Source of the DNA: Entomoplasma ellychniae
Lineage (GTDB): Bacteria; Bacillota_I; Bacilli_A; Mycoplasmatales; Mycoplasmataceae
Assembly (NCBI RefSeq): GCF_002930155.1
Contig: NZ_PHND01000001.1
Location: forward strand, 620,001-684,000
Reading direction: 5' to 3'
Length of the DNA stretch: 64,000 bases
This document shows, piece by piece, positions 1-64,000 of this stretch (positions are counted from its first letter, which is position 1; every line of letters starts with the position of its first letter). The translations under genes were made by a program, and so were the position numbers. The notes below the pieces were generated by a model that was given only the letters and a program-made list of their open reading frames with translations, was not told the DNA's origin and made no database searches.

Positions 1-15
1 AAGAGGCATAATTAA

Positions 16-1368
16 ATGAAAAGAGACATTAGTGTAGAAAATTTATACACGATTGAAAAAAGTATATTAGCTATCGCTTTAAACTCTCCAAATGCACTAC
101 CAGATATTTTTAATGGATTGGTTTTTAATGATTTTTTAGACCCTTCACACAAAACAATATTTGAAATGCTGACAATTCTGAATAAAGAAAGTAAAGAAAT
201 AACAATTAATTCAGTTGTAGCCCTTTTAGATAAAGAAGGCAAATTAGAGCAAGTTGGTGGGGCTACCAAGATTCAAAGTATTGCTTTAGAATTTTTTACA
301 GATGAAGGTATTGAAAATTATATTGAAACAGTTTTTTTTGCATCTGCTTCTAGGAAGTTTGATGCGACTCTTAAAATTATTCAAAATGAAAGAAATAATG
401 GACAACTTGACGTCGAAGATGCAATGAATAAAATTCAAAGAGAATTAATTTCTATTGATTTAAATCAGAATAAAAGTGATGTTAAACACTTTAAAGAATC
501 AGCAGATTCATTAATTGAAAAAATAAAAGGGCTTCAAAAAAGAAATGATACTTTAACTGGTGTTCCCACAGGTCTTTTTGAATTAGATGATATTACATCG
601 GGTTGACAAAAAGGAGATTTAATAATTTTAGCAGCTAGACCAAGTATGGGTAAAACAGCATTTTCACTTCATTTAGCTTACAGAGCAGCTAAAGAAAATC
701 AAGGAGTTGCAATATTTTCTTTAGAAATGCCAGCTGAACAACTTACACAAAGATTGTTAACTATGGTTTCACACTTAGACTCTAAAAAATTAAGAACTGG
801 TAAAAACATATCTGATCAAGAATGAAAAACTTTAATGTATTCAAAAGAGAATATATCAAAACTTCCAATCTACATTGATGACACACCAGGTATTACTGTT
901 CAACAAATTCAATCTAAGTTATATAAATTGAAAAGAGATCATGATATCAAATTTTGCGTAATTGATTATCTTCAATTGATTGGTTCAAACAATTTAAATA
1001 TTGATAGACAAAATGAAATTTCAAACATCTCACGTCATTTAAAAAGAATCTCACGTGAACTTGAAATCCCTATTGTTTGTTTATCTCAGCTGTCAAGATC
1101 AGTTGAAAAAAGAGAAGACAAAAAACCTATAATGTCAGATTTAAGAGATTCTGGTGCTATTGAACAAGATGCTGATTTGATTATGTTTTTATATCGGGAA
1201 GATTATTATACTTACACAAAAGATGCAAATAACAATCATGTTCCAAACAATGAACCATCAGCTATATCTCCAACTGATGTAATTATAGCTAAACACCGTA
1301 ATGGAGCTACTGGTGTTGTTAAAGTTTCTTTTGATAAAAGACATGGTAAATTTTTAGATAAAGGTTAA
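16..1368 (+). CDS. dnaB: Replicative DNA helicase DnaB
   Basis: This is the ring helicase that unwinds DNA at the replication fork and recruits primase. The 450-residue frame is continuous only if TGA is Trp. The N-terminal helical domain fills roughly residues 1-150. The RecA-like domain follows, with Walker [10 protein letters not shown] near residue 210, a Walker B-like strand [11 protein letters not shown] near 315 and the [14 protein letters not shown] helicase motif near 375. Length is normal for DnaB. The start is the first ATG after an AGAGG-like ribosome site at the left edge. No intein is present. Family assignment is firm. Confidence 0.96.
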
Positions 1369-1399
1369 GTCAAAGCGTGTGAATACATGTTTTTTTTGT

Positions 1400-1405
1400 T
1401 ATAAT
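1400..1405 (+). promoter_or_regulatory. -10 box upstream of the lipoprotein gene
   Basis: A perfect TATAAT lies 53 bases before the lipoprotein start, preceded by a T-rich stretch and no obvious -35 box. It implies the lipoprotein is transcribed separately from dnaB. Confidence 0.45.
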
Positions 1406-1457
1406 CTATTTAAATTAAAATTATATGTATAGAAAACTTCAATAAGGAATTTATAAA

Positions 1458-2954
1458 ATGAAAAAACTTTTAACAACGTTAACAGCGATGTCTTTAACTG
1501 CAACTTCTGCAACTTCTTTAACTGCGTGCTCAACAAAGCTAATTACAAATAATTACACTATAAAATTGGCTAGTCATGATGAACTTAACAAGCAAATACG
1601 ATATATTTGAGACACTACAACCAATTCATATATAAATAATTCTGATGGGTGAGATAATGAAAAACTTACTGAACAACAAATTAAAGATAAGCAATTATCT
1701 GAAGTAAAATCAAGTTTGAATGGTTCACTGGGGCAAGGTAATGCAATTGTTCAAGATTTGTTAAATGTAATTTTTTACAATGCAAAAAATACTATTATTA
1801 ACAATAATAAATCTCTAACAAATCAACAATATGTTTTTAGTACTAATTATGAAAAAAATAAAATTTATGTGGATGGGCAATCAAGAACAGCTGGTTTCAA
1901 TTCAAACAATGATGAAGACATTAAACAATATTATGCAAATTACAAAGAATCAAAAAGTGGAATTGCTTCAATTCTTGGTTTGGTTGAATATTCAAAATAT
2001 GTATCATCTGATTCAAATGAAAAAAGTTCAAATATACCAATTGTAACTTCTGAAGATATTCAATTAATTGATAAAATGTACAATGCTTCTAAAAATCAAG
2101 GTATTAGAAGTATAGAATTTGAAAATGAACAACAATTTGTAAATGGAAATATAGGACTTGCTGATTTTGAAGTAAAATCTGATGAAGCAGAAATAACTAA
2201 AGAATTAAAAACTTCTAAAATAACTGAATATGAAACTTCATGAATTAACAAAACTAAGTCTAATTATTCTGAAGAAGCAAAATATAGTGAAAACTATAAA
2301 CAATACATAGCTGGTGGGCCAGTAACATCATTAGATCCTTTTGCTCAAACTTTAATTTCAACTACACAAGAAGAAATTAAAAATACTAACATAACCTTAC
2401 AACAAATCGAAGATAATGCAGACTGATCAAAAACAACACCAGAAGCTGGCATATTATTAAATACATTACCTAATCCTGTATTTGAATATAAGTTAGTTTC
2501 AATAAAGGATGCAAATGAGAAAGTTACAAAAACTTTTTCTTCTAAAACTTATGGTTATCAATTAGTAAAACTAGATCCTATAAAGTTAAAAATTATTTAT
2601 AATGATGATATTAATATTAAAAAAGATAAAGATGGAAAAGAACAATATTTGGGAAAAGATTATGAAATTAACCTAACAGTTGATGGTTTATACGCCTCAT
2701 ATGCACCAATATTATCAACAATAACAAATGATACTACAGATGGTTTAAAAGATAAAGAAAAATTATATCTTGGTTGAAGATTAGCTGGATATCAATTTAA
2801 CAAATCAAGTATGCTTGGATATGGAACTGACGGTAAAGCTTTAAATGCATCTGACAGAAAAAATGTGAGTAAAAATGTTCCGCTTTGGGAAAACAAATAT
2901 AATGAAATGGCAATTACAGATTTTGCAATTCAAGAAACAAAAGTTACAAATTAA
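1458..2954 (+). CDS. Surface lipoprotein of unknown function
   Basis: The 498-residue product begins with a lysine-rich signal peptide and a lipobox ending LTAC-S at residues 21-25. It should therefore be lipidated on that cysteine and anchored on the outer face of the single membrane. The rest is hydrophilic and rich in Asn, Lys and Ser, with four TGA-coded Trp codons. I see no enzymatic motif and no binding-protein fold I can name. Mollicute lipoproteins of this kind are common and poorly characterised. It has its own -10 box, and the start is preceded by an AAGGAA ribosome site. Confidence 0.85.
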
Positions 2955-2989
2955 AAATTAATTACAAACTAAAAAGGAGGTGAGAACAT

Positions 2990-3943
2990 ATGCAAAAAAC
3001 TCTAGAATGAATTATGGAGGGTTCTCACCTTGCGTATCTTTCGTCTGCTTTAACATTTACTATTTTTGTATTATATATATTATTTAAATGAATTCAAAAA
3101 AAACATCTTATAACACAAGGTGTTTTCATTATAAATGAACAATTTAATACTCGTAACATTGCTTACATGGGTATTATGATTGGATGTTCAGTTGCTGTAA
3201 CTGTTGTTATATCTATGACTGTGCCAATTACTGTATTCCCACCAATAAGAGTAGCTTTTGAAGGCATCATGATTAAAATAACAGGAATGATATTTGGGCC
3301 TATAGTGGGTCTAATAGTAGGTTTGGTAACTGAATTGTTAACAATGTTATTTATTCCTTCGTTTATTCACCCAGCATATTTTTTTGTTGCTATAGGTTTT
3401 GCTTTTTGAGCAGGAATTTGTTCTTTTAGCTTTAAATTAAAAGATAATAAGCAATATATTACATTAATAATAATTACTGTATTTGTAATTATTTCAACTT
3501 TATTTTTGTCTCTAACATTAGATAAATTACCTGTTTCAAATCCGCTAAATGAAGGGGAAATCACACCACCTGGATATATTGAAAAAGTAAGTATTTTCGG
3601 CATAAGTATGTCAAGAAAAATGGTCCCTAGAGTTTTTATGATATTAATGGGCGTAATATTAATATTAATTTATATAACTTTTGCTATTCTTATGTTTACA
3701 AGTAAGAAAAAATATATAAACGTTATAATGCCTATAATACTTATTTGTTTAGTTACAGAAATTTTAGTGTCAATACTAACTGCTTCATGAGGGGATGCTG
3801 AATTATTAGCTAAAGAGAGCGAAAATGGTTATATCAACATGGTTGCTTTAAGAGTAGCTCAAATGCCTCTTAAAATTATATTTAATACTAGTTTATTATC
3901 AACTGTTTATTTTGTTTTAAGACCCTTGATAAAGAATAAGTAG
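2990..3943 (+). CDS. ECF transporter S-component, folate-type (putative)
   Basis: This is a 317-residue integral membrane protein with about six hydrophobic segments. The stretch around residues 60-125 (VPITVFPPIRVAFEG, then KITGMIFGPIVGLIVGLVTELL) matches the substrate-binding core of ECF-type S-components, and the folate group is the closest pattern I recognise. Such proteins bind a vitamin and dock on a shared energising module, which is not encoded here. A very strong AAGGAGGTG ribosome site precedes the ATG. The gene ends 7 bases before cysS, so the two may be co-transcribed. The membrane nature is certain and the substrate is a guess. Confidence 0.65.
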
Positions 3944-3950
3944 GTAGTAT

Positions 3951-5267
3951 ATGAAAATATTTGATACATTATCAAGAAAATATAAAACCATTAAAAATCC
4001 TCAAGCTAACATTTACAGTTGTGGTCCAACCATTTACGACTATATACATATAGGCAATGCGAGACCTATTTTGTTAACTGATACTTTAATAAAGTTTTTA
4101 GAATTTAAAAAAGTAAAAGTAAATTTTTTACAAAACATTACAGACATAGATGACAAAATAATTAGTAAATCCTTAGAAACAAATACACCAGAAATAGAGT
4201 TAACTAACTTTTTTAAAAAAGCATACCTTAAAAATTTAAAAGAATTAAAAGTTAGAATGCCAAATCAGATAGTATGCATAAGTGATGAAATAAAACTTAT
4301 GCAATCATTTATTGATAATTTAATTATAAATCAATCAGCTTATGAAACTAAAAGTGGTATATATTTTAATATTAATAAATTTAAGTCAGAGTATGGTAAA
4401 TTGTCAAATATAAAAGTTGATGATTTAATATCAAAAACAGCTGAAGATTTTTTTGAAGATAAAAATTTAAAAGCGGATTTTAGTTTATGAAAAACAACAA
4501 ACGTAGGGTTGAATTGAGATTTTCATAAACAAAAAGGAAGACCAGGTTGACACACTGAATGTGTAACTTTAATTGATAATTATTTTAATCATGAAACTAT
4601 TGATATTCATATTGGTGGAATTGATTTGCAATTTCCACATCACGAAAATGAAAGAATACAATTTTTAGCAAAAAATAACAAAGAATTATCTTATATTTGA
4701 ATGCATAATGGACATTTAACTGTAGATAATGTAAAAATGAGTAAGTCATTAAATAACACTACGCATTTAAAAGATTTTATACAAACTTATGGTGTGAATG
4801 TTTTAAGATGGTTATTTCAAACAACTCACTATAAACAACCTATCAATATAACTGATGATCTTTTAAAGCAAGGTGTTAAGTTTGAAGATAAAATTAATAA
4901 TTGCATAAAAAAATTAAAACAATGGCTAATAATTAATGAAGCTAAAGTAGAAGAACAAGTAGATGAACATATTTTAAACAAGTTTGATAAATATATGAAT
5001 GATGATTTGAATACTCCTCAAGTTTTAATGCTGATTAACTTTTTAATTTCAAACATAAATAAAGAAGATAATTTTAAAATTAAAATATTACAATTTAATA
5101 CATTAAAAATTATTTTACAAGTATTGGGATTTAGTTTTGAGTTTAATTTAAATGTTGATGATCAAATCAAGATGTTATATTTGAAACAAAAAGAACATAT
5201 ATTAAACAAAGAATTTGTTGAAGCAGATCAAATTAGAGCAATTTTAATTAAAGAAGGGTTATTATAA
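3951..5267 (+). CDS. cysS: Cysteinyl-tRNA synthetase
   Basis: This enzyme charges tRNA-Cys with cysteine in the cytosol. The class I signatures are present: HIGN at residues 33-36 (within [11 protein letters not shown]) and KMSKS at 262-266. A zinc-ligand Cys24 sits in SCGPT, with the [15 protein letters not shown] segment between the two signatures. At 438 residues it is slightly short, as in other Mollicutes. Several Trp codons are TGA. The stop overlaps the start of the downstream methyltransferase gene, indicating translational coupling. Confidence 0.95.
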
Positions 5268-5989
5268 TGGAAAATAAAAATTTAATTTATGGTAAACATT
5301 CTATATATGAGTTCATTAAAAAACACCCTAACTTAATTAAAAATATTTGAACAACAAACATGGATAGTATTTTTGAAACACTTGATCTGAAAATAAATAT
5401 CGTAACTAAAAACAAGCTTGATAGAATGTTTCAATATGAAGTTAATCATCAAAATATTGTAGCAGAAGTAAAAGAATACAACTATCAACCATTTAGCGAA
5501 ATGAAAGCAAAGCTTTTAGAAACAAACAAAAATATAGTTTTAATTTTTGATCAAATTCAAGATCCGTATAACTTTGGTGCTTTAATAAGAACTGCGAGTT
5601 TATTAAATATTCAAAATATTGTTATATTAGATCGTAAACAAGTATTTGTCACTTCAACTGTTGTTAAAACTTCTGCTGGGACTGTATATGATGTAAACAT
5701 ATCAAAAGTATCTAATTTGTCTAATGTTGTAAAAGAACTTCAAAAACAAGGTTTTTGAGTTTACAGCACTAATTTAAATCAGAATTCACAAGATATTAGA
5801 AATGTTAGTTTTGCTAATAAATCAGCTATTATAATTGGCAATGAACATAGTGGTGTTAGTGAATTACTAACTAAAAATAGTGATGTAAATTTTTATATTC
5901 CATCAAACAAAAATATTGATTCTTTTAATGCAAACGTGGCTGGTTCAATAATTATGTTTTGAGTTTCTAACCAAATTAAACTAATTTAA
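5267..5989 (+). CDS. rlmB: 23S rRNA/tRNA 2'-O-ribose methyltransferase, TrmH/SpoU family (RlmB-like)
   Basis: The 240-residue protein has a short N-terminal substrate-binding domain starting NLIYGKHSIYEF. The SpoU knot fold follows, with motif 1 (IFDQIQDPYNFGALIRTA), motif 2 (IIIGNEHSGVSE) and motif 3 (IPSNKNIDSFNANVAGSI). These bind S-adenosylmethionine and form the trefoil knot. Position directly after cysS, sharing the TAATG overlap, is typical of Firmicutes and Mollicutes, where RlmB modifies 23S rRNA G2251. The exact target nucleotide cannot be read from sequence. Confidence 0.88.
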
Positions 5990-6001
5990 TAATTTTATTG
6001 A

Positions 6002-6007
6002 TATAAT
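6002..6007 (+). promoter_or_regulatory. -10 box before rpmG-secE-nusG
   Basis: TATAAT occurs 62 bases upstream of rpmG. A hairpin with a T-run follows it before the first gene of the operon. Confidence 0.4.
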
Positions 6008-6022
6008 AAAATAAATAGTTAG

Positions 6023-6043
6023 AAGGAGGGTTTCCTCCTTTTT
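6023..6043 (+). terminator. Hairpin with T-run between rlmB and rpmG
   Basis: AAGGAGG and CCTCCTT form a 7-bp stem with a 4-base loop followed by a short T-run. It may terminate cysS-rlmB. It also lies downstream of a -10 box, so it could act within the rpmG leader. The arms contain a sequence resembling a ribosome-binding site. Confidence 0.55.
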
Positions 6044-6068
6044 AATTAGAATTTTATTGGGGGCAATT

Positions 6069-6227
6069 GTGAAATCATCATCTAGAAAAATTATATTAGT
6101 TTGCGAAGTATGCTTAGCAAGAAATTATTCTGTCAACAAAAGCACATTAACTCAAAAACAAAGACTAGAAATCAAAAAATTTTGTAACTCATGTAATCAT
6201 CATACACTTCACAAGGAAACAAGATAA
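6069..6227 (+). CDS. rpmG: 50S ribosomal protein L33
   Basis: The 52-residue L33 binds near the ribosomal E site. Two CxxC pairs (CEVC near residue 12 and CNSC near 39) mark the zinc-binding form of the protein. Translation starts at GTG, preceded by a GGGGG ribosome site; no ATG is available in frame at the N-terminus. The gene is too short for many ORF callers. The stop overlaps the secE start, and the rpmG-secE-nusG order is the classical bacterial arrangement. Confidence 0.92.
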
Positions 6228-6511
6228 TGAAAAAAGATAAACTTGAAAAAAGAGAAAAAATAAAAGTTTCTAAAGAAACTAAAAAGGCATTAAAAGTCAA
6301 AAAACAAAAGGAATCTAAAAATCGTGGTAAAGCTTTTAAAGAATACCCAATAAAAATTGTTAAAGAAGTACATAAAATTAAATGATCTGGTTGAGATAAC
6401 TTAAAGAAAAAATATATAATAGTTTTATTATTTATGATCATTTTTGCACTACTATTCTTTCTGATAGGACTGGGTATACAACAATTATTTCAATGAATTA
6501 AAATTTATTAA
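6227..6511 (+). CDS. secE: Preprotein translocase subunit SecE
   Basis: This is a 94-residue protein with a long, very basic N-terminal region and a single C-terminal membrane helix (IIVLLFMIIFALLFFLIGLG, residues about 65-85). That topology is typical of the single-span SecE that clamps SecY. Three TGA-coded Trp codons break the frame under the standard code. The identification rests on the position between rpmG and nusG plus topology, because SecE sequences are weakly conserved. Confidence 0.88.
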
Positions 6512-6523
6512 CAAGGAGAGAAA

Positions 6524-7174
6524 ATGAATAAAGAAGAAATTTTACAATTAGAAAAAGATATATTAAATGCAAAAGGTCAATGATTTGTTATTAACTCACA
6601 AACGGGGCATGAAGATAAAGTTCTTCAAGATTTAACAAATAAAATTAAATCTGAAAAACATGATAACCAAGTCTTTGATATTAGAATATCTAAAGGCATT
6701 GTTTTAACAAAAACCGGAAAAGAAAAAGAAAAAAATTTATTTCCTGGTTATATTTTTATTAATATGATTATGAATGAAGAAACTTGATTTATAGTTAGAA
6801 ATACACCTGGAGTAACTGGATTTATTGGTTCATCAGGACGTGGTGCTAAACCATTCCCTTTAACTGTTGAAGAAGTACTAAAAATGCTAATGCCAAAAGA
6901 AGAAACAATTGTTGAAGAAAATGAAAAAGCACCTTCAATTAATGAGAAAATCCCAGGAGTAGCGATACCTGTTACTAAAAAACCTTTATTTACAGCTAAT
7001 TTTGTAGTTGGTCAAATGGTTAGAGTAATATCTGGTATCAATACTGGTGAAGAAGGTGAAGTTAAAGATATGGATTATGAAAAGGGCGTAGCAGTTATTC
7101 TTATTGAAATGTTTGGTAGATATACAAATTTAGAGATTTCATTTAGTGATGTGAAGCCGCTTAAAGAACTTTAA
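6524..7174 (+). CDS. nusG: Transcription antitermination factor NusG
   Basis: NusG binds RNA polymerase and couples transcription to termination, antitermination and translation. The 216-residue protein has the NGN domain at about 15-120 (GQWFVINSQTGHEDKV, FPGYIFINM, RNTPGVTGFIG). A charged linker of about 35 residues follows. The C-terminal KOW domain contains VGQMVRVISGINTGEEGEV near 163-181. Its ribosome site is AAGGAGAG. A hairpin terminator directly follows, closing the rpmG-secE-nusG unit. Confidence 0.95.
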
Positions 7175-7182
7175 TTTTAATC

Positions 7183-7205
7183 AATGAGCAAAGCTCATTT
7201 TTTTT
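7183..7205 (+). terminator. Intrinsic terminator after nusG
   Basis: AATGAGC/GCTCATT forms a 7-bp stem with a 3-base loop followed by a run of eight or more T. Confidence 0.85.
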
Positions 7206-7285
7206 GTGTTAAAATTAGTTTAAATAAATACTGATTAATCTAACGTTTATCGCGATTAAATAAAAAATTGAATAGGAGAAAATTA

Positions 7286-8998
7286 ATGTCAAAAATAAAA
7301 TTTATGGCAATTGGTGGACAAGATGAAAGAGGTAAAAACCTTTTTGTTTTAGAAATTGGTGAAGAATTATTTATATTAGATGCAGGTGTAAAATACCCTG
7401 ATAAAGGTATTTTAGGAGTAGATATAGTTATTCCTAAATTAGATTACATCATAGATAACAAAAAAAGAGTTAAAGGAATTTTTTTAACAAACTCTGCCAG
7501 TTATAATATGGGGGCTGTTCCATATATTTTAAAGCACATGGATGTACCAGTTTATTGTAATGAAATTACAAAATTAATATCATCAATTAAAATTTCTAGA
7601 ATGAGAATTAAAAATAATAAAGATCAAAATTATAAAGTTGTAAAAGATAAAGACGTATTGGAAGCTGGAAATGTAAAAGTAGAAGTTTTTAGAACAACGT
7701 CTGCATCTCCACAATCTTTTGGTTATGCTTTTCACACTGAACAAGGTGTTGTTGTATATGTTGGGGATTATATAATTGATGGTCAAGAACAATCTTACTT
7801 TTCAACAGATTTTAACCATTTATCAGATATTGGTAAAAAAGGCGTTTTAGCTTTAATAGCAGATAGTGAATATGCTTCAAGAAGTGGTTTCACAGCTCCA
7901 AATCATAAAATTCAAGACTTTATTTCGATCCCTTTTAAAGAAAAGAAAACAAGAATAGCTATTGGGATTTTTGAAGAAGACATTTTTAAACTTGGTGAAA
8001 TATGTAAAGTTGCTAAAGAAAATAATAGAAAGATCGCTGTTTATGGGCGTTTGATGGCACAAGTATTAAAATCAAATTTAATTAGTAAAAATCTTAATAT
8101 TCTTCCGGAAGATATTATATCTATTGAAGAATACATGAAATCAGACAATGGTGTTTTGATAATTTCTGGAACTGTGGATGTACTTTATTCTAAATTAACT
8201 AAAGTAGCAACTGGAAATGATGATGTAGTTGAATTAACATCAAAAGATTTAATGATATTAGCAACTCCACCAGCCCCTGGAATAGAAAAAAAACATGCTC
8301 AAATTCTAGATGAATTGGCAAGAACAGATGCAAGGCTTATAGCTTTAAGTGACAGAAATATTTGAACAATGCATGCTTCTTATGAGGATGTGAAAGTTTT
8401 AACAAGTATTGTTAGACCAAAATATTTTATACCAGTTAAATCTTTATTTAAAGATGGTTTAAAAGCAGAAAGCGCTGCAATTGAAGCTGGTGTTTTACCA
8501 GAAAATATTGCTGTTATCAATAACGGTCAAGTTCTTGATTTAACAAGAAAAGTTTTAACTATAGAGAAGAAAAATGTTGATTTTGGTAATACATATGTTG
8601 ATGAGATAGGTATTGGTGATGTTGGAACAATAGTTTTAAATGAAAGAAGACAATTGGCTACAGATGGTGTTATTATACTTGGTGCTACAATAGACTCAAG
8701 AAACAAGGAATTAGTTTCAATGATTGATACTCAAATGCGCGGTGTTGTTTATATTCAAGAAGATAACCCAATATTCAAAATTATTCAAAAAGATATTGAG
8801 TTATCAATACAACAAGGGCAAAGTCTATTTAAAGAAAACCCTAAGAAATATGACTTAAATGAAATTAAAAAAGAAATTGTAACTAAGGTTAGAACTTCGA
8901 TAAAACAAGAGTCTGGTAAACAACCAATTGTGCTTTGCATAATTAACGAATTCAATGGTGTAAATTTTGTATTTAAAAATAAAAAAAATAAGGTTTAG
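7286..8998 (+). CDS. RNase J-type metallo-beta-lactamase/beta-CASP protein with a lost active site
   Basis: The 570-residue protein aligns along its length with RNase J: N-terminal strands KIKFMAIGGQDERGKN, the beta-CASP region, the STNA-like ADSEYASRSGFT and a C-terminal domain. The metal-binding HxHxDH motif is replaced by an NSASYNMG segment near residues 70-77. The later HxSGH-type motif reads MHASYED. It is therefore probably not a nuclease by itself and may be a structural partner of an active RNase J, as Bacillus J2 is of J1. I start at the ATG with the AGGAG site rather than an upstream TTG. The N-terminal TGA-free region and later UGA Trp fit the host code. Confidence 0.82.
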
Positions 8999-9173
8999 TA
9001 CAATTTACTTGCCTTTTTTTACTTTTTTTACTTTTTGTTTTAAAAAGTCACATTTAATGATATTTAACATCTTGATTTCAATGCAATTATAAGGTATCAT
9101 TATAAATAATTAATGTTTTTAAACAGCATTTTTATGACCATTTAAAAAAATAAATAGATAGGAAATTACAAAG

Positions 9174-11147
9174 ATGAAAAACAAACAAGAAACTATAATT
9201 TCATTTAATGATGTTATCGTAAAAACCAATACAAGAGGTAAAACATTAAACGTAATTAAAAATATTTCATTCGATGTTTATGCAAATGAAATATTAGCTA
9301 TTGTTGGAAAGTCAAATACAGGTAAAACTGTATTGACAAAAGTTTTAAGTAATTCACTAAATCAAAACTCTTATGTTTCAAACGGGACTATTATGTACTA
9401 TCCAACAAAAGCAACTATTGATGAAGGCAAAGACCACATATTATCTCCAATTGATTTAGTGAGTTATCAAAAAAGTAACTTATCTAATGTAACAAAAAAT
9501 ATCATTACTCTTACAAATAAAACAATAATTGATAAAGCGGTTATTAAAATTTACAAATTGAGACAAGAAATATCAAAAATACAACAAGAAGAAGCACATA
9601 GACAAACTGTAATGTTTAAATCTATTTTAGATAAAACAGTCAGAATGTCTCAATATGAAAAAACTCAGCTACACTCATCAACTTATTTAAAAGACAAGAA
9701 TGAGTCAATTAATAACAACACATCTCCATCAATGCCTCTCATCAATAAGCTATTAAAAAGAATTCAAAAACATGAAAATGCAATTGATAAATCATTTTTA
9801 ATTCTTGCAAATACAATAGACCAAAAAGAAGAAATAGTGCATTATAAAGTTATAGAATATCATAAAAATGAAATTAAAAATATTAAATCAGCAATTTCTC
9901 AAATTCAAATTAGTGTAGCAAAAACAAATTATACATTTATGAAATCGTTAAAAAGTGATATTAAGTTTTTATTAAATAATGAAGAATTTTTAAACGTTGA
10001 GACAAGGAAAGCTTCTTTAAGAAAAATGAAGTACTACAACCAAATTTTAAAATTGGATCAAAATGAAGTGATTTTATTAAAAATGAAGTTAATAGATGAT
10101 CAATTAGAAATTATTAGAAGAGCTAATTATGAACTTTCAAATTTCAAAAAGTTAAGTGATGGTTCTATTGAAAACCTTTCTTTATTAATGCAAGATATTC
10201 AAATAAATAAAGATTCTATTAAAATGGTTGAAAAAAGTTTAATAGAAGACGGATTAGAATATTTGGGAAAAAAAGAATTTTTAACAGATTTTGAAAACAA
10301 CTTAATTAATTTAGTTTCAAAAATACTAGTTGAAAAAAAAGTTTCAAAAGAAGAAATTAATAAAGTTCTGGCACAATGAAACTTTCAAAAACATAAACCT
10401 TCTAAAAATAGGTCAGAGTCACAAAAAGATTTAAAATTTGTTAACGAAGAGGTTATAAGCACAATTTTTGAAAGCATAAACCAATCTTTAAAACCAGATG
10501 TTAAGATAGGACATCAAATTTCTGATATTATTGCTTCAACAAAAAGACTTTCAAAATCTGAAGCTCACTTAAAAGCTTTGGAGTTATTACATAGGTTAGG
10601 TCTTGTCAATGCTGAAGAAATATTTAATATGCTGCCATCACAATGCTCTGACACTATTAATCAATTAGTCGTAATTGCAAAATCAGTTTCATCTTCTCCA
10701 AAAGTTTTAGTTTGAGATGAAACAGCAAATTTACTTGGATCAAACATTAAAAATCAGCTATTAAAATTAATTATAGAACTTAAAGAAGAACTGAATTTGA
10801 CTGTGATTTTATTTACACAGTCGTTTGAAATTCCTTCAAAAATAGCTGATAGAATAGCTGTTATTCATGATGGTGAAATTGTTGAGTATGGAAATACTAA
10901 AGAAATTATTAATAATGCAATTCACCCAGAATCGATTGCATTAAAATTAAATATAAAAGAAATATTTCAAGAAGAAAATCATGATAATATTTCAGACAAT
11001 TTATTTAATAATTTTAATGAAAAATTATTAAGAAAAAATTATGCTGAAAAAAAATATGAGTTAGTTCCTAACAAGTTTTCTAAAATAACAAAATCACATT
11101 TTGTAAAAGAAGAATTTAAAATTAAAGCAAGAAGAGGTAAAAAATAA
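9174..11147 (+). CDS. oppD: Divergent OppD-like ABC transporter ATPase with a large helical insertion
   Basis: The 657-residue protein has an ABC ATPase split by about 330 residues of charged, helical sequence. Walker A reads GKSNTGKT near 45-52 (the fourth position is Asn instead of Gly). The insertion follows. The signature region reads SQCSDTINQ rather than LSGGQ, and Walker B is VLVWDETANLL. The C-terminus carries the H-loop-like FTQSFE region and an Opp-type tail. Similar insertions occur in Mollicute OppD/OppF. The substrate is presumably peptide, but the permeases and binding protein are not adjacent and the signature is degenerate. Its stop overlaps the next gene. Confidence 0.65.
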
Positions 11148-12964
11148 TGCCAAAATTAGTTAACGAATTACCAATTTTGAAAGTTAGAAATTTAATTACT
11201 ACTTCTCTAAAAGAATCAAACCAAATCAAAAATATTTCATTTGAAATAAATGAAGGTGAAACATTTGCAATATTAGGTGAAATGCATTCAGGTAAATCTA
11301 ACTTAGTCAATTCTATTTTAGGTAACGCTGCAATTCAATCTGGTTCAGTTTACTTTCAAGAAACATTAGCCTTAGGTGAAAAACCCAATTTATACATTTG
11401 AAATAAAAAAGTTTTAGAAATTCAAAAAGATTTTAAAACAGTTCTTAATGATATTGAAAAATCTTTAAATTCATACAGTGATGAATTAGAAGAATCATAT
11501 TTTAAATTTGTTGAGAACAAATACTTTGATGTTAAGTCTAAACAGTCATTAAGTTATCCAGACAAAAAAAACTTTAAAATTTCAGAAGGTGAAAACATTA
11601 AAGATTATGATGTTATATCAGATAAAAAAGATATTAAACTTACTAATATAGAAACCTTATTAGATGATGGTATTGAATTAATATACCAAAACATTTCGGG
11701 TTATAATAAACAAAAAACATTTTTACAAGAATTAAAAAACGATAACATTGGTGAAGATGGATTGCTGCAAAAAATGTTAGAAACTATTATCAAATGTGAA
11801 AAAAAAGTTCACTTTATCCTTTCAAATTTGATAGATATTTTGAAAAAAATATCTATTATTGAAGAAATTAGAAATTTAGTTCAGGCTAGAGAGTATACTT
11901 CAATATCAAAATTCTATAAGGATTTAACATCAGTTTTGAAAAAAGTTGAAAAAAATGTGACTAAAATTAATGAAACTATTATTGAAATTGATGAGAATCA
12001 AATTCTTTTATCAGCCTCATTATCTCGTGGTGGTGAAAGAAAAAAATGAGAAGCTTGGTTAGATGAAAAAATTGATTCTTCTATTGATGAAGATGAACTT
12101 TACAATCTTGTCATTATAAAACAATTACTAAATTTTCCAAGCATACAAGAAATTATTAGTAAAAATCCAAAATATCAAACACCAAACTATTCTGAATTAA
12201 AAGAATTGAAAAAAATGATTAATATTATTAATCAAGACTCAACAAAGTTGCTTTCTGAAAGAATAACTGTTGGGGAATTATTAAACGAGTATATTGACCT
12301 TAATAAATCAATTTTAAAAAATGAAATTATTATTAAAGATTATAAAGATTACATGATAAGTCAAGATGATTCTTTTGATTCTCATTTTAATTCAAAAAAA
12401 CCATCACGAAAAAAAGTCAAATTGCTTATTATTGAGTCAATTTTAAAAGCAGTAGGTTTAGGAAATGATTATTTAAAAGTTTTTCTTACTGAATTATCTA
12501 TTTCAGAAAAGCAGTTGTTAATTATAGCAATTTCAGCAATTGTACCAAATAAAATCATTAGTTTGGACGAATCATTTTCACACCTTGATACTTTTTCTAA
12601 AGTTAAAGCAATTAAACTATTGAAAACAATAAAATCAAAATTTAATTCGACTTTCATAATTGCTGAAACTGATTTAAACGTGGTTGAGTTATGAGCTGAT
12701 ACTGTAGCAATCATTTTTAATGGTAAGCTTTTGGAATTAGGCCCTAAAGAAGAAATCTTTAATGATCCGAAACACCCTTACACAAAAACACTTATTTCTT
12801 CAACAATATCTGTTGAAAGTGAAGATGCTTTGAATGAATTAATATATAATCCATGGTCAGAACATCATGATTATAATATTGATTTACCAAAATGAACAGA
12901 AGTATCTAAAAAACATTTTGTCTATTTAAACAATAGAGAAATAAATCATTTAAAGAAAAAATAA
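11147..12964 (+). CDS. oppF: Divergent OppF-like ABC transporter ATPase with a large helical insertion
   Basis: This 605-residue partner is translationally coupled to the preceding ATPase. Walker A reads GEMHSGKS near residue 45, lacking the usual second glycine. A long coiled insertion follows. The signature region is ELSISEKQ, Walker B is IISLDESFSHLD, and the H-loop side reads FIIAETDLNVVE. The C-terminal oligopeptide-type tail (GPKEEIFNDPKHPYTKTLISS) is well conserved and identifies the OppF lineage. ATP binding seems retained and catalysis uncertain. A terminator follows directly. Confidence 0.7.
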
Positions 12965-12968
12965 TTAC

Positions 12969-12994
12969 AAACTAGTCTTTATGCTAGTTTTTAT
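12969..12994 (+). terminator. Intrinsic terminator after the Opp-like ATPase pair
   Basis: AAACTAG/CTAGTTT stem of 7 bp with an 8-base loop and a T-rich tail. Confidence 0.75.
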
Positions 12995-13022
12995 TTGTGA
13001 AAAATATCAATTTTGGTATAAT
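12995..13022 (+). promoter_or_regulatory. Promoter of ftsK
   Basis: TTGTGA and TATAAT separated by 16 bases, 22 bases upstream of the ftsK start, match a vegetative sigma promoter. Confidence 0.6.
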
Positions 13023-13044
13023 ATAGGAAATTGAAAAGGAACTT

Positions 13045-15978
13045 ATGCCCAAAACTTTAAAAGAAGAAGAAATTTTAGCTAATCATAATTGAAATGAAGA
13101 TAGAACATCGGCTTTCATAACAACAAAAACAAAAAGAAGAAATGATTCTATTTCTTGGGTTGTTACAGGATTTACTGTTCTTTTTTTCTCAGTTATAAGT
13201 TTCACAAGATTAACTGTTATAGGCCAGTTTTTTGATGACATTATTTTTAATTTTTTATTTGGTTGATTTAAATATTTTGTTTATTTATTGTTGTTTTTTG
13301 TAGATATATGTATTTTTACAGGAATAAGATTTAAATTTAAAAAAAGATTTATTTTTATGTTGTTTTTAAGTTTTGTTATTCTATGTTGATTGATAACACT
13401 CATTCTTTATTCATTTCAGTTATCGCAAAAACAAGATTTTAGTGGTTTGTGGCAAAAAGACATTTTTTCTTTAATGTTTATTAATTATTCTGAAAAATGA
13501 TTTATTAACTCTATATTTTATCCTGGTAATTTTCATAATGCCTTACATTTATTGTTTAAACCAGAAATAAGAGGTTATTTTAATTTTGAAAGTGGTGGAG
13601 GAATAATTGGTGCTTTCTTAACTGGTGTTACAGCTTATACCTCAATTGTTGGTGCTTTTTCATTATGGTTTTTTGTTACTTATATTCATGCTTGTTGAGT
13701 TTTAACTGGCGATCCATTTTATTTATTCAAAGCAAAAAATAAAAGGAAGGGAAAATCACTTAGAATCCTTTCTTTAAATGCGAAAAGAAATCCAAATTTA
13801 AAACAAAGATTAAAAGAAGCTAAAAAATTAGAAGCTTCAAAAGTTCAGAATGAATTAACAAAAGAAGCAGGCGTTGAACCTTTAAAACCAATAAGTCGAT
13901 GAGAAAGTATTAATGTTTTTGGACAAAATATAGACTTAGAAGAAGATATTAAAACTTCAGATTTAACAATTCAAATGCCTTCATATTTTAAAAATGAAGA
14001 CAAAAAATTAGACGATTTAGAGGAAATAAATGAAATTGAACATTCATCAGTTAATTTAGAAACTGAAGAAATTTCACAACTTATCCAACCTCAATATAAG
14101 TTTATTTCAAGAAGACAAAGAACTGAACAAGAATTAGCTAGAAAAACAGTTTCACAAAAACCATCTGATTTTTCAATTAATGAACCAACTGCTAATTTGA
14201 CTACTAGCAATGTTGATGAGTTTAAAACTATAACTATAGAATCTGCATTAGAAGAAAAAGAATCACTTCAAAAAATTAAAGAGGATGTAAAAGAACAAAA
14301 TAGTATTAAAGAAAATTTGGTAAATAATGATGAAGGTGATGAAACTTTTTTAAATTCAATTTATGAAGAAAAATCACTAGTTGCACAAGATATAACTATT
14401 GACTTTTTTAAAGATGATATGCAAGAAATAAATAATGAAATTATTTTTAATGAAGTTGAACCTCAAATTATTACTCAAGAAGAAAACGTTTCAAACCCAA
14501 CGATAGAAGAAAATTTAGTTATTTTAGAAACACAAACAGCAAAAGAGACAACATTATTACCACCAATAATCGAAGAAATGAAAATAGAAACCAAAAAAAA
14601 TTACAAGTTACCACCAATTGATGTTTTGGTTCAAATTGAAAAAGATTATGACAAAGATAGAGCTAATAAAGAAAATGCTGCCCTTAAGGCTTTAGCAATT
14701 GATGAAACTTTTATTCAATTCAATGTCAATGCAAAAGTTGTAAACACAATTATTGGACCAAGTGTTATGAAATTTGAAATTCAAACTAAACCAGGAACTA
14801 AAGTTAACAGCGTTACAAGTTTGGAAAATGATTTAAAATTAGCACTTGCTACAAATAACATGCGTTTAGAAGCACCAATACCTGGAAAAACTTTAATTGG
14901 TATTGAAATTGCAAACTCATTTTCAGAAATGGTTTCAATGCGTGAAATAATAGAATCTATTCCTGAATCTAACAAAGATGACAAACTACTTTTTGTTCTT
15001 GGTAAAAATGTTTTAGGTCAGCCTTTAACAGCTCAATTAAATAAAATGCCACATTTATTAGTAGCTGGATCAACTGGTTCTGGTAAATCAGTTATGATAA
15101 ATACTTTAATATGTTCAATTTTGTTAAGAGCAAAGCCAAATGAAGTGAAGTTTATTATGATTGACCCTAAAAAAGTTGAATTGTCAATTTACTCAAGAAT
15201 ACCTCATATGCTAAGTCCAGTAATTTCGGACATGAAACAAGCTGCTAATGCTCTAAAAATGGTTGTTTTAGAAATGGAAAGAAGATATGAATCTTTCATG
15301 AGTCTTGGAGTTAGAAACATAGATGGATACAACAAAAAAGTAAGCAACTCAAAAAAAATGCCATATCATGTAGTTATTATTGATGAACTTGCTGACTTAA
15401 TGATGACAGGTGATAGAAAAGCTGTTGAAGAATCAATTATGAGAATTACACAAATGGCTAGAGCTGCTGGTATTCACTTAATAGTTGCAACTCAAAGACC
15501 ATCAGTTGATGTTATCACAGGAACTATCAAAACAAATATACCTACAAGAATCGCTTTTGCAGTAACGACTGGAACTGACTCAAGAACAATTCTTGATGCA
15601 ATTGGAGCCGAAAACTTGTTAGGTCGTGGTGACATGTTATTTATGCCACCTGGTGGTGGAGATTTAATGAGAGCACAAGGTGCATTTATGTCTGATGAAG
15701 AAATTGAGGAAATTGTTGATTTTACAATAGCTCAACAACAAACAGAATATGATGATAAATTTGATGGTGAAAACCTTTCTAATATGTCGACTAAGGATGA
15801 ATTATTTGGTTTAGCTAAAGAATTTGCTCTTAATAAAGAAACTCTAACAACTTCTGAATTAAAAGGAAGATTTGGTATTGGTGATGCTAGAGCTGTTAAC
15901 ATAATGAGCCAACTAGAAGAAAGCGGAATTATAGGACCAAAAAATGGGGCTAAACCAAGAGAAGTTTTTAGAAAGTAA
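13045..15978 (+). CDS. ftsK: DNA translocase FtsK/SpoIIIE
   Basis: This 977-residue ATP-driven pump moves chromosomal DNA through the division plane. The N-terminal 210 residues hold about four membrane helices. A 350-residue acidic low-complexity linker follows. The motor has Walker A AGSTGSGKS near 675 and Walker B VVIIDELADLM near 780. The C-terminal winged-helix gamma domain (ELKGRFGIGDARAVNIMSQLEESGIIG) reads orientation sequences on DNA. The start is placed at the ATG after AAAAGGA. Many Trp codons in the membrane part are TGA. Confidence 0.95.
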
Positions 15979-15981
15979 TTT

Positions 15982-16004
15982 AAAGTGCTTCAGCACTTTT
16001 TATT
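15982..16004 (+). terminator. Intrinsic terminator after ftsK
   Basis: AAAGTGC/GCACTTT stem of 7 bp with a TTCA loop, followed by T-rich sequence. Confidence 0.8.
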
Positions 16005-16042
16005 TTATAAAGATATATAATATTAAAACATTAAGGAGGATT

Positions 16043-17809
16043 ATGAATATTAAATCTATAATTAGTACACTTCCTAATCAACCCGGATGTTATTTGTATT
16101 ATAATGAACATAATAATGTTATATATGTTGGTAAAGCAAAAAATTTAAAAAAAAGAGTTTCTTCATACTTTGATAGAGTTCATAATTTAAAAACAACAAA
16201 ACTTGTGAGAGAAATTGTTGATATAAAGTATTTTGTTGTTTCTAATGAAAAAGAATCTTTAGTTTTAGAAGAAAATTTAATTAAAAAGTATAGACCAAAG
16301 TATAATGTGCTATTAAATGATGATAAGTCATATCCCTATATAACAATAACCAATGAAAAAGACCCGATGTATAAATATATTAGAAAAGTAGATAAAAAAG
16401 CTTTAAGAAGTTTTGGTCCATTGCCTATTGGTTCTAAAGCAAAAGATAGTTTAATAACATTACAAAGATTATTTCCTTTAAGAAGATGTAAAGGTAATTT
16501 AGGCAAACCATGTTTTCATTATTTTTTAAATCAGTGTAGCGGAGCTTGCTATAAAGAAGTAGATGAGCTTTTTTATAAAGAACAAATTAAAAAAGTGGAT
16601 ATGTTTTTTAAAGGCAATATTGGGGAAGTTAAAAATAATTTAACTGCTTTTATGAATAAAGCTTCTGAAAATCTTCAGTTTGAAGAAGCTCAAAGAATAA
16701 AAGAACAAATAGCAACATTAAGTTTTATGACAACCAAACAAAATGTTGAATTTCAAAATGATTTAAATATTGACGCTATAAGTTTTTTAATAGATGACGA
16801 AAAAATTGCTATATCTACTTTATTTTACAGATCAGGTCAACTTATTTTAAAAGATGAACATATTCAAACTTATTTAGAACAAGATGTCAATGATTTAATG
16901 CAACATTTTTTAAATCAAATATACAAAAAAAATATTATTCCTGATAAGTTAATTCTTTCAAATGAAATACAATTAATTAATTTATCAGATGATTTTAAGA
17001 AAATAGCTACTCACCCTATTACAAAAGATGAACTAAAGATGTTTGATATTTCATTTGAAAATGCAAAAGACATAATTAGAAGATCTCAAATATCAAAAAC
17101 AATTAATATTGGAAATGAGCAAGAAATATTGTTGCAACTAGCCAATGTATCTAATACTGAAAAAGAGTTAAGAAGAATTGAAATGTTTGATATTTCAAAT
17201 ATAGCAAATGAATTTATAACAGGAAGTTGTGTTGTTTATATCAATGGACACCCAGTTAGAAATGAATTTAGAAAATACAACATTGATGCAAAATTCACAT
17301 CTGATTATGACCGTTTAAAGCATATGCTTTACAGAAGATTTCAAAAGGCTTTATTGGAGAAAAGAGATTTACCAGACTTAATTATTATGGATGGTGGGAT
17401 TATTCAAATTCATGCAGCAAAAGATATATTAAAAACCCTTGGTCTTGAGTTTATTAGTGTTATAGGATTAGTTAAAAATGAAAAACACAGAACCGAAAAA
17501 CTTATTGATGTAAATGAGCAAGAAAAAGAAATAAAAGTTAATTTGAAATTATTTAATTGATTAAGTGCGATGCAAATAAGAGTAGATGAGTATGCTAAAT
17601 CAGGATATAGAAAAAAACAAGCTGTATCACTTTTAAAAAATGACTTAATGAACATTGAAGGATTGGGAGAAAAAAGAATTCAAATTTTATTTAAAAAGTA
17701 CAATACAATTAATGAAATAAAACAAACCAAAGATGAAGAGTTAATAAATTTATTAAAAAATAAAAAAGCATTTATTAATCTTAAAAAATATTTAGATGAT
17801 TACAAGTAA
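16043..17809 (+). CDS. uvrC: Excinuclease ABC subunit C
   Basis: UvrC makes both incisions in nucleotide excision repair after UvrAB loading. The 588-residue product has the GIY-YIG nuclease at residues 10-95 (CYLYYN, VIYVGKAKNLKKRV). A UVR coiled motif lies near 200-230. The RNase H-like C-nuclease has FDISN near 390 and IIMDGG near 450. The C-terminal helix-hairpin-helix region contains IEGLGEKRIQILFKKY. The start is the ATG after AAGGAGG; the same frame stays open upstream into ftsK, but that extension is not used. One TGA-coded Trp separates the last 80 residues from the rest under the standard code. Confidence 0.95.
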
Positions 17810-17864
17810 TACTTTTCAGTGAAAATAATTATATAATTAAAAAGTTAAAAACAGGAGACAAAAA

Positions 17865-18329
17865 ATGGCAAAAGAAATTTTATTAACTCACCAAGGTATT
17901 GAAGAAGCAAAAATTGAATTAAAATACTTATTAGATGAAGTTAGACCCAAAGTTATTGAAGAATTAGTTGAAGCAAGAAATCAAGGTGATTTAAGCGAAA
18001 ATGCTGATTATGATGCAGCTAGAAAAAGACAAGCTGAAGTTGAAGCAAGAATTAAAGAACTAGAAAACATGATAGATAAAGCAATTATCATTGAAGATGT
18101 TGAAACTGATAATGTTCAGTTAGGTTCAAAAGTTGAACTGCAAATGCTAAACACAAAAGAAAAATTAGGCGTAAAAATAGTGGGTTCTACAGAAGCAGAT
18201 CCTTTCAAAGGTTACATTTCTAATGAATCTCCCATTGCAAAAGCTATTTGAAATAAAAAAGTTGGTGACATAGTAGATGTTAAATCTGTTGATAAGCCAT
18301 ACTCAGTTAAAATTTTAGATATTAAATAA
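17865..18329 (+). CDS. greA: Transcription elongation factor GreA
   Basis: GreA rescues backtracked RNA polymerase by stimulating transcript cleavage. The 154-residue protein has the usual antiparallel coiled coil (residues about 1-75), whose tip carries the acidic pair in GDLSENADYDAA. The C-terminal FKBP-like domain includes the VQLGSKVEL strand and ends KPYSVKILDIK. A TATAAT box lies at 17832 and an intrinsic terminator follows, so it is a single-gene unit. Length is normal. Confidence 0.95.
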
Positions 18330-18333
18330 TTAG

Positions 18334-18356
18334 ATTACCCATAAGGGTAATTTTAT
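18334..18356 (+). terminator. Intrinsic terminator after greA
   Basis: ATTACCC/GGGTAAT stem of 7 bp with a 4-base loop and a T-rich tail. It lies between greA and rsmI. Confidence 0.75.
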
Positions 18357-18370
18357 TTATAAGGAGAGTT

Positions 18371-19246
18371 ATGAATATTCAAAAAACTTTTAAAAATGAT
18401 AAGCCAACAGTTTATTTAATAGGAACACCTATTGGTAATCTTGATGATATTAGTTTAAGAGCGTTAGACACTTTAAAACATGTTTCGTATATTTTTTGTG
18501 AAGATACTAGAACTAGTAGCACATTTTTAAAAAAACACAAAATTTCTAAACCTTTGATATCTTTGCATAAGTTTAATGAAAAAGAAAGAATAAAAAGCAT
18601 CGAAGATATTTTAAGAATAGGTGAAAGTATAGCCATTATTAGTGATGCTGGTTGTCCAACAATAAGTGATCCAGGAGCTTTAGTTGTACAAGAATTATTA
18701 GCGAAAGACATTTGCAATATTACAAGTGTTAATGTTGGCCCTGCTTACATGCACGCAATTGTAGCAAGTGGTTTTGTAAATAATACCAATTACTTCTATG
18801 GTTTTATAGTTAATAAATCTAAAACTTCAAAGCTTAATGAATTAAAAAAAATATTAGAACATTACACTGAAACAATAATTAGTTTTTATGAATCTGTTCA
18901 TAGAATAAAAGACACAATAAATGCACTGTCGCAGTTGGTTGAAAGTGATAGTCAAATTTTAATAGCTAGAGAGTTGACAAAAATAAACGAAGAATTTATT
19001 CGTGGTACTGTTGTTGAAATAAATGAGTTTATTCAATCTGAAAGTTTTGTTGAAAAAGGGGAATTTGTTATTGTTTTAAATAATAAAAAAATAGTTGAAA
19101 CAACAATGTCAGTTGAACAAATATTATTCAATGTTAATCTTTTACTTCAACAAGGAAATAAACTAAAAGATGCTTGTCAAGTAGTTTCTAATCAAGCTAA
19201 TTTAACTAAAAATGAAATATATAGTATTTATATAAAAAACAATTAG
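18371..19246 (+). CDS. rsmI: 16S rRNA (cytidine-1402 2'-O)-methyltransferase RsmI
   Basis: RsmI methylates the ribose of C1402 in the 30S decoding centre using S-adenosylmethionine. The 291-residue protein shows the tetrapyrrole-methylase fold signatures: TPIGNLDDISLRAL near residues 19-32, FCEDTRTSSTFLKK near 48-61, and ISDAGCPTISDPG near 95-107. Its ribosome site is AAGGAGAG. The C-terminal 60 residues are Lys-rich and less conserved. Family membership is clear. Confidence 0.92.
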   Translation: MNIQKTFKNDKPTVYLIGTPIGNLDDISLRALDTLKHVSYIFCEDTRTSSTFLKKHKISKPLISLHKFNEKERIKSIEDILRIGESIAIISDAGCPTISDPGALVVQELLAKDICNITSVNVGPAYMHAIVASGFVNNTNYFYGFIVNKSKTSKLNELKKILEHYTETIISFYESVHRIKDTINALSQLVESDSQILIARELTKINEEFIRGTVVEINEFIQSESFVEKGEFVIVLNNKKIVETTMSVEQILFNVNLLLQQGNKLKDACQVVSNQANLTKNEIYSIYIKNN

Positions 19247-19257
19247 TACTTTTTTAT

Positions 19258-19286
19258 TTGCAAATTATATATTGATTAAGTATAAT
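19258..19286 (+). promoter_or_regulatory. Promoter of tRNA-His
   Basis: TTGCAA and TATAAT separated by 17 bases, placed 17 bases upstream of the tRNA 5' end. Confidence 0.75.
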
Positions 19287-19303
19287 AAGAAAGTATCTTT
19301 TAT

Positions 19304-19380
19304 GGCGCCGGTGGTGAAGTGGTTAACACATCAGGTTGTGGTCCTGACATTCGCGGGTTCAATTCCCGTTCGGCGCCCCA
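19304..19380 (+). tRNA. tRNA-His (GTG)
   Basis: The cloverleaf folds with anticodon GTG in the loop TTGTGGT. The acceptor starts with the extra G(-1) typical of tRNA-His, which pairs with discriminator C73. The T-loop reads TTCAATT, and the CCA end is encoded. A good promoter precedes it and a hairpin follows. Confidence 0.95.
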
Positions 19381-19392
19381 TTTATAAAAAAT

Positions 19393-19419
19393 AAGGCATG
19401 ATTAAATCATGCTTTTTTA
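19393..19419. terminator. Bidirectional terminator between tRNA-His and the rhodanese gene
   Basis: GCATGAT/ATCATGC stem of 7 bp with a TAA loop. A-rich sequence lies on the left and a T-run on the right, so it can stop both the tRNA transcript and the convergent rhodanese transcript. Confidence 0.75.
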
Positions 19420-19716
19420 TTTTAAATTATAAAGCCCACTGGAAAGAACAAAAACATTTGAATAACCCATTTTTTGATACTCTTTTGCAGTTAAACTACT
19501 TCGTTGTCCATAGTTACAAATAAAAATCAATTTTGAATTCTTGTCTGGAAAAGTTTTTGAAGCACTATTTATTACTTTGGGGTATGGTATGTTTATAGCA
19601 CTATTAAAATAAAGCCCTGTTATTGTATCTTCACCTTGGGTTCTAACATCAACAACTGTGTATCCTTCTTTGACCAACGCATAAAACTCTTTGTTATTAA
19701 TTGCAATACTTTTCAT
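19417..19716 (-). CDS. Rhodanese-domain protein
   Basis: This is a single 99-residue rhodanese domain. It contains VVDVRTQGE near residue 21 and the active-site loop CNYGQRS near 67-73, whose cysteine would carry a persulfide sulfur. Such stand-alone domains transfer sulfur, for instance in tRNA thiolation or detoxification; the partner cannot be inferred. It is transcribed against its neighbours and shares a terminator with the tRNA gene. No membrane or signal segment is visible. Confidence 0.88.
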   Translation of the reverse strand: MKSIAINNKEFYALVKEGYTVVDVRTQGEDTITGLYFNSAINIPYPKVINSASKTFPDKNSKLIFICNYGQRSSLTAKEYQKMGYSNVFVLSSGLYNLK

Positions 19717-19796
19717 ACATTATCCTATCTATAAATTATTATGATACTTATAAATAAAAAATGATATAAAATTAAATAAAAAGAAGCGAGGTTTTT

Positions 19797-20234
19797 ATGA
19801 AAAATATTTATATTTCAAATGATCATACAGCAGTTGAAATGAAATTAGCAATTAAAAAACATTTAGAATCACAAGGATATAAGGTTAAGGATTTAGGTAA
19901 TAACGATGGTCAATCATGTAATTATGCTGATAATGGAGTTAAGTTAGCTCAGGCAGTTGTTAAAGATGCAAATAGTTATGGGATTGCTTTATGCGGAACT
20001 GGCATTGGTATTAGTATCGCAGCTAATAAGGTTAAGGGTGCAAGAGCTGGTTTAGTTTATGAAGTTCAAACAGCAGAATTAATAAGGTTACATAATGACG
20101 CTAATATTTTAGCAACAGGAGCAAGGTTAATAGCAATTGACAAAGCAATTTTAATTGTTGACACATTTTTAAATTCTAAATTTGAAGGTGGGAGACATCA
20201 AGAAAGAGTGGATATATTAAATGAAAAAAATTAA
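19797..20234 (+). CDS. rpiB: Ribose-5-phosphate isomerase B
   Basis: RpiB interconverts ribose-5-phosphate and ribulose-5-phosphate in the pentose phosphate pathway. The 145-residue RpiB/LacA/LacB fold shows [10 protein letters not shown] near the N-terminus, where the family has DHAG. The active-site region is [15 protein letters not shown] with the catalytic cysteine near residue 66. GGRHQERVD near the end is also conserved. It overlaps glyA by 14 bases, so the two are co-translated. A LacAB subunit of galactose-6-phosphate isomerase is the alternative; a single copy here favours RpiB. Confidence 0.9.
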
Positions 20235-21459
20235 TGAAAATATATTAAAATCTTTGAATAATGAGTTAAAAAGACAACAAAATCATATCGAGCTAATTGC
20301 TAGTGAAAATTATGTTAGTGAAGCTGTTTTAACTTTATCAGGAAGTATTTTAACTAATAAATATGCTGAAGGTTATCCAGGAAAAAGGTATTATGGAGGC
20401 TGTGAGTTTATTGATGAAATTGAAAATTTAGGAATTGAACTTGCTAAGAAAATATTTAAAGCAGATCATGCAAATTTACAACCACATTCAGGAAGTCAAG
20501 CTAATGAAGGTGTATATAGAGCCCTTTTAGAACATGGTGATAAAATTGTAGCTATGAGTCTAGATGCTGGTGGACACTTAACTCATGGATATCCAATTAA
20601 CTTTTCAGGGAAACATTATGATTTCAAACATTATGGAGTTAATAAAGACACTGAAGAAATTGATTTTGATGAAGTTAGAAAAATTGTTTTACAACACAAA
20701 CCAAAACTTATTGTAGCTGGGGCTAGTGCTTATTCTAAAATTATTGATTTTAAAAAATTTAAAGAAATAGCTGATGAGGTTGAAGCTTTATTAATGGTTG
20801 ATATGGCTCATATAGCTGGTTTGGTTGCTGGTGGAGCTCACCCTAACCCAATGGAATATGCTGATGTAGTTACAACAACAACTCATAAAACTTTAAGAGG
20901 TGCTAGAGGTGGAATGATTCTTTGTAAAAAATCTTTAGCTAAAAAAATTGATGCAGCTATATTTCCAGGAATTCAAGGTGGACCATTAGAAAATCAAATT
21001 GCAGGTAAAGTTCAAGCATTATATGAAGCTGATTCACAAGAATTTAAAGATTATGCAAAACAAATAGTTGTTAATGCACAGGCGTTTGCTAAAGCTTTAC
21101 AAAACGAAGGAATAAGACTTGTGGCTAATGGAACTGACAATCATTTAATTACAATTGATGTTAAATCAGGATTTGGGGTTACAGGAAAAGATGCTGAAAA
21201 AATACTAGAAAAAATAGGGATTGTAACAAATAAAAATATGATTCCATTTGATGATGAAAAACCTTTTATCACAAGCGGTGTCAGAGTAGGAACACCAGCC
21301 ATGACAACAAGAGGTTTTAAAGAAGCAGAGTTTGTTAAGGTAGCCTCAATTATTTCAAGATCATTAAAAAATCAATCTGAAGCAAATTTACTAGCACTTT
21401 CAAAAGAAGTATCAGATTTATGCGAAAAGTTTCCTATTTATAAAAATATTAAATATTAA
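20221..21459 (+). CDS. glyA: Serine hydroxymethyltransferase
   Basis: GlyA converts serine and tetrahydrofolate to glycine and methylene-tetrahydrofolate, the main one-carbon source for thymidylate synthesis. The 412-residue PLP enzyme has [10 protein letters not shown] near residue 20, [11 protein letters not shown] near 52, [13 protein letters not shown] near 197 and the PLP lysine in [10 protein letters not shown] near 226. Length and motifs are complete. The start lies inside the rpiB end, indicating an rpiB-glyA operon. Confidence 0.97.
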
Positions 21460-21525
21460 ATTTTAAACACAAAAATGTTTTAGCATTTATAATTATAAAT
21501 AATTTAAGAAGGTTAGAGGAAAAAA

Positions 21526-22149
21526 ATGGCATTTACAGAACTGAAACACCCGTTAATTATTGATAAATTAACAAGAATGAGAAAAATTGAAACTTCATCA
21601 AAAGATTTTAGACAAAATTTAAACGAAATTGCACAACTAATGGTTTATGAAATTTTTAGAGATATTAAATTAGTACCTATACAAATTCAAACGCCAATGG
21701 TTGAAACAACAGGTTATACTGTAGATAAACCTATTGTACTAGTGCCCATACTTAGAGCTGGAATTGGAATGTTAGATGGTATTCAAACTTTAATTCCAAC
21801 TGCTAAAGTTGCTCATATAGGTTTGTACAGAGATGAAGAAACTTTAGAAATTCATCAATATTTTGCAAAAAAGACAGAAAATATTCAAGATAGTTATGTA
21901 ATTATAGTAGATCCAATGTTAGCAACTGGTGGAAGTGCTATTAAAGCGATAGATATTGTTAAATCTTGAGGGGTAAAAGAAATTAAGTTTGTGTGCTTAG
22001 TGGCTGTTGAATATGGTATTGACAGAGTGTTAGAAAAACACGCTGATGTAGAAATTTATGCAGCATCAAAAGATAAAGAACTTAATGAAAAAGGTTATAT
22101 AGTTCCAGGTCTTGGAGATGCTGGTGATAGAATATTTGGGACAAAATAA
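21526..22149 (+). CDS. upp: Uracil phosphoribosyltransferase
   Basis: Upp salvages uracil to UMP with PRPP, important in organisms lacking de novo pyrimidine synthesis. The 207-residue protein shows [13 protein letters not shown] near residue 75, the PRPP loop [11 protein letters not shown] near 129, and the uracil-binding end [12 protein letters not shown] near 190. A TGA-coded Trp lies near residue 148. It is followed by its own terminator. Confidence 0.96.
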
Positions 22150-22159
22150 AATTCCAACA

Positions 22160-22184
22160 AAAAATCTTTAAATAGATTTTTTTA
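22160..22184 (+). terminator. Intrinsic terminator after upp
   Basis: AAAAATCT/AGATTTTT stem of 8 bp with a 6-base loop, followed by more T. It separates upp from the ATP synthase operon. Confidence 0.8.
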
Positions 22185-22267
22185 TTTTTCCCTTTTTTAT
22201 TGTCTCATTTATATAGTAAGAGTAAAATATTATATAACGTGGTAGTAGGAAGGTCGCTATTTATTAA

Positions 22268-22678
22268 ATGGAGTTAAAAAATAATTTTAAAAAGAATTGA
22301 TTTTTAAACAATAAAATTTTATTGGGGCTATTAACTTATATAGTTTGCAGTAGTATGGTTCTTTTTATACTATGAGTAGCAAATGTTTTAAGTTATTCAT
22401 GGTTATTAGGTTTGTTGTTATCTTTTACATCTGTGTTACTTGTTTTATGAATTGCTAAAAAATCATTTAATGTTATTGTAAGAACAGAAAATCACTTTTT
22501 ATTTTATTTTTTATTTTTATTGAAAGTAGGAATTTATGCTACCCCGTTATTTATTGCTTTTTTAAATGTGAATTATATTTTTCACATAAATGGAGTTATG
22601 ATCGGTTTTATTTCTTTGATATTTATCCCTTTCATTAATTTGCAAGTCAATAATAATTCAACAAATAAGGAGGTGTAG
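22268..22678 (+). CDS. AtpI-like small membrane protein leading the ATP synthase operon
   Basis: This is a 136-residue hydrophobic protein with four predicted membrane helices. It is the first gene of the ATP synthase operon, where bacteria usually carry atpI, a helper for Na+/Mg2+ handling and c-ring assembly. Sequence similarity to AtpI cannot be judged by eye, so the call rests on position, size and topology. Three Trp codons are TGA. Its end carries the AAGGAGG ribosome site of atpB. Confidence 0.65.
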
Positions 22679-22680
22679 TT

Positions 22681-23556
22681 TTGTCAGAACTATTAGAAGG
22701 TTGAAAAGAATTTACTTCTCAGTTCACTGCCATATTTTTAACAACAATTGTTATATGTGCTATTTGTATTACATATAATGTTAAAGTTAAAGGTAAAAAT
22801 AAATCAGATGAAATTTCAGGATATGTTATGATAGTTGATATGATTGTTTCTTCGACTGAAAATTTAGTTGTTTCAATAATGGGAAAAAAATATAGGTCTA
22901 TAACCCCATACTTTTTATATATATTTTTTTATATATTTATAGGTTCGATGATTTCTTTGTTAGGTTTTGAATCGCCAACCACGTCATTAACTATTACATT
23001 TTCAATGGCTTTAGTTACATTTGTGATGATCTATTATTTTGGTATAAAATATCAAAGAGCAGCTTTTTTTAAAAAGTTTAAAAACCCATTAGAATTATTT
23101 ACACAGTTTACACCTTTATTATCAATGTCATTTCGTCTTTTTGGTAATATTCTTGGTGGTTCAATTATTTTAGGATTAGTTTACGCGCTATTTATAGGTT
23201 TCCAAAGTAGTTGAAGTGGCGAAAGAATTGGTGGACATTGACCATCATTTGGAATATGAAATGTAGCACCAAATAGTGATTATTGAACATATCAATATAA
23301 GTATTGATGATCAGGGATAAATATTTTTACAAGTGTTATTACACCATTCCTTCATTTCTACTTTGATATATTTGATTCGATTATTCAATCAGTGGTGTTT
23401 ATAATGTTAACTTTATCTTATTGAGCAGAAGCTATGAGTGAAGAAGAACAAGAATTGAAAAGTAAAAACCCGCATAGGGAAAAAAGAAAATTTTTGATTG
23501 CAGAAATTAAAAAAATTAAGAAAAATAAACAAAAAATTAAAGGAGAAAAATGTTAA
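22681..23556 (+). CDS. atpB: ATP synthase subunit a
   Basis: Subunit a provides the two half-channels for protons at the c-ring. The 291-residue protein has six or so membrane helices. The essential arginine lies in [14 protein letters not shown] near residue 150. The start is TTG, chosen because the strong AAGGAGG site lies 7 bases upstream and no ATG is suitably placed. A polar Trp-rich loop (residues about 180-210, many TGA codons) and a basic C-terminal tail are Mollicute-like additions. It overlaps atpE by 7 bases. Confidence 0.93.
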
Positions 23557-23867
23557 ATTCATTTTATGTAACAAACGTTTTAACAGCATATGTATCTGTT
23601 ATGACACAAATTTTACCAATAATACTAGCTGAAACAGTTAATATTGGTGATGGTCTAAAATACTTAGGAGCCGGAGTTGCTATTGTGGGTGTAATTGGTG
23701 CTGGTATAGGTCAAGGTGCTATTGGGCAAGGTGCTTGTATGGCTATTGGAAGAAATCCAGAAATGGCTCCAAAAATTACTTCAACAATGATTATTGCTTG
23801 TGGTATCGCAGAGTCAGGTGCTATTTACGCATTAGTTATAGCGATTTTATTAATATTTGTTGCTTAG
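23550..23867 (+). CDS. atpE: ATP synthase subunit c
   Basis: This is the 105-residue proteolipid of the rotor ring. Two helices flank a polar loop: [22 protein letters not shown], the loop [12 protein letters not shown], and a second helix with the proton-carrying glutamate in [13 protein letters not shown] near residue 88. The N-terminal 30 residues are longer than in E. coli, as in other Mollicutes, and could form an extra helix or signal. Confidence 0.95.
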
Positions 23868-23899
23868 TTTAAGCAAATAGAAAGAAGGTCTTGAGAATA

Positions 23900-24430
23900 A
23901 TGTTTATAGCAAATTCAGGGACTGCAGGAGTTCCAGATATAATTACTTCTTTATTTCCTAATCTTCCTAATTTTATTGCTCATGTGATAGCAACTATAGT
24001 TTTAGTTGCTGTTATTTCTAAATTAATTTATAAACCTTTTAGAAAGGTAATAAAAGAAAGAAGAGCAAAAATTAATGAACTTTTAGCTGAAGCTGTTTAT
24101 AAACAAACAGAAGCTAATGTTAATGCTAAAAAAAGTGAAGAAATTTTAGAAAACTCTAAAAAAGAATCTTCTTTAATTATTCAAGCATCTAAAATTGATG
24201 CTGATGTTCAAAAAACGCAAATTATTCAAAATGCTCATAATCAAGCAGAAATAATTAAATTACAAGCTAACAAAGATATTGATCAAAAAAAATCTCAAAT
24301 TGAATCAGAATTAAGAAACACAATTGTTGAAGTTGCTTTTAATGCAGCGGAGCAAATTTTAAAAAAAGAAATTTCAAAAGATAGCAACAAAAAAATGATT
24401 GATGAATTCATTGAAGGGTTAGACAATTAA
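23900..24430 (+). CDS. atpF: ATP synthase subunit b
   Basis: Subunit b is the peripheral stalk. The 176-residue protein has one N-terminal membrane helix (residues about 20-43) and then a long charged coiled coil (RRAKINELLAEAVYKQTEAN and onward). I prefer the ATG 11 bases after AGAAGG over a TTG 9 bases earlier that is too close to the ribosome site. Unlike some mycoplasma b subunits it has no lipobox. Confidence 0.9.
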   Translation: MFIANSGTAGVPDIITSLFPNLPNFIAHVIATIVLVAVISKLIYKPFRKVIKERRAKINELLAEAVYKQTEANVNAKKSEEILENSKKESSLIIQASKIDADVQKTQIIQNAHNQAEIIKLQANKDIDQKKSQIESELRNTIVEVAFNAAEQILKKEISKDSNKKMIDEFIEGLDN

Positions 24431-24432
24431 TT

Positions 24433-24996
24433 ATGGTTTTAAAAGAAAGCGTAATTGATAATTGAGCTTCAGCTTTAACTAAAATTGCAATAAAAGAAAA
24501 TAAAGTTAATCTTTTTATTGAACAATCAAATGTATTGGTAGAAGTTTTAAAAAATAAAGATGATTTTTTTAAAATACTTACTTTTAAAACTTCGCATGAT
24601 GAAGTTAAAAGAATAAATATTATTGAAGAAACTTTTGCTCAGTTTGATATAGATGAAGATATTTTAAATTCTTTTAAAATTCTTGTAAAATTGCAAGCCT
24701 TTTCAAGTGTTAGACAAATCTTAAAAAAATTAAGAAACAACTTATCAAGTCATAACAATATTGTTTTTGGGGTTATTTGATCAACAGAAAAAGTTATAGA
24801 AACACAAATTAAAATTATCGAAGAAAAAGTTTCAAAAAAATTAAATAAAAAAGTGAAACTAATTAATAAAATAGATGAAAAGCTGATTGGTGGAATTCAA
24901 GTTATTGTTCATCACAAAGTATTTGACGGTTCTGTTAAAGGTAAATTAGATGAAATGAAATATAAAGTATTGAAGAATGAAATGGAGGTAAATTAA
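24433..24996 (+). CDS. atpH: ATP synthase subunit delta
   Basis: The delta subunit joins the peripheral stalk to the alpha subunits. The 187-residue protein has an N-terminal six-helix region. Its C-terminal domain ends [25 protein letters not shown], a well-conserved delta ending. The stop shares one base with the atpA start, so translation is coupled. Two Trp codons are TGA. Confidence 0.92.
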
Positions 24997-26573
24997 TGGC
25001 ACTTAATATTAAAGAAATTTCTGAAGTTATTGAAAAACAAATCAAAAACTATGGAAAAGAAATTGTTGAAACTGAACAAGGTAGTGTTGTTACAATAGGA
25101 GATGGTGTATCTTTAATATACGGACTTGATAAAGCTTTGATGGGTGAACTTATTATTTTCCCAAATGATGTTTATGGAATGGTTTTAAACTTAGAAGAAG
25201 GTGCTGTTGGTGCTGTTATTCTGGGTGATTACAAGAAAATCAAAGAAGGTGACATTGTAAAAAGAACTGGTAAAGTGGTTCAAACACCAGTTGGTGATGC
25301 TATGATTGGAAGAGTTATTAATTCTTTAGGTGAACCAATTGATAATAATGGGATTATTAAAACAAATAAATCTAAACCAGTTGAGAGAATTGCAACTGGA
25401 GTTATGGCTCGTAAATCTGTAAATCAACCTTTAGAAACAGGAATTCTTGCTATTGATGCTTCTATTCCAATTGGTAAAGGTCAACGTGAATTAATTATTG
25501 GGGATAGACAAACAGGAAAAACAACTGTTGCTATTGATGCAATCATCAATCAAAAAGGCAAAAATGTTAAATGTGTTTATGTGTCTATTGGGCAAAAAGA
25601 TTCCACTATTGTACAAATAGTCGAAAAACTTAAAAAACATGGTGCAATGGATTATACTGTTGTTGTTAATGCTGGTGCTTCAGATTCAGCACCGCTACAA
25701 TATTTAGCTCCTTATACTGGAGTTACTATTGCAGAAGAATGAATGGAAAATGGACAAGATGTTCTTATAGTTTATGATGATCTTTCAAAACATGCTGTTG
25801 CTTATAGAGAAATGTCACTTTTATTAAGAAGACCACCAGGAAGAGAAGCTTATCCTGGAGATGTATTTTATTTACACTCAAGATTATTAGAAAGAGCTGC
25901 AAGAGTAAATGAAAAATTTGGTGGTGGTTCAATTACTGCACTACCAATCATTGAAACTCAAGCATCAGATATTTCAGCATATATTCCAACTAATGTTATT
26001 TCAATTACAGATGGACAAATATTTTTGTCAAGTGATTTATTTATGGCAGGTGTTAGACCAGCTGTTAATATTGGCCCATCTGTGTCGAGAGTTGGTTCTT
26101 CAGCTCAAATAAAAGCAATGAGACAAGTATCGGGGACTTTAAAATTAGAGTTAGCTCAATACTATGAACTTGAAGCTTTTGCTAAGTTTGGTTCTGATTT
26201 GGATGAAGCTACTAGAATAACATTAGACCATGGAACACGAATTGTTAAAATGTTAATTCAAAAACAAAGTTCACCAATCGATCAAATTGACCAAGCCATA
26301 ATTTTATTGGCTATTAAAGAGCATTTAATTAAATGAATTCCCTTAGAGAATATAAGAGATTTTAAAGACAGTATAATTACTTATTTTTCTAATGATAAAA
26401 AAGCATTTAAACTTAGATCTCAATTGCATGAAAATCAAGAGTGAAGTCAAGAACTAGAACATGCTGTTAAGGAAGAATTGCAATCATTAATCATTAAATT
26501 TACAGCAAAACTAACAAATTATAATCATTTAATGTTTGGTAGTGATGAAGAATTTAAAGGGATGAAAAAATAA
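24996..26573 (+). CDS. atpA: ATP synthase subunit alpha
   Basis: This is the non-catalytic nucleotide-binding subunit of F1, 525 residues. Walker [10 protein letters not shown] lies near residue 169. The strand [21 protein letters not shown] and the conserved [23 protein letters not shown] follow. The [10 protein letters not shown] region contains the arginine finger near 370. TGA-coded Trp codons break the frame three times under the standard code. Its stop overlaps atpG. Confidence 0.97.
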
Positions 26574-27427
26574 TGCCAAATCTTAGTGCTTTAAAAAACG
26601 ACATATTAAGTATTAAAAATACAGGTAAAATCACAAATGCAATGCAACTAGTAGCATCAGCTAAATTAAGAAAAATTGGCAAAAAAGTTTTAGATGTTCA
26701 AGAATATATGGATGATGTATATCGTGTTTTTAGTGATATAATTTCTAATTCTTCAACTGAATCTAAATTCTTAAAAAATGAAGAAATAGAAATTAAAAAA
26801 ACCTTATGAGTAGTTATTAACTCAAATTTAGGTTTGTGTGGTGGTTACAATAATAATGTTAACAAATTGGTTATCAATGGTTTTAAACCTGAAGATGAAG
26901 TTTACACTATTGGAACAAAAGCTATATCAACTTATTCATCAAGAAAAATGAAAATTAAAAAATCTATCACAAATGTCGATATTGATTTTACAAATAGTCA
27001 AGCTAAAGAAATTGGTAATGATATATTAGCTTATTATTCTTCTGGTGAATTTAATGATGTTTGTATTGTTTATACAAAATTTATTAATAATGTCACTTTT
27101 GAACCAAGAATTTTAAAAATTTTTCCAATTATAAAATCAAAAGTGATTCAAACAGAGAGCAAAAAAGTTAATTACACTTTTGAACCATCTGCTGGTGAAG
27201 TTTTTGACAGTGCGGTAAATATATATTTAAGCACAATGGTTTATGGATGCATAATTGAATCACAAGTTAGCGAACAAGCAAGTAGAAGAGTTTCAATGGA
27301 AAACGCAACAAATAATGGAAAAGAATTATCATTTAATTTAAGTATCAAATATAACAGAGAAAGACAAGCATCAATTACTCAAGAAATTTCTGAAATAGTT
27401 TCTGGAGCAAGTGCTTTACAAGATTAG
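26573..27427 (+). CDS. atpG: ATP synthase subunit gamma
   Basis: Gamma is the central rotor shaft. The 284-residue protein shows the N-terminal helix ending ITNAMQLVASAKL near residue 30, the middle NSNLGLCGGYNNNVNK near 83-98 and the C-terminal helix with ENATNNGKEL, NRERQASITQEISEIVSGA. These form the coiled coil inside the alpha/beta ring. Length is normal. Confidence 0.95.
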
Positions 27428-28867
<1,440 letters not shown>

Positions 28868-28872
28868 TTATT

Positions 28873-29151
28873 ATGTTAATTAAATTAATAGTCAATACTC
28901 CTAATGGTAAATTCATCGATAATGAAGAAGTTGAAATTATCAATTTAAAAACAACTGATGGTGAAATTGGTGTATTAGCCAATATGGAACCCATGATTAG
29001 TGCTTTAAAAATTGGGAATATGAATTACAAAAAAAATGGCAAAATCAGATATATACATTTACACAGAGGGTTAGCAATCATTCAAAAAGATGAATGCAAA
29101 ATAATTACTGAAAGACTTTATGAAGTTAACGAAAAAGGCGATCGCATTTAA
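28873..29151 (+). CDS. atpC: ATP synthase subunit epsilon
   Basis: The epsilon subunit inhibits and couples the rotor. The 92-residue protein consists only of the N-terminal beta-sandwich (TPNGKFIDNEEVEIINL, TTDGEIGVLANMEPMISAL). The C-terminal helical hairpin is absent or minimal, as in several Mollicutes. It ends the operon and is followed by a strong terminator. Confidence 0.92.
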   Translation: MLIKLIVNTPNGKFIDNEEVEIINLKTTDGEIGVLANMEPMISALKIGNMNYKKNGKIRYIHLHRGLAIIQKDECKIITERLYEVNEKGDRI

Positions 29152-29182
29152 AAAATACCACTAATTTGTAGTGGTATTTTTT
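29152..29182 (+). terminator. Intrinsic terminator of the ATP synthase operon
   Basis: AAAATACCACTA/TAGTGGTATTTT forms a 12-bp stem with a 5-base loop and a T-tail. The A-rich left side means it can also serve the convergent azoreductase gene. Confidence 0.9.
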
Positions 29183-29200
29183 AAAATCAACTTTAGTGTT

Positions 29201-29797
29201 TTAGAAAAGTCTTGCAGCCTTTAAAATGTCATCTCTTACCTTTTCAATATTTTTTAAAGAAGTTTGTTCATTATAAGGTGGCATGTCCATCATTTCATTA
29301 ATAATTGGTACAGTCACTTTTGCACCTAAAAATTCTCAAATATTTTTAACATAATCTGTAAAAGCGCCATTTGGTGTGTTTGTTCCACCTTTTGTTGCTA
29401 ATAATTGAACATTTTCAATGTTTGACAACATACCAATAGCTTTTCCATCTTTCGACCCTTTATAAGTAAAGGAAAGGTTTGCAATTGTAATATGGTCAAT
29501 AAAGTTTTTTAATATAGCAGGGATACTATAATTAATCATAGAAAAATTTAAAATAATTTTATCAATTGATTTTAATTGTTCTATAAATTTAAAAGAGTCT
29601 TCTTGATTAAAAAAAGTTTGAATATTGTTTCTTGTTAAAGTTTTTTGAGACATTGATATTTCATTTAAATCCAAATATATAATTTGATCATCAAAATGAA
29701 GTTTTTGATATTCATTTACAAATAATTTTGACATTTCAAGTGAATCGGAGTTATTTTCTTGCGAAACACTTGAGTTTATAACTAATATTTTTTTCAT
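29201..29797 (-). CDS. azoR: FMN-dependent NADH-azoreductase / quinone reductase, AzoR family
   Basis: The 198-residue flavodoxin-like protein starts MKKILVINSSVSQ (the phosphate-binding loop). It contains FSMINYSIPAILKNFIDHI near residues 88-106 and LLATKGGTNTPNG near 132, characteristic of AzoR/AcpD. Such enzymes reduce quinones and related electrophiles in two-electron steps. It is divergent from an HxlR-type regulator, a pairing usual for quinone or aldehyde stress responses. One TGA-coded Trp lies near residue 154. An upstream in-frame extension is ignored because it has no ribosome site. Confidence 0.88.
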
Positions 29798-29859
29798 TTT
29801 ACGCTTTCTATTTTGTATTTTTTTTATACAAGTATATAATAATACAAAGCAAATAAAAA

Positions 29860-29906
29860 TGTAAGTACCCACTTTATTGTTATATACTTACAAAAAAGAA
29901 AGTAAG
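29860..29906. promoter_or_regulatory. Candidate HxlR operator in the azoR/hxlR divergent intergenic region
   Basis: TGTAAGTA at 29860-29867 and TACTTACA at 29885-29892 are perfect 8-base inverted arms 17 bases apart. A further GTAAG at 29902-29906 forms a second, overlapping inverted pair with CTTAC. The spacing suits a winged-helix dimer controlling both genes. Confidence 0.45.
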
Positions 29907-29911
29907 GAATC

Positions 29912-30217
29912 ATGGAACAATTTTGCCCTTTAGAATACACTTTAAATTTTATTAAATCAAAATGAGTAATTTTAATAATAAGAGAATTAACTTTAGGAAC
30001 TCAAAGGTTCAATGAATTAGAAAAGAAAATTGCTGGTATCAGTCAAAAGGTTTTGACTTCTAACTTGAGATTCTTAGAAGAAAATAATTTAGTTGAGCGT
30101 AAAGTATACCCAGTTGTAACACCTAAAGTAGAATATTCTTTAACTAATCTTGGAAAAAGTTTACAACCAATATTAGATCAAATGACTGAATGAGGAATTA
30201 AAAATATTAAAAAATAA
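29912..30217 (+). CDS. HxlR-family transcriptional regulator
   Basis: The 101-residue winged-helix protein has the HxlR signature. The N-terminal cysteine is in [17 protein letters not shown] (Cys5), followed by [19 protein letters not shown] and the recognition helix [17 protein letters not shown], then the wing. In relatives the N-terminal cysteine senses electrophiles or disulfide stress. It is divergent from azoR and probably represses it and itself through the palindromic site between them. Two Trp codons are TGA. Confidence 0.88.
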
Positions 30218-30290
30218 TTTATTTATAAGGAATCAAAAGTTATTTGTGTTGTAGACATTATAATTAAAAGAAAAGAAGAAAGAGGATTTT

Positions 30291-31094
30291 ATGGAAAAAG
30301 TTTTATTTATTGGGCTAGGGCATATGGGTGCTTCACTAGTTAAGGGTGTTTTGCAAAATAACAAAGAAGATATAGAAGTTTATGGATTTGATGCAATTAA
30401 AGAGGTGCAACAAAAAGCTTTAAATGAAATTTCAAATCTTAAATCTATATCTGAAATATCAGATATTAAAAAACTTCAAATTAATTGTATAGTAATTGGG
30501 GTTAGACCAATTGATGTAAAAGAGCTTTGTGAACAAATCGATAATCTAAATTTGGCAAATATAACAGTTATTTGCATGGCCAATGCAGTTTCAATATCAG
30601 ATTTACAAAAAAGTTTTCAAAAAAGTAAAACAATTAGCATAATAAGAATGATGCCAAATATGAATGCTTCAATTCAAAAATCAGTTACTGCATTGGCTAC
30701 AAACAATGCTTCTGCAGATCAATTAGAATTTGCAAAAAATTTATTTAAAAATTGTGGAATAGTAGAAATTATTGATGAAAATAAGTTTGGTACTTTCACA
30801 GCGATTTCTGGTTGTTCGCCATCTTATGTGATATCTTTTTATAAAGCTATGACAGAATATGCAACTGAAAATGGTTTTTCAAAAGAACAATCTTTTGAAA
30901 TAATTAAACAAACTATTATAGGAAGTATTTTAAATGTATCTGATCCCAAATTAGATTTAAGAAAGAAAATAGATCAGATTTGTGTTCCTGGTGGTTCAAC
31001 AATTGAAGGTCAAAAAATACTTGATAGTGAAAAATTTGAAAAAATAGTTAAAAAAGCTTTAAAAGCAGCTGATCAAAAAGCAAAAAAATTATAA
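30291..31094 (+). CDS. proC: Pyrroline-5-carboxylate reductase
   Basis: This enzyme catalyses the NAD(P)H-dependent last step of proline synthesis. The 267-residue protein shows a Rossmann start LFIGLGHMGASLVKG near residues 4-18 and IIRMMPNMNASIQKSVTAL near 117-135. The C-terminal dimerisation/active-site region contains GCSPSYVISFYKAM, then a VPGGSTIEG loop near 238. No other proline-synthesis gene is visible in the window. A TATAAT box lies upstream at about 30259. Confidence 0.9.
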   Translation: MEKVLFIGLGHMGASLVKGVLQNNKEDIEVYGFDAIKEVQQKALNEISNLKSISEISDIKKLQINCIVIGVRPIDVKELCEQIDNLNLANITVICMANAVSISDLQKSFQKSKTISIIRMMPNMNASIQKSVTALATNNASADQLEFAKNLFKNCGIVEIIDENKFGTFTAISGCSPSYVISFYKAMTEYATENGFSKEQSFEIIKQTIIGSILNVSDPKLDLRKKIDQICVPGGSTIEGQKILDSEKFEKIVKKALKAADQKAKKL

Positions 31095-31332
31095 AACATT
31101 TTAAGGTTTTAAATAAATGAATATACAGACCAATAAAATTAGGCGGATAACAGGTAAATTTATTTTAATAAAAAAGATAATTTTATTATTAAAATTTTGA
31201 TTTAAAACTTGCTAAGTAGGAAATCAAGCTAGTTTTTAAGAAATATATTATTGATCTAAAATAAAATTCATTATTTTTTATAATTACTCTATTTTTTAAT
31301 TCATAATTTATTATATAAAGACAGGAGAAAAG
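31095..31332. other. AT-rich gap between proC and deoD without a clear gene
   Basis: No open frame, tRNA or recognisable riboswitch is visible in these 238 bases. An imperfect hairpin around 31206-31240 (ACTTG...CAAGCTAGT, then T-run) may terminate proC. A strong ACAGGAG ribosome site for deoD closes the gap. Confidence 0.4.
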
Positions 31333-32040
31333 ATGACACCACATATTAAAGCAAAAAAAGAAGACATTGCAAAGTTTGTGCTTATGCCAGGAGACCCATT
31401 AAGAGCTAAGGTTATTGCTGAAAAATTTTTACAAGATGTCAGATTAGTAAATGATGTAAGAAACATGTTTATGTATACAGGATATTATAAAGGAATAAGA
31501 ATAACTGTTGCGGGAAGTGGTATGGGTTGCCCAAGCATTGGAATATATTCTTATGAACTATATAAATTTTATGATGTTGATGCAATTATAAGAATTGGAT
31601 CTGCTGGAAGTTATAAAGCTGATATTGATTTATATTCTATTTATAATGTTAAAGAAGCTTATAGTGAAAGCACATATGCAAAAGTTGCTGCAGGTATTGA
31701 TAGTGAAGTAATTGAAGCTTCAAGAAATTTATTTGAAACTATCAATGAAACAGCTGAAGAAAAAGGTCAAAAAATATTATCTGGAAGAATTCATTCATCT
31801 GATGTATTTTATAGAGAAGATAGTTCTTTAGAGTTCACTATTAAACATAACCTTGATGTTGTTGAAATGGAATCATTTGCGCTCTTTACAAATGCTATTA
31901 CAACTAAAAAAATGGCAGCATGTTTACTAACTGTATCTGATAACTTGATTACACACAAAGAAACAAGCGCTGATGATCGCCAAAACAATTTTATGGGAAT
32001 GGTTGAATTAGCTTTAGAATCGGTTTTAAAATTAAAATAA
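31333..32040 (+). CDS. deoD: Purine-nucleoside phosphorylase DeoD
   Basis: DeoD splits purine (deoxy)nucleosides with phosphate, feeding the salvage pathway together with deoA, pmm and deoC. The 235-residue hexameric-type enzyme has TPHIKAKKEDIAKFVLMPGDP at its start (short motifs HIKAKK and LMPGDPLRAK), GSGMGCPSIGIY near 61-72, IIRIGSAGS near 86 and DVVEMESFALF near 177. The catalytic Asp lies in LLTVSDNL near 204. In related Mollicutes this gene sits near deoA-pmm-deoC; here a 21-kb island follows it. Confidence 0.95.
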   Translation: MTPHIKAKKEDIAKFVLMPGDPLRAKVIAEKFLQDVRLVNDVRNMFMYTGYYKGIRITVAGSGMGCPSIGIYSYELYKFYDVDAIIRIGSAGSYKADIDLYSIYNVKEAYSESTYAKVAAGIDSEVIEASRNLFETINETAEEKGQKILSGRIHSSDVFYREDSSLEFTIKHNLDVVEMESFALFTNAITTKKMAACLLTVSDNLITHKETSADDRQNNFMGMVELALESVLKLK

Positions 32041-32745
32041 ATTTATTTGTAGAACCATTAATTTTGGTGTGAATATAATCTCCTAAGTATAGTATTTCAA
32101 GAATAAAAATATATTCTTGCTAATATTTTAACTAAAGGAGATTTTTTTATAGACAATATTAAATGTAAAAAATCAAATATTAAATCCTTTGAAGAAAAAA
32201 TGCAAATTATTAATGATCGCTATAAGATTTAATTAACTTTTAGATTGTTGGCTATTAAAATATTTTTTCGTTATTGTACTGTTAGAAGATGGTGTTCAGA
32301 TTAAAAAATAAACAGAAAAAACTACATTTATAAAATTACTAATAGGAAAGGTCGAAATAATGAGATTAAAGAATTGTGCTGCGAGAAAAACTCTTTAGAG
32401 CACAAAAATCATGAAATAGTGAGATTAAAAAATAAAGTAAGAGAGATTAAGGTGAAACTTTTTTTAGCAGTTGAAAAAATGAATGATTGCAAAATTTTCA
32501 AACTGAAAACTTTGAATCTATTAGGAATAAAGATTTTTAATATACAGACTATTATAACTTTAAAAGAATAAAAATAAAAAACACTCCATAAAACTATGAA
32601 GTGCTTTCTAGTATTTCAATAATTTAAACTACTTTTTTAAATTGACAAACTGCAAATCTTATGATTTAAGTATTACATAAGTTCTACAGTTGTAATGATT
32701 ATAATTAATATTAATAAAGTATTTAAAAATTTTTATAATTCTAAA
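32041..32745. other. Degenerate left edge of the accessory island
   Basis: No intact gene is visible. CAAGAAT/ATTCTTG (32098-32119) forms a hairpin that may end deoD. A well-spaced AAGGAG at 32138 is followed by an open frame whose start codon reads ATA, and the frame soon stops. The stretch to 32573 looks like a decayed IS orfA. An imperfect hairpin lies near 32585-32607. This marks the transition from core to accessory DNA. Confidence 0.4.
32150..32573 (+). pseudogene. Decayed IS3-type orfA-like fragment
   Basis: Two fragments in this stretch resemble the start (SFEEKMQIINDRY) and the leucine-zipper-like end (EIVRLKNKVREIKVKLFLAVEKM) of IS3-family orfA proteins. Stops and shifts lie between them. 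No transposase catalytic part remains. The family call rests on pattern only; random AT-rich coding could mimic the charged helix. Confidence 0.3.
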
Positions 32746-32898
32746 TTATTCTGATTTTTCTGATTCTCTGGGTATATTACATATCACTGTACATTTAAGA
32801 GAAATTCAGAAACTTTCGATATCAGTTTGAATTAAAGAGTTATTAGGATCAATACCGTTAAAAAACTCATAATTATTTAAATCAAGAACATTATTCAT
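32746..32898 (-). CDS. Candidate class III lanthipeptide precursor (50 residues, contains UGA-Trp)
   Basis: This short ORF lies back-to-back with the LanKC-like synthetase, 83 bases away, with a strong AAAGGGGGG ribosome site 6 bases before its ATG. The peptide has an acidic, Asn-rich leader starting MNNVLDLNNYEFF, reminiscent of hydrophobic-acidic LanKC recognition helices. A short C-terminal core follows: SFWISLKCTVIC (residues 29-40) and then NIPRESEKSE. Ser29, Ser33, Thr37, Cys36 and Cys40 could supply dehydrated residues and thioethers. The spacing S-x3-S-x2-C is close to, but not identical with, the labionin pattern S-x2-S-x(2-5)-C. Trp31 is TGA, so standard-code gene finders would truncate it. 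No leader peptidase is apparent. Precursor status is inference from context. Confidence 0.65.
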
Positions 32899-32922
32899 AT
32901 TATCCCCCCTTTCTTAGTAGAT

Positions 32923-32964
32923 ATTATAATACTTTTTAAAATATAATTCATATTATGGTATAAA
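32923..32964. promoter_or_regulatory. Divergent promoter region of the lanthipeptide cluster
   Basis: The 83-base gap between the precursor and the synthetase holds a near-palindromic ATTATAAT at 32923-32930, giving a minus-strand TATAAT for the precursor. A TATAAA at 32959-32964 serves the synthetase. No convincing -35 boxes are seen, so control may need an activator. Confidence 0.45.
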
Positions 32965-32981
32965 ATATAAAAAAGGAATTT

Positions 32982-33545
32982 ATGAAAACACATTCTTATG
33001 AAAAAATTTTAAATAAATTTAATATAAATTATACGGAAGATTTATTTTACTTTAAATCTTGCTGTATTGATGATAAAAAAAATATAATAATGGGATGAAA
33101 AATTCATATTTCTAGTGATATTTTATCTTCAAATTATTTATGTGAGACAATAATTCGATATTGTAAAATTAATTCATTAAATTTTAAAATTTTAAAAAAT
33201 TCAGAAATTCTCTTAAATTCATTAAGTAAAAAAAGTAGGCAAGAGCAATTAGGAAAATTTATAACTATTTATTTCAATTCAAAAAAATCTTTTATTAATA
33301 ACATTGAAAATATTTATATCTTAATAGATTCTAAAAAGGCTAATGGACCATACATTTATACAGACAAAAGATATAAAGATTCTAAAGTAATATATTATAG
33401 ATTTGGAGCTATTTATCCAAGAATTTTATTAAATGAATTTGGAGATCCTTATTTTTATTATAAAAAAAATAAAATACTATTAAATTCTGAAAATTATTAC
33501 AAAGTATTTGAAAAAGATAAAAAGCTCTTGATGAGTTGTTTTTAA
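32982..33545 (+). CDS. LanKC-type lanthipeptide synthetase, N-terminal lyase-like part (before the frameshift)
   Basis: This 187-codon frame carries the N-terminal domain typical of class III/IV synthetases. GWKIHISSDILSSNY lies near residues 37-51, KFITIYFNS near 92, and GPYIYTDKRYKDSKVIYYRFGAIYP near 115-140 (short cores GPYIYTDKRY and YYRFGAIYP). In LanKC/LanL this domain eliminates phosphate from phospho-Ser/Thr to give dehydroamino acids. The frame ends in TAA. The protein logic continues in the -1 frame, where the next frame reads KALDELFLKYNKYEFKKI. The change falls at TAAAAAG (33518-33524), and one additional A would fuse both parts. Its start has a GGAA ribosome site. The gene is more AT-rich than the core. 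Confidence 0.8.
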
Positions 33546-35320
33546 AATACAATAAATACGAATTCAAAAAAATCAATAAACTTTATAAAATTATTTCAAT
33601 TTTACATAAGTCAAGTACGGGGAATATATATTTAGGCGAGTTTAATAATCAAAAAATTATTGTAAAGGAATACAGACCATATACTAATATTGATTCTAAC
33701 AATCGTGATTCTATTTTCTTCGCCAAAAATTCAATAAAAATAAGAGAAAAAATTAAAAATTTGACTGCAATTCCTAAATTAATTGATTATTTTTGAGAAT
33801 GAGAAAATTTCTTTATAGTTGAAGAATACATTGAAGCCAAAAAATTAAGTAATGTTATAAATCACAGAAACTGTTTTTTTAAAAACTTTAATTCAATTTT
33901 ATATATCGACACATATAATTATAAAAAATTTGCTCTTCAAATTTTTCTTCAAATTTTTTTAATTTATCAAGAAATGCGCAAAAATAAAATATTTCATGGA
34001 GATTTTAGTCTTGAAAATATTTTATTAAACAGTAAAAATAATGTTTATCTAATAGATTTTGACCATGCATATTTTAAAAATGAAAAGAAAAAACATTTCA
34101 CAATATACGGTAATTATTCTAATTACAAAATTGGCTTGAATAAAAACAATAGAGATTTGTATTCGTTGGGTTGCATATTCGTTAATATGTTTAAAAATAA
34201 GAGTTCATATTTAAAAAATAAATCTTCTTCTAAAAAAATAATTTCAGATATAATCAATGATTTTGATTTTTCAAAAAATATTCAAAAAATAATATTAAAT
34301 TTGGTTATTAAATCTAAAGCAAAATTAAAAAAAGTACATAAGATTTTAGAAGAAGAATTACAAAATATGGATATTTTTTACTTACTTCAAAATAAAATTG
34401 AATTTTATGAAAAAAACATAAAACTCACTACTTTAAATAAAAGACACACTCTCTTATTTAAAGCAATTACAGGCAATCTCAATATACAAAAAGAGGAAAA
34501 TGTTTTCGACATTATATTAAAAATAACTAATAACTTCTCTATAAATAAAAATTTTTTATTTAGTAACATAAATTTTTTAGAAAAATATGAAAAATGCAGC
34601 ATAAAAAAAATAATAAGTGTATCTTCTGAAAAAGATATTCTTTTACTTGGTTGCATATTATGCTTTCATTATTTAAAAATAAAAGAAAACACAAATTTTT
34701 TAAAAAATTGAATATTTGAAAGTTTTGATAAAATTGTGTTTTTCAATCAAAGTCAAAATCACGAAAATAATATTAAAATAAATCATTTATTTTATTTAAA
34801 AATGATGTTTTTAAATTTATATTATAAAATAGAACCAAAAAAACAGGTATTTAAATATATTGAAATATATGTAGATATTATTTTGCAGAAGACAGTAAAA
34901 TACAACCATCTCTATCTTATTAGAGACGGTTTATATTTAAAACCGGGACTTTTTGAAGGTATGTCAGGTTTCGTTTTAAATTTTAATTTCTTTCCTTCAA
35001 AAATAATTGAAAATAATAAGACAAAGTTTGATCAAATTTTAAAATGTTCTTTCATTATAAATTCAAATTCAAGTTCTTTATCGAATGGCTTAGCGGGTTT
35101 TGCATTAGCAAACACAATATTAAACAAAAATAATAATACTGATTATTTAATTAAAATTATCAAAGAAATTGAATTAATGGAGATAAAGAATAAAAATTTT
35201 ATTTATTTTTTAAATAAAGATAAATCAGTTTATTCTAATGATTTTTCATTCGGAACTTTAGGAGTTTTATTTTCTTTGAAAATGATATTAATTTTTATAA
35301 AAATAGAATTAAAAATATAA
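33536..35320 (+). CDS. LanKC-type lanthipeptide synthetase, kinase and cyclase-like parts (after the frameshift)
   Basis: The open frame begins at 33521; TTG at 33536 is its first start-like codon. Counting from there, the 594-residue part has a kinase with P-loop HKSSTGNIYLG (24-34), the ATP-anchoring lysine in IIVKEYRPY (Lys44), catalytic loop HGDFSLENILL (Asp156, Asn161) and metal motif IDFDHA (Asp174). This kinase would phosphorylate Ser/Thr of the precursor. From about 400 on, a LanC-like cyclase region shows GLFEGMSGF, SNGLAGFAL and FSFGTLGVLF repeats. The Cys-Cys-His zinc site of LanC/LanL is missing, which fits class III LanKC. With the first part the enzyme totals about 775 residues, somewhat short. 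Two Trp codons are TGA. Confidence 0.8.
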
Positions 35321-35403
35321 AATAAGTAGCAGTTGTTGAAGGGTATTATATTTTGATGATTTTGTAAAATGTAGTATGCTGTTTATGTTTTAAAACTGCA
35401 AAA

Positions 35404-35445
35404 AATCTATTTAATAATAGATTTCCAACATTTTATTTTTTTAAA
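35404..35445 (+). terminator. Hairpin after the synthetase gene
   Basis: AAATCTATT/AATAGATTT stem of 9 bp with a 4-base loop, followed after a few bases by a T-rich stretch. It would separate synthetase and transporter transcripts. Confidence 0.55.
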
Positions 35446-35449
35446 GTCT

Positions 35450-35455
35450 ATAATA
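35450..35455 (+). promoter_or_regulatory. -10 box of the first ABC transporter gene
   Basis: TATAAT lies 19 bases before the start. The surrounding CTATAATACTTTAAAAG closely matches the promoter of the nearby IS3 orfA, hinting that expression signals were shared or recruited. Confidence 0.5.
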
Positions 35456-35474
35456 CTTTAAAAGGAAGATTATT

Positions 35475-37079
35475 ATGAAAAAATATAAAGTTATTTTATC
35501 ATTTGTTATTTTTTTAGCTTTTTGTGAAGGTTTTTTGATGGTGATTTCATCATATTCAACTTCTTTTATTGGCAATTCTTTAGAAAAAGAAACTCCATTT
35601 GTTCAAATTATAATTATTCTATCCATTATAGTAGCTCTTACTTTAATTTATTACTTTTTTACGATGATGAACGGTTACTTTCAGCAAAGATTATGAAAAC
35701 GTTTAATTTTTAATTACAAAATGAGAATAAATCATTATTTAGTAAATAATTCTACTGAATTATTAAGAACTGATAAAGTCCAAGATTTTGAAGCTGTTTT
35801 TCTTAATGATGCTGAAATCATTAGAGAAAACCGATACGCCATAGCAATCAATTTTTTTAGTTTATCAATTGAAATGATCACAGCCATTGGGATTATCATC
35901 TATAATATTTTAACTAAAAAAGATTTTATTTATTTGTGAGTTGTTTTAATTGTAGTGGTTATTAGTTTACTTATTTTTTTAAATTATAATTTTTGAAATA
36001 AAAAACTAAGAAAAAACCAGGAAAATTTTTCTCAAAATAATCATTTATATAATAAAAATTTAAATTCTATTCTTCATGGGTATCAGATTATTTTTGGAAA
36101 TAATTTAATCAATTTATTCAAAGATAAAATGAATAAAGTTAATACAGATTATGAAACTAAGGATTTTACTAATCAATATCAAAAAAATATTTTAAATACA
36201 CTTTTAAAGTTAGGTAATTATTTTTCAACAATATTAATAACAATTATAACTATTTATCTTTGAATAAAAAATATCATAACTTTAGGTGAAAGTATCGCAA
36301 TAAGTTCATTATCGATAAATTTAATTAATTCAATTGTAAGTTTTTTACAAAATTTGGCAGTTTTTAATTCAACTAAAAATATTTTTAATAAATATAATGA
36401 TAAAAATCATAATCTTGAGTTTAACTTTGAATCCGAACAAGTTCAAACGATTGAATTTGAAAACGTTCAAATAAAATATGGTGATAAAGTTGTTATTAAA
36501 AACTTTAATCAAAAATTTGAACTTAATCAAAAATATTTATTAAGTGGGCCTAGTGGAACAGGCAAAAGTACATTAGTTAAAAGTCTAATTCAATTAACTC
36601 AAATAAGTGAGGGTAACATTAAAATCAATGGCAAAACCATAGATGATAAAAACTTACCAAATTTAAAAAACCAAATAGCATATATTGATCAAAATACCTA
36701 TCTTTTTGATGATTCAGTGGCTTTTAATATTGCTTTAGATGAAGAATATGATGTAAACAAAATTAATCAAATTCTCGATTTAATCAAATTACCACAACTA
36801 AAAATTACTGCTAAAAATGATCAAATCAATTTAGGTGGAGAAAATGATAAGTTATCTGGGGGTGAAAAACAGCGAATTGGTTTAGCAAGAGCTTTGTATA
36901 CTGATAAACCCATTTGAATAATTGATGAAAACACCTCAAATTTAGATAAATTAAATAAAGAGATAATTGAAAAGATTATTTTAACTCAAAGAAATAAAAT
37001 GATTATTATGATTAGCCACGATTTATTAAAAGAAAATTATCAATATTTGGACCATGAAATTAAACTAAATACCAATTAG
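35475..37079 (+). CDS. ABC half-transporter 1 of the lanthipeptide cluster (membrane plus ATPase)
   Basis: This is a 534-residue exporter-type ABC protein. About six membrane helices fill residues 1-295. The ATPase follows with Walker A GPSGTGKST near 355, Q-loop region YIDQNTYLFDDSVAFNIAL, signature LSGGEKQR near 458 and Walker B IWIIDENTSNLD near 480. It lacks the C39 peptidase domain that trims double-glycine leaders, so leader removal would need another protease. Its ATPase closely resembles that of the next gene, which starts 11 bases downstream; the two likely form a heterodimer. Export of, or self-protection from, the modified peptide is inferred from position. Confidence 0.8.
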
Positions 37080-37090
37080 AAAGGAAATTT

Positions 37091-38647
37091 ATGAAAAAAT
37101 TTAAAATATTAGTATTTTTTACTGCTTTACTTATTATTTTTCAAAGTACAGTATATTTATTTTTATCATTTATCATTTCTTTTTTAGGTAAAACAAACTC
37201 TGATTTGATAAAAACAGTTTTAATTTTAGCAATTTATCCAATTTTATGAATTGTGTGGTTATCTTCTAAAATTCTGCAAGACTATTTAAAAAATAAATGT
37301 TTAAAATTAATGATGCTAAATTATAAAAGTAAAATTACCACTTATATAGTTAATCATTCATTTCAAGATTTTGAAGATATGAAATTCAATGAATATAAAT
37401 CTAATTTTATGAATGATGCGAAAATGATAAGAATTCGATATTCTATTTATTTTGTATTAATTGAAAATACAATAACTATTCTTGTAGCAGCAGGGATGTT
37501 AATTTATATCTCCCCAATTTTATTTGGAGCTAGTTTTGGGTTTAGCATAATTACTTTACTTATTTCAATTTATGCAGGAACAATGTTAATGAGGTGAGTT
37601 GAAAAAATATCACTTAATAATGCTAGCTATGTTCATAAATTAAATAACTTATTAAAAGGCTTCCAATTAATGTTTTCTAATTCTAAAATCAAAATATTTC
37701 AAAAAAAATTAGATAATTTTAATGATGAATTTGAAACAAACCACGCTAAATTTATTTGTAAACAATTTAAATGGTCAATTCCTTTTGGGTTAAATAATCG
37801 CTTAAGTTGATGTATATGTTTAATTTTAAATGCTTATTTATTATATTCAAAACAAATAACTGCTGCAGAATTTATTGCTGTCATTCCAATTTTTACTAAT
37901 TTCAATAATGAGTTAATTGGAGTTTTTGAATCAACAGCTAACTTGTTTTCAACTAATTCAATTAATCGAAAATTCAATTTAGAAAATGAGTTGAATATTT
38001 CTAGTGGTAATCAATTTAAAAAGGTTGAAGAAGTTAGTTTGCAAGGTATTAGTATTAGTTATAATGAAAAACCAATTATTAACAATTTATCATGTGATTT
38101 TAAAGCTAACCAAAAATATTTATTGAGCGGAAAATCAGGGGCTGGAAAAACCACACTAATAAAAACAATTGTTGGTTTTAAAAATATTAATCAAGGAGTC
38201 ATTTCAGTTAACAATCAAATCATTGATAATAAAAATCTATATGATTTTAAAAATCACATCAGTTATGTCGAACAAAATACATACTTATTTGATGATACTG
38301 TTGGTTTTAATATAGCTTTGAGCGATCATTACGATATAGACAGAATTAATGCAATTTTAAAATTAATTCAATTGGATTCTATTGCTAATTTTGATCACAG
38401 CACAATTATTGGTGGGGATAGTGATAAAATTTCTGGTGGTCAAAAACAACGAATTGGTTTAGCTAGAGCATTATATTTAAATCGTCAAATATGATTGATT
38501 GATGAAACTACTTCTAATCTTGACAAAGAAAATAAATATATTATTGAAAATATCATTTTAAATCAAAAAGATAAAATTGTTGTTATGATAAGTCATAATT
38601 TAAGCAAAGAAAATCAAAGTAAAATTAATCAAATAATCACAATATAA
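37091..38647 (+). CDS. ABC half-transporter 2 of the lanthipeptide cluster (membrane plus ATPase)
   Basis: This 518-residue homologue of the preceding protein probably arose by tandem duplication. The motifs YLLSGKSGAGKTTL, VEQNTYLFDDTVGFNIAL, ISGGQKQRIGLARALY and IWLIDETTSNLD line up one for one with its neighbour. Both ATP sites appear canonical. Six membrane helices precede the ATPase and there is no peptidase domain. It has an AAGGAAAT ribosome site and is followed by a strong terminator, closing the two-gene unit. Trp codons are mostly TGA. Confidence 0.8.
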
Positions 38648-38657
38648 TTTCAAATGC

Positions 38658-38698
38658 AAAAAACTTGAGCGAACTGTCTGTTTTTCTCAAGTTTTTAA
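38658..38698 (+). terminator. Intrinsic terminator after ABC half-transporter 2
   Basis: AAAAACTTGAG/CTCAAGTTTTT forms an 11-bp stem around a 16-base loop, with a T-run in its descending arm. Confidence 0.8.
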
Positions 38699-38714
38699 AT
38701 GACATCATTGGCTT

Positions 38715-38804
38715 TTATTTTTCAACATATTTTTTAGAAGCTTGACAAAACTTTGAAGCATGACTGTGATGACCAACATCAATTTCACCTGAATAAATCC
38801 TCAA
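38715..38804 (-). pseudogene. C-terminal relic of an unrecognised gene
   Basis: A 29-codon minus-strand frame ending in TAA reads as ordinary protein (SGEIDVGHHSHASKFCQA, then SKKYVEK). It has no start or upstream continuation. It looks like the surviving tail of a lost gene. The family is not recognised. The remainder of the 38648-38975 gap holds the terminator and a ribosome site for the next transporter. Confidence 0.3.
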
Positions 38805-38975
38805 CTTAACTTAATAAAACAATCTTATATTTTCACCATTTTTTATCTTCGTTAATTTAATTAATGCACTAATTAAAAAGGCAAAAAAGAATATTTATCG
38901 CCACTTATTTATTATTATTACTCATTTTATTTGAAATTATGATAATATTGTAAAAATTAGATATGGAGGAATAAA

Positions 38976-40586
38976 ATGAAGAAAATAATTCTTTTCAAAA
39001 ATCATAAAGGGCATTTAGCTATTTATATTACTTTAAGTATTATTCAAAATATTAGTGTCGTTTTATCAACATATTCTTTAGGGATGGTGCTAAAAAATGC
39101 TGTACCACCTATTTCAGATTTTACAAGGGCAGGTTATCTATCCTTATTTACTATAACACTATTCTTATTATCAGCATTTTGTAGTTATATTAATACAATT
39201 GTAAAAACTGATTTAAGCAAAAAAATTAAAATCGATTTGATAAATATCGTTATTTTAAAAATATTTTCTTATAATTTGCAAGAATTTAATGAAAATAAAA
39301 AAGGAGAATACTTATCTTGAATTAACAATGATGTGGAAAATATTGAAAGTGGAGTTTATTCATTATTTCTTATTTTTTTAGATTCATTTTTTAGCATTAT
39401 TTTCACATTCATTGCCTTAGCTTTTATTAGTTGAATAGTATTATTGATTACAATATTTTTTTCTTTATTATTTTTAGTTGTCCCTTATTTTATGAAAAAA
39501 AGAATTACTAAAAATATTATTAATTCTTCACTTTCTTCTGCTGATTTTATTAGTAGAACAGAAAATTTGATGAATGGTTATGAAGAATTTTATGCAAGTA
39601 ACAAAAGTAATATTTTAAGAAGTTTAATAACTACAACTGGGTTAAATTATGAGAATGTCAAACAAAAACAAACACTAACAGTTAATAAACTGCTTTTATT
39701 TATGCACTCTTTTATTATCTTTGTAAAATTTGCTGTTATTGTTGCTGTTATTATTTTATCTTCATCTTATGAATGAATAATAAAGGGTGGACCATTAATG
39801 GTCTTATCAATTGAACCACTATCATATTCTTTTGTAATTCAATTTTCTAATATTATTACGAATCTTACCTCATTTTTTTCTCATACTGAATTAGCAAAGA
39901 AATTTAATGTTAACAATAAAGAAGCTAAAATAAGTAAAATAAACTTTCAAAATTTAAAAATTAATAATTTAAACTATAGTATTGAAAATAAAGAAATAAT
40001 TCATAATCTATCATTTGATATTAAAAAAAATGAAAAGATATTAATCATTGGAGAGTCAGGAGCTGGTAAATCAACGATATTTAATATTTTAATGAAAAGA
40101 GTAAAAGATTTTTCTGGACAAATTTATTTTAATGATAATAAAAAAATAAATTATAATGAAATAAATGATAGATCTTTATTTCAATTCATTGATTTTCTTA
40201 ATCAACACCCATTGTTTTTTAATGATACTCTTAAAAATAACTTAACGCTATTTGATGAAAATATTGAAGAAAATGATATTTTAAACGCTTTAAAAAGAAC
40301 TAACATGATTAAATGGTTTGAACAAAATGGTAGTGATTTAAATACGATGATTAATAGTGAAAATAAAAATATTTCGTCTGGAGAAATGCAAAGATTATCT
40401 TTAGCAAGAGTTTTACTTAGAAATAAAGAGTTATTATTTTTGGATGAAGTAACTGCTAATTTAGATATCGATAATCGCAGATTAATTGAAGAAATAATTT
40501 TAAATTCTGATAAAACAATTTTATTTATTTCTCACTCAATAGAAGAAGAAAATAAATCAAAGTTCGATAAAGTTATTCAAATTTAA
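38976..40586 (+). CDS. ABC half-transporter 3 (membrane plus ATPase)
   Basis: This is a 536-residue exporter-type ABC protein, less like the two upstream ones. About six membrane helices lie in residues 1-305. The ATPase has Walker A GESGAGKST near 359, signature ISSGEMQR near 468 (Ser for the first Gly) and Walker B LLFLDEVTANLD near 488. There is no C39 peptidase. It has a GGAGG ribosome site. Being a single gene, it may work as a homodimer. Role in secretion or immunity is inferred from location behind the synthetase and paired transporter. Confidence 0.78.
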
Positions 40587-40614
40587 TTTTGGTATTGAAA
40601 GGAGGCTATAAAAA

Positions 40615-40704
40615 ATGATATTTTTCGCTCAAAAACAACCCAAGCTTGAAATTGACAGAATTATTGTTCGTCCAGATGGATCAATTGAAATAATATTTAA
40701 ATAA
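40615..40704 (+). CDS. Small ORF (29 residues), perhaps the tail of a lost recombinase
   Basis: Starts 9 bases after a strong AAAGGAGG site. The peptide MIFFAQKQPKLEI continues RIIVRPDGSIEIIFK. The ending strongly resembles the last strand of large serine recombinases (IxxIxVxxDGxIEIxF). It has no cysteine and so is not a second lanthipeptide candidate. It could be a translated relic fused to a new ribosome site, or a genuine tiny protein. Confidence 0.4.
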   Translation: MIFFAQKQPKLEIDRIIVRPDGSIEIIFK

Positions 40705-40834
40705 AAGATATAGAATCGGTTAAAATAAAACTCAATTATAATGCTAAAATCAACGCATATAATAGACTGAACCCCGAAAAGTAAGTACAAAATAAAACTT
40801 GTATAATACTTTAAAAGAAAGGGGTTCTTTTACT

Positions 40835-41110
40835 ATGGGAAAAAAAGGACAAAAATATAATAAATACACAATTGAATTTATTAATGAGGTTCTTAAAGAA
40901 CGCGAAAAAAACGGAATTAATTCAACCTCGCAAAAATTTCAAATACCATCAGGTACTATAAAAACTTGAAAGCATAAGTATAAAAATCATGAAACAATTG
41001 TAAAACAGAAAAAGGGTTTCGGAAAAAAAGATGAAAAAAATTATAAAGAGAGGTATGAAGTTCTAAAAAAGTTCATTGACTTCTTGGAAAGCCAAGAAGG
41101 TTCAAAGTAA
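40835..41110 (+). CDS. IS3-family transposase OrfA
   Basis: The 91-residue helix-turn-helix protein (YTIEFINEVLKEREKNGINS, then TSQKFQIPSGTIKTWKHKY) is of the kind that binds IS ends. The C-terminus is a charged helix (KNYKERYEVLKKFIDFLE) usual for the leucine zipper of OrfA. Its ribosome site is AAAGGGG. The stop overlaps the orfB ATG (TAATG) instead of an A-tract slippage site. This copy cannot mobilise alone since orfB is truncated. Confidence 0.8.
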
Positions 41111-41535
41111 TGTTTATCAGAGAAAATCTTAAAAATTATAAATTATCTTTAATGTTAGATGTTTTAGCATTAAAAAGATCTTATTGAGATAAATACAAAA
41201 ATTTTGTTTTTGATGAAAAGGATAAAATTTGTTTACAAGAAATTAAAAAGGTTTTTGATGAAAATTTAAAACAATTTGGCTATCGAGAAATAGATAAGGC
41301 CCTTAGACGAAAAGGCATAACTATTAATCATAAAAAGATTCTCAGAATAATGAATACCTATGGTATTCGCGCCCATTACGTTAGAAAAATGATTAAAAAA
41401 GCTTCAATTAACAAAATTCTACAAAGTTACATCAATGTTCATCCAGATCTAATTCAAAGAAAATTTAATCAAGTTAAAACTAGATTTTCTGTTTTATTCT
41501 GTCGAATTGTAAGTGATAATGTCTCAATGAATTAG
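41110..41535 (+). pseudogene. Truncated IS3-family transposase OrfB
   Basis: The first 130 residues show the OrfB N-terminus (NYKLSLMLDVLALKRSYWDK) and the HTH_21 region (GYREIDKALRRKGITINHKKILRIM, seen as GYREIDKALRRKG and NHKKILRIMNTYGI). The frame then breaks off in VKTRFSVLF, just where the DDE catalytic core should begin. About two thirds of the protein is lost next to the ISNCY-like element. It cannot be an active transposase. Confidence 0.78.
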
Positions 41536-41539
41536 AAAG

Positions 41540-42984
41540 TAGAAATGTCTTAAAGCCTTAAAAATATATTTGAGGTGTTGAAATGAGAACAGAGGTAAAC
41601 TATATCAAAAGAAATGCATTCGAATTTATTGAACAAGTAATGAAGGGCAAGGTTACAAAACAAAAAGCAGCAATCATACTTAATTGCACAATAAGAACGA
41701 TCAATAGAAAAATAATAAGATATAAACAAAATGGTATAAAAGGTTTTATTCATAAAAACTGTAATAAAAAATCTAATCAAGCAACACATAAAGTTGTAGT
41801 TGACAAAATTTTAAAACTAAGATATGAAATTTACTATGATTTTAGTTATATACATTTTTGAGAAAAATTAATTCAAGATCACGATATTAAGATTTCTTAT
41901 AAAACATTAATTTTTATTCTTGAAAAACAGTATATTATTTCACCTTTTTAACACCGTTCAACTAGAAAGAAAATGGCCAAGAAAATTATGGAAGATAAAA
42001 GCGTTGACCAACAGGATTTTAAACAATTTTTAAATGAGAGCATTTTAGACTCCAAATCTGCTCATCCTTTACAACCAAGAAAAATTTTTTTGGTGAATGT
42101 GTACAAACAGATGTTCTATTCATAATTGAATTGAAAAGGAAAAGTGAGCACTACATGCTTTTATTGACGATTCAACTGCAATAGTACTTTCTGCTTATTT
42201 TGATAAACAAGAAACTTTAAACGGCTATTATAGGGCTACAAAACAAATGTTTGAGAACTATAGAACATGAAAAGAAGTGCTTACAGACAAAAGAACAGTC
42301 TTTTATTCAACTAAGAAAAACACAGATAAAAATGATGCGAACACACAATATGGATTTATGTGTAATCAATTATAAATAATTTTAACTTGTACATCAGTAG
42401 CTCAAACAAAAGGTAAGATTGAAAGACTATGAGGAAGCTTTCAAAAGCGCATTCCTCAAGAGTTAAGATTAGCTTGTATAAACGATATCAATTCAGCTAA
42501 CGAATGAATCAAAGAATTCATTCAAAATTATAATGCAAAGTATACCTTTAAAATAGACGAAACAAAAAATTTATTTGTGCCTTGAGAAGCCCATGAAGTT
42601 GATATGGATTTTGCTCTTTCGACTCACTATAGCAGAAAGGTTTTAAATGGTTCAACCATTAAGTTTGAGAATAAAATTATGCAACTTTTGATAAAAGTGG
42701 CACAAGAGTTAATTTAGCTAAAAAGCAAGAAGTAATGATTGTTAAAGCTTTCACTGGTGAAATATTTGCAAACTATTACACAAACTTTTATTCATTAATA
42801 GAAATTGACAAAGAAAAATTTGGGTTAGAAAATATAAATATTGAAGTGTCAAAAATTAATAAAACTAAAACAACTAGCAATAAATGAAAAAATTCAAACT
42901 GAATTTATTATCAAAAAAAGTGGAAAGAACAATCTTCCACTCTTAAATTTAGTATTTAATTTAACTTTTTTTGGGACATTTCTA
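41540..42984 (+). mobile_element. Decayed ISNCY/IS1202-like insertion sequence
   Basis: The imperfect terminal repeats are TAGAAATGTC at 41540-41549 and its complement GACATTTCTA at 42975-42984, with similar flanking bases. They enclose 1.4 kb filled by one broken transposase gene. It abuts the truncated IS3 element, so it probably inserted into or recombined beside it. A target duplication is not obvious. Confidence 0.65.
41583..42960 (+). pseudogene. Broken ISNCY-type DDE transposase
   Basis: The N-terminal part (to the stop at 41949) has a helix-turn-helix (KVTKQKAAIILNCTIRTINR) and YYDFSYIHFWEKLIQDHDIKISY. Reading on gives HRSTRKKMAKKI and SAHPLQPRK. In a shifted frame come the DDE-domain pieces ALHAFIDDSTAIVLSAYFD, KEVLTDKRTVFYS, QTKGKIERLWGSFQKRIPQE and the tail WEAHEVDMDF. 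Several stops and shifts prevent a full product. The motif order matches ISNCY/IS1202 transposases. Confidence 0.7.
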
Positions 42985-43088
42985 TTTACCTATTGACAAA
43001 CAAGCAAGTAGTGAATAATAGTCAATAAAATTATAACAAAAATTATTAATTTTTTACTGTAAAGTTACTATTTGATTAATAATTAGTG

Positions 43089-43120
43089 GGTTGAATGAGT
43101 CGATTTAACGACTTACCCAA
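43089..43120. other. Stem-loop in the gap before the second pmm
   Basis: AGTCG/CGACT with a 6-base loop, flanked by GGGT...ACCC. No T-run follows and its role is unknown. The rest of the 42985-43181 gap shows no gene; a TATAAT at about 43145 and an AAGGAG site belong to the second pmm copy. Confidence 0.35.
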
Positions 43121-43181
43121 GTTATCATTAAGCTATGTAAATGATATAATAAAAATAATTAAAAAATTAAAAGGAGTAGAA

Positions 43182-44863
43182 ATGAATTTTGATAAAAATA
43201 ATTTAAATTATCAAGAGTGAATTACCCAAACTGATTTAGATCCAGAATTAAAAATTCTATTAAATAATGCCTCTGATGTTGAATTAAATGCTGCTTTCAA
43301 TTTTCAACTAGAATTTGGAACTGCAGGAATTAGAGGAATTTCAGGTCCTGGTCCTGGCCGATTTAATTCTTATACTATTAAAAAGTTACTTTAGCATTTA
43401 TCAAACTATTAAAAAATAAGTATTCAAATCGTTTAGAAGGTGGGGTATGTATTGGTCATGATAATCGCCACAATTTAAAGCAATTTGCTCAACTAGTTGC
43501 TGAAATTTTAAGCAGTTATAATATCACTGCATATTTATTTGAAAATAATGATATGAAACCCACTCCAGTTGTATCTTTTGCAACTAAAGCATTAAACTGT
43601 ATTGGTGGAATTGTTATTACCGCTTCTCATAACCCAGCAGAATATAACGGTTATAAAATTTATGATCCGGTTGGTTGTCAATTAGAAGAAGTTGATACTG
43701 ATTACTTGGCAAATGAAATGGGAGAAATTCAAGAAATTCTTAATTACCAATTTAAACCATCACCAGATTATATTAAGGTTGTGCCACAAAAAGTTATCAC
43801 AGACTATTTTGCAATGATTTATAATTTAGAATTTTATCCGAAGAAAGAAGTTGCAAAAGCCAAAGTTAAAATTGTTTTTTCTGCAGTCAACGGAACTGGT
43901 ACAGAGTTTACACCAGTTATTCTGCGCCAATGTGGGTATGAGGTAATTGAAGTTGCTGAACATGCATTTGAAGATGAAACCTTTAAAAATGTAATAAATC
44001 ACAACCCTGAATTTGATCCCGCTTGAAAAATTCCGCTTGAATATGGTTATAAACATGATGCGGACTTAATTATTTTAAATGATCCTGATGCTGATCGAAT
44101 TGGAATTGCAGTTAAAGCAAATAAAGAATTTATTCGTTTAGATGGTAATCAAACTGGTCCGCTTTTAATTGATTGAAAATTAGCAAATCTAAAACGTCTT
44201 GATAAAATCCCAAATAATCCTGCTTTATATTCAAGTTTTGTGACTAGTGATTTAGGAGATCGTATTGCTAGTGAAGGATATGGAGTTAAAATCATTAAAA
44301 CATTAACTGGTTTTAAATGAATGGGTCGTGAAATTGCTAAAGAAAACGAGAACGGTTTGAATTTTGTTTTTGCTTATGAAGAATCATATGGATATGTCAT
44401 TGATGATTCAACTCGTGATAAAGATGGTATTCAAGCTTCAATCATGATTGCTGAAGCTTGTTGGTATTATAAAGAAAAGGGTTTAACTTTGATAGATTAT
44501 CTTGATCAGTTATATCTAAAGTATGGATATTACTTTACCTATACTGCAAACCTTAATTTTAAACTTGAAGAAAAGACTGTGAAAATTGAACCATTAATGA
44601 AGTAATTAAGAACAAATGGAATTAAAAAAATTGCTGGATTAGAGGTTATCAATACTGAAGATTATATTAATGGTTTATATAATATGCCTGGACAAGATTT
44701 GTTGAAATTTTATCTAGATGATAATTCATGATTTGCAGTTCGCCCAAGTGGAACTGAACCCAAATTAAAAATTTATTTTGTTGGGGTTGATAGCAATGAA
44801 AAACTAGCACAAACTAAAGTTGAAAGAATTTATCAAGAATTAAAAATATTATTGAAAATTTAA
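43182..44863 (+). pseudogene. Second, broken copy of phosphomannomutase/phosphoglucomutase
   Basis: This is a diverged paralogue of the intact pmm at 54771. The active-site serine loop TASHNPAEYNGYK and the metal loop DPDADRIG remain. Two lesions break it: a one-base loss in an A-tract (43380-43384) stops the first frame at 43392, and a nonsense TAA at 44603 replaces an expected Glu codon before LRTNGIKKIAGL. Codon choice and protein sequence differ from the intact copy throughout, so it is not a recent duplicate; import from a related species by recombination is plausible. It is followed after 8 bases by a second deoC, mirroring the core order. Confidence 0.85.
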
Positions 44864-44871
44864 AGGAAAAA

Positions 44872-45534
44872 ATGAAATTAAATAAATGTATTGATCATAC
44901 TTTATTAAAATCTGATGCAACTGAATCTGAAATTATCAAGTTGTGTCATGAGGCAATCGAATACGATTTTGCTACAGTTTACGTTAATGAATATTGAACT
45001 CCATTAGCACAAAAGATTTTGATTGGTTCAAATATTGGAATAACTAATGTGATTGGTTTTCCATTAGGTGCTAGTTCAAGCGAAGTTAAAGCATTTGAAA
45101 CCAAAAATGCAATTAAAAATGGAGCAACAGAAATTGATATGGTTGTTAACATCGGTGCTTTAATCGATGGTGATTATGAAACTGTATTGAATGATATGAA
45201 AGCAGTTAAAAACGCTGCTGGAAAACAAATTGTAAAATGTATAATGGAAAATTGTTTATTAACCAAAGATCAAATTATCAAAGCGTGTGAATTAGCTGTT
45301 GAAGCAAAGCTGGATTTTGTTAAAACTTCAACTGGTTTTTCAACTTCAGGAGCAACCTTTGAAGATGTAAAACTAATGAAAGAAACAGTTGGAAATAATG
45401 CTCAAGTTAAAGCAGCTGGTGGGGTTAGAACTTATCAGGATGCAATTCAGATGATTGAAAATGGCGCAACACGTTTAGGAACTAGTGGTGGTGTAGCTAT
45501 TATTAAAGGTGAAGAACATCAAAAAGGATACTAG
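44872..45534 (+). CDS. Second copy of deoxyribose-phosphate aldolase
   Basis: This is an intact 220-residue DeoC, cleaving deoxyribose-5-phosphate to glyceraldehyde-3-phosphate and acetaldehyde. It starts [16 protein letters not shown]. It has [17 protein letters not shown] near 55, the first catalytic lysine region [11 protein letters not shown]-like [16 protein letters not shown] near 145, and [10 protein letters not shown] near 177. It is clearly diverged from the core copy at 56467. It probably remains functional, though its upstream partner is broken. Its stop codon lies inside a terminator stem. Confidence 0.9.
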
Positions 45535-45551
45535 ATTACTAGTATTTTTTT
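45528..45551. terminator. Shared terminator overlapping the deoC-copy stop codon
   Basis: ATACTAG/CTAGTAT stem of 7 bp followed by TTTTTTT. The ascending arm contains the last codons of deoC, and the tail touches the stop of the convergent membrane-protein gene. Confidence 0.75.
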
Positions 45552-46680
45552 ATAATTTTATTTCACCATCGTTATCTATATTATGATTATAAATTTCATA
45601 AATCCCATAAATGATTCCAAAAAAAGGATTGAATAAAGCTATATATTTAATATAAGGTATTCATTGATCATATTGATATCAAATTAATAAAATACATGAC
45701 GAGCTGATTACAGACATAATGATAATGACAACATTAAAGTAAAATCAAATCATATTACTTTCCCAACTTCAATTTTGTTTAAGAAATACTGAAAGAATAA
45801 AAGTTATTAAAAAACTAACTAAATAAATTATATTAATTAACAATAAATAAAATAGATCATGTTTAACTCTAGATTTTTGTTGTGGAACAAAAAAATTGAT
45901 GAAATGCTTATGGATAATATTTTTTTTAGTTAAAATAAATAAAATTAAATAAAGACAAGATAAAACCAATGAACAAATTCCTAAAATAAATAATCAATTT
46001 TTATTTTCTAAAATTCCAGCCACAATTTGAAATGGAGATGCTATTAAAACATTAGCTACAAAGCCGATTCAAATACTTCCTATTACTGAAATACCTTTGG
46101 TGTTATTTTGAATATTATTAACTGCGTTTTCTGAATATGATCTATGATTTAACAATTCATAAAAACCATAAATAGAACTAAATCCTAGACCAAATAATGC
46201 AAAATAAACATTGTATTTTTGCAAATTATTATTTGAATAATAAAATAAGAACACTAAAATTGGGCAAACGAAAGCCAAAGCACCAAAAAAGAAGTATATA
46301 AATGACAACCCTAATAAAACAGTTGCTCCTTCTTTGAAAAGAGCGAAGAATAATATCCCTAAGGATAATAATAAAAATGATCATATTCAATTCAAAAAAT
46401 TTAACCATCCTAAATTTTTGGTTTTTTGAGGTACTTTAGATGGAAAGAGAAACTTAATCCATTTTAGCGTAATTTTTTTTTGGTTATGTAAAATAAATAA
46501 AATAATATATGCACTTAGAACAACTAAATAAATAATCGATACAAATAAAGAAATAAAAAACATTGAATGAAATTGCTCAAAATTAAAAATTAAAAATATC
46601 ATTCAAAAAAAATCTATTATAGTTAAATTCAGTAATAACGAAATTCAAGAAGAACCTAAAATTGATATCCCTTTTTTCAT
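45550..46680 (-). CDS. Ten-helix membrane protein with internal duplication (candidate immunity protein)
   Basis: This is a 376-residue, almost entirely hydrophobic protein, only visible when TGA is Trp. It is built of two similar halves of about 190 residues, each with five membrane helices. The half starts are KKGISILGSSWISLL and TKGISVIGSIWIGFV. The central loops are KWIKFLFPSKVPQKTKN and KHFINFFVPQQKSRVKHD. The half ends are FSSIYGFYELLNHRS and FGIIYGIYEIYNHN. I do not recognise the family. It lies 41 bases downstream of the small exported protein gene in the same direction. That arrangement suggests an immunity or export partner, but this is inference. The start has an AAAGGAAAA site. 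Confidence 0.6.
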
Positions 46681-46721
46681 TTTTTCCTTTTTTCCTTTCT
46701 TCTAACTTTGACACATATATA

Positions 46722-47453
46722 TTAATTTCATTTTTTATCACTTGGTCCCCAACCTGTAGGAATAAGAAATGCAAATCTAATATATATTCCATTGCCTTTG
46801 TTTCCGCTTTCAAATATTGATGAACCTAAAGTAGCTAAAATGCCCGCCAATAAAGAAACAGCAGTTGCGCCAGTAGCAATATAAGGAATATTCGCCATCC
46901 CATCAGCTAAAACACCCGACAATTCTGAGAGAGTGCTTAAAAAATTTCCTTTTGATAATTCAATTGACATTTCATTATTAAAATGAATCTTTCAATATCC
47001 AATTAAATACTCATATCAATGATTGGGACCACTAAATGCAATTTCCTTTTGTCCAATAATTCTATTTTCCAAAAATAAATTATTTGTATTAACATTGTAA
47101 TGTTTTTCTTCAAACATTCCTTTGTTTTCTAAACCCTTTAAGGTTGTGTTTTTAAAGCTTCTTCTAAAAAGAAAACTCAAAGATTCTTGATTGAATCCTC
47201 TTTTTTCTAATTTATTTAAGTCAAAAATTACACTTTCATTTTCTTCAATCAAAAATGATTTAATATCATTATTATTAATGGAAGAAAATAAATTAATATT
47301 TTTATAAATTATTTCCTGATCTTTTTTAAATAAATCAATAATCTCTAATTCGTATTTTTTAAATTGTGTTTTATTAACTATAGAATGTGAAATAGAAGCC
47401 GGACCACTCACTATAAACCCTAAAGCTCCAATTAAACTTAAAATTGATAACAT
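46722..47453 (-). CDS. Exported bacteriocin-like protein of unknown family
   Basis: The 243-residue protein begins with a hydrophobic segment (LSILSLIGALGFIVSGPAS). A charged middle follows. The C-terminal 100 residues hold GPNHWYEYLIGYWKIHFNN (about 142-160), an alanine/glycine-rich helix (YIATGATAVSLLAGILATLG) and the ending GNKGNGIYIRFAFLIPTGWGPS. Small exported Gram-positive proteins with a polar beta strand, a hydrophobic helix and a final NxG-x-I-I...P-G motif have this layout, and some look bacteriocin-like. I start at the ATG 5 bases after GGAGG, not the ATG four codons upstream that contains that site. Function unproven. It is followed by the duplicated membrane protein. Confidence 0.55.
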
Positions 47454-47612
47454 AATTACCTCCATATTTCTTAAAATAATTTTTATAAATTTTAGTTTTT
47501 AAGAGTATTATTTGCTATAATTTTATTTTAACACTATATAAAATAAAAAACACAAATATTAATAATAAAGGAATATATTTTGATACATTTATTCAAAATA
47601 AGGAGGTAGTGT

Positions 47613-47672
47613 TTGATCCAAACAACTATAGTCAAAGTTATTGTTAACTATCTTTTTAAATCAACTAACTAA
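47613..47672 (+). CDS. Short ORF (19 residues): leader peptide or small cationic peptide
   Basis: TTG start 6 bases after AAGGAGG. The peptide would read MIQTTIVKVIVNYLFKSTN, which is amphipathic and mildly basic. It could be a regulatory leader ahead of the terminator, a tiny peptide handled by the transporter, or noise. A GTG two bases after the same site would give another 12-residue peptide but has poor spacing. Confidence 0.3.
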   Translation: MIQTTIVKVIVNYLFKSTN

Positions 47673-47714
47673 TAACCATTTTATTAAATCAGAGAATATT
47701 GTTTTTTACCATTA

Positions 47715-47740
47715 ACTACTATTTAGTAGTATTTTTTTAA
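47715..47740 (+). terminator. Terminator between the short ORF and ABC half-transporter 4
   Basis: ACTACTA/TAGTAGT stem of 7 bp with a 2-base loop, followed by A and seven T. Its placement before the transporter suggests attenuation or the end of a small transcript. Confidence 0.75.
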
Positions 47741-47796
47741 TAACTTGGTTATAAAATCCAAGGAGAATATATAAAAAAATTAAATATAATATATTA

Positions 47797-49320
47797 ATGT
47801 TTTGTAAAACAATGGCAATTCATTTACTTTGTTATGCTATTTTAATTGTTTGTGAACAAAAAATTATTGATATATCTCAAGATAAAAATTATCAACAATT
47901 AGTAATTTTTTGTGGAATTTTGATTATAACAATGTTATTTGCTCGAGTGTTTAATTTAATTACTAATTTAGTAAGTAATAAAATCAAAATGCTTTACAAA
48001 AATTATTTACGTCAGCAAATTGCTAAAAAAATTATTTGAGAATACGCTCAAGATAAAAACTTTATTCCTTCAGTCTCATGATTATCAGCAGATGTAGAAC
48101 AAATTGAAAATTCATACTTAAATGAAATTCTAGAATTTATTTATAACTTTACTTGAGTTATCATTGGGGTTGGTTTTTTGGCTGCTTACAGTTGAATTTT
48201 ATTTTTGGCTACAATTATTATTACTATTATCATCTTTATAGTATCGAGTTTATTTCAAAAAATGATTAATAAAAGCACTATTGCTATTAGTGAACAAAAT
48301 AAAGTTTTTTTATCAAAAATAACCGATTTAATTAACGGATTTTCGCTTTTTTGACAAAATTTAATGCTTTTTAAATTTATCCGTAAAAATAATGAGGAAA
48401 GTGAATTAATTGAAAATAAAATCAAGAAAAATAGTTTTAATCAAGTTTTACAATCTGAAGCAATTTATTCGGTATCAACAATTTCATCGGTCATGATTTT
48501 AATTTTTTGTGGTTGGCTTCTATATAAAGGTAATATAACAGCTGGATCAGTCATTGCTATTACACAGTTTTCAGCAACATTTACTTATGATTCACAAGCA
48601 ACATTTCGTGGATTATTCCATTTAATTGCTGGTAAAAAAATTGCTAATAAATTTAAATTAGAACAACAATATATTACAAATAAACCATTGAAATTAAGTT
48701 TTCAAAAACTGCAATTAAAAAATTTTGCATTAACAATTGAAGGTATCGAATTATTAAAAAATTTAAGATTTGAAATTAAAAATAATCAAAAGATTTTAAT
48801 TATTGGTCATAGTGGATGTGGTAAGACAACTTTCTTAAAAAGTTTGGTAAAAATAAATCAAAATTATGACGGGGACATTTTGTTAAATAATAAGAACTAC
48901 CATTCATTAAGTGATGAGACACTTTATAATTCAATATATTATTCTGAACAATTCCCTCACCTTTTTGAAGATACGATTCTTAATAATATTACTTTATGAA
49001 ATGAAGAGGTTAATGAATTAAAAATTAAAAATATTTTAGACAAACTGAACTTTCATCCCGAATATAATCTTCAAAGCCAAATTATTAATTTATCTGGAGG
49101 AGAAAAACAAAAAATATTATTAGCTCAAGCGATTAATACTAATCGAGACATCTTAATTTTTGACGAGCCCACCAGTTCACTTGATGTTAGAAATACAGGC
49201 ACTATTTTAGAGTACTTATTATCAATTGATAAAACTGTAATAATTGTTTCTCACAAGTTAGATGATAAATTAATTAATGAGTTTGATCAAATCATTGATT
49301 TCAATCATCTTAAAATTTAA
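47797..49320 (+). CDS. ABC half-transporter 4 (membrane plus ATPase)
   Basis: This is a 507-residue exporter-type ABC protein. About six membrane helices lie up to residue 285. Walker A GHSGCGKTT is near 338, the signature LSGGEKQK near 440 and Walker B ILIFDEPTSSLD near 459. The annotated ATG has no ribosome site close by. AAGGAGAA lies 30 bases upstream, followed by in-frame codons lacking ATG (ATA, then TAT AAA AAA), so the true start may have mutated from ATG to ATA. It faces away from the bacteriocin-like cassette and may export that product or confer resistance; this is inferred from position. Confidence 0.75.
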
Positions 49321-49383
49321 AAACAATATTGATCTTAAAATTATTAAGGTTTTAAATAACAACTAGTTTGTTAAAATATTATT

Positions 49384-49836
49384 ATGTATTATTTTGATAA
49401 ACAAAATATTTTAATTGAAATTAAAGAAGTGATTGTTAAAGAACAATTACTTTTTTTAGTTGGTGATGAAATATTTTCAAATATTCCAGATAAATATTTG
49501 AAGACTGCTTTTATTCCGGTTAATTGAAATCGGGCTTTGAAATTTTTGACCAAGATAGATAAAGATTTGCAATGTGAAATTATAAGAACTGGCTACATGC
49601 CTCTAGAAATTCATATCTATTTAGATTTTATAAATAAAACGACTGCTTTATTAACTCAAGATAACTTTTTTTATCAAATCATCGAAAAGCCTTTATTTAA
49701 GAATCAATTTATGAAACAAGTTTTTGATTTTAAAAATCGTAATAAAATTAGTTACCGAAATTATAATATTACTACAGAAATTATTGATAAATATTTTTTA
49801 GAAAATTCTTCGCAAATATTTCAAAAAAAGATTTAA
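49384..49836 (+). CDS. Unknown protein, probably frameshifted near its end
   Basis: The 150-residue frame starts MYYFDKQNILIEIKEVIV and has no motif I recognise and no membrane segment. At the A7 tract (49823-49829) the -1 frame continues coherently for about 60 codons (KDLNLFLINADLNLNDYK, then VVITPKNQRIYYLNKND) and runs into the isolated IS3 end. The original gene was therefore longer and is probably broken. It follows the ABC transporter by 63 bases and may belong to the same cassette. Confidence 0.5.
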
Positions 49837-49984
49837 ATTTATTTTTAATCAATGCTGATTTAAATTTAAATGATTATAAATTTAAAGATATTTTTGTATT
49901 ATCCAATAAGGATGAAGTTGTAATTACTCCAAAAAATCAAAGAATTTATTATCTAAATAAAAATGATTTTAAGACAATAATTCT

Positions 49985-50014
49985 AGAGTGAACCCCAAAA
50001 AGTAAGTATAAATA
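49985..50014 (+). mobile_element. Isolated IS3-family left end
   Basis: TGAACCCCAAAAAGTAAGTA at 49989 repeats the left end of the IS3 element at 40768 with one substitution (A for G). Similar AT-rich sequence and TTGT follow. No transposase follows. It is a scar of a lost copy or one boundary of an earlier rearrangement. Confidence 0.65.
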
Positions 50015-50018
50015 AAAG

Positions 50019-50056
50019 TTGTGGGGTCTAGGAAAGTAGATAACCCACAATTTTTC
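50019..50056 (+). terminator. Hairpin with T-run beside the isolated IS end
   Basis: TTGTGGG/CCCACAA stem of 7 bp with an 18-base loop, followed by TTTTT. Confidence 0.5.
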
Positions 50057-51161
50057 ATTTTTTAATTGACACGAATATGCTGTAGTTTAATTTTGTATAC
50101 ATACCAAACCCTTTTTGTGACCATTTAAATATTCAATAGTGTAAGGTTTTTCTATATATGTTGTATATCTATGTCAATTAAACTAAACGATTTTCTGAAG
50201 AAATTATAAGTTAAAATATGATTCAGAAAAAAGAAGTAAACACTGGATTGGATTATTTTTGAAGTTTTAGCAAAGATAAAAAAACTGTAGATAGAGTAAT
50301 GAATTTGAAATACACTATGTAAGGTAAATATGAAAAAATAAAAAACTTTAAACTGAAGATATAAATTTGTTTAAACAATATTGTAATGGGAAAAATGAAT
50401 ACAATAAAAAGTGTCAAGTACATTGGTTGTATGGTTTGCCTGAATTTGAAAAAAATTGATGAAAATCAAATATAAGCTAATAGTTGAATATTTGGATGCT
50501 AATCATGAACTCCTAACAAATCGGCTTTAATGGTTCAAACTAAGTCTGAATTGGTTTCAAAAAGAACTGATGTATTAATTAAACTTAAATCAAAGTATAT
50601 GAGATAAGCTTGTAATAAAAGAACTAAAAGATAATCCTGTAGAATATGGTTAGAAAAAGGAAATTGCACTCCACAAAGAATTGTCAAAGAAAAATTTTGA
50701 TACAAAAGAAGAAGAATCAATTAAATTCATTATAAATAGAAACATCCTTTAAATATAACTTTGAGTGACGTTTAATTAATTAATATATTTGTTCCAATGG
50801 TTTAAGTTATTCATAAGATTCTTCTTGAAACGAAAAAAAGACAAGATCAAATTCAAAATACAAAAAAATTACCAGATGAATTAATCCAACGATTTTGTTA
50901 TATATTTTTTTTATTAAAGAGATGTTATATAATTATTTGTGGGATTAATTATAAGCACAATGGCTTTAGCATTATTACTTGATATCAACATTAATATTGG
51001 TTTATTCAGTGATTTCACACAATAGGTAATCAGGAAAATTTAGGTAAAATAATGTAAATTATGAAAAAAAGAATAATGAAAATCAAATTAAGTTCATAAT
51101 GACTAAGAAACGATAGCATTTTTATAAAATAGATATTAATTTCAAAAAGGAGGAGTAAAAA
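50057..51161. other. Gene-poor, decayed stretch
   Basis: About 1.1 kb without an intact gene. Fragments on the plus strand read briefly as protein (a 34-codon ORF at 50218-50322, and pieces such as WLYGLPEFEKNWW near 50430) but are crossed by TAA/TAG in every frame. I cannot assign the source. A strong AAGGAGG site at the end belongs to the next small gene. Confidence 0.4.
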
Positions 51162-51347
51162 ATGTTTAGTGATTGAAGTGTGGATAATTGATTAGCATTT
51201 ATAATGATATTAATAACCCTTTTTGTAGGTATTTACAACTTCTTTAGACAGATATTTGTAAACAAGCAGAACAAGGCTCGTGACGATAAAATCATAGCAA
51301 TGGAATTGCAAGCTAAGCATGCCTCAGAAGAATTAAATAAAATTTAG
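51162..51347 (+). CDS. Small membrane protein, first part of a frameshifted gene
   Basis: The 61-residue product has one membrane helix (WLAFIMILITLFVGIYNFF, about residues 8-26) followed by a charged helix (KQNKARDDKIIAMELQAKHA). It has a very strong AAGGAGG site. It ends in TAG, but the -1 frame continues the helix for another 64 codons (LVSALTQLISNNIHVAKKTE to KKMK, stop at 51535). One more A in the A4 tract at 51339-51342 would fuse them into a protein of about 125 residues with a membrane anchor and coiled coil. Unknown family; phage holin-like or toxin-associated anchors look similar. Confidence 0.5.
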
Positions 51348-51535
51348 TTAGTGCATTAACACAACTTATATCTAACAACATTCATGTTGCAAAGAAAACT
51401 GAGGAAATGACAAAAATACTAAATGACAAAATAAAACAAGCTAATGTGAAAAATGAGCAGTCTGTTTTAAAAACTTATTTTGATAAAATTAAAATGCAAA
51501 GTATAAACAAAAAAAGCAGAAAGAAAATGAAGTAA
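51341..51535 (+). pseudogene. Second part of the frameshifted small membrane protein
   Basis: This -1 frame continuation of the preceding gene has no start or ribosome site of its own. It encodes a hydrophilic, Lys-rich coiled helix (AKKTEEMTKILNDKIKQAN). It makes sense only as the C-terminal half of the upstream small membrane protein. Confidence 0.45.
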
Positions 51536-51629
51536 CTAAGAAGTTTATTAAAGAAAAAAGGAAACAATAGTTTATGTTTTTATTAAAAATAATCTATAAT
51601 AATTATATGAGAAAGTAAGGGATATTGTC

Positions 51630-52160
51630 ATGAAAGAACTCAAATCATTTTTGAAAGTTGATTTTGCTTCAAAAAATCAAAATTGGGAACCCTATGCAGT
51701 TCACTTATCTAATTTATTTATAAATAATTATCTTAACGACTTAGAAGCGATAGTGAAATTTGTTAAATTACAATCTGGCAAAATTGAATACACAGAAATA
51801 ATGAATAAATTACAAGGTTACATGGTTTTATTTATAAGATTAGAGGAATATTTAAAGGACAAATACTCAAAAAAATTTAATTTTGATTTAATTTTATTTG
51901 GTTTTTCAATAATGAATAAAAGTGAAAAAGATGCATTGGAAAAAGATTTATTAAAATTATTTGAAAATAATGACAGATTTAATAATTTTAATAACAAATT
52001 TAAATCTCTTGATAATTCTTTTAATAGTTTTTTAAGTTTTATTTCAAACCAAGAATTTAGAGAAATTTTTTTTGAATTAAATATTTTTGAAGAAGATTGG
52101 AATAAAACATTTGATTTTAATTTTAGTTCATCAAATAGTTACATAAACAAAAACTATTAA
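51630..52160 (+). CDS. Hypothetical helical protein
   Basis: This is an intact 176-residue soluble protein starting MKELKSFLKVDFASKNQNWEP. It is rich in Phe, Lys, Asn and Glu, with alternating helices and a long Asn/Phe-rich C-terminal tail. No family is recognised. The helical layout with FIRLEEYL and few small residues vaguely recalls abortive-infection-type proteins, but no defining motif is visible. It has its own terminator and is one of the few unbroken genes in the right half of the island. Confidence 0.6.
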   Translation: MKELKSFLKVDFASKNQNWEPYAVHLSNLFINNYLNDLEAIVKFVKLQSGKIEYTEIMNKLQGYMVLFIRLEEYLKDKYSKKFNFDLILFGFSIMNKSEKDALEKDLLKLFENNDRFNNFNNKFKSLDNSFNSFLSFISNQEFREIFFELNIFEEDWNKTFDFNFSSSNSYINKNY

Positions 52161-52189
52161 TAATTTTTTTAAAATATTATTAAAAAGAG

Positions 52190-52217
52190 AAGAGCATGTC
52201 AGCGCATGCTCTTTTTT
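52190..52217 (+). terminator. Intrinsic terminator after the hypothetical gene
   Basis: AAGAGCATG/CATGCTCTT stem of 9 bp with a 6-base loop and a T-run. Confidence 0.85.
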
Positions 52218-52230
52218 ATACTTTTAAATA

Positions 52231-52464
52231 TTAAGCAACTTCACAAATTGAAATCATTGTTTTAGCTAACCTTTCAGCTTCAGCAATATTTTTCATAAAA
52301 GGACCAGTTCCAACTTTGACATCTAATACTAAACTATCAGCTTCAATTGTTAACTTTTTTGACATGATTGATCCTGCAATTAAAGGAATTGAATCAACAG
52401 TTCCATTCACATCCCTTAAGGCATACATTTCTTTATCAGAAATGCCATTAAACCAAATTTCCAC
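52231..52464 (-). pseudogene. Remnant of deoA (pyrimidine-nucleoside phosphorylase) with internal deletion
   Basis: The fragment joins residues 45-56 of deoA ([12 protein letters not shown]) directly to the segment beginning MYALRDV at residue 166, then ends after about 65 further residues. The missing 109 codons lie between near-direct repeats TGATAAAGAAAT and TGATAAAAAAAT. By eye it differs from the intact deoA at only ten of about 190 aligned bases, so it is much younger than the pmm/deoC copies. It uses TGG where deoA uses TGA for one Trp. It cannot be functional. Confidence 0.88.
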
Positions 52465-52528
52465 AATGTAAATCTATTTAATTTTGATTTAATTTAGAAC
52501 AATATTTATTTACCAATTGTAAAGATCA

Positions 52529-53097
52529 AAACAAGAATACTTATTGGTAAAACAGTTAATAAATAAAATGAAAAATATAATAGAAAGTAGAAAAACACAA
52601 ATAATAATAAGTCAAGTAAAAAACCGCTAAAAATTCCAAGTGAAGAAGCGCCCCCGGCTATGCCTAATCAAAAAAAAGCATTTTTAAATCACAACTTAAG
52701 ATTATCTAATAATATTATGATTGACAAGAAAATAGATCATTTATTATATTTTAATTCATTTTTAAAAAGACTGTTATAAGTTTTTCTATTAAGCATTATT
52801 GATCCAATTAATTGCCAAGAAATTGTATTTTTTCTGGATTTAAACTTTTATAAAAAGATGAAATCATAGCAAATATAAATATAAAAATTATTAAATTAAA
52901 ACCATAAAAAAATATTATAACTCCACAAATTGCGTTAATCATTCAATTATCATTTTCACTTAATTACCTTTTAAATAAAAATATATTTAAGAACAAAATT
53001 ATTATTATGCCAATCATAAAAATTATTTCAAATGAAAATAATAATTTTAAATATCGAAACCTTTTCTGAATTACATCTTTTATTGTTATCTGCATTT
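52529..53097 (-). pseudogene. Broken multi-span membrane protein gene
   Basis: Reading the minus strand from an ATG gives MQITIKDVIQKRFRYLKLLF, then several hydrophobic segments (FFYGFNLIIFIFIFAMISSF; LGIFSGFFLDLLLFVFFYFL; LLTVLPISILVLIFTIGK). Stops and shifts lie in between. It was probably a membrane protein of about 190 residues, possibly a transporter permease or immunity protein. The family is unknown. Confidence 0.5.
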
Positions 53098-53410
53098 CTT
53101 AACTAAACCTTTCTTCAAAATTAATTGAATATTTTTTTAAAACTAGAAAATCTTAAATTTTCATTATTATTAACATTTTGAACTAAATATTTTGACAGTA
53201 TATCTTTTTTTGTTTTTGATAGAATATCTTGAATTTTTTTAAGTTGTTACTAATAAAAATGCTTTCTGTTTAGATTTATTTATTTTTTAGCATCATTGAA
53301 TTGTACGTTACTATAAAAAAAGACTTGTTAATTTCTAATTCGGTTTAAACAAATTTACTATAAATAATAAAACTATTAATGCAGCATATTTAAAAATTAA
53401 TAGTAATTAA
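53098..53410 (-). pseudogene. Decayed ORF upstream of the broken membrane protein
   Basis: A minus-strand stretch around 53138-53245 reads KKIQDILSKTKKDILSKYL, then VQNVNNNENLRFSSFKK. It is bounded by stops and lacks a start. It was probably the C-terminal part of a soluble gene preceding the membrane protein in an operon. The remaining bases up to the deoA stop show nothing recognisable. Confidence 0.35.
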
Positions 53411-54715
53411 TTATCTCATAATGCGGTAAATGTTCAAGATGCTACTGGGTTGGTCTATTATTTTGAAACTACTTTCAGCTCTTTTAATTCAGCTATCTTG
53501 TATATCAAAGTTAGTATATAAAGTCATTACAAGATCCCCTTTTTTAACTTGCTCAGCATCTTTTTTATTTAAATAAATGCCTGCAGCAAAATCAATTGTG
53601 TCTTCTTTTGTTTTTCTACCAGCTCCAAGATCCATGGAAATTAAACCAATTATTTCAGCATCTTGACTATCAACATAACCATCTCTTGATGCTAATATCT
53701 CAATTTTATGTTTTGTAGTAAAGTGATTATCATAATTTTCAATAACACTAAAATCTCCATGTTGTGCTTCAATAAAACGTTTTAAATATTTAGCAGCTTC
53801 ACCAGTTTTTAACTTATTTTTAACATCTAATATAGCTTCTTTAATATCGGTAAATAAACCAACATTAACAAGTGTAACCCCAGCAGCTGTTGTAACAACA
53901 TCAATTAAATCTTCAGGACCTTTACCTAATAATGTATCATAAGCTTCTTTAACTTCTAATGCATTTCCAATAGCTTTACCTAAGGGTTTATCCATATTTG
54001 AAAGAATAACAGAAACTTTTCTTCCATAACCTTCACCAATTGAAATCATTGTTTTAGCTAACTTTTCAGCTTCAGCAATATTTTTCATAAAAGCACCAGT
54101 TCCAACTTTAACATCTAATACTAAACTATCAGCTTCAATTGTTAACTTTTTTGACATGATTGATGCAGCAATTAAAGGAATTGAATCAACAGTCCCAGTC
54201 ACATCTCTTAATGCATACATTTTTTTATCAGCAGGAACAATATCATCTGATTGACCAACAAGTCCGATATGTGATTTTTTAATTACTTGAATAAATTCGT
54301 CTTTATTAAGTTCACTAGTTCAACCTGGACATGATTCTAATTTATCAATAGTCCCACCAGTTACACCAAGTCCACGCCCTGACATTTTACAAACATTAAC
54401 ACCATAACTTGCTAATATTGGTGAAAGAACTAAACTAGTTTTATCTCCAACCCCACCAGTTGAATGCTTATCAGCTTTTAATCCTTTAATTTCACTAACA
54501 TCATATACAAATCCAGATTCAACATAACTTTTTGTCAAATCAACAATTTCTTTATCACTCATACCATTAAATCAAATTGCCATTCCCATTGCTGACATTT
54601 GATAATCTTTAACATCATTTTTAACAAAACTATCAATTAGTCATTTAATTTCTTGTGTTGTTAATTGTTGTTTGTGTTTTTTCTTTTCAATCAAATTGTT
54701 AAATGTATATCCCAT
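53411..54715 (-). CDS. deoA: Pyrimidine-nucleoside phosphorylase
   Basis: This enzyme splits thymidine/uridine-type nucleosides with phosphate to (deoxy)ribose-1-phosphate. The 434-residue protein has [20 protein letters not shown] near residues 80-99, [18 protein letters not shown] near 113 and [14 protein letters not shown] near 190 (potassium/phosphate region). The C-terminal domain includes [14 protein letters not shown]. All are typical of family members of 430 residues. It reads away from pmm, with a 55-base shared promoter region. A short remnant of the same gene lies 1 kb downstream. Confidence 0.96.
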
Positions 54716-54770
54716 AATATTTCCTTTTCTTTCATAATTTAATAATATAATATAAAAAGACAGGAGAAGT
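54716..54770. promoter_or_regulatory. Divergent promoter region of deoA and pmm-deoC
   Basis: TATAAT at 54746-54751 and overlapping ATTATA-like sequence on the other strand serve both directions within 55 bases. ACAGGAG is the pmm ribosome site and AAAGGAA that of deoA. Confidence 0.5.
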
Positions 54771-56453
54771 ATGTTTTTTAATAAAGAAAATAAGATATAT
54801 CAAGAATGAATTAATGCTAAAAACATTGATCCAGAAGTGAAACAAGAATTAGAGAGTGCTGATGAATCAGAATTGTTTGCTACATTTGAAGGAATAGAAT
54901 TAGAATTTGGCACAGCAGGCATTAGAGGGATACTTGGTGCTGGACCAGGAAGATTTAACATTTACACTATTAAAAAAGTAACAATTGCTTATGCTAAATT
55001 ACTCATTAAAAACTATTCAAATGAATTATTAAAAGGGGTTGTAGTTGGTCATGATAATAGACACAATTCAAAAAGATTTGCCCAAGAAGTTGCAAATATA
55101 TTATCCAGTTTTAATATCAAAGCATATTTATTTAAAAACAACGATATGCAACCAACACCAGTTGTTTCATATGCAGTTAAACAATTAAAAGCTATTGGCG
55201 GAGTTGTGATTACAGCTTCACATAATCCAAAAGAATATAATGGTTATAAAATATATGATCCATTAGGATGCCAGTTGCAAGATGAACAGACAGCAATTAT
55301 TTCTGATTCGATGAATAAAATTGAAAACATTTTAAAATGAACATATTCGACTAAAAAAGAATTAATTGAAGTAGTTAATCAAAAAGTTATTGATGATTAT
55401 ATTGCTATGATTAAAAAGTTAGAATTTTATGATGATGTTGAATCAAAGAAAAATTTAACAATAGTGTTTAGTGCAGTTAATGGGACAGGTAGTGCATATA
55501 CACCATCAATATTAAGACAAAGCGGATATGAAGTGATTGAAGTGGAAGAACATGCTTTTGAAGATGAAACATTTTCAAATGTAATTAATCCCAATCCTGA
55601 ATTTGACCCTGCATGAGTTATACCCTTACAATATGGTAAACAATATAATGCTGATATTATCATTATGAATGACCCAGATGCTGATAGATTCGGAATGTTT
55701 GTTAAAGTTAATAATGAATTTATCAGAATGGATGGGAATAAAACCGGACCATTACTAATTGATTGAAAACTAGCTAATTTTAAAAGATTAAATAGAATAC
55801 CAACTAATCCAACATTATATTCAAGCTTTGTAACTAGTGATCTTGGAGATCGTGTTGCTAAAGAAAAATATGGTGTTAAGATAATTAAAACATTAACTGG
55901 TTTTAAGTGAATGGGGAGAGAAATAGCTAAAGAACCAATTAATGGATTACACTTTGTCTTTGCTTATGAAGAAAGTTATGGTTATGTGATTGATGATTCT
56001 ACTTTGGATAAAGACGGAATACAAGCATCTATTATGATTGCTGAAATGGCTTGATATTTTAAAAAACAAAATTTAACATTAGTAGATTATTTACACCAAA
56101 TATATGAAGAATTTGGTTATTACACAACTCAAACTTTAAATCTTAACTTTAAACCAGAAGAAAAGAAAACTAAGATTGATAAAATAATGAGCGATCTAAG
56201 AATCAAACCTTTAAAACAAATTGCAGGAATTAAAGTGATTAAAATTGATGATCATATTAAAGGACTGCATAATATGCCAGGTCAAGACCTTTTAAAGTAT
56301 TATTTACAAGATAAATCATGAGTTGCTGTTAGACCAAGTGGAACTGAACCTAAAATGAAAATTTATTTTGTTGTTGTTGGTCATGATGCAAAAGACTCTT
56401 CTGAGAAAACAATTAACATAATTAAAAGTATGAAAGAATACTTAAATATATAA
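54771..56453 (+). CDS. Phosphopentomutase-type phosphoglucomutase/phosphomannomutase
   Basis: This is a 560-residue alpha-D-phosphohexomutase. The substrate phosphate loop is FGTAGIRGI near residue 45, the phosphoserine loop ITASHNPKEYNGYK near 144-157, the metal loop NDPDADRFG near 300 and FAYEESYGYVIDDS near 398. The C-terminal phosphate loop is VRPSGTEPK near 522. Its place between deoA and deoC suggests it interconverts (deoxy)ribose-1- and -5-phosphate, standing in for DeoB, or handles hexose phosphates. It overlaps no neighbour; deoC starts 13 bases on. Confidence 0.93.
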
Positions 56454-56466
56454 AAAGGAATAAAAG

Positions 56467-57129
56467 ATGAATTTAAACAAATATATTGATCATACATTAT
56501 TAAAAGCAGATGCTACAAAAGCTGAAATTAAAAAACTTTGCGAAGAAGCTATCAAATATGAGTTTGCTACAATTTGTGTAAACACTACATGAACACAGTA
56601 TGCAAATGAGTTGTTAAAGAATAGTAAAGCTGAAATCACAAATGTGATTGGATTTCCTTTGGGTGCTTGTGATAGTAACACAAAAGCATTTGAAACTAAA
56701 CAAGCTATTAAATTTGGTGCTAGTGAAATTGATATGGTATTAAACATTGGTGCACTTAAAGATCAAAACTATGAATTAGTATTAAATGATATGAAAGCAG
56801 TTAAACAAGCAGCTGGTAAAAATATTGTTAAATGTATTATGGAGAATTGTTTATTAACTAAAGAACAAATCATTAAAGCATGTCAGTTAGCTATTGAAGC
56901 TGAGTTAGATTTTGTTAAAACTTCAACTGGTTTTTCTACAAGTGGAGCTACTATTGAAGATGTAAAGTTAATGAAAAAAATTGTTGGCAATGCTTGCAAA
57001 GTTAAAGCAGCTGGTGGAGTTAGAACTTATCATGATGCTATTGCAATGATTAATGCAGGTGCTGATCGCTTGGGAACTAGTGGTGGAGTTAATATTGTTA
57101 ATGGAAAAGAACACACTAATGGTTATTAA
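56467..57129 (+). CDS. deoC: Deoxyribose-phosphate aldolase
   Basis: DeoC ends deoxynucleoside breakdown by cleaving deoxyribose-5-phosphate to glyceraldehyde-3-phosphate and acetaldehyde. The 220-residue barrel has [48 protein letters not shown] with the Schiff-base lysine, and [13 protein letters not shown]. It is the core copy, in one unit with pmm and followed by a terminator. A diverged second copy lies at 44872. Confidence 0.96.
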
Positions 57130-57155
57130 AAAATAAAAACATAAAATTATAAAAG

Positions 57156-57186
57156 AAAAGGTGTATTTTGATTAAATGCACTTTTT
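57156..57186 (+). terminator. Terminator between deoC and the ribosomal operon
   Basis: A 13-bp stem with two G-T pairs (57156-57168 with 57174-57186) and a 5-base loop, ending in a T-run. Confidence 0.7.
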
Positions 57187-57188
57187 AT

Positions 57189-57217
57189 TTGACTTAATTT
57201 GGTGGGTTGTGTATAAT
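57189..57217 (+). promoter_or_regulatory. Promoter of the S10 ribosomal operon
   Basis: TTGACT and TATAAT separated by 17 bases, with TG-like GTG before the -10. This is a near-consensus, strong vegetative promoter. The leader to rpsJ is about 70 bases. Confidence 0.85.
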
Positions 57218-57294
57218 ATTTTAGCATGTATGTTTTGTATGCACAATTACAACACACTCATAGGAGTTGTAGATAAAAACAAATGGAGGTTATG

Positions 57295-57603
57295 ATGGCA
57301 GAACAAAAAATGAGAATTAAATTAAAAGGTTATGATCATACAATTGTAGATCAAAGCATTTTAAAAATTATCGAAGCTGCTGAAGGAACTGGGGCAAAAG
57401 TCAGAGGACCAATCCCATTACCAACAGACAAACAAGTGATTACTATTTTAAGAGCTGTTCACAAATATAAAGATTCACGTGAACAATTTGAAATGAGAAC
57501 CCACAAAAGATTATTAGAGATTTTAAATCCAACACCAACTACAATGGACATTTTAAAAAGAGTTCAATTACCAAGTGGTGTAGAGATCGAAATCAAACTT
57601 TAA
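57295..57603 (+). CDS. rpsJ: 30S ribosomal protein S10
   Basis: S10 sits in the 30S head and also binds NusB in antitermination. The 102-residue protein has [27 protein letters not shown] and the RTHKRLLEI signature near 70 with [15 protein letters not shown] start at the third of three in-frame ATGs because GGAGG lies 5 bases before it and the resulting length is standard. It is the first gene of the S10 operon. Confidence 0.96.
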
Positions 57604-57690
57604 AAAAGCAAACAAAACACAAATCATATTTTAGACAAGTTAACGAAATATACATGACTCATCAAAATACAAATATAAGGAGATATAAAG

Positions 57691-58461
57691 ATGAAAGGAA
57701 TCTTAGGACGTAAAGTTGAAATGACTCAAGTTTTTACAACTAATGGTAAATTAATACCAGTAACTGTTATTGAAGTTCAACAAAACACTATTCTACAAGT
57801 TAAAACTCTTGAATCAAATGGATATAATGCTACTCAATTAGGAGTATTTGACAAAAGAGAAAACTTAGTAAACAAACCTGACTTAGGACAATTCAAAAAA
57901 GCTAATTCAGTTCCTAAGCGCTTCGTAAAAGAGATCAGAAACATGGGAGGATATGAAGTTGGAAGTCAAATTACAGCTTCAGATGTTTTCCAAACTGGTC
58001 AATACGTTGACGTTACTGGAATATCAAAAGGTAAAGGATTTGCTGGAGCAATTAAAAGACATAATTACTCAAGAGGTCCTATGGCTCATGGATCAGGATA
58101 CCACAGAGGTATTGGTTCAATGGGAGCAATTATTAACCGTATTTTTAAATCAAAAAAAATGGCTGGGCACATGGGTGATGCAAAACGCACAATCCAAAAT
58201 CTAGAAGTTATTTCAATTAATAACAATATAGTAATGGTAAAAGGATCAATTCCTGGGCCAAATAAAGCTTATGTAATTATTAAAGAAAATGTTAAAGGAT
58301 TAAAATCTGCTGAAGCAGCTAAGTTATTAGTAAGAAATACTAAACCAGCTGTTGAAGCAAAAGTTGAAAAAGTAGTTGAGGTTGAAGTAGCACCTGTGGT
58401 TGCTGATGCAGTTCAAGAAACTGTTATTATTGAAACTCCAACTGAAGAGGCAGGAGAATAA
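57691..58461 (+). CDS. rplC: 50S ribosomal protein L3, with C-terminal extension
   Basis: L3 is an early assembly protein near the peptidyl-transferase centre. It starts [14 protein letters not shown]. The L3 signature lies in [20 protein letters not shown] near 110, and the loop [13 protein letters not shown] reaches the active site. The protein is 256 residues, about 45 longer than usual. The added end is an Ala/Val/Glu-rich acidic tail ([17 protein letters not shown]). The extension is in frame and intact. Confidence 0.95.
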
Positions 58462-58463
58462 TC

Positions 58464-59090
58464 ATGGAATTAAAAGTATTAAATGTCCAAGGGCAAGAAG
58501 TTAAATCAATTTCATTATCAGATTCTGTTTGAGGTGTAGAACCTCATCAACAAGCAATATTTGACACAGTAATTTCACAACAAGCTGCTTTAAGACAAGG
58601 AACTAAAAAAACTAAAACTCGTGCAGAAGTGCGTGGTGGTGGTAAAAAACCTTGAAGACAAAAAGGAACTGGTCGTGCTCGTCAAGGGTCAATTAGAGCA
58701 CCTCATTGAAGAGGTGGGGGAGTTACTTTTGGTCCAACCCCGGATATTAACTATAAAAAATCAGTTAATAAAAAAGTTAGAGCGTTAGCTTTTAAATCAG
58801 CTTTATCAATTAAAGCTGCTGAACAAAATATTGTGATTATTGATAAATTTGAATTTACTAAACCATCTACAAAAGAGATGATTAGTACAATGAAAAATTT
58901 AAAAGTTGAAGATCAAAAAATATTAGTTGTAACTAAAGAAAATGATGAATTATTAATTAAATCATCAAGTAACATTGCTGGTATTAAAACAATACCTTCA
59001 ATTAAATTAAATGTTTATGACATATTAAATGCTCATAAATTAGTTATGACAGAAGAAGCTGTATTAGCAGTTGAGGAGGTATATTCATAA
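58464..59090 (+). CDS. rplD: 50S ribosomal protein L4
   Basis: L4 lines the peptide exit tunnel and in many bacteria autoregulates this operon. The 208-residue protein includes the extended loop [35 protein letters not shown] near 45-80 and the C-terminal globular part [16 protein letters not shown]. Three Trp codons are TGA, which truncates the gene under the standard code. It is 2 bases after rplC and overlaps rplW by one base. Confidence 0.95.
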
Positions 59091-59374
59091 TGCATTTAAC
59101 AGAAGTTATTCAAAAACCTGTGTTGACCGAAAAATCATTTGTAGGTCATGCTAATGGTGTATATACTTTCTTAGTTAATAAAAAAGCTAACAAAGTACAA
59201 ATTAAAAAAACATTTGAACAAATCTTTGAAGTTAAAGTTGAATCAGTGAGAACTATGAACTATGATGGTAAAGAAAAAAGAATGGGAAAATTTGCTGGAA
59301 AAACAAATAATTATAAAAAAGCGATCATCACTTTAAAAGAAGGTGAATCACTAGATTTACTAAACGATTTATAG
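59090..59374 (+). CDS. rplW: 50S ribosomal protein L23
   Basis: L23 lies at the exit of the tunnel and docks trigger factor and SRP. The 94-residue protein shows [12 protein letters not shown] near residue 5, [22 protein letters not shown], and a basic loop [23 protein letters not shown]. It has no lesions and is translationally coupled to rplD. Confidence 0.95.
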
Positions 59375-59440
59375 AAAACACTTAAACCCATAAGTGAGCA
59401 TATTGTAAATCAATATTAAAAAGCTATAGGAAGGGATATT

Positions 59441-60286
59441 ATGGCATTAAAAAAATATAAACCTACGACAAATGGTCGTAGAAATATGACAACTATTGAT
59501 TATAAGGCTACTTTAACAACAAGTACACCTGAAAAATCATTGTTGGCTGCTAAAAGTTCTAAAGCCGGACGTAATAACCGTGGAGTTATAACAACACGTC
59601 ACAAAGGTGGGGGACATAAACAAAAATACAGAATTATTGATTTCAAACGTAACAAAAGAGAAATTATTGGAACTATTACTACAATTGAATATGATCCAAA
59701 TAGAAATGCTTTTATTTGTTTAATTAATTATATAGATGGAGAAAAACGTTATGTCTTATTTGCAAAAGGAATGAAAGTAGGAATGAATGTTGTTGCTTCT
59801 GAAAACGCAGATATTAAAGTTGGAAACGCTGCTCCATTAAAAAATATACCTGAAGGGACTTTGGTTCACAATGTTGAATTAAAACCTGGTAAAGGTGGGC
59901 AAATGGCTAGAAGTGCTGGTACTTCAGTACAAATTCTTGGAAAAGATGATGATGGTAAATATGTAACTTTACGTTTAACATCAGGTGAAGTAAGAAAAGT
60001 TTTAGCTGATTGTTATGCAACAGTTGGAGAAGTTGGAAATGAAGAATACAACTTAGTTAACTGAGGTAAAGCTGGGCGTAACAGATGAAGAGGAATTCGC
60101 CCAACAGTTCGTGGTTCAGTTATGAACCCCAACGATCACCCACATGGGGGAGGGGAAGGACGTACTCCAATTGGACGTAAAAATCCTGTAACTCCATGAG
60201 GTAAAGCAGCACTTGGTGTTAAAACTCGTAATACTAAAAAATCAAGTGAGAAATTAATTGTAAGAAAGCGTAATGCTAAGAAATAG
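59441..60286 (+). CDS. rplB: 50S ribosomal protein L2
   Basis: L2 is needed for subunit joining and peptidyl transfer. The 281-residue protein contains [14 protein letters not shown], the RNA-binding [18 protein letters not shown] near 45-62, and the C-terminal [29 protein letters not shown] with the conserved histidine near 230. TGA-coded Trp near residue 208 splits it under the standard code. Confidence 0.97.
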
Positions 60287-60302
60287 GGAAGGAGAATAGT
60301 AT

Positions 60303-60566
60303 ATGTCAAGATCATTAAAAAAAGGGCCTTTTGCAGACGAATATTTATTTAAAAAAGTTGCTGTTTCAAAAGAAAATGAAGTTATAAAAACTTGATCACG
60401 TAGATCAACTATTTTCCCTGATTTCATCGGTAAAACTTTCGGAGTTTACAATGGTAAAGAATTTATACCCGTATATATAACTGAAGATATGGTTGGCCAC
60501 AAATTAGGTGAATTTGCTCCAACAAGAAAATTCGGTGGTCACGGTGATGATAAAGGTAAAAAATAG
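60303..60566 (+). CDS. rpsS: 30S ribosomal protein S19
   Basis: S19 forms part of the 30S head with S13. The 87-residue protein has [19 protein letters not shown] and [19 protein letters not shown]. The signature [30 protein letters not shown] is cited here as its short cores [12 protein letters not shown] and [11 protein letters not shown]. One Trp is TGA, so a standard-code caller misses most of it. It has an AAGGAG site. Confidence 0.96.
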
Positions 60567-60587
60567 GAAAGGGATAGGAATTAAAAA

Positions 60588-60926
60588 ATGGAAGCAAAAG
60601 CTTATTTAAATATGATTCGTATCTCTCCTAGAAAAGCTAGATTAGTAGTAGATACAATCAGAACAAAACCAGTAGCACAAGCAATTGCTATGCTACACAA
60701 TACTGATAAAAGAAGTGCTGAACCAATTTTAAAATTATTAAATTCAGCAATTGCTAATGCAGTAAACAATAACGGAATGGATGCTGACAAATTATTTGTT
60801 AAAACTGTTTATGTTAATGAAGGTCCAACTCTAAAACGTTTTAGACCAAGAGCTCATGGTAGAGCTTATGAAATTTTAAAAAGAACATCACATATTACAA
60901 TTATTGTAAGTGATGAAAGAAACTAG
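60588..60926 (+). CDS. rplV: 50S ribosomal protein L22
   Basis: L22 lines the tunnel constriction with L4. The 112-residue protein has [20 protein letters not shown] near residue 5, [15 protein letters not shown] near 52, and the tunnel hairpin and signature [15 protein letters not shown] near 85. Complete, normal length, 21 bases after rpsS. Confidence 0.96.
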
Positions 60927-60944
60927 AAAGGGCGAGTAGAAGTT

Positions 60945-61655
60945 ATGGGACAAAAAGTATCACCTAATGTTTTACGTTTAGGAATCGTTAGAGAATGAGA
61001 AGACACATGATATGCAGAAAAAGATCAATATGTTAAATGATTGAATCAAGATATCGCAATTCGTGAAACTGTAGTTAAGTTATTAAAAGATGCTGCAGTT
61101 GCAAAAGTTAAAATCGAAAGAATTGCCTCATCAATTATTTTGGTTATATCATCAGCTCGTCCAGCAATAGTGTTAGGGCAAGAAGGAAAAAACATTGAGA
61201 GTATTGTTTTAGCTGTTAAAAAAGCTATTAAAGATAGAAAAGTTAAAGTTGAAGTTAAAGTTGTTGAAATTAAAAACCCTGATACTGACGCTACACTAGT
61301 TGCAAGATGAATTGGTGAACAAATTACAAATCGTGCTTCTTTTAGAACAGTGCAAAAAGCTGCAATAAGAAGAGCATTAAAAGCAGGAGTTAAAGGAATT
61401 AAAACTTCTGTTAGTGGACGTCTAGGTGGAGTTGAAATGGCTCGTACTGAAGGATATATAGAAGGTTCAGTTCCTTTGTCAACTCTAAGAGCTGATATTG
61501 ATTATGCTTTATATGAAGCACCAACTACATATGGACAAATTGGAGTTAAAGTTTGAATTAACCATGGTGAAGTTATTGGAGGTCAAAGACCAACATATGC
61601 TAACGAGTTTAGAAAAGACTTTAATAGAAGACCTAATAAAGGGGGAAGAAAATAA
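60945..61655 (+). CDS. rpsC: 30S ribosomal protein S3
   Basis: S3 lines the mRNA entry channel and helps unwind mRNA. The 236-residue protein has [18 protein letters not shown] at its start, a KH domain with [11 protein letters not shown] near 82 and the C-terminal domain with [18 protein letters not shown] near 148-165 and [16 protein letters not shown]. Five Trp codons are TGA. It overlaps rplP by one base. Confidence 0.96.
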
Positions 61656-62068
61656 TGTTGTTACCAAAAAGAACAAAATATCGTAAACCCCACAAAGTTA
61701 GTTTTAAAGGAAAAGCAAAAGGTGCTAAAACAATTGATTTTGGTGATTATGGATTAATGTCTCTTGATGGAGCTTGAATTGATAACCGTCAAATTGAAGC
61801 AGCTCGTATTGCCATGACTCGTTTTATGAAACGTGATGGTAAAGTTTGAATGAGAATTTTTCCACATATTTCAATGTCAAAAAAGCCAGCTGAAGTTAGA
61901 ATGGGATCTGGAAAAGGAAACCCTGAAAAGTGAGTAGCTGTTGTTAAAGAAGGAACTATTATGTTTGAAATTGCTGGAGTAAACGAAGAAACTGCAAGAG
62001 AAGCTTTGCGTTTAGCAATGCATAAACTTCCAGTTCGTTGCAAATTCGTTAAGAGAGGTGAAGAGTAA
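61655..62068 (+). CDS. rplP: 50S ribosomal protein L16
   Basis: L16 contacts tRNA near the A site and peptidyl-transferase centre. The 137-residue protein has [19 protein letters not shown], the signature [17 protein letters not shown] near 84-100 and the end [18 protein letters not shown]. Several TGA codons make it invisible to a standard-code search. It overlaps both neighbours by single bases. Confidence 0.96.
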
Positions 62069-62484
62069 TGGCTAATAAATTAATGGACGAAACAAGAGCA
62101 TTATCAACAAGTGAATTACTTGAAAAAAACGAAGCTAAAAAAGCTGAGTTATTCGCTCTTAAATTTCAAGCTGCTGTTGGTAGCTTAGAACAAACTCACC
62201 AAATTAAAATTATCAAAAAAGAAATTGCAAGAATTCAATTAGTATTATCTGAAAAAGCAAAAGCTGGAGAAAATGTTAATACAAAAGTGAAAACTGATTA
62301 CAGTAAAGCTGTTCAAGAAGCAGAAAAATCTGGAAAAGAAGTTAGAGCTAAACAACGTAAAATGATTGAAGAATTACAAGCACAATATGAAGGTGGAGTA
62401 AATGGTGAAGAAGACGCTATTGCTGCTGCAATGAATAGTGCTGAAGAAGAACAAATAAACTCGCCTGAAGGAGAAACAAAATAA
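62068..62484 (+). CDS. rpmC: 50S ribosomal protein L29 with long C-terminal extension
   Basis: The first 65 residues are a normal L29 ([40 protein letters not shown]). They form two helices at the tunnel exit beside L23. A further 70 residues follow: a charged helix ([20 protein letters not shown]) and an acidic tail ending [13 protein letters not shown]. The total of 138 is about twice the usual length. The frame is clean up to the one-base overlap with rpsQ. The tail's role is unknown; its place near the exit could affect chaperone or SRP docking. Confidence 0.93.
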
Positions 62485-62741
62485 TGGAAAGAAATAGTAG
62501 AAAAATACTAGTTGGTAAAGTTGTATCTGACAAGATGGAAAAAACAATTACTGTATTAGTTGAAACTTACAAAAACCACCCAATTTATAAAAAACGTGTT
62601 AAATATTCTAAAAAATATAAAGCTCATGATGAACAACAAATTGCTGCAATAGGTGATAAAGTTCAAATTATGGAAACACGTCCTCTTTCAAAAACAAAAA
62701 ACTTTAGATTAGTTAAAATTGTAGAAAAAGCAGTTTTATAG
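62484..62741 (+). CDS. rpsQ: 30S ribosomal protein S17
   Basis: S17 is an early 30S assembly protein with an OB fold. The 85-residue protein has [38 protein letters not shown] and the signature [20 protein letters not shown] near 52-71. Complete and normal in length, translationally coupled to rpmC. Confidence 0.96.
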
Positions 62742-62754
62742 AAGGTACACAGAA

Positions 62755-63123
62755 ATGATTCAAACATTATCAAAATTAAAAGTAGCTGACAATTCGGGTG
62801 CTAAAGAAGTCCGTGTTATTCGTAATCTAGGTGGATCTGTTAGAAAGTTTACAGGTATTGGAGACATTATAGTTTGTTCAATTCAATCAGCAGCACCTGG
62901 CGGGGCTGTTAAAAAAGGTCAAGTTGTTAAAGCAGTTATCGTAAGAACTAAAAGAGAATTAAGAAGAGATGATGGAACTTACATTAGATTTTCTGAAAAT
63001 GCTGTAGTTATTATTAAAGATGACAAATCACCACGTGGAACTCGTATTTTCGGTCCAATTGCACGTGAAATAAAAGAAGCTGGTTTTGTTAAAATTGCAT
63101 CACTAGCTCCAGAAGTATTATAG
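62755..63123 (+). CDS. rplN: 50S ribosomal protein L14
   Basis: L14 contributes to an intersubunit bridge. The 122-residue protein reads [20 protein letters not shown], with the signature [20 protein letters not shown] near 43-62 and [18 protein letters not shown] near 97. It is highly conserved, with no lesions. Confidence 0.97.
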
Positions 63124-63135
63124 GGGGAACTAGAA

Positions 63136-63465
63136 ATGAACAAATCAAAAATCTTAGTTGGTGACGTAGTTAAAGTTATTGCTGGTTCTCACAAAGGTGA
63201 AATCGGGCCAGTCACAAGTATATCAAAAGACAAAAGGACAGTTTCTGTTCAAGGAATTGATGTTGTTAAACATGTTAAACCTTCACAAACTGATCAAGAA
63301 GGTGGGATTAAACAAATTCCTGCTAACATCAATATATCAAACATCGCATTACAAGATCCGAAAAATAAAGAAAGAATATCAAAAATCGGTTATAAAATTG
63401 AAAATGGTAAAAAAATTAGATTAGCTAAAGCTTCTAAATCACCTTTAAAAAAAGCCGGAAAATAA
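63136..63465 (+). CDS. rplX: 50S ribosomal protein L24
   Basis: L24 starts 50S assembly. The 109-residue protein contains the KOW motif GDVVKVIAGSHKGEIGPV near residue 8-25, VKHVKPSQTDQEGGI near 52 and the NIALQDPKNKERISKIGYK end. Complete, 12 bases after rplN. Confidence 0.96.
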   Translation: MNKSKILVGDVVKVIAGSHKGEIGPVTSISKDKRTVSVQGIDVVKHVKPSQTDQEGGIKQIPANINISNIALQDPKNKERISKIGYKIENGKKIRLAKASKSPLKKAGK

Positions 63466-63483
63466 GAAAGGAATAGATTTAAT

Positions 63484-64000
63484 ATGAAATCAAGATTAGA
63501 AACTAAATATAAAGATCAAATTATTCCTGAATTATTTAAGGAATTAGAATACAGATCAATTATGCAAGTCCCAAAAATTACTAAAATAGTAATTAATATG
63601 GGAGTAGGGGATGCGACAACAGATCCTAAAAAATTAGATGCAGCAGCTATTGAATTGCAACAATTAGCTGGTCAAAAACCTTTAATTACAAAAGCTAAAA
63701 AATCATTAGCTGTATTTAAATTAAGAGAAGGAATGCCAATTGGTACAAAAGTAACTTTAAGAGGTAAAAAGATGTATGACTTTTTAGACCGTTTAACTTC
63801 AGTTGCTTTGCCACGTGTGCGTGACTTCAGAGGAGTTCCAAAAACTTCATTTGATGGATTTGGAAACTATACTTTAGGAATTAAAGAACAAATCATATTC
63901 CCAGAAATAGATTATGATAAAGTTGCTAAACTTCGTGGTATGGATATAACAATTGTAACTAGTGCTAATACAAATGAGGAAGCTTTCAAATTATTAGAAA
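63484..64000 (+). CDS. rplE: 50S ribosomal protein L5 (partial, cut by window edge)
   Basis: L5 binds 5S rRNA in the central protuberance. The first 172 residues are present: [20 protein letters not shown], the signature [19 protein letters not shown] near 36-54, [44 protein letters not shown], and [20 protein letters not shown]. Only the last few residues lie outside the window. Confidence 0.97.

What the first reader, a model, noticed from the sequence alone, without database searches (positions are those of the whole stretch)
32746..40704. Class III lanthipeptide gene cluster in a Mollicute
A LanKC-type synthetase with all three parts (lyase-like GPYIYTDKRY region, kinase with VKEYRPY/HGDFSLEN/DFD, zinc-less LanC-like GxxG repeats) is flanked by a divergent small peptide ORF with Ser/Thr/Cys-rich end. 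Three exporter-type ABC half-transporters follow. Sequence shows the enzyme and transporters; the assembly into one biosynthetic system is inference from order. Lanthipeptide loci are familiar from Firmicutes and Actinobacteria. One in a minimal, wall-less genome using UGA for Trp would be a notable setting, since the producer has no cell wall of its own and so would be indifferent to wall-directed products.
Basis: partly seen in the sequence, partly recalled or inferred. Interest (0 to 1): 0.92.

Follow-up and report, generated by a model that had tools for sequence, protein, structure and literature searches.

The report
Broken lanthipeptide gene cluster in Mollicutes
A tiny wall-less bacterium carries genes for making a ring-containing peptide of the lanthipeptide kind; about one in thirteen of the related species searched carry the same kind of genes, apparently undescribed, but in this genome the key enzyme gene is cut in two by a one-letter slip.

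Summary
The locus is real and belongs to the class III lanthipeptide kind. The lyase part (32982-33545) and kinase-cyclase part (33536-35320) match ThurKC and other LanKC synthetases by profile, sequence and predicted fold, and seven of eight lyase residues known from ThurKC are present. The divergent 50-aa ORF (32746-32898, minus strand) is a credible precursor: strong ribosome-binding site, class-III-like leader MNNVLDL, core SFWISLKCTVIC with two [S/T]xxC units, its Trp written TGA.

(1) LanKC is not one open frame: a one-base slip at an A5 run (33519-33523) splits lyase from kinase. In 372 genes compared with a relative it is the only frameshift found, so it is probably real and production is probably off or conditional in this strain. 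(2) The setting is not unique: 25 of 320 genomes of the order (9 genera, 3 families) carry the lyase domain, usually as a compact single-ORF LanKC beside ABC half-transporters, with short [S/T]xxC precursors upstream (12 of 23 loci against 0.09 expected). They form one clade, sister to Enterococcus gallinarum. No paper describing lanthipeptides in Mollicutes was found. Product, leader protease and function remain unknown.

The parts
32746..32898 (-). Candidate precursor LanA, 50 aa: MNNVLDLNNYEFFNGIDPNNSLIQTDIESFWISLKCTVICNIPRESEKSE (Trp31 is TGA)
   Evidence: the only upstream ORF passing the precursor screen; 0 of 300 shuffles of this region give one; resembles the E. gallinarum precursor MNTVLNLQ...
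32779..32814 (-). Predicted core S29-C40 (SFWISLKCTVIC): possible rings S33-C36 and T37-C40
   Evidence: Sequence; the [S/T]xxC motif recurs in Mollicute precursors; ring pattern inferred
32904..32912 (-). Shine-Dalgarno-like AAAGGGGGG of the precursor gene
   Evidence: Sequence
32575..32610 (-). Terminator-like hairpin downstream of the precursor gene
   Evidence: Consensus scan: 3 found in the region against 0.7 expected; weak
32982..33545 (+). LanKC lyase part, 187 aa
   Evidence: RamC_N E 3.9e-26; ThurKC E 1.2e-17; K40 H42 K69 K83 K92 D128 R140 match ThurKC K65 H67 K94 K108 K117 D152 R163
33519..33523 (+). A5 run (GATAAAAAG) where the LanKC frame breaks; downstream part is in the -1 frame
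   Evidence: only frameshift among 372 genes compared
33536..35320 (+). LanKC kinase and LanC-like cyclase part, 594 aa (open frame from 33521, TTG start at 33536)
   Evidence: NCBIfam LanKC E 4e-43; ThurKC E 2e-19; fold search ranks only lanthipeptide synthetases first
35475..37079 (+). ABC exporter half-transporter 1, 534 aa, no peptidase domain
   Evidence: ABC_tran E 2e-26, ABC_membrane E 4e-8
37091..38647 (+). ABC exporter half-transporter 2, 518 aa, 36% identical to 1; possibly its partner
38976..40586 (+). ABC exporter half-transporter 3, 536 aa, closest to the ABC next to the intact LanKC of G027 (33%)

Best explanation
A Mollicute-type class III lanthipeptide locus whose synthetase gene has recently been split by a one-base frameshift. 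In intact relatives, a short precursor is bound through its N-terminal leader helix by LanKC. The kinase phosphorylates Ser/Thr in a short C-terminal core, the lyase removes the phosphate to give dehydro residues, and the zinc-less LanC-like domain joins them to Cys as four-residue (methyl)lanthionine rings ([S/T]xxC). Adjacent ABC half-transporters export the product, and an unidentified protease removes the leader. Shown: enzyme family, catalytic residues, gene neighbourhood, precursor family, frameshift. Inferred: substrate pairing, ring pattern, export role, secretion, activity. In the sequenced strain production is most likely off, or depends on frameshift bypass or on the two polypeptides working in trans.
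For: Profiles. ThurKC matches for lyase and kinase; the intact relative's LanKC at E 9e-42. Lyase residues K40, H42, K69, K92, D128 and R140 invariant in 20 Mollicute sequences; 7 of 8 ThurKC residues present in the window (PMC10604976). Kinase D156, N161, D174 invariant. Cyclase profile match. Fold search: the top 20 hits are all lanthipeptide synthetases. 25 of 320 genomes, 9 genera, 3 families. ABC half-transporter beside LanKC in 22 of 24 loci not at a contig edge (counted). Precursor screen 12 of 23 loci, shuffles mean 0.09 and maximum 1, control upstream regions 6 of 202. One Mollicute clade (SH-aLRT 91) with E. gallinarum as sister, which has the same precursor-LanKC-ABC order. Frameshift isolated among 372 genes / 116,696 codons.
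Against: LanKC is not a single frame here. ThurKC R191 aligns to Glu170 in the window (alignment uncertain). The cyclase is short and diverged, so ring formation is less sure than dehydration. The window precursor lacks the Gln of LxLQ (it has VLDLNN) and lies on the opposite strand, unlike most relatives. No leader protease was identified. No transcript or product data exist.
Confidence: 0.82

Rival explanations
1. The frameshift is a switch (phase-variable A run or ribosomal/transcriptional slippage at the lyase-kinase linker), so a fraction of cells or transcripts make full-length LanKC.
For: Break lies at the domain boundary; a LanKC in another family (L032) breaks at the same linker in an A8 run, also needing -1; the rest of the cluster is intact.
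Against: A5 is short for slippage, TAAAAAG is not a full -1 slippery heptamer, and downstream RNA folds no better than shuffles (z -0.37). Other broken Mollicute LanKCs break elsewhere.
Confidence: 0.15
2. A two-piece synthetase: lyase and kinase-cyclase are translated separately (TTG start overlapping the lyase stop) and act in trans.
For: Both halves are complete at the domain boundary; ThurKC domains can act without covalent linkage (PMC10604976).
Against: TTG start with a poor ribosome-binding site; ThurKC lyase alone was insoluble; 17 relatives keep one ORF.
Confidence: 0.1
3. The frameshift is an assembly error and the gene is intact.
For: It sits in a homopolymer run; only one genome of the species is held.
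Against: No other frameshift in 372 genes.
Confidence: 0.1
4. LanKC and the ABC genes are unrelated neighbours and the small ORF is chance.
For: Mollicutes have many ABC half-transporters; the ORF is small and divergent.
Against: Conserved LanKC-ABC adjacency and precursor enrichment far above shuffles and control regions.
Confidence: 0.04

Closest known systems
Class III lanthipeptide synthetases ThurKC (andalusicin), PneKC, SalKC, CurKC
   Same: Lyase-kinase-zinc-less cyclase order; catalytic residues; fold
   Different: Mollicute enzymes are shorter (about 610-770 aa against 850-930), mainly in the cyclase; this one is split; cores are [S/T]xxC rather than SxxSxxxC
Enterococcus gallinarum LanKC locus (L052)
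   Same: Nearest sister in the tree; short precursor MNTVLNLQ...FTFKC, compact LanKC (766 aa), one peptidase-less ABC half-transporter
   Different: Standard genetic code, walled host, precursor on the same strand, intact synthetase
Intact loci of relatives G027/G037 (sizes fit Mesoplasma coleopterae and M. entomophilum)
   Same: Same family; LanKC is one 763-aa ORF with a precursor bearing a textbook ILDLQ leader and an ABC
   Different: Placed directly behind a 5S rRNA gene; single-ring core ITIIC; one ABC; no frameshift
Class IV LanL synthetases
   Same: Kinase-lyase-cyclase logic
   Different: NCBIfam LanL scores lower than LanKC on both halves (57 against 104 bits; 73 against 148 bits); no zinc ligands conserved

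Membership tests
Class III lanthipeptide synthetase (LanKC) | N-terminal RamC/OspF-like phospho-Ser/Thr lyase with catalytic residues | tested here: met
   7 of 8 ThurKC residues
Class III lanthipeptide synthetase (LanKC) | Ser/Thr kinase domain with Lys, HxD-type Asp and DF(D/E) | tested here: met
Class III lanthipeptide synthetase (LanKC) | LanC-like cyclase without zinc ligands | tested here: met
   Profile match E 2.5e-10 over the last repeats, no conserved Cys/His ligands; domain shortened
Class III lanthipeptide synthetase (LanKC) | All three domains in one polypeptide | tested here: not met
   Frame break at 33519-33523 in this genome; met in 17 Mollicute relatives
Class III lanthipeptide synthetase (LanKC) | Score above the curated NCBIfam equivalog cut-off (575 bits) | tested here: not met
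   103.5 and 147.9 bits for the two halves
Class III lanthipeptide precursor | Leader with LxLQ-type helix | tested here: inconclusive
   Window VLDLNN lacks the Gln; L004 ILDLQ and E. gallinarum VLNLQ meet it
Class III lanthipeptide precursor | Core with Ser/Thr and Cys spaced for (Me)Lan or labionin | tested here: met
   Two [S/T]xxC units; the SxxSxxxC labionin motif is absent
Class III lanthipeptide | Dehydrated, thioether-bridged product | not testable with these tools
   Needs mass spectrometry

The most novel reading that the evidence does not exclude
Mollicutes hold an old, widespread and overlooked family of very short class III lanthipeptides ([S/T]xxC rings), whose production is repeatedly switched or lost by frameshifts in LanKC, in this strain by a reversible or bypassed slip at the lyase-kinase linker.
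Probability: 0.2. Interest if true: 0.82.

Novelty: new variant of a known kind. Interest (0 to 1): 0.7.

Why it matters
Bacteria with near-minimal genomes are generally treated as poor in natural products. It would also supply very compact LanKC enzymes and one- or two-ring substrates useful for enzymology. Mining with the standard genetic code would tend to miss such clusters, since TGA interrupts the enzymes and, here, the precursor core itself.

Tried and rejected
C39-peptidase ABC as the linked leader protease: present in 280 of 317 genomes of the order, so not specific. Programmed -1 frameshift with a stimulatory structure: no unusual RNA fold and no full slippery heptamer. A common split LanKC architecture in Mollicutes: first suggested by short open-frame values, then rejected because most loci are single ORFs. 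LanKC-adjacent protease: ORFs between LanKC and ABC in L023/L024 are transposases. The genome-contig scan returned named non-Mollicute LanKCs but no Mollicutes. Promoter scan: no more hits than in shuffles.

Full report
Observation. With UGA read as Trp, the stated region holds a 50-aa ORF on the minus strand (32746-32898), two overlapping ORFs on the plus strand (32982-33545 and 33536-35320) and three ABC half-transporters ending at 40586. The first plus-strand ORF matches Pfam RamC_N (E 3.9e-26), and both match the NCBIfam class III LanKC model, better than the class IV model. The two halves match the solved class III synthetase ThurKC at E 1.2e-17 and 2e-19. A predicted structure of the kinase-cyclase half is of moderate confidence (mean pLDDT 66.6), but its 20 best PDB matches are all lanthipeptide synthetases (ThurKC, SalKC, PneKC, CurKC, CuvL), ahead of every other kinase.

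Catalytic residues. Seven of the eight ThurKC lyase residues discussed in PMC10604976 are present in the window: K65, H67, K94, K108, K117, D152, R163; R191 aligns to Glu. Six of these columns are invariant in 20 Mollicute lyase domains. The kinase keeps the catalytic Asp, Asn and DF-motif Asp in all 18 sequences aligned. The cyclase is short and diverged; profile-profile comparison with non-Mollicute LanKC cyclases gives probability 96.8 and E 2.5e-10 over the last repeats, and no zinc ligands are conserved.

Frameshift. The lyase frame reads ...EKDKKLLMSCF*, and the kinase part is in the -1 frame (KALDELFLKYNKYEF...), meeting at GATAAAAAG, 33516-33524. In two relatives of the same family the corresponding LanKC is one 763-aa ORF. 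To judge assembly quality I compared 464 kb of this genome with a relative: 372 genes and 116,696 codons, and the only frameshift-like case is this LanKC. Genome size (900 kb) and GC (26.25%) fit Entomoplasma ellychniae, reported at 900 kb, 26.2% GC, Illumina about 880x (PMC6117150); this naming is inference from size and GC only. The break is therefore probably real. Of the other Mollicute loci, 17 have a single-ORF LanKC and seven (L025, L031, L032, L036, L038, L039, L040) are broken. L032 breaks at the same linker, in an A8 run. L038 breaks there too but has lost lyase catalytic residues, so I do not read it as a functional split.

Distribution and history. PF25816 is found in 25 of 320 genomes of the order, in 9 genera and 3 families. 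An even draw from the class finds one further genome outside the order. A tree of 60 lyase-kinase sequences puts all 20 Mollicute rows on one side of a branch (SH-aLRT 91, quick method, composition bias noted), with the window beside its two family members (99) and Enterococcus gallinarum as sister. The cluster is AT-richer than the genome (GC 21% against 26%), so transfer is not excluded.

Precursors. A mechanical screen (ATG with ribosome-binding site, 30-70 aa, [S/T]xxC in the last 20 residues, within 420 bases upstream) finds a candidate in 12 of 23 loci, against a mean of 0.09 and a maximum of 1 in 300 shuffles, and 6 of 202 control upstream regions. For the window itself no shuffle gives one. 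Examples: MTINEILDLQINTEKETPVFASEAIIQITIICKA (L004), MDSVNSLQSLDLNN...ECAITFFCTTIVCK (L018, ahead of the ABC pair), and MNTVLNLQAFKEDSTVSPNSIFTFKCQISLKVPATK (E. gallinarum). The cores lack the labionin SxxSxxxC pattern; four-residue (methyl)lanthionine rings are inferred.

Transporters. ABC half-transporters without a peptidase domain lie beside LanKC in 22 of 24 loci not cut by a contig end (counted). In the window there are three: 1 and 2 are 36% identical, and 3 is closest to the ABC of G027. The leader protease is unknown; the C39-peptidase ABC elsewhere in these genomes is near-universal in the order and so not specific.

Literature. No held paper joins LanKC with Mycoplasma or lanthipeptide with Spiroplasma. 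The large lanthipeptide survey PMC7268733 places most class III and IV enzymes in Actinobacteria and Firmicutes, and its text names no Mollicutes, Tenericutes or Mycoplasma. A lung-microbiome survey found no clusters in two Mycoplasmatota, and an antiSMASH search of Hepatoplasmataceae was negative. Only open-licence papers were searchable, so prior description elsewhere is possible.

Verdict. A class III lanthipeptide locus of a Mollicute subtype, compact and probably inactivated or conditional in this strain. It is a new variant of a known kind; the main interest is the unnoticed breadth of the family in minimal, wall-less bacteria.

Noticed in passing
window 40799-42521: Consecutive IS3-type transposase fragments in several frames, a decayed insertion sequence next to the cluster.
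   Followed up: no
L125:1498-3315 (G000 at about 821 kb): C39-peptidase ABC protein whose ATPase part shows no obvious Walker A motif, possibly a degenerate exporter.
   Followed up: no
L036 (G120), LanKC at 8260-9871: LanKC is in fragments while the precursor (...WITIICKITTEKCSK) and both ABC genes look intact.
   Followed up: partly
L038 (G241) 8246-10245: A RamC_N-LanKC-like pair that has lost the KxH and other lyase residues; a second, frameshifted copy (L039) lies on another contig of the same genome.
   Followed up: partly
L004:5480-5760: In G027 and G037 the lanthipeptide genes sit directly behind the 5S rRNA gene, so read-through from the rRNA operon is possible.
   Followed up: no
   Followed up: partly

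What the first reader, a model, noticed from the sequence alone, without database searches (positions are those of the whole stretch)
32746..32898. Candidate precursor peptide readable only with UGA as tryptophan
The minus-strand ORF has a strong AAAGGGGGG ribosome site, an acidic leader (MNNVLDLNNYEFF) and a core SFWISLKCTVIC holding two Cys and three nearby Ser/Thr. In standard code it stops at Trp31, right inside the core, so automatic pipelines would lose it. The ring pattern S-x3-S-x2-C / T-x2-C differs from the canonical labionin spacing and could give a new ring topology.
Basis: partly seen in the sequence, partly recalled or inferred. Interest (0 to 1): 0.85.

Follow-up and report, generated by a model that had tools for sequence, protein, structure and literature searches.

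The report
Mycoplasma-type lanthipeptide precursor beside LanKC
A tiny gene that uses the mycoplasma genetic code very probably encodes the raw peptide that the neighbouring enzyme turns into a ringed (lanthionine) peptide, and similar gene pairs with the same Thr-x-x-Cys signature recur across wall-less bacteria.

Summary
Window 32746-32898 (-) is a 50-aa ORF in code 4 with a strong ribosome site (rank 5 of 722 ATG starts). It lies 83 nt from, and divergent to, a class III-type lanthionine synthetase (RamC_N lyase, kinase, reduced cyclase) followed by three ABC half-transporters. The synthetase family is in 25 of 320 genomes of the order. In 16 of 26 loci a small SD-led ORF with an [ST]-hydrophobic-x-Cys core lies within 600 nt 5' of it, against 2 in 383,915 nt elsewhere, both near ABC genes of the same clusters. 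The window ORF is the only one in its 64 kb. The full peptide has no sequence homologue in 319 other genomes. The window's LanKC is split by a -1 frame change, so activity in this strain is open. Best reading: precursor of a lanthipeptide with two small thioether rings, from a divergent LanKC branch with a shrunken cyclase domain. New variant of a known kind.

The parts
32746..32898 (-). candidate lanthipeptide precursor (LanA-like), 50 aa, code 4
   Evidence: SD-led, unique motif ORF of the window, divergent from LanKC
32904..32912 (-). ribosome-binding site AAAGGGGGG
32869..32889 (-). leader motif VLDLNNY (compare LxLQ of class III leaders)
   Evidence: L003 LDLQ, named Firmicutes LxLQ; LxLQ as class III leader motif: PMC7268733
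32806..32808 (-). TGA read as Trp31
32779..32814 (-). core SFWISLKCTVIC with two S/T-x2-C units (Ser33-Cys36, Thr37-Cys40)
32575..32610 (-). terminator-like hairpin downstream of the precursor
32982..33545 (+). LanKC N-terminal part: RamC_N phospho-Ser/Thr lyase-type domain
   Evidence: PF25816 E 3.9e-26; NF038151 E 1e-29, below its whole-protein cut-off; PDB LanKC chains
33536..35320 (+). LanKC remainder: kinase plus reduced cyclase-like domain, in the -1 frame relative to the N-terminal part
35475..37079 (+). ABC half-transporter 1 (permease-ATPase, 534 aa)
37091..38647 (+). ABC half-transporter 2, paralogue of 1 (518 aa)
38976..40586 (+). ABC half-transporter 3, best matched by the ABC gene beside the LanKC of L003 (536 aa)

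Best explanation
The ORF is the precursor (LanA) of a class III-like lanthipeptide. Inferred path: the LanKC binds the N-terminal leader (VLDLNNYE region); its kinase phosphorylates Ser33 and Thr37 and its lyase domain removes the phosphate to give Dha/Dhb; the following Cys36 and Cys40 close onto them, giving two small thioether rings of the S/T-x2-C size (one Lan, one MeLan), with the shrunken cyclase domain helping or with spontaneous closure. The ABC half-transporters export the peptide; a protease outside the cluster removes the leader. Shown here: ORF, ribosome site, gene neighbourhood, domain identities, recurrence of S/T-x2-C peptides beside the same synthetase branch. Inferred: substrate identity, chemistry, ring order, export. 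The biological role is most likely competition or signalling between bacteria, at low confidence. Whether this strain makes it is uncertain, because its LanKC is split between two frames.
For: Synthetase: RamC_N, best NCBIfam model class III LanKC in both halves, above class IV; PDB sequence relatives are LanKC chains; the AF2 model of the second ORF (pLDDT 77, pTM 0.80) matches ThurKC (E 5e-22, TMq 0.71), SalKC, PneKC and CuvL through kinase and cyclase. Lyase invariants K40, H42, K92, D128, R140 in 18 of 18 sequences. Precursor: 16 of 26 loci have a motif ORF 5' of LanKC against 2 in 383,915 nt elsewhere, both upstream of ABC genes in the same clusters. Of 12 Cys not used for selection 11 have S/T at -3 (S/T frequency 0.147). 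Streptococcus cuniculipharyngis, the only non-Mollicute inside the synthetase branch, has two precursors ending in ITIYCPSK. ABC genes flank 23 of 26 loci.
Against: P0001 has no sequence homologue in 319 other genomes (best E 0.011) and ranks only 28 of 492 with a leave-window-out core profile. Its leader is LDLN, not LxLQ. Ten of 26 loci gave no hit under the strict search; for two of them (L033, L035) and, further from LanKC, for two more (L037, L041) a candidate was found otherwise. The motif was chosen after looking at the same loci. The LanKC is in two frames in this assembly. No PF05147 cyclase match in the window protein at E <= 1. No product has been seen.
Confidence: 0.8

Rival explanations
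1. The ORF was a precursor but the cluster is decaying: the LanKC is frameshifted, so no lanthipeptide is made in this strain.
For: Two overlapping ORFs in -1 relation at the lyase-kinase boundary; LanKC is not a single open frame in 9 of 26 loci, one of them (L040) on a short contig; a transposase-like HTH_21 protein lies just downstream.
Against: Precursor, ribosome site, ABC genes and both LanKC parts are otherwise open over their full length; the change lies in a short A run, where assembly errors or slippage are possible.
Confidence: 0.4
2. LanKC acts here as two proteins (separate lyase and kinase-cyclase), or is joined by programmed frameshifting.
For: The split falls at the domain boundary in the window and in L034 and L052.
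Against: 17 of 26 loci keep a single ORF; the second window ORF has only a TTG start and no clear ribosome site.
Confidence: 0.12
3. The ORF is a chance reading frame, and LanKC modifies another peptide.
For: No homologue by sequence; 17 of 518 short ORFs of the window carry the motif, the ORF itself included.
Against: Ribosome site rank 5 of 722, unique under the combined criteria, placed exactly where relatives have theirs.
Confidence: 0.08
4. The peptide is modified to dehydro-residues only, without rings, because the cyclase is reduced.
For: PF05147 undetected in the window protein at E <= 1 and at E <= 5 in L038, L046, L048, L054 and L082.
Against: 32 of 33 Cys keep a Ser/Thr at -3, as ring closure would need; GxxG positions of the cyclase are aligned in the window protein and the model follows a LanKC-type structure to residue 590.
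Confidence: 0.12

Closest known systems
Class III lanthipeptides with LanKC (ThurKC, PneKC, SalKC, CurKC; SapB and labyrinthopeptin recalled)
   Same: Lyase-kinase-cyclase architecture, precursor beside the gene, leader with an LxL box, ABC transporter, no protease seen in the cluster
   Different: Mollicute ORFs 596-763 aa (17 single-ORF loci) against 850-911 aa in eight named Firmicute loci; cyclase barely detectable; cores S/T-x2-C instead of S-x2-S-x2-5-C
Streptococcus cuniculipharyngis LanKC cluster (locus L082)
   Same: Short LanKC of 732 aa within the same tree branch; precursors ending ITIYCPSK; one ABC gene
   Different: Standard code, two short precursors, Rgg-type regulator (PF21259)
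Class IV LanL (venezuelin type, recalled)
   Same: Same domain order
   Different: Scores well below the class III model in both halves (57 against 104 bits; 73 against 148 bits)

Membership tests
Class III lanthipeptide system | RamC_N / phospho-Ser/Thr lyase domain | tested here: met
   PF25816 92.2 bits, cut-off 27; invariant K, H, K, D, R across 18 sequences
Class III lanthipeptide system | Ser/Thr kinase domain | tested here: met
   PF00069 45.8 bits, cut-off 31.7; CurKC kinase Z 24.2
Class III lanthipeptide system | C-terminal LanC-like cyclase domain without zinc ligands | tested here: inconclusive
   No PF05147 hit in the window protein, found in L003 and L037; model aligns to a LanKC-type chain through residue 590; zinc ligands not examined position by position
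Class III lanthipeptide system | One-polypeptide LanKC over NCBIfam NF038151 cut-off | tested here: not met
   Two ORFs, 103.5 and 147.9 bits against 575; 17 of 26 loci are single ORFs
Class III lanthipeptide system | LxLQ leader motif | tested here: not met
   Window has LDLN; L003 has LDLQ
Class III lanthipeptide system | Labionin-type core S-x2-S-x2-5-C | tested here: not met
   Absent in the window; found in 1 of 24 listed peptides of set A, 9 of 10 of set B
Class III lanthipeptide system | Thioether or labionin in the product | not testable with these tools
   Needs MS
Class IV (LanL) | Best match to the LanL model | tested here: not met
   NF038150 below NF038151 in both halves

The most novel reading that the evidence does not exclude
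Wall-less bacteria carry their own branch of lanthionine synthetases: lyase plus kinase with a vestigial cyclase, making very small peptides of one or two T-x2-C thioether rings without labionin, ring closure being partly uncatalysed. As the producers have no cell wall, they could release peptides aimed at walled competitors without needing immunity genes.
Probability: 0.3. Interest if true: 0.78.

Novelty: new variant of a known kind. Interest (0 to 1): 0.62.

Why it matters
I found no report of lanthipeptide precursors in Mollicutes in the held library; one paper mentions in passing that the lyase domain occurs in mollicutes (PMC4159009, passages). If the peptides are made, minimal genomes of host-associated wall-less bacteria keep and diversify a ringed-peptide pathway. 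This would give a tractable test of how small a lanthionine synthetase can become, and of how these bacteria deal with competitors.

Tried and rejected
Rejected: labionin ring reading; class IV; sequence homology of the whole peptide (35 of 320 genomes at E <= 0.5, all weak except the window's own genome, at chance level). The core-only profile is too short to be useful. The LanKC branch as purely Mollicute: one Streptococcus falls inside, and the tree is a quick one with long-branch warnings, built from 15 of the 18 Mollicute proteins and 20 of the 80 named loci. The wider class sample: 6 of 395 genomes, 5 of them from the window's order. In the second look at PDB matches ThurKC, SalKC and PneKC do not appear among the 50 rows shown, although Foldseek ranked them highest. 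The one paper returned for PneKC was unrelated.

Papers, what I saw: PMC7268733 passages; PMC11251773 passages; PMC4159009 passages; all others search listings with the start of the abstract only.

Full report
Observation. The ORF at 32746-32898 (-) is exactly as described: 50 aa in code 4, TGA at Trp31. Code 4 is right for this genome, whose ATP synthase genes read through TGA. AAAGGGGGG at 32904-32912 gives the fifth-best predicted anti-SD pairing among 722 ATG starts of ORFs >= 25 aa in the window. A terminator-like hairpin follows on the same strand at 32610-32575. A TATAAT hexamer is visible by eye upstream (about 32923-32928), but the scan found no promoter pair there on this strand.

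Neighbourhood. The ORF is divergent from, and 83 nt away from, 32982-33545, a RamC_N lyase-type domain (PF25816, E 3.9e-26). This overlaps 33536-35320, kinase plus remainder. Both halves score best with the class III LanKC model and lower with class IV, but below the whole-protein cut-off. Three ABC half-transporters follow. The two LanKC parts are in -1 relation at the lyase-kinase boundary: a mutation, an assembly error or, less likely, a functional split.

Distribution. PF25816 matches 25 of 320 genomes of the order, and 6 of 395 in a sample of the class, 5 of the 6 being from the same order. I fetched surroundings of 25 loci and used the window as the 26th. ABC genes are found within 23 of 26; the others are L034, L040 and L045, the last two near contig ends. 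LanKC is one ORF of 596-763 aa in 17 of 26; in the other nine it is broken, split or cut by a contig end.

Precursors. I defined SD-led ATG ORFs of 25-100 aa with [ST][ILVFMYW][ILVFMYWKRQ]C in the C-terminal half. Within 600 nt 5' of LanKC, 16 of 26 loci have one (14 after removing the near-duplicates L044 and L049); elsewhere there are 2 in 383,915 nt, both just upstream of ABC genes of the same clusters (L037, L041). The window has exactly one, P0001. The motif was chosen after seeing on the same loci, so one search uses Cys not needed for selection: 11 of 12 have S/T at -3, where the S/T frequency is 0.147; over all 21 non-redundant peptides (20 besides the window's own, S. cuniculipharyngis and Lactobacillus sp. 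included) it is 32 of 33 Cys (30 Thr, 2 Ser). Eleven of 21 have two or more S/T-x2-C units. Examples: ITIICKITTEKCSK (L056), ITLICITWKCQEN (L048), ITFFCTTIVCK (L037), QITIICKA (L003). In-frame TGA occurs in 8 of the 19 Mollicute peptides once L044 and L049 are dropped, mostly near the core. L033 also has its candidate on the opposite strand, as in the window, but without a recognised ribosome site; its relative L055 has no matching ORF at that place.

Controls against the reading. P0001 as a whole has no homologue in the other 319 genomes. A core profile built without the window ranks it 28 of 492. Without the SD condition 17 of 518 short ORFs of the window match the motif, P0001 included. So the case rests on the combination of position, ribosome site and motif, and on the repetition of that combination in relatives.

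Comparison with canonical clusters. The named Firmicute loci L063, L068, L070, L076, L106, L110 and L125, and Deinococcota L087, have candidate peptides with LxLQ leaders and S-x2-S-x2-5-C cores (9 of 10 peptides in set B; the exception is L130). LxLQ and the labionin-type motif are described for class III in PMC7268733 and PMC11251773 (passages). In the Mollicute-type set the Ser-only labionin motif is in 1 of 24 listed peptides. Streptococcus cuniculipharyngis (L082) has a 732-aa LanKC, two precursors ending ITIYCPSK, an Rgg regulator and an ABC gene, and groups with the Mollicutes (support 96, quick tree with long-branch warnings).

Synthetase. Lyase residues K40, H42, K92, D128 and R140 are invariant in 18 sequences. 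PF05147 is found in L003 and L037 but not in L038, L046, L048, L054 or L082, nor in the window protein. The AF2 model of the second window ORF (594 aa, pLDDT 77, pTM 0.80) has a confident kinase and a reduced helical C-terminal part; Foldseek's best matches are ThurKC, SalKC and PneKC, and CuvL aligns over 478 residues from 7 to 590 (Z 23.9, rmsd 4.9). That class III cyclases lack zinc ligands is from PMC7268733 (passage); I did not check ligands position by position.

Mechanism. Phosphorylation and elimination at Ser33 and Thr37, then thioether closure by Cys36 and Cys40, would give two small rings. This is inferred. Ser29 has no counterpart in relatives and may stay unmodified or become Dha. 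Export by the ABC proteins and leader removal by an unlinked protease are inferred.

Verdict. New variant of a known kind; interest 0.62.

Noticed in passing
window 33480-33560: LanKC changes frame (-1) in a short A run at the lyase-kinase boundary; splits or breaks also occur in L034, L035, L036, L045, L051, L052 and L056, at least L052 and L056 near A runs.
   Followed up: partly
window 40799-42125: Transposase-like ORFs just downstream of the ABC genes; one carries HTH_21. The insertion-sequence type was not settled.
   Followed up: partly
L082:4462-9651: Streptococcus cuniculipharyngis cluster with two near-identical 29-aa peptides (ITIYCPSK end), Rgg regulator, short LanKC and ABC gene: possibly a quorum-controlled lanthipeptide.
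   Followed up: partly
L035:10617-10892 (-): A 91-aa SD-led peptide with TITWKC and a long C-terminal extension, downstream of and convergent with its LanKC.
   Followed up: no
L003:9159-9263 and L044:7725-7829: A 34-aa precursor candidate with a canonical LDLQ leader and a single TIIC core, between a putative rRNA operon (judged by eye from sequence) and LanKC.
   Followed up: partly
window 35475-38647: Two adjacent paralogous ABC half-transporters beside a third, different one; most relatives have two ABC genes next to LanKC, L003 and L044 one.
   Followed up: no
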